Assembly: GCA_012032575.1 (NCBI GenBank) | Contig: JAAUSP010000369.1 | Span: 1 to 7,554, forward strand | Reading direction: 5' to 3' | DNA length: 7,554 nt | Source of the DNA: Anaerolineales bacterium | GTDB taxonomy: Bacteria > Chloroflexota > Anaerolineae > 4572-78 > J111 | Shown: in pieces, positions 1-7,554 of the stretch | Position numbering within the stretch: the first letter of the stretch is position 1 | How the letters are laid out: each line of letters opens with the position of its first letter | Position numbers and translations under genes: made by a program | The notes under the pieces: model-generated | Seen by the model: the letters and a program-made list of their open reading frames with translations, nothing else | The model's database searches: none | Told to the model about the DNA's origin: nothing

Positions 1-24
1 TTCGGCCAATGGCCTCGCAATGAC
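1..24. repeat. Right arm of a second copy of the same palindrome (cut by window edge)
   Basis: TTCGGCCAATGGCCTCGCAA followed by TGAC matches 87-110 of the complete copy except for one base (CCAATGG against CCTATGG). The rest of this copy would lie left of the window, so two copies sit in tandem about ten bases apart. The T run at 26-31 just after this arm could make it an intrinsic terminator for a plus-strand transcript arriving from the left; this is tentative. Confidence 0.75.
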
Positions 25-34
25 ATTTTTTGCA

Positions 35-111
35 CGTCACTGCGAGCCGCAGGCGAAGCAGTCTCCCCCATTGGGCTGGGGATTGCTTCGGCCTATGGCC
101 TCGCAATGACG
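35..111. repeat. Long imperfect inverted repeat (intergenic palindrome)
   Basis: The left arm (35-67, beginning CGTCACTGCGAG) pairs with the right arm (78-111, ending CTCGCAATGACG) around a loop of about 10 bases. Inside both arms is GCGAAGCA / TGCTTCG, and the right arm holds GGCCTATGGCC, itself a small palindrome. Palindromes of this type, with CTCGCAATGAC at the ends and GAAGCAATCTCC inside, are dispersed between genes in several environmental bacteria. It lies nine bases after the stop codon of the ATPase gene and would form a strong 3' hairpin in its transcript, but no U run follows on that strand, so it is not a classical terminator. Confidence 0.82.
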
Positions 112-119
112 GGTTCTAT

Positions 120-416
120 CTACTGTTCCCCATCCACCGGCAGCGACGATTCAATATCCAACAAAATTGATTCGTCATCCATCACGCTGAAGGTGGCCTG
201 GATGATCTCTTCGGGCAGGCCGCTGGCTCGCTTCTCGTTGACCCAAACTTCCTTCAGCAGTTCCATCAACTTTTGCTCGTTGTTCCAACCGGCTCCACCC
301 AATTGAATGAGCTTGGCCGTGACCAGTTCGCCGGCTCCGTTGCCCTCTTTCAGGTGGGTCAACTCCTTGCGCAGCCCGCGCTGGAGCAGCGAGGTCATGC
401 GCCGCAACTTTTTATT
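120..416 (-). other. Unrecognised C-terminal helical domain
   Basis: About 98 residues after the low-complexity linker. Predicted helices include KKLRRMTSLLQRGLRKELTH and NNEQKLMELLKEVWVNEKRA, followed by LPEEIIQATFSVMDDESI and an acidic end. It has no nucleotide-binding motif and no membrane segment. EccC proteins usually end at or soon after D3, so this tail may be an extra feature of this lineage. No function assigned. Confidence 0.55.
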
Positions 417-1136
417 ATCCTGCGGTGAGGCCGCCGGGGCCTGCGTCCCGTTAGTTTCTCCAGGTGTTGACCAGGCCGCCCGCTGCTTGGGGTATTTGGC
501 CTTGATTTTTTCCACCCACCAATCCAGGGCCTGGCCTGGCTGCTGCCCGTCCTCTTCGCCATCCGACGCGCTCGCCGGGATGCCTTTGCCCATATAAGGC
601 GTCGCCACCTGGAGCATGGTCGGCTGGCCGGAGCGAACAATGAAACCCCGCCCGATGGACAGTTCTTTGCCGCGTATCTCCGGCGGCGTGCGCGAGACCC
701 GCAGCGTTTCCACCGCCTGGGCGGTGCGCAAGCCCACCCCATAGTTGGACGCCTGCACCCGCCGCCGCAAATCGCTGATGCCGCTGTCGAGGGTGCCGCC
801 GATAATGAAATGCAATCCGTCACGCCCGAAGCGACGGGCCACGCCGGCCAGTTCTTTGGGCAGGTCCCGGATGCGCTCGATTTCTTCGCTCAGGTCGTCG
901 TAATTGTCAATGATCACAAACAGTTCGTAGCCGGGGGCTTGATTGGCCAGCACCTCGCCTTCGCGCTTTAAGTTGGCCAGCAGCCCCTCCATCTGTTCCA
1001 CCTCGGAGATGGCTGCCAGGACGTGCGGCAGTTCGTCCAGCTTGTGTTTGCCGTCGTATTCCATAAATTTGCGCTGCATGTCCACCAGCACCAGCCGGAC
1101 CTGATCGGGCGAGTAGCGATAGGCCAGCGACAGCAC
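120..1136 (-). CDS. Reading-frame fragment 8: terminal ATPase module D3, linker and C-terminal helical domain (true 3' end)
   Basis: This piece carries the real stop codon (TAG at 120-122). The first residue at 1136 is an internal codon; the correct frame extends upstream through the D3 P-loop to about 1170. D3 features: LAYRYSPDQVRLVLVDMQRKF, LPHVLAAISEVEQMEGLLANL, ELFVIIDNYDDL (residues 71-82) and LHFIIGGT near 109-115, ending at GRGFIVRSGQPTMLQVATPY. In EccC this is the domain that recognises the secreted partner. Residues about 190-240 are a low-complexity linker (DGEEDGQQPGQAL and TQAPAASPQD). Residues 241-338 are a predicted helical domain (LLQRGLRKEL, NNEQKLMELLKEVW) with an acidic end, which I do not recognise. 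Confidence 0.9.
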   Translation of the reverse strand: MLSLAYRYSPDQVRLVLVDMQRKFMEYDGKHKLDELPHVLAAISEVEQMEGLLANLKREGEVLANQAPGYELFVIIDNYDDLSEEIERIRDLPKELAGVARRFGRDGLHFIIGGTLDSGISDLRRRVQASNYGVGLRTAQAVETLRVSRTPPEIRGKELSIGRGFIVRSGQPTMLQVATPYMGKGIPASASDGEEDGQQPGQALDWWVEKIKAKYPKQRAAWSTPGETNGTQAPAASPQDNKKLRRMTSLLQRGLRKELTHLKEGNGAGELVTAKLIQLGGAGWNNEQKLMELLKEVWVNEKRASGLPEEIIQATFSVMDDESILLDIESSLPVDGEQ

Positions 1137-4100
1137 CCAGTTGTACAGCGTCGTCGTCTTGCCGGAAGCGGCGGCCCGACCACGGTGAAGTGCGGCCCCA
1201 ACCGTTTGAGGTCGAACAGGGCCGGGCGCAGACTGCCGTCCTGGCCCAATACCGCCTGAACCCGCTGCGGCCGGGCCGGGCCGACTTCCTCCAACACTTC
1301 CTGTAAAGGCACAATTTCGGGCAAAACCGTTACCGGGTCCGGCTGGCTGCGCCAGGTCATAGTTTCAAGCTGCTGGCGCATGTGCCGGGCCAGCAAACGC
1401 AGTTCGTCCCCTTCGGGCAGGGTATCGCGGCCATCCTCGTCCTGGAAAAGGCCGACCGGCAGGGCGATATGGAACAACAGCGGCCGTTTGCCCACCCGGA
1501 TGTACCCGCGCCCGGCGGTGTCCTCAATCTCAATTGCCCCCCGCCCAACGATGTCCATGTAGCGGTCGGTATTGCTCTGCTTGAAGGTGATCCGCTCGCC
1601 AAACAGGTTGTAGAATTTGCTGGGCATGTTGTTGGGCACGTTAGCCGTAATCACAAAAGTGACGCCCATACTCAACGAACGGCGCACCAGCGGGACAATG
1701 GTCGTTTCGACCAGGATTTCGTAGTTTTCCTGCAATTCGGCAAAGTTATCAATCATCACTACCACGGCGGGCAGGGCCTGATCGGGGAAGCGGGCGTTAA
1801 AATCGTACAGGTTGCTGGAGTCGGCGTTGCTCAGAATTTGCTGCCGCTCCTCGATCATTTTTTCCAGCTTTTCCAGCAAGCGCTGCAAGCGCTCCTCGTA
1901 AGTTTCCTCGTCGGCGTAGATGACCGCGCCACGTGGGGCAGCTCTTCCAGGCTGCGGAAGTTGCGCCCACCCAAGTCCAGCACATAAGCGTGAAACTCGT
2001 CGGGCGAGTGGGTAGCGGCCAGGCTGACCAGCAGCGAGCGCAGGAACGAGGTTTTCGCCCCAGCCGGAGTCGCCAAAACGGCCAGGTGATAGCGGCTCAA
2101 ATCAAAGTACAGCGGCACCTGGATAGCCTCCGCCGGGTTGTCGAGCAGGCCCATCACCGGGCGCATGGCCGCCTTGCGCCAGTCCACCCCCGGCCAGAGC
2201 GCCTCGGTGTCGCCGTTGAGCCAATCGCTCACCGTAGGAACCAGCACAAAGGTGCAGTTTTTCTGGGCGTCGTGAATGGGCGATTGCAGGCTGAACTGGG
2301 CCGGCAGGAAGTTGGGCCAGGGCTTGGGGGCCATTTGCCCGTTGACCAGTTCGGTGGACAGCTTGACCACCGCATCAAACAGCTTGGGCGTATCCTCGCC
2401 GGTCGGGACCGCCAGCGGGGGACGATCCGGCCACAGGGCGGCCACTTCCCGGTCGTCGGGCTGGTTTTCGTCCGGTGTAGGAAACCTGGATGAGTTCGAG
2501 ATTTTCGTTGCCCACCTGGATGTAGCCGCGCCCCGGCATGCCGTTGGGCAAAAAAGCGGCGTCGGGCGCACGCAGCATCTCGCGGCTGGTGTCCACCTGT
2601 TCCACCCGCAAACAGATGCGGAATTTGATATTGGCCCGCATCTGGTCCGATACGCCCTTGGGTCGCTGCGAGGCCAGGATCAGATTGACCCCCTGCGCCC
2701 GGCCCACGCGGGTGATGCTCTCCAACTCGGCCCGGTATTCGGGGTTATCGTCAATCATTTCGGCGTACTCGTCAATGATGATGAACAGGTGCGGGTAAGG
2801 TTCGCGGGTCAGGTGCAGCCCCTTGGCCCGGTACTCGATAATGTCTTTGGTCAGGGTTTCGGCGTTGAGGGCCTGGCGGCGGCGGATTTCGGCGTTGATG
2901 GCGGTGAACATGCGGTTGACGGCGGCCTTGTTCAGGTTGGTCACAATGTCCACCACGTGCGGCAGCTTTTCAAAGGGTTTAAAAGCCCCGCCGCCTTTGT
3001 AATCCACCAGTACAAAGTTCAAAATAGCCGGCGACTGGTACACGGCCAGCCCGACCAGCATGGTCATCAACATTTCCGATTTACCAGACCCCGTGCCACC
3101 GGCAATCATACCATGCACGCCGTCAGTTTTGGCCGAGAGGTGCAGGGCGCGTTTGCGGTTGCCGGAGGTGATGCCAAGAACGGCCTCCAGCCAGTCGGCG
3201 TGTTGGGCCGAGCCGGTGACAGCCCATTTTTGGCGGATGGCTTCTTTTAGCTCAACCAGGAAACCCGTTTCCTGATTGATACCAAACACTTCGGCCAGCA
3301 CTTGCCGGTAAGAGGACGATTTGGGCAGGGCATCAATCCGCAGCGGCTCCCGGCCCGACCAGGCCTTGCGGCCCAGATCGTGCATCAGTTGGCCCAACTG
3401 CCGGATCTGGGCGATTTCCGCTTTGAGTTGGCCCTGCTCGTCAAACTCACCCACAGCAAAAGCAATCTGGAACTCCAGCGGCTGGCGGCCCGCTTTGACG
3501 TAGCCCCGGCCCGCAATCTCGTCAATTTCGGCGGGGGTGCCGCCGACAATGGAGCGATAGTCGCCCGAATCGGACAGGCGCAGGGTCAGTCGCTCGGTGA
3601 AGAGGCTGTAGAGCTTGCTCGACAGCTCGTTGAGGCGGTTGACCGAGATGACAAAGTGCAGGCCGTAGGCTTTGGCCTGGCGGACTAATAACACAAAGGC
3701 TTCGAGCAGGTTGTTCTCGCTGTCCTTCTTGGAGGTGTCGCCAAAGGTTTCGATGAACTCCGCGAAGTTATCAATAACCACCAGAATGGCCGGCTCGATC
3801 CGGTCGGGGTGGCTGATGTTGTAGTCATACAGCGTCGAGACGCCGACCTCGCTGAAAAGCTTCTTGCGCTCGTCCACGATGTCGTTCAACTCGCGCAGAA
3901 TTTGCTGCACCCGCTCCTCGTAGCCACGCTCGTCGGGCATGATAATCGTCCCGACATGCGGCAGGGCGTTCAGTACTTCCAGGTTACGCCCGCCCAGGTC
4001 GAAGATGTGGGCGTGAAACTCGGCCGGCGAGTGGGTGGCGGCCAGGCTGACCACCAGCGAGCGCATAAAAGTCGTTTTGCCCCACCCTGACGCGCCAAAA

Positions 4101-7100
4101 AGGACCACGTGGCCCTTGGTGACATCAATCACCAGGGGTAACTGGCGGGCATTGTAGGGGTCATCGGCCAGCCCGGCGATGGCCCGCATGGCCGTTTTGG
4201 TCCAATCCATGCCGGGCCAGGCCACTTTGCCGGTAAACCAGCGCCGGATAAAGGGGTTCAGGCTGGTGATGCGCTCGAATTGGCCCAGAGTCATCAGAGG
4301 TTCATACTCTTTATCCACGTAGGCTTCAACCAGCGGGCTGGACATGGTCAGCTTGGTCGGTAGGAAGGGTGGCCAGGGCGTGCGCGGAGCTTGGCCCTGG
4401 AGCAGTTCGTTACACAAGTCTACCACCACATCGTAAAACTTGGCCTGCTTGCCGCCCTCGCGCAGCTCGGCGTAATCGTAGTTTTCGCCGGTATAGGCCA
4501 TCTGGATCAGCTCGATATTTTCGTTGCCGACCTGCAAATAACCGCGCCCGGCATGCCGTTGGGCAAAAAGGCGGCGTCGGAGCGGCGCAGCATTTCACGG
4601 CTGGTGTCTACCTGCTCAACCCGCAGGCAGATGCGGAATTTGATATTGGCCCGCATCTGGTCCGACACGCCCGTAGGCCGCTGCGAAGCCAACAACAGGT
4701 TGACCCCCTGCGCCCGGCCCACGCGGGTGATGCTGTCCAGTTCGTCTCTGAATTCAGGATTGTCGGTAATCATTTCGGCGTATTCGTCAATGATGATGTA
4801 CAGGTGGGGGTACGGCTCGTTGGTCAAATGCAGCCCCTTAGCCCGGTACTCGACAATATCTTTGGTGCCGGTATCGGCGTTGAGCTTCTGGCGGCGCTGC
4901 ATTTCGGCGTTGATGGCGGTGAAAAAGCGCTTGACCGCCGACTTGTTGAGGTTGGTCACAATATCAATGCAGTGGGGCAAATCGCGGAAGGGCTGGAACG
5001 CGCCCCCGCCTTTGTAGTCCACCAGGACAAAGTTCAACACGCTGGGGTCGTAATTCAGGGCCAGGCCGACAATTAAGGTCATCAACAACTCGGATTTGCC
5101 GGCCCCGGTCCCGCCGGCGACCATGCCATGCACGCCGTCTTTTTTGGCCTCGAAGTGCATTTCGCGCAGGCGGTTGCCCGACACCACCCCAATGGTCACT
5201 TTGAGCCAGTCGGCCAGTTCCGGATTAAGACTGTCCTGCCAATTTTGGGCGGTGCTCAGCCTCAATTGATCCACGAAGGTTTCGTTCAACTCCAGGTTGA
5301 GTTTGCGGGCCAGGATTTGCTTGAACAGGATCGAGCGGGGCAGGGCGTCCACCCGTACCGGCTTTTTGTAAACATAGCCGGTGCTGGTAATAAAATCCTG
5401 CATGCTCTGGGCGTACTGTTCCAACTCTTTGGTTTCGTTGGCGTCGCGGGCCAGATCAATCGGCTGGGCAATCTGAAAAGTGAGGGGCAGGTGGCCTATT
5501 TTTACATAACCCCGGCCCCGGTATATCGCCAATATCGCCCACCTGCCCGCCGACGATGGTCCGGTACTCGGTCGGGTCGGCCAGTTTGAGGGTCAGCCGT
5601 TCGGTGAAGAGGCTTTGCAACTGGCTCGACAGGACATTGGGTTGGCTGACCGTAATCACAAAATGAATGCCATACGGTTTGGCCTGCCGCGCCAGTCCGA
5701 CAAACTTATCAAAAACCGTTTCGACATCGCTCTCGGCGTCGCCGCCAAAGGTTTCTTTGAACTCGATGAAGTTGTCAATACAGACCACAATCGCCGGAAG
5801 GGGGGTAGTGGGATGGGCATTGTTGTACTTGTACAAATCGGGCACGCCGGCATTGTAAAGTATCGTTTTGCGCTGCTCGACGATATCGTCCAGTTCGCGC
5901 AGGAGTTGCTCGACCCGCTCCTCGTAGCCTTCGGCATCGGGGATGATGACCGAGCCGACGTGAGGCAGGTTTTCCAGCACACCGAGGTTGCGCCCGCCCA
6001 AATCCAGCACATAAACGTGCAGATGGTTGGGCGAATGAGTGGCGGTGAGGCTGACCACCAACGTGCGAATAAAGGTAGTTTTACCCCAGCCCGACGCACC
6101 AAAGAGAGAGACGTGGCCGCGCGGCAAATCAATCACCAGGGGCAACTGCTTGGCCGCATAGGGGTTGTCCACCAGACCGACTACCGGGCGCAAAGCGTAA
6201 TTCTCCCAATCCTGCTGTTCCAGCCAGCCGACTTCGCCGTTCAGCCATTTGTTGACCCCCGGATTCAGGGTCAGGGCGATATCCGGCTTGAGGCCGAGCA
6301 TGATTTTGTCCACGTCAATCAGGTACTCGTCGGAAGTGACGGCAGGGATGGTTTGATCCGGCGATACTAATAATTCGGACAGCGACAGGCGGTTGGGCAG
6401 AAAGTCGGGCCAGGGCGCGCGCTGCTTCTCGATGCCGTGCTCGCGGGCCATTTTGCCGAGCATGGTTACGATGGCCTTGTACAGTTCGGGCGGCTCCTGG
6501 TCCTGCGAGGCATCGTAAAGCTCGTTCCGATCCGGCCAGATGACCCTGGCCTGGGGGGTACGGTTGGGATCAATGACCTTGTCGCCGGTGTAGGCACTCT
6601 GAATCAATTCGATTTCGTCATTACCCACCTGCAAATAGCCCCGACCGGGAATATCGGTCGGCAGAAAGGCGGCGTCGGAACGGCGCAGCATTTCGCGGCT
6701 TTCGCCCGACGTTTCCACCCGCAGGCAGATGCGGAACTTGATATTGGAGCGCATCTGGTCGGTGACGCCGCTGGGTCGCTGGGCCGCCAGAATGAGCGAA
6801 ACGCCCTGCGCCCGGCCCACGCGGGTGATACTCTCCAGTTGGCCTTTGAACTCGGCCCGGTCGGCGATCATTTCGGCAAATTCATCAATGATGATGAACA
6901 GGTAGGGGTAGGGGTGATAGTTTCGTGCAGCCCCTTCTGGCGGTAGTCCACAATGTTTTTGGTCTCGGTTTCGGCGTTGAGGGCCTGACGGCGCTGCATT
7001 TCCGATTGGATGGCGGTGAACATGCGGGTCACGCCTTCGCCTTGCAGGTTGGTGATGATGTCCACACAGTGGGGCAGGTCCTCAAACCCTTTGAACGCGC

Positions 7101-7553
7101 CGCCGCCTTTGTAATCCACCAGCACAAAATTGAGCACGGTCGGATCGTAGGTGACGGACAGGCCGGTGATGAGCGAAATCAACAATTCCGACTTGCCGGA
7201 GCCGGTGCTGCCGGCCACCATGCCGTGAACCCCGTCCCGCTTGGCCGAAAAAACCATCGTGCGGGGTTTGTTGCCGGACATCATGCCGATTTTGCAGCGC
7301 AGCCAGTTGGCGTACTGCGGCTTGACGCTATCCTGCCATTTTTCCAGGTATCGGCCTGAAGGTCCAGGATTGATTTATAGCCCATGAAGTCGAGGAAGGG
7401 CACGGTGCGGGTCAGGTTAGCCCCAAAGCTCTCGCGGATGCGCAACTGGGCCAACTGTTGGGTCAGGATGGTCATTTCGTCGGGCCGGGTGACGTAATTG
7501 GCCTCGCCGACATAACGGAAGGAGTTGACGCCCACCTCGGAATACCGAAAATG
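120..7553 (-). CDS. Giant EccC/EssC-like FtsK/SpoIIIE ATPase, seven ATPase modules (reconstructed; 5' end off window; seven frameshifts)
   Basis: This is the whole coding stretch read as one gene. It encodes a type VII secretion motor ATPase, expected to sit at the membrane and energise export of WXG100-like helical-hairpin substrates. Modules in order are D1-D2-D1-D2-D1-D2-D3, then a linker and a helical tail. Family evidence: three copies of VDYKGGGAF plus ASQRPxGV and DQMRxNIKFRICLRVE in the D1 modules; GASGWGKTTF, LDLGGRN and LPHVG in the D2 modules; and a D3 with VDMQRKF and IIDNYDDL, matching EccC D3 layout. Eight reading frames are joined across seven one-base-scale frameshifts. Applying the repairs (+1,+1,-1,+1,-1 or +2,+1,+1) gives a length divisible by three. 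The reading is open to the right edge, so the true start and any N-terminal membrane or FHA part lie outside. Usual EccC/EssC proteins are about 1,300-1,500 residues; this fragment alone is about 2,478. Sure of the family, less sure whether the gene is intact in the organism. Confidence 0.88.
594..1219 (-). other. ATPase module D3 (EccC terminal-domain type)
   Basis: The restored P-loop is GPPASGKTTT at about 1155-1177, followed by VRLVLVDMQRKF, and by IIDNYDDL at about 891-905. In EccC D3 the matching positions are a 'GDxxSGKT' loop, 'VDxRR' and 'DDYD'. The VDYKGG and DLGGRN signatures of D1 and D2 are absent, so this is a distinct single terminal module and not a seventh repeat copy. Confidence 0.8.
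968..1888 (-). CDS. Reading-frame fragment 7: second half of module D2-C, linker and start of terminal module D3
   Basis: The first ATG lies inside the helical YEERLQRLLEKLEKMIEE segment of D2-C; one frame upstream of the repair gives ADEETYEER. D2-C continues with VVVMIDNFAEL at 1742-1765 (Asp-Asn Walker B), FVITANVPNNMPSKFYNLFGERITF and GRGYIRVGKRPLLFHIALP. A linker follows (VTVLPEIVPLQEVLEEV), which matches the 'LP..V.L.E' segment before D3 in EccC proteins. Then LFDLKRLGPHFTVVGPP opens the D3 P-loop. The frame breaks inside that P-loop at about 1164-1171, so the remaining residues (LPARRRRCTTG onward) are out of frame. Confidence 0.87.
   Translation of the reverse strand: MQRLLEKLEKMIEERQQILSNADSSNLYDFNARFPDQALPAVVVMIDNFAELQENYEILVETTIVPLVRRSLSMGVTFVITANVPNNMPSKFYNLFGERITFKQSNTDRYMDIVGRGAIEIEDTAGRGYIRVGKRPLLFHIALPVGLFQDEDGRDTLPEGDELRLLARHMRQQLETMTWRSQPDPVTVLPEIVPLQEVLEEVGPARPQRVQAVLGQDGSLRPALFDLKRLGPHFTVVGPPLPARRRRCTTGCCRWPIATRPIRSGWCWWTCSANLWNTTANTSWTNCRTSWQPSPRWNRWRGCWPT
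1164..1171 (-). other. Frameshift 7: one G missing inside the D3 P-loop
   Basis: The coding strand reads CCGCCGCTTCC. Restoring CCGCCGGCTTCC gives VVGPPASGKTTTLYNWVL, a standard P-loop. Without it neither frame has a complete Walker A. Confidence 0.87.
1463..2118 (-). other. ATPase module D2-C (degenerate P-loop and Asn Walker B)
   Basis: Third copy of the D2 module. The P-loop position reads ATPAGAKT at 2050-2073, losing the first Gly and the Gly before Lys while keeping Lys-Thr. Walker B is VVVMIDNF at 1742-1765. DLGGRNF and LPHV are kept. It probably binds nucleotide weakly or not at all and may be structural. Confidence 0.85.
1855..2571 (-). CDS. Reading-frame fragment 6: linker and first half of degenerate ATPase module D2-C
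   Basis: The first 33 residues are out of frame; the meaningful sequence begins at DENQPDDREV near 2472. A linker with ALWPDRPPL, KLFDAVVKLSTELVNGQ and WPNFLPAQF aligns with the same linker after D1-A and D1-B. D2-C begins near residue 150. Its P-loop position reads ATPAGAKT (2050-2073), against GASGWGKT in the other two D2 modules: the first Gly and the Gly before Lys are both Ala. The rest is well kept: FLRSLLVSLAATHSPDEF, AYVLDLGGRNF and ELPHV. The frame is lost at about 1925-1930; the final residues after LPHVA are out of frame. Confidence 0.85.
   Translation of the reverse strand: MRPTPLFCPTACRGAATSRWATKISNSSRFPTPDENQPDDREVAALWPDRPPLAVPTGEDTPKLFDAVVKLSTELVNGQMAPKPWPNFLPAQFSLQSPIHDAQKNCTFVLVPTVSDWLNGDTEALWPGVDWRKAAMRPVMGLLDNPAEAIQVPLYFDLSRYHLAVLATPAGAKTSFLRSLLVSLAATHSPDEFHAYVLDLGGRNFRSLEELPHVARSSTPTRKLTRSACSACWKSWKK
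1925..1932 (-). other. Frameshift 6: one G missing after GTG
   Basis: One extra G restores LPHVGAVIYADEETYEER, matching LPHVGSVIIPDAEGYEER of D2-A and LPHVGTIIMPDERGYEER of D2-B. This joins fragments 6 and 7. Confidence 0.87.
2375..4537 (-). CDS. Reading-frame fragment 5: ATPase modules D2-B and D1-C
   Basis: This is the longest uninterrupted piece. Its first ATG falls inside GRGYLQVGNEN, so it is not a gene start. Residues 1-130 are the D1-B tail and linker (YTGENYDYAE, WPPFLPTKL, WFTGKVAW). D2-B has GASGWGKT at 4073-4096, FHAHIFDLGGRNL, ALPHVGTII, the YEERVQQILRELNDIV helix, ILVVIDNF at 3764-3787 and FTERLTLRL. It ends with GRGYVKAGRQPLEFQIA. After a linker, D1-C shows GGTGSGKS at 3077-3100, VDYKGGGAF, FIIIDEYAEM at 2756-2785, LASQRPKGV and KFRICLRVE. 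The frame is lost at about 2464-2477, after ELIQVSYTG; the last 31 residues are out of frame. This piece shows directly that a D2 module is followed by a second D1 without any frameshift in between. Confidence 0.92.
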   Translation of the reverse strand: MQVGNENIELIQMAYTGENYDYAELREGGKQAKFYDVVVDLCNELLQGQAPRTPWPPFLPTKLTMSSPLVEAYVDKEYEPLMTLGQFERITSLNPFIRRWFTGKVAWPGMDWTKTAMRAIAGLADDPYNARQLPLVIDVTKGHVVLFGASGWGKTTFMRSLVVSLAATHSPAEFHAHIFDLGGRNLEVLNALPHVGTIIMPDERGYEERVQQILRELNDIVDERKKLFSEVGVSTLYDYNISHPDRIEPAILVVIDNFAEFIETFGDTSKKDSENNLLEAFVLLVRQAKAYGLHFVISVNRLNELSSKLYSLFTERLTLRLSDSGDYRSIVGGTPAEIDEIAGRGYVKAGRQPLEFQIAFAVGEFDEQGQLKAEIAQIRQLGQLMHDLGRKAWSGREPLRIDALPKSSSYRQVLAEVFGINQETGFLVELKEAIRQKWAVTGSAQHADWLEAVLGITSGNRKRALHLSAKTDGVHGMIAGGTGSGKSEMLMTMLVGLAVYQSPAILNFVLVDYKGGGAFKPFEKLPHVVDIVTNLNKAAVNRMFTAINAEIRRRQALNAETLTKDIIEYRAKGLHLTREPYPHLFIIIDEYAEMIDDNPEYRAELESITRVGRAQGVNLILASQRPKGVSDQMRANIKFRICLRVEQVDTSREMLRAPDAAFLPNGMPGRGYIQVGNENLELIQVSYTGRKPARRPGSGRPVAGSSPAGGPDRRGYAQAV
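2464..2477 (-). other. Frameshift 5: net loss of two bases or gain of one
   Basis: SYTG in one frame must join DENQPDD in another. Two extra G give YTGDENQ, matching YTGDKV and YTGENY at the other two copies. Removing one base gives YTDENQ. Both restore the frame; the paralogues favour the first. Confidence 0.72.
2474..3145 (-). other. ATPase module D1-C (canonical)
   Basis: Third copy of the D1 module. Walker A is GGTGSGKS at 3077-3100 and Walker B is FIIIDEYAEM at 2756-2785. VDYKGGGAF, LASQRPKGV, KFRICLRVE and DAAFLPNGMPGRGY are all present in one unbroken frame. All residues expected for hydrolysis are visible. Confidence 0.92.
3464..4141 (-). other. ATPase module D2-B (Walker B Glu replaced by Asn)
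   Basis: Second copy of the D2 module, uninterrupted here. Walker A is GASGWGKT at 4073-4096, followed by IFDLGGRNL, LPHVGTII and Walker B ILVVIDNF at 3764-3787. It ends in GRGYVKAGRQPLEFQIA. It is close to D2-A in the P-loop (both GASGWGKTTF) and in the Trp within the loop. Confidence 0.9.
4500..5160 (-). other. ATPase module D1-B (canonical)
   Basis: Second copy of the D1 module. Walker A is GGTGAGKS at 5092-5115 and Walker B is IIIDEYAEM at 4771-4797, with VDYKGGGAF, LASQRPTGV and KFRICLRVE present. By hand alignment it matches D1-C at about four of five residues over roughly 195 positions, so these two copies look like the most recent duplication product. Confidence 0.9.
4507..5532 (-). 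CDS. Reading-frame fragment 4: linker and ATPase module D1-B
   Basis: The frame picks up at GRGYVKIGHLPLTFQIA, the end of module D2-A; its first four residues (MAIY) are out of frame. Residues about 22-124 are a linker. The linker ends in NWQDSLNPELADWL and a GVVSGN turn. D1-B then shows GGTGAGKS at 5092-5115, VLNFVLVDYKGGGAF, FTAINAEMQRRQ, IIIDEYAEM (Walker B with intact Asp-Glu) at 4771-4797, ITRVGRAQGVNLLLASQRP and DQMRANIKFRICLRVE. It closes with DAAFLPNGMPG near 4550. Everything after that (AVICRSATKISS) is out of frame because one base is missing at about 4542-4549. All residues expected for hydrolysis appear present. Confidence 0.9.
   Translation of the reverse strand: MAIYRGRGYVKIGHLPLTFQIAQPIDLARDANETKELEQYAQSMQDFITSTGYVYKKPVRVDALPRSILFKQILARKLNLELNETFVDQLRLSTAQNWQDSLNPELADWLKVTIGVVSGNRLREMHFEAKKDGVHGMVAGGTGAGKSELLMTLIVGLALNYDPSVLNFVLVDYKGGGAFQPFRDLPHCIDIVTNLNKSAVKRFFTAINAEMQRRQKLNADTGTKDIVEYRAKGLHLTNEPYPHLYIIIDEYAEMITDNPEFRDELDSITRVGRAQGVNLLLASQRPTGVSDQMRANIKFRICLRVEQVDTSREMLRRSDAAFLPNGMPGAVICRSATKISS
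4542..4549 (-). other. Frameshift 4: one C missing in GGGCGCGG
   Basis: Restoring GGCCGCGGT gives NGMPGRGYLQVGNEN, identical in form to NGMPGRGYIQVGNEN in D1-C. This joins fragments 4 and 5. Confidence 0.87.
5456..6871 (-). CDS. Reading-frame fragment 3: end of ATPase module D1-A plus nearly all of module D2-A
   Basis: The ATG at 6871 is the Met of the Walker B region (EFAEM-IAD) and not a start. Residues 1-95 complete D1-A with ITRVGRAQGV, AAQRPSGV, DQMRSNIKFRICLRVE, DAAFLP and GRGYLQVG. Residues about 96-240 form the inter-domain linker, including WPDFLPNRL and WLNGEVGW. D2-A starts near residue 243: GASGWGKT at 6077-6100, THSPNHLHVYVLDLGGRNL, NLPHVGSVI, the helical EGYEERVEQLLRELDDI, IVVCIDNF at 5768-5791, FVITVSQPN and LFTERLTLKL. 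The Walker B acidic pair is Asp-Asn, not Asp-Glu. An extra base at 5510-5521 ends the frame in GDIGDIPG; the remaining residues up to the stop at 5456 are out of frame. Confidence 0.9.
   Translation of the reverse strand: MIADRAEFKGQLESITRVGRAQGVSLILAAQRPSGVTDQMRSNIKFRICLRVETSGESREMLRRSDAAFLPTDIPGRGYLQVGNDEIELIQSAYTGDKVIDPNRTPQARVIWPDRNELYDASQDQEPPELYKAIVTMLGKMAREHGIEKQRAPWPDFLPNRLSLSELLVSPDQTIPAVTSDEYLIDVDKIMLGLKPDIALTLNPGVNKWLNGEVGWLEQQDWENYALRPVVGLVDNPYAAKQLPLVIDLPRGHVSLFGASGWGKTTFIRTLVVSLTATHSPNHLHVYVLDLGGRNLGVLENLPHVGSVIIPDAEGYEERVEQLLRELDDIVEQRKTILYNAGVPDLYKYNNAHPTTPLPAIVVCIDNFIEFKETFGGDAESDVETVFDKFVGLARQAKPYGIHFVITVSQPNVLSSQLQSLFTERLTLKLADPTEYRTIVGGQVGDIGDIPGPGLCKNRPPAPHFSDCPAD
5470..6145 (-). 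other. ATPase module D2-A (Walker B Glu replaced by Asn)
   Basis: It begins at LPLVIDLPRGHVSLF. Walker A is GASGWGKT at 6077-6100, and VLDLGGRNL and LPHVGSV match EccC D2 (where the usual form is DFGGGG…LPHVG). The Walker B strand is IVVCIDNF at 5768-5791, with Asn where the catalytic Glu would be. This suggests ATP binding without fast hydrolysis, as known for the later domains of EccC. Confidence 0.85.
5510..5521 (-). other. Frameshift 3: one extra G or C in a G/C run
   Basis: The coding strand reads CCGGGGCCGGGG. Removing one base restores IPGRGYVKIG, matching IAGRGYVKAG in D2-B and TAGRGYIRVG in D2-C. This is the only clear insertion among the seven. Confidence 0.8.
6602..7257 (-). other. 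ATPase module D1-A (canonical FtsK/SpoIIIE-type)
   Basis: Walker A GSTGSGKS lies at 7189-7212. VDYKGGGAF follows about 30 residues later. Walker B, restored across the frameshift, reads LFIIIDEFAEM at about 6868-6900, then AAQRPSGV and KFRICLRVE. The Lys, Asp and Glu expected for ATP hydrolysis are all present after repair. This copy differs most from the other two D1 modules, for example LQGEGVTRMFTAIQ against LNKSAVKRFFTAIN. Confidence 0.87.
6868..7284 (-). CDS. Reading-frame fragment 2: N-terminal half of ATPase module D1-A
   Basis: This carries the first P-loop, GSTGSGKS at 7189-7212, followed by LNFVLVDYKGGGAF, the motif typical of the first ATPase domain of type VII secretion motors, and the helical MFTAIQSEMQRRQALNAET segment. 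The ATG at 7284 is internal. The true frame extends upstream to about 7343 through KWQDSVKPQYANWL, which aligns with NWQDSLNPELADWL in module D1-B. At the 3' end the frame is lost near 6905-6914, just before Walker B. The last residues (TPTCSSSLMNLPK) are out of frame and should read TPYPYLFIIIDEFAEM. Alone this fragment would lack Walker B and could not be an active ATPase. Confidence 0.85.
   Translation of the reverse strand: MMSGNKPRTMVFSAKRDGVHGMVAGSTGSGKSELLISLITGLSVTYDPTVLNFVLVDYKGGGAFKGFEDLPHCVDIITNLQGEGVTRMFTAIQSEMQRRQALNAETETKNIVDYRQKGLHETITPTPTCSSSLMNLPK
6905..6914 (-). other. Frameshift 2: one C missing in a CCCC run
   Basis: The coding strand has two CCCC runs separated by TA. 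One extra C restores TPYPYLFIIIDEFAEM, which aligns with EPYPHLYIIIDEYAEM of D1-B. Either run could be the site. Confidence 0.85.
7281..7553 (-). CDS. Reading-frame fragment 1: segment before the first ATPase module (partial, open at right edge)
   Basis: This frame enters from the right edge with no start codon required. A GTG at 7533-7535 could be taken as a start, but in-frame codons continue upstream (…FRYSEVGVNSFRYV), so it is probably internal. The segment contains RPDEMTILTQQLAQLRI, which resembles the stretch in EccC proteins that precedes D1 (a conserved 'LAxLRL' helix followed by a small domain). It lacks the GRGYVKxGxxPLxFQIA ending found between later modules, so it probably belongs to the genuine N-terminal region and not to another D2 repeat. 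The frame is meaningful only down to about 7343. Its last residues (after DTWKN) are out of frame because one A is missing from an A run. The next fragment continues the protein. Confidence 0.75.
   Translation of the reverse strand, partial: HFRYSEVGVNSFRYVGEANYVTRPDEMTILTQQLAQLRIRESFGANLTRTVPFLDFMGYKSILDLQADTWKNGRIASSRSTPTGCAAKSA
7339..7343 (-). other. Frameshift 1: one A missing in an A run
   Basis: The coding strand has five A where six restore the frame: DTWKKWQDSVKPQYANWL joins fragment 1 to fragment 2 and matches the paralogous NWQDSLNPELADWL. Run-length error is the simplest cause. Confidence 0.8.
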
Positions 7554-7554
7554 G

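Follow-up and report, generated by a model that had tools for sequence, protein, structure and literature searches.

The gene carried by the window, that is, the whole 7,554-nucleotide stretch of Anaerolineales DNA analyzed here, encodes a protein that is very probably a type VII secretion motor. The combined module, tree and neighborhood data suggest that it probably represents a membrane-anchored Chloroflexota homolog of EccC/EssC whose D1-D2 pair was multiplied into three copies in tandem. In the open-access literature searched, which leaves subscription papers and preprints mostly outside, no description of a motor with two or more D1-D2 pairs was found.

The motor gene in the window and its modules

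On its minus strand, the window carries about 2483 of the roughly 2922 codons of the motor gene, namely its 3′ part (123..7553). The stop codon is near position 120 and the 5′ end is outside the window; relatives carry about 440 further N-terminal residues, which comprise a pair of transmembrane (TM) segments and D0. Between 7553 and 123 the reading frame shifts seven times, and the read-through, with X at the joins, is 2483 residues long. The initial annotation had read the order D1-D2-D1-D2-D1-D2-D3 over 594..7257. Profiles and motifs recover all seven modules, in that order and on the minus strand. The span itself lies within the gene but is too narrow, as the gene runs on to its stop on one side and past the edge of the window on the other. 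The features are:

123..7553, minus strand: motor gene, 3′ part, with seven frameshifts (reading frames, read-through, alignment to protein P0001)
6578..7329 (approximate), minus strand: first D1, with GSTGSGKS, VDYKGGG and IIIDE (profiles and motifs)
5392..6220 (approximate), minus strand: first D2, with GASGWGKT, DLGGRN and CIDNF (profiles and motifs)
4448..5229 (approximate), minus strand: second D1, with GGTGAGKS, VDYKGGG and IIIDE (profiles and motifs; counterpart in locus L001 compared with structures)
3398..4210 (approximate), minus strand: second D2, with GASGWGKT, DLGGRN and VIDNF (profiles and motifs)
2437..3214 (approximate), minus strand: third D1, with GGTGSGKS, VDYKGGG and IIIDE (profiles and motifs)
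1388..2184 (approximate), minus strand: third D2, with DLGGRN and MIDNF, Walker A garbled (profiles and motifs; L001 counterpart compared with structures)
699..1300 (approximate), minus strand: D3, with SGKTT, VDMQRKF and IIDNYDDL (profiles and motifs; L001 counterpart compared with structures)
123..698, minus strand: C-terminal tail of the motor, to the stop (reading frames, read-through, alignment to P0001)

The nearest protein among the best 120 of 2343 relatives, P0001, is intact (2922 aa) and is identical to the window read-through at 2381 of 2473 aligned residues (96%). The nearest locus, L001 from an Anaerolineales MAG, has an open frame of 2937 codons and shares 92.05% DNA identity with the window (565 mismatches); 7 of the 13 indels between the two fall within runs of at least three of one base. 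Since the frame of L001 is open, the frameshifts belong to the window alone. Because of the indels in homopolymer runs, they would fit sequencing error; they may also reflect recent decay of the window gene. The third-D2 Walker A reads TPAGAKTS in the window and GDSGWGKTS in P0001, and a third D2 with a degenerate Walker A was rejected, as the oddity is private to the window. Positions 1-122 are intergenic and contain GGCCTCGCAATGAC two times; neither this motif nor its complement matched in the related loci compared.

The modules are D1, D2 and D3 of EccC/EssC. Pfam FtsK_SpoIIIE matches seven of eight window pieces, six with E values from 4e-49 to 3e-5 and one weakly (0.009, below the cut-off), while the first window piece gave no match to this family. 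EccC/EssC models likewise match seven of the eight pieces, with NCBIfam EssC reaching 1e-139; with the intact P0001, these matches exclude a chance resemblance. In P0001, NCBIfam EccCa extends over residues 26-768 (TM, D0 and first D1) and EccCb over 2237-2761 (last D2 and D3). The whole-protein EccCa/EccCb scores, which are summed over the repeats, are above the curated cut-offs; when individual stretches of four genomes are searched, the best EccCb match has 246.6 bits, under the model cut-off of 346.55. In a comparison with EccC of Thermomonospora curvata, the scores of the second D1 of L001 are 138 bits against D1, 66 against D2 and 12 against D3, and the last D2 together with D3 aligns to D2-D3 of the same protein. 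Moreover, a predicted D1-D2-D1 model tracks the chain path in the T. curvata EccC crystal (PDB 4nh0).

Architecture, distribution and active sites

In P0001, TM segments at 36-61 and 63-85 are followed by D0, a degenerate ATPase domain, and the chain has eight P-loop-type modules with D0 included. The relatives discussed here are 196 proteins pooled from three protein searches (best 120 each, about 8000 candidates scored), and the module profiles were made from 112 full-length proteins of clade I only (for the clades, see below), with which other clades score lower. By these profiles, the order D0-(D1-D2)x3-D3 is present in 146 of the 196 proteins among the matches listed. It is retained in relatives only about 31% identical to a query, and is found on contigs as long as 14 Mb. 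Of 14 loci obtained in a genome scan, 10 have the seven-module gene complete in one open frame. The frameshifted state of the window gene could raise the suspicion that the tandem copies are an artefact of assembly or annotation. Intact relatives rule this out: they have three pairs, not the single pair that independent assemblies might have shown, and the copies inside one protein are far from identical, so that the chance of an artefact is practically nil. By a simple hydropathy scan of 144 proteins of at least 2800 aa, 115 have at least two N-terminal TM segments, 26 have one and 3 have none.

Nonstandard forms make up 50 of the 196 listed proteins. Seventeen of these are D1-D2 alone and ten are apparently cut, including P0156, P0160 and P0161, for which a two-pair form is also possible. 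The two-pair form is seen in 4 of the 196 (P0157-P0159 and P0195) and the one-pair form in 3 (P0163 and P0174 by strict call, and P0164 likewise with a split D0); in one, P0032, the third D2 is uncalled. A four-pair form is absent among the 196 listed proteins, of which the longest has 3196 aa, and the length limits of two of the protein searches admitted four-pair forms of about 3600 aa. Two candidates from genome scans were rejected: a five-module intermediate in genome G234 (open frame of 1809 codons), as the part examined is D0-D1-D2-D3, and a 4981-codon frame in G668, where the motor is an ordinary seven-module frame of 2946 aa.

Some relatives depart from this series in other ways. P0085 (2888 aa) and P0148 (3075 aa) carry N-terminal EAD1 and ATPase_2 fusions, respectively, and both read D2-(D1-D2)x3-D3 without a TM or D0 call. 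These two look like soluble proteins of the conflict type that have taken over the expanded motor, variants on which the published FtsK-type ATPase domains of conflict systems bear (PMC7159879, PMC8195603). P0161 (1752 aa) has an N-terminal caspase domain followed by D1-D2-D1-D2, and is perhaps cut. D1 alone is doubled in 12 proteins (P0165-P0173, P0175, P0176 and P0189), which read D0-D1-D1-D2-D3, one without a D0 call; an FHA domain is listed for most of these type VII motors, and one is named Pseudonocardiaceae. P0162 (1806 aa, Saccharopolyspora) has four D1-like modules, two of them with a standard Walker A, and then D2 and D3. The D0-D1-D2-D3 series of P0174 (1686 aa) is preceded by a protein kinase domain.

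Among 400 Chloroflexota genomes, no fewer than 12 have the seven-module form. Matches at 1e-120, counts that take in one-pair kin and fragments, occur in at least 30 of 396 genomes in the class of G001 and in at least 21 of 158 in the class of G004. All these genome counts are lower bounds, with at most two candidates scored per genome. For five of the 12 genomes with the seven-module form, a second frame, of 1329-1465 codons, is listed whose matches resemble those of an ordinary motor. The canonical Chloroflexota EccC-like loci (L027-L044) read D0-D1-D2-D3 in 17 of 18 cases, L030 being split. WXG100 proteins and type VII toxins were already known in Chloroflexi (PMC3935865, PMC4010439, PMC3482391, PMC10765036).

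A census of active-site residues took in seven-module sequences from clade I (167), clade II (2) and clade III (12), with identical copies removed and close ones kept. Wherever aligned in this census, all D1 copies retain the Walker A Lys and the Walker B Asp and Glu. The D1 Arg-finger position was placed by alignment with the finger of FtsK; this presumed finger is R in 167, 164 and 159 of the 167 clade-I sequences (first, second and third D1). For the three D2 copies of clade I, the Walker A Lys is kept in 167, 167 and 157 of 167 and the Asp in 167, 166 and 167. The position of the catalytic Glu is instead Asn in 158, 157 and 158 of 167; a first D2 with Glu is found once in 167. The D2 finger position is Arg in 159, 167 and 152 of 167, and D3 has Gly at the Arg-finger position in 163 of 167. 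Since canonical Chloroflexota D2 modules have Arg at the finger position in 7 of 9 cases, the D2 Arg is inherited, and it was rejected as a discriminating signature of a mixed ring. Published work places the active site in D1 and describes both D2 and D3 as degenerate modules with a regulatory role (PMC11154593).

Origin of the three pairs

The first trees comprised 83 D1 and 80 D2 modules. They set the expanded family apart from canonical modules, with support of 100/99 for D1, where the bootstrap had not settled, and 96/89 for D2. One long row, the D2c of P0121 (the protein of L026), was placed among canonical D2 modules in the first D2 tree, and P0121 was omitted from later trees. In AU tests on the first trees, holding all D1a together was rejected (p 5e-96), as was holding all D2c together with P0121 left free (p 0.0004). 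The later D1 and D2 trees have 71 rows each from more genomes, with nine short spurious rows (five D1, four D2) excluded; the clades are the same with or without these rows. Bootstrapping had not settled in the later D2 tree, nor in an earlier D1 run on a larger sample. The canonical Chloroflexota proteins form a separate branch of the D1 tree (100/100).

In both the D1 and the D2 tree, the modules of the seven-module proteins fall into three clades, a result that is new. Clade I holds P0001 and most others, including the two-pair proteins; clade II consists of P0147 and L097, and clade III of P0149, P0152, P0154, L098, L101 and L103. Within clades I, II and III, D1b and D1c group against D1a (98/97, 100/97 and 100/97), and D2a and D2b group against D2c (100/97, 99/97 and 95/83). 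From these groupings, it is as if the inner D2-D1 block had been copied last in each clade. The two-pair proteins of clade I look like the step preceding the three-pair form in that clade, since their second D2 groups with D2c (100/99).

A single-copy tree was made from the N-terminus with D0, plus D3, of 34 proteins. Here the sister of clade I is the one-pair L107 (100/99) and that of clade II the one-pair L108 (95/99); clade III is supported at 100/100, and its sister is not settled by this tree. The position of P0164 varies among trees. The AU groups were picked after the trees had been seen. With this post hoc choice, the tests reject a single clade uniting every seven-module protein (p 4e-6; 6e-5 in an earlier run) and a union of clades I and II (p 0.002; 0.004 earlier). 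They also reject clades I+III (p 0.023; 0.026 earlier) and II+III (p 0.013; 0.039 earlier), but weakly.

The simplest reading, which we consider probable, is that there were three separate amplifications, each reaching three pairs. The alternative is one old triplication, after which the copies were homogenized within the clades and losses restored the one-pair state. In P0147, L097 and P0149, D1b and D1c pair by protein (99-100% bootstrap), which shows that copies are able to converge or to be duplicated anew, and the recurrence of the same inner pattern in all three clades also fits a single event. However, the copies stay separate by position through the radiation of clade I, as do the D2 copies of clade III, and a single triplication with losses would require homogenization in each clade prior to its radiation. 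Together with the one-pair proteins nearest to clades I and II and the rejection of a common clade, this makes one old triplication rather unlikely. If three lineages did end at three pairs, selection on length or layer number, not drift, would be implied. The apparent threefold origin of the tripling hints that the number three matters to the working of the motor.

Gene neighborhood, proposed motor working and known systems

The genes near the motor encode WXG100, ubiquitin-like/FHA, kinase, phosphatase and VWA-FHA proteins. Pfam WXG100 matches at 4e-15 and 3e-12 at L001 and at 4e-9 at L011, and WXG100 matches were found in all nine genomes examined for them. An iterated profile detected four small WXG100-like genes upstream in eight of the nine clade-I loci with at least 5 kb of upstream DNA; the ninth, L010, has long WXG100 forms only. 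The same four small genes are present at three of six one-pair loci (L107, L109 and L110), and the extra pairs are for this reason not tied to a visible extra part. The stretches flanking clade II, clade III and one-pair motors are short. In them, no WXG100 gene was found at L097 (clade II), L098-L100 (clade III) or the one-pair loci L105 and L108, and only long WXG100 forms at L101-L103 (clade III). G113 and G643 have 19 and 13 WXG100 matches, mostly in frames of 340-520 codons dispersed over the genome, and these scattered proteins are probably secreted by the system as its substrates.

At L001 and L011, Pfam identified a kinase, a vWA protein and a PPM phosphatase, the phosphatase of L001 being a cut fragment below the Pfam cut-off. 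Elsewhere the genes were identified by iterated profiles, which lump two kinase families together and likewise ubiquitin-FHA with VWA-FHA; not every locus shows every gene. The ubiquitin-like fold was recognized in a predicted model of the ubiquitin-like/FHA protein, for which Foldseek returned single ubiquitin-like chains at ranks 30, 31, 37 and 50, and the VIA list gave FHA matches, with YukD and EccD absent from it. A candidate for an EspG-like chaperone is a conserved ORF of about 260-280 aa present in some loci, for which Pfam gave no match. EssB/YukC (PF10140) was found in none of the nine genomes, with a positive B. subtilis control, and EccB (PF05108) in none of the nine, the control genomes likewise being without a match. 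FHA (PF00498) is absent from the precomputed Pfam domains of P0001, in which the first TM segment begins at residue 36. The locus is very probably of type VII and, by its neighboring genes, most like T7SSc. That the protein instead pumps DNA could be argued from its module superfamily, which includes FtsK and TcpA, and from the FtsK/SpoIIIE source names. This is very improbable, as EccC/EssC models outscore FtsK in P0001 (1531.8 and 1011.6 against 143.3 bits) and WXG100 genes adjoin the motor gene.

For EssC, stacked D1 and D2 rings have been proposed and assembly needs D2 (PMC9436818); for EccC, D1 and D2 pockets bind linkers and auto-inhibit, with six EccC copies per complex (PMC6954902). 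By extension of this published stacking, three D1-D2 pairs might give three pairs of layers. Each chain would run from the TM pair through D0 and (D1-D2)x3 to D3, and six chains would meet at the membrane, as in other type VII systems. Every D1 layer would hydrolyze ATP, while every D2 layer would hold ATP without hydrolysis, serving assembly and restraint of the adjoining D1. The single D3 at the far end would read a WXG100-type substrate. This would lengthen the motor, giving it three power layers that act in series and a single entry end. The arrangement that we favor, if only tentatively, is that of stacked rings in a motor anchored to the membrane. Of the extended stack with one substrate-reading end suggested in the initial annotation, the identity and order of the modules are thus observed, and the longer stacked motor keeps this tentative standing.

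The boldest reading, given the repeated stop at three pairs, is that the six D1/D2 modules of one polypeptide form a pseudo-hexamer in which hydrolyzing and ATP-holding sites alternate, with D3 as the reader. Dynein makes a ring from one chain, and alternate ring subunits are found in F1-ATPase. Three pairs provide exactly six ring-type modules, the count recurs in three clades with nothing beyond it in the listed proteins, and D2 combines the Walker A Lys with Arg at the finger position while lacking the Glu. If true, such a ring would be a covalent counterpart of alternating F1-type rings among secretion motors, one on which selection converged three times from one-pair motors. The predicted D1-D2-D1 model, however, follows the chain of T. 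curvata EccC, an ordinary three-module motor, and the D2 Arg does not discriminate. Two-pair proteins also occur, and one TM pair per chain suits six chains per pore better; we regard the single-chain ring, with selection converging on it three times, as unlikely.

Two further readings concern the extra pairs. A neutral ratchet, in which unequal crossing-over creates tandem pairs that then diverge and come to depend on one another with no benefit, would lead one to expect the closeness of D1b to D1c and of D2a to D2b seen in all three clades, as if the inner block had been copied last. The equal end point in three clades, with nothing past three pairs in the proteins listed, makes this quite unlikely. 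Docking or regulatory copies, which would offer WXG100 partners additional pockets or extend the brake instead of adding power layers, would be in keeping with the linker-binding EccC pockets (PMC6954902) and with the upstream set of four small WXG100 genes in clade I. This is more doubtful still, as the complete hydrolysis set is retained in all three D1 modules and the four WXG100 genes also accompany one-pair motors. Type VII motors have been described as D0-D1-D2-D3 chains. A natural series in which the number of D1-D2 pairs rises from one to three, in part within loci that share their neighbors, and whose three-pair form was probably reached three times, makes D1-D2 cooperation directly testable, with stacked rings, chain restraint and substrate-triggered multimerization as the options.

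Comparison with known systems places the motor as follows. FtsK/SpoIIIE and TcpA share the motor fold of each module; they have one motor module per chain, and their cargo is DNA. The canonical Chloroflexota EccC-like proteins share D0-D1-D2-D3, but with one pair and on their separate branch of the D1 tree. Like EccC (T7SSa) and EssC (T7SSb), e.g., T. curvata EccC, the motor has a TM pair, D0, an active D1, D2 and D3, with homology module by module and a predicted D1-D2-D1 that follows the 4nh0 chain. It differs in that the D1-D2 pair is present three times and not once (2922 aa in P0001 compared with 1391-1392 in EccC5 chains), and is for this reason filed as a variant and not as an ordinary member. 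EssC, moreover, has two FHA domains (PMC10765036), whereas none is among the precomputed domains of P0001; this FHA-less N-terminus and the missing EssB/YukC set the system apart from T7SSb. T7SSc (TscA-G) of Bacillota was described by Garrett, Higginson and Palmer in 2024, in work that defined T7SSc-j, with four NTPase domains in each motor (PMC11217815). Shared with T7SSc are an FHA-less motor, WXG100, a ubiquitin-like protein, a kinase, a vWA protein and a PPM phosphatase in one locus. In contrast to the four NTPase domains of the T7SSc motor (PMC11217815), there are eight here with D0 included; FHA is moreover found fused to the ubiquitin-like protein and as part of the VWA proteins. The string "Chlorofl" is absent from the available portion of the PMC11217815 text, and the motors discussed here widen type VII diversity past the published T7SSa-j to Chloroflexota.
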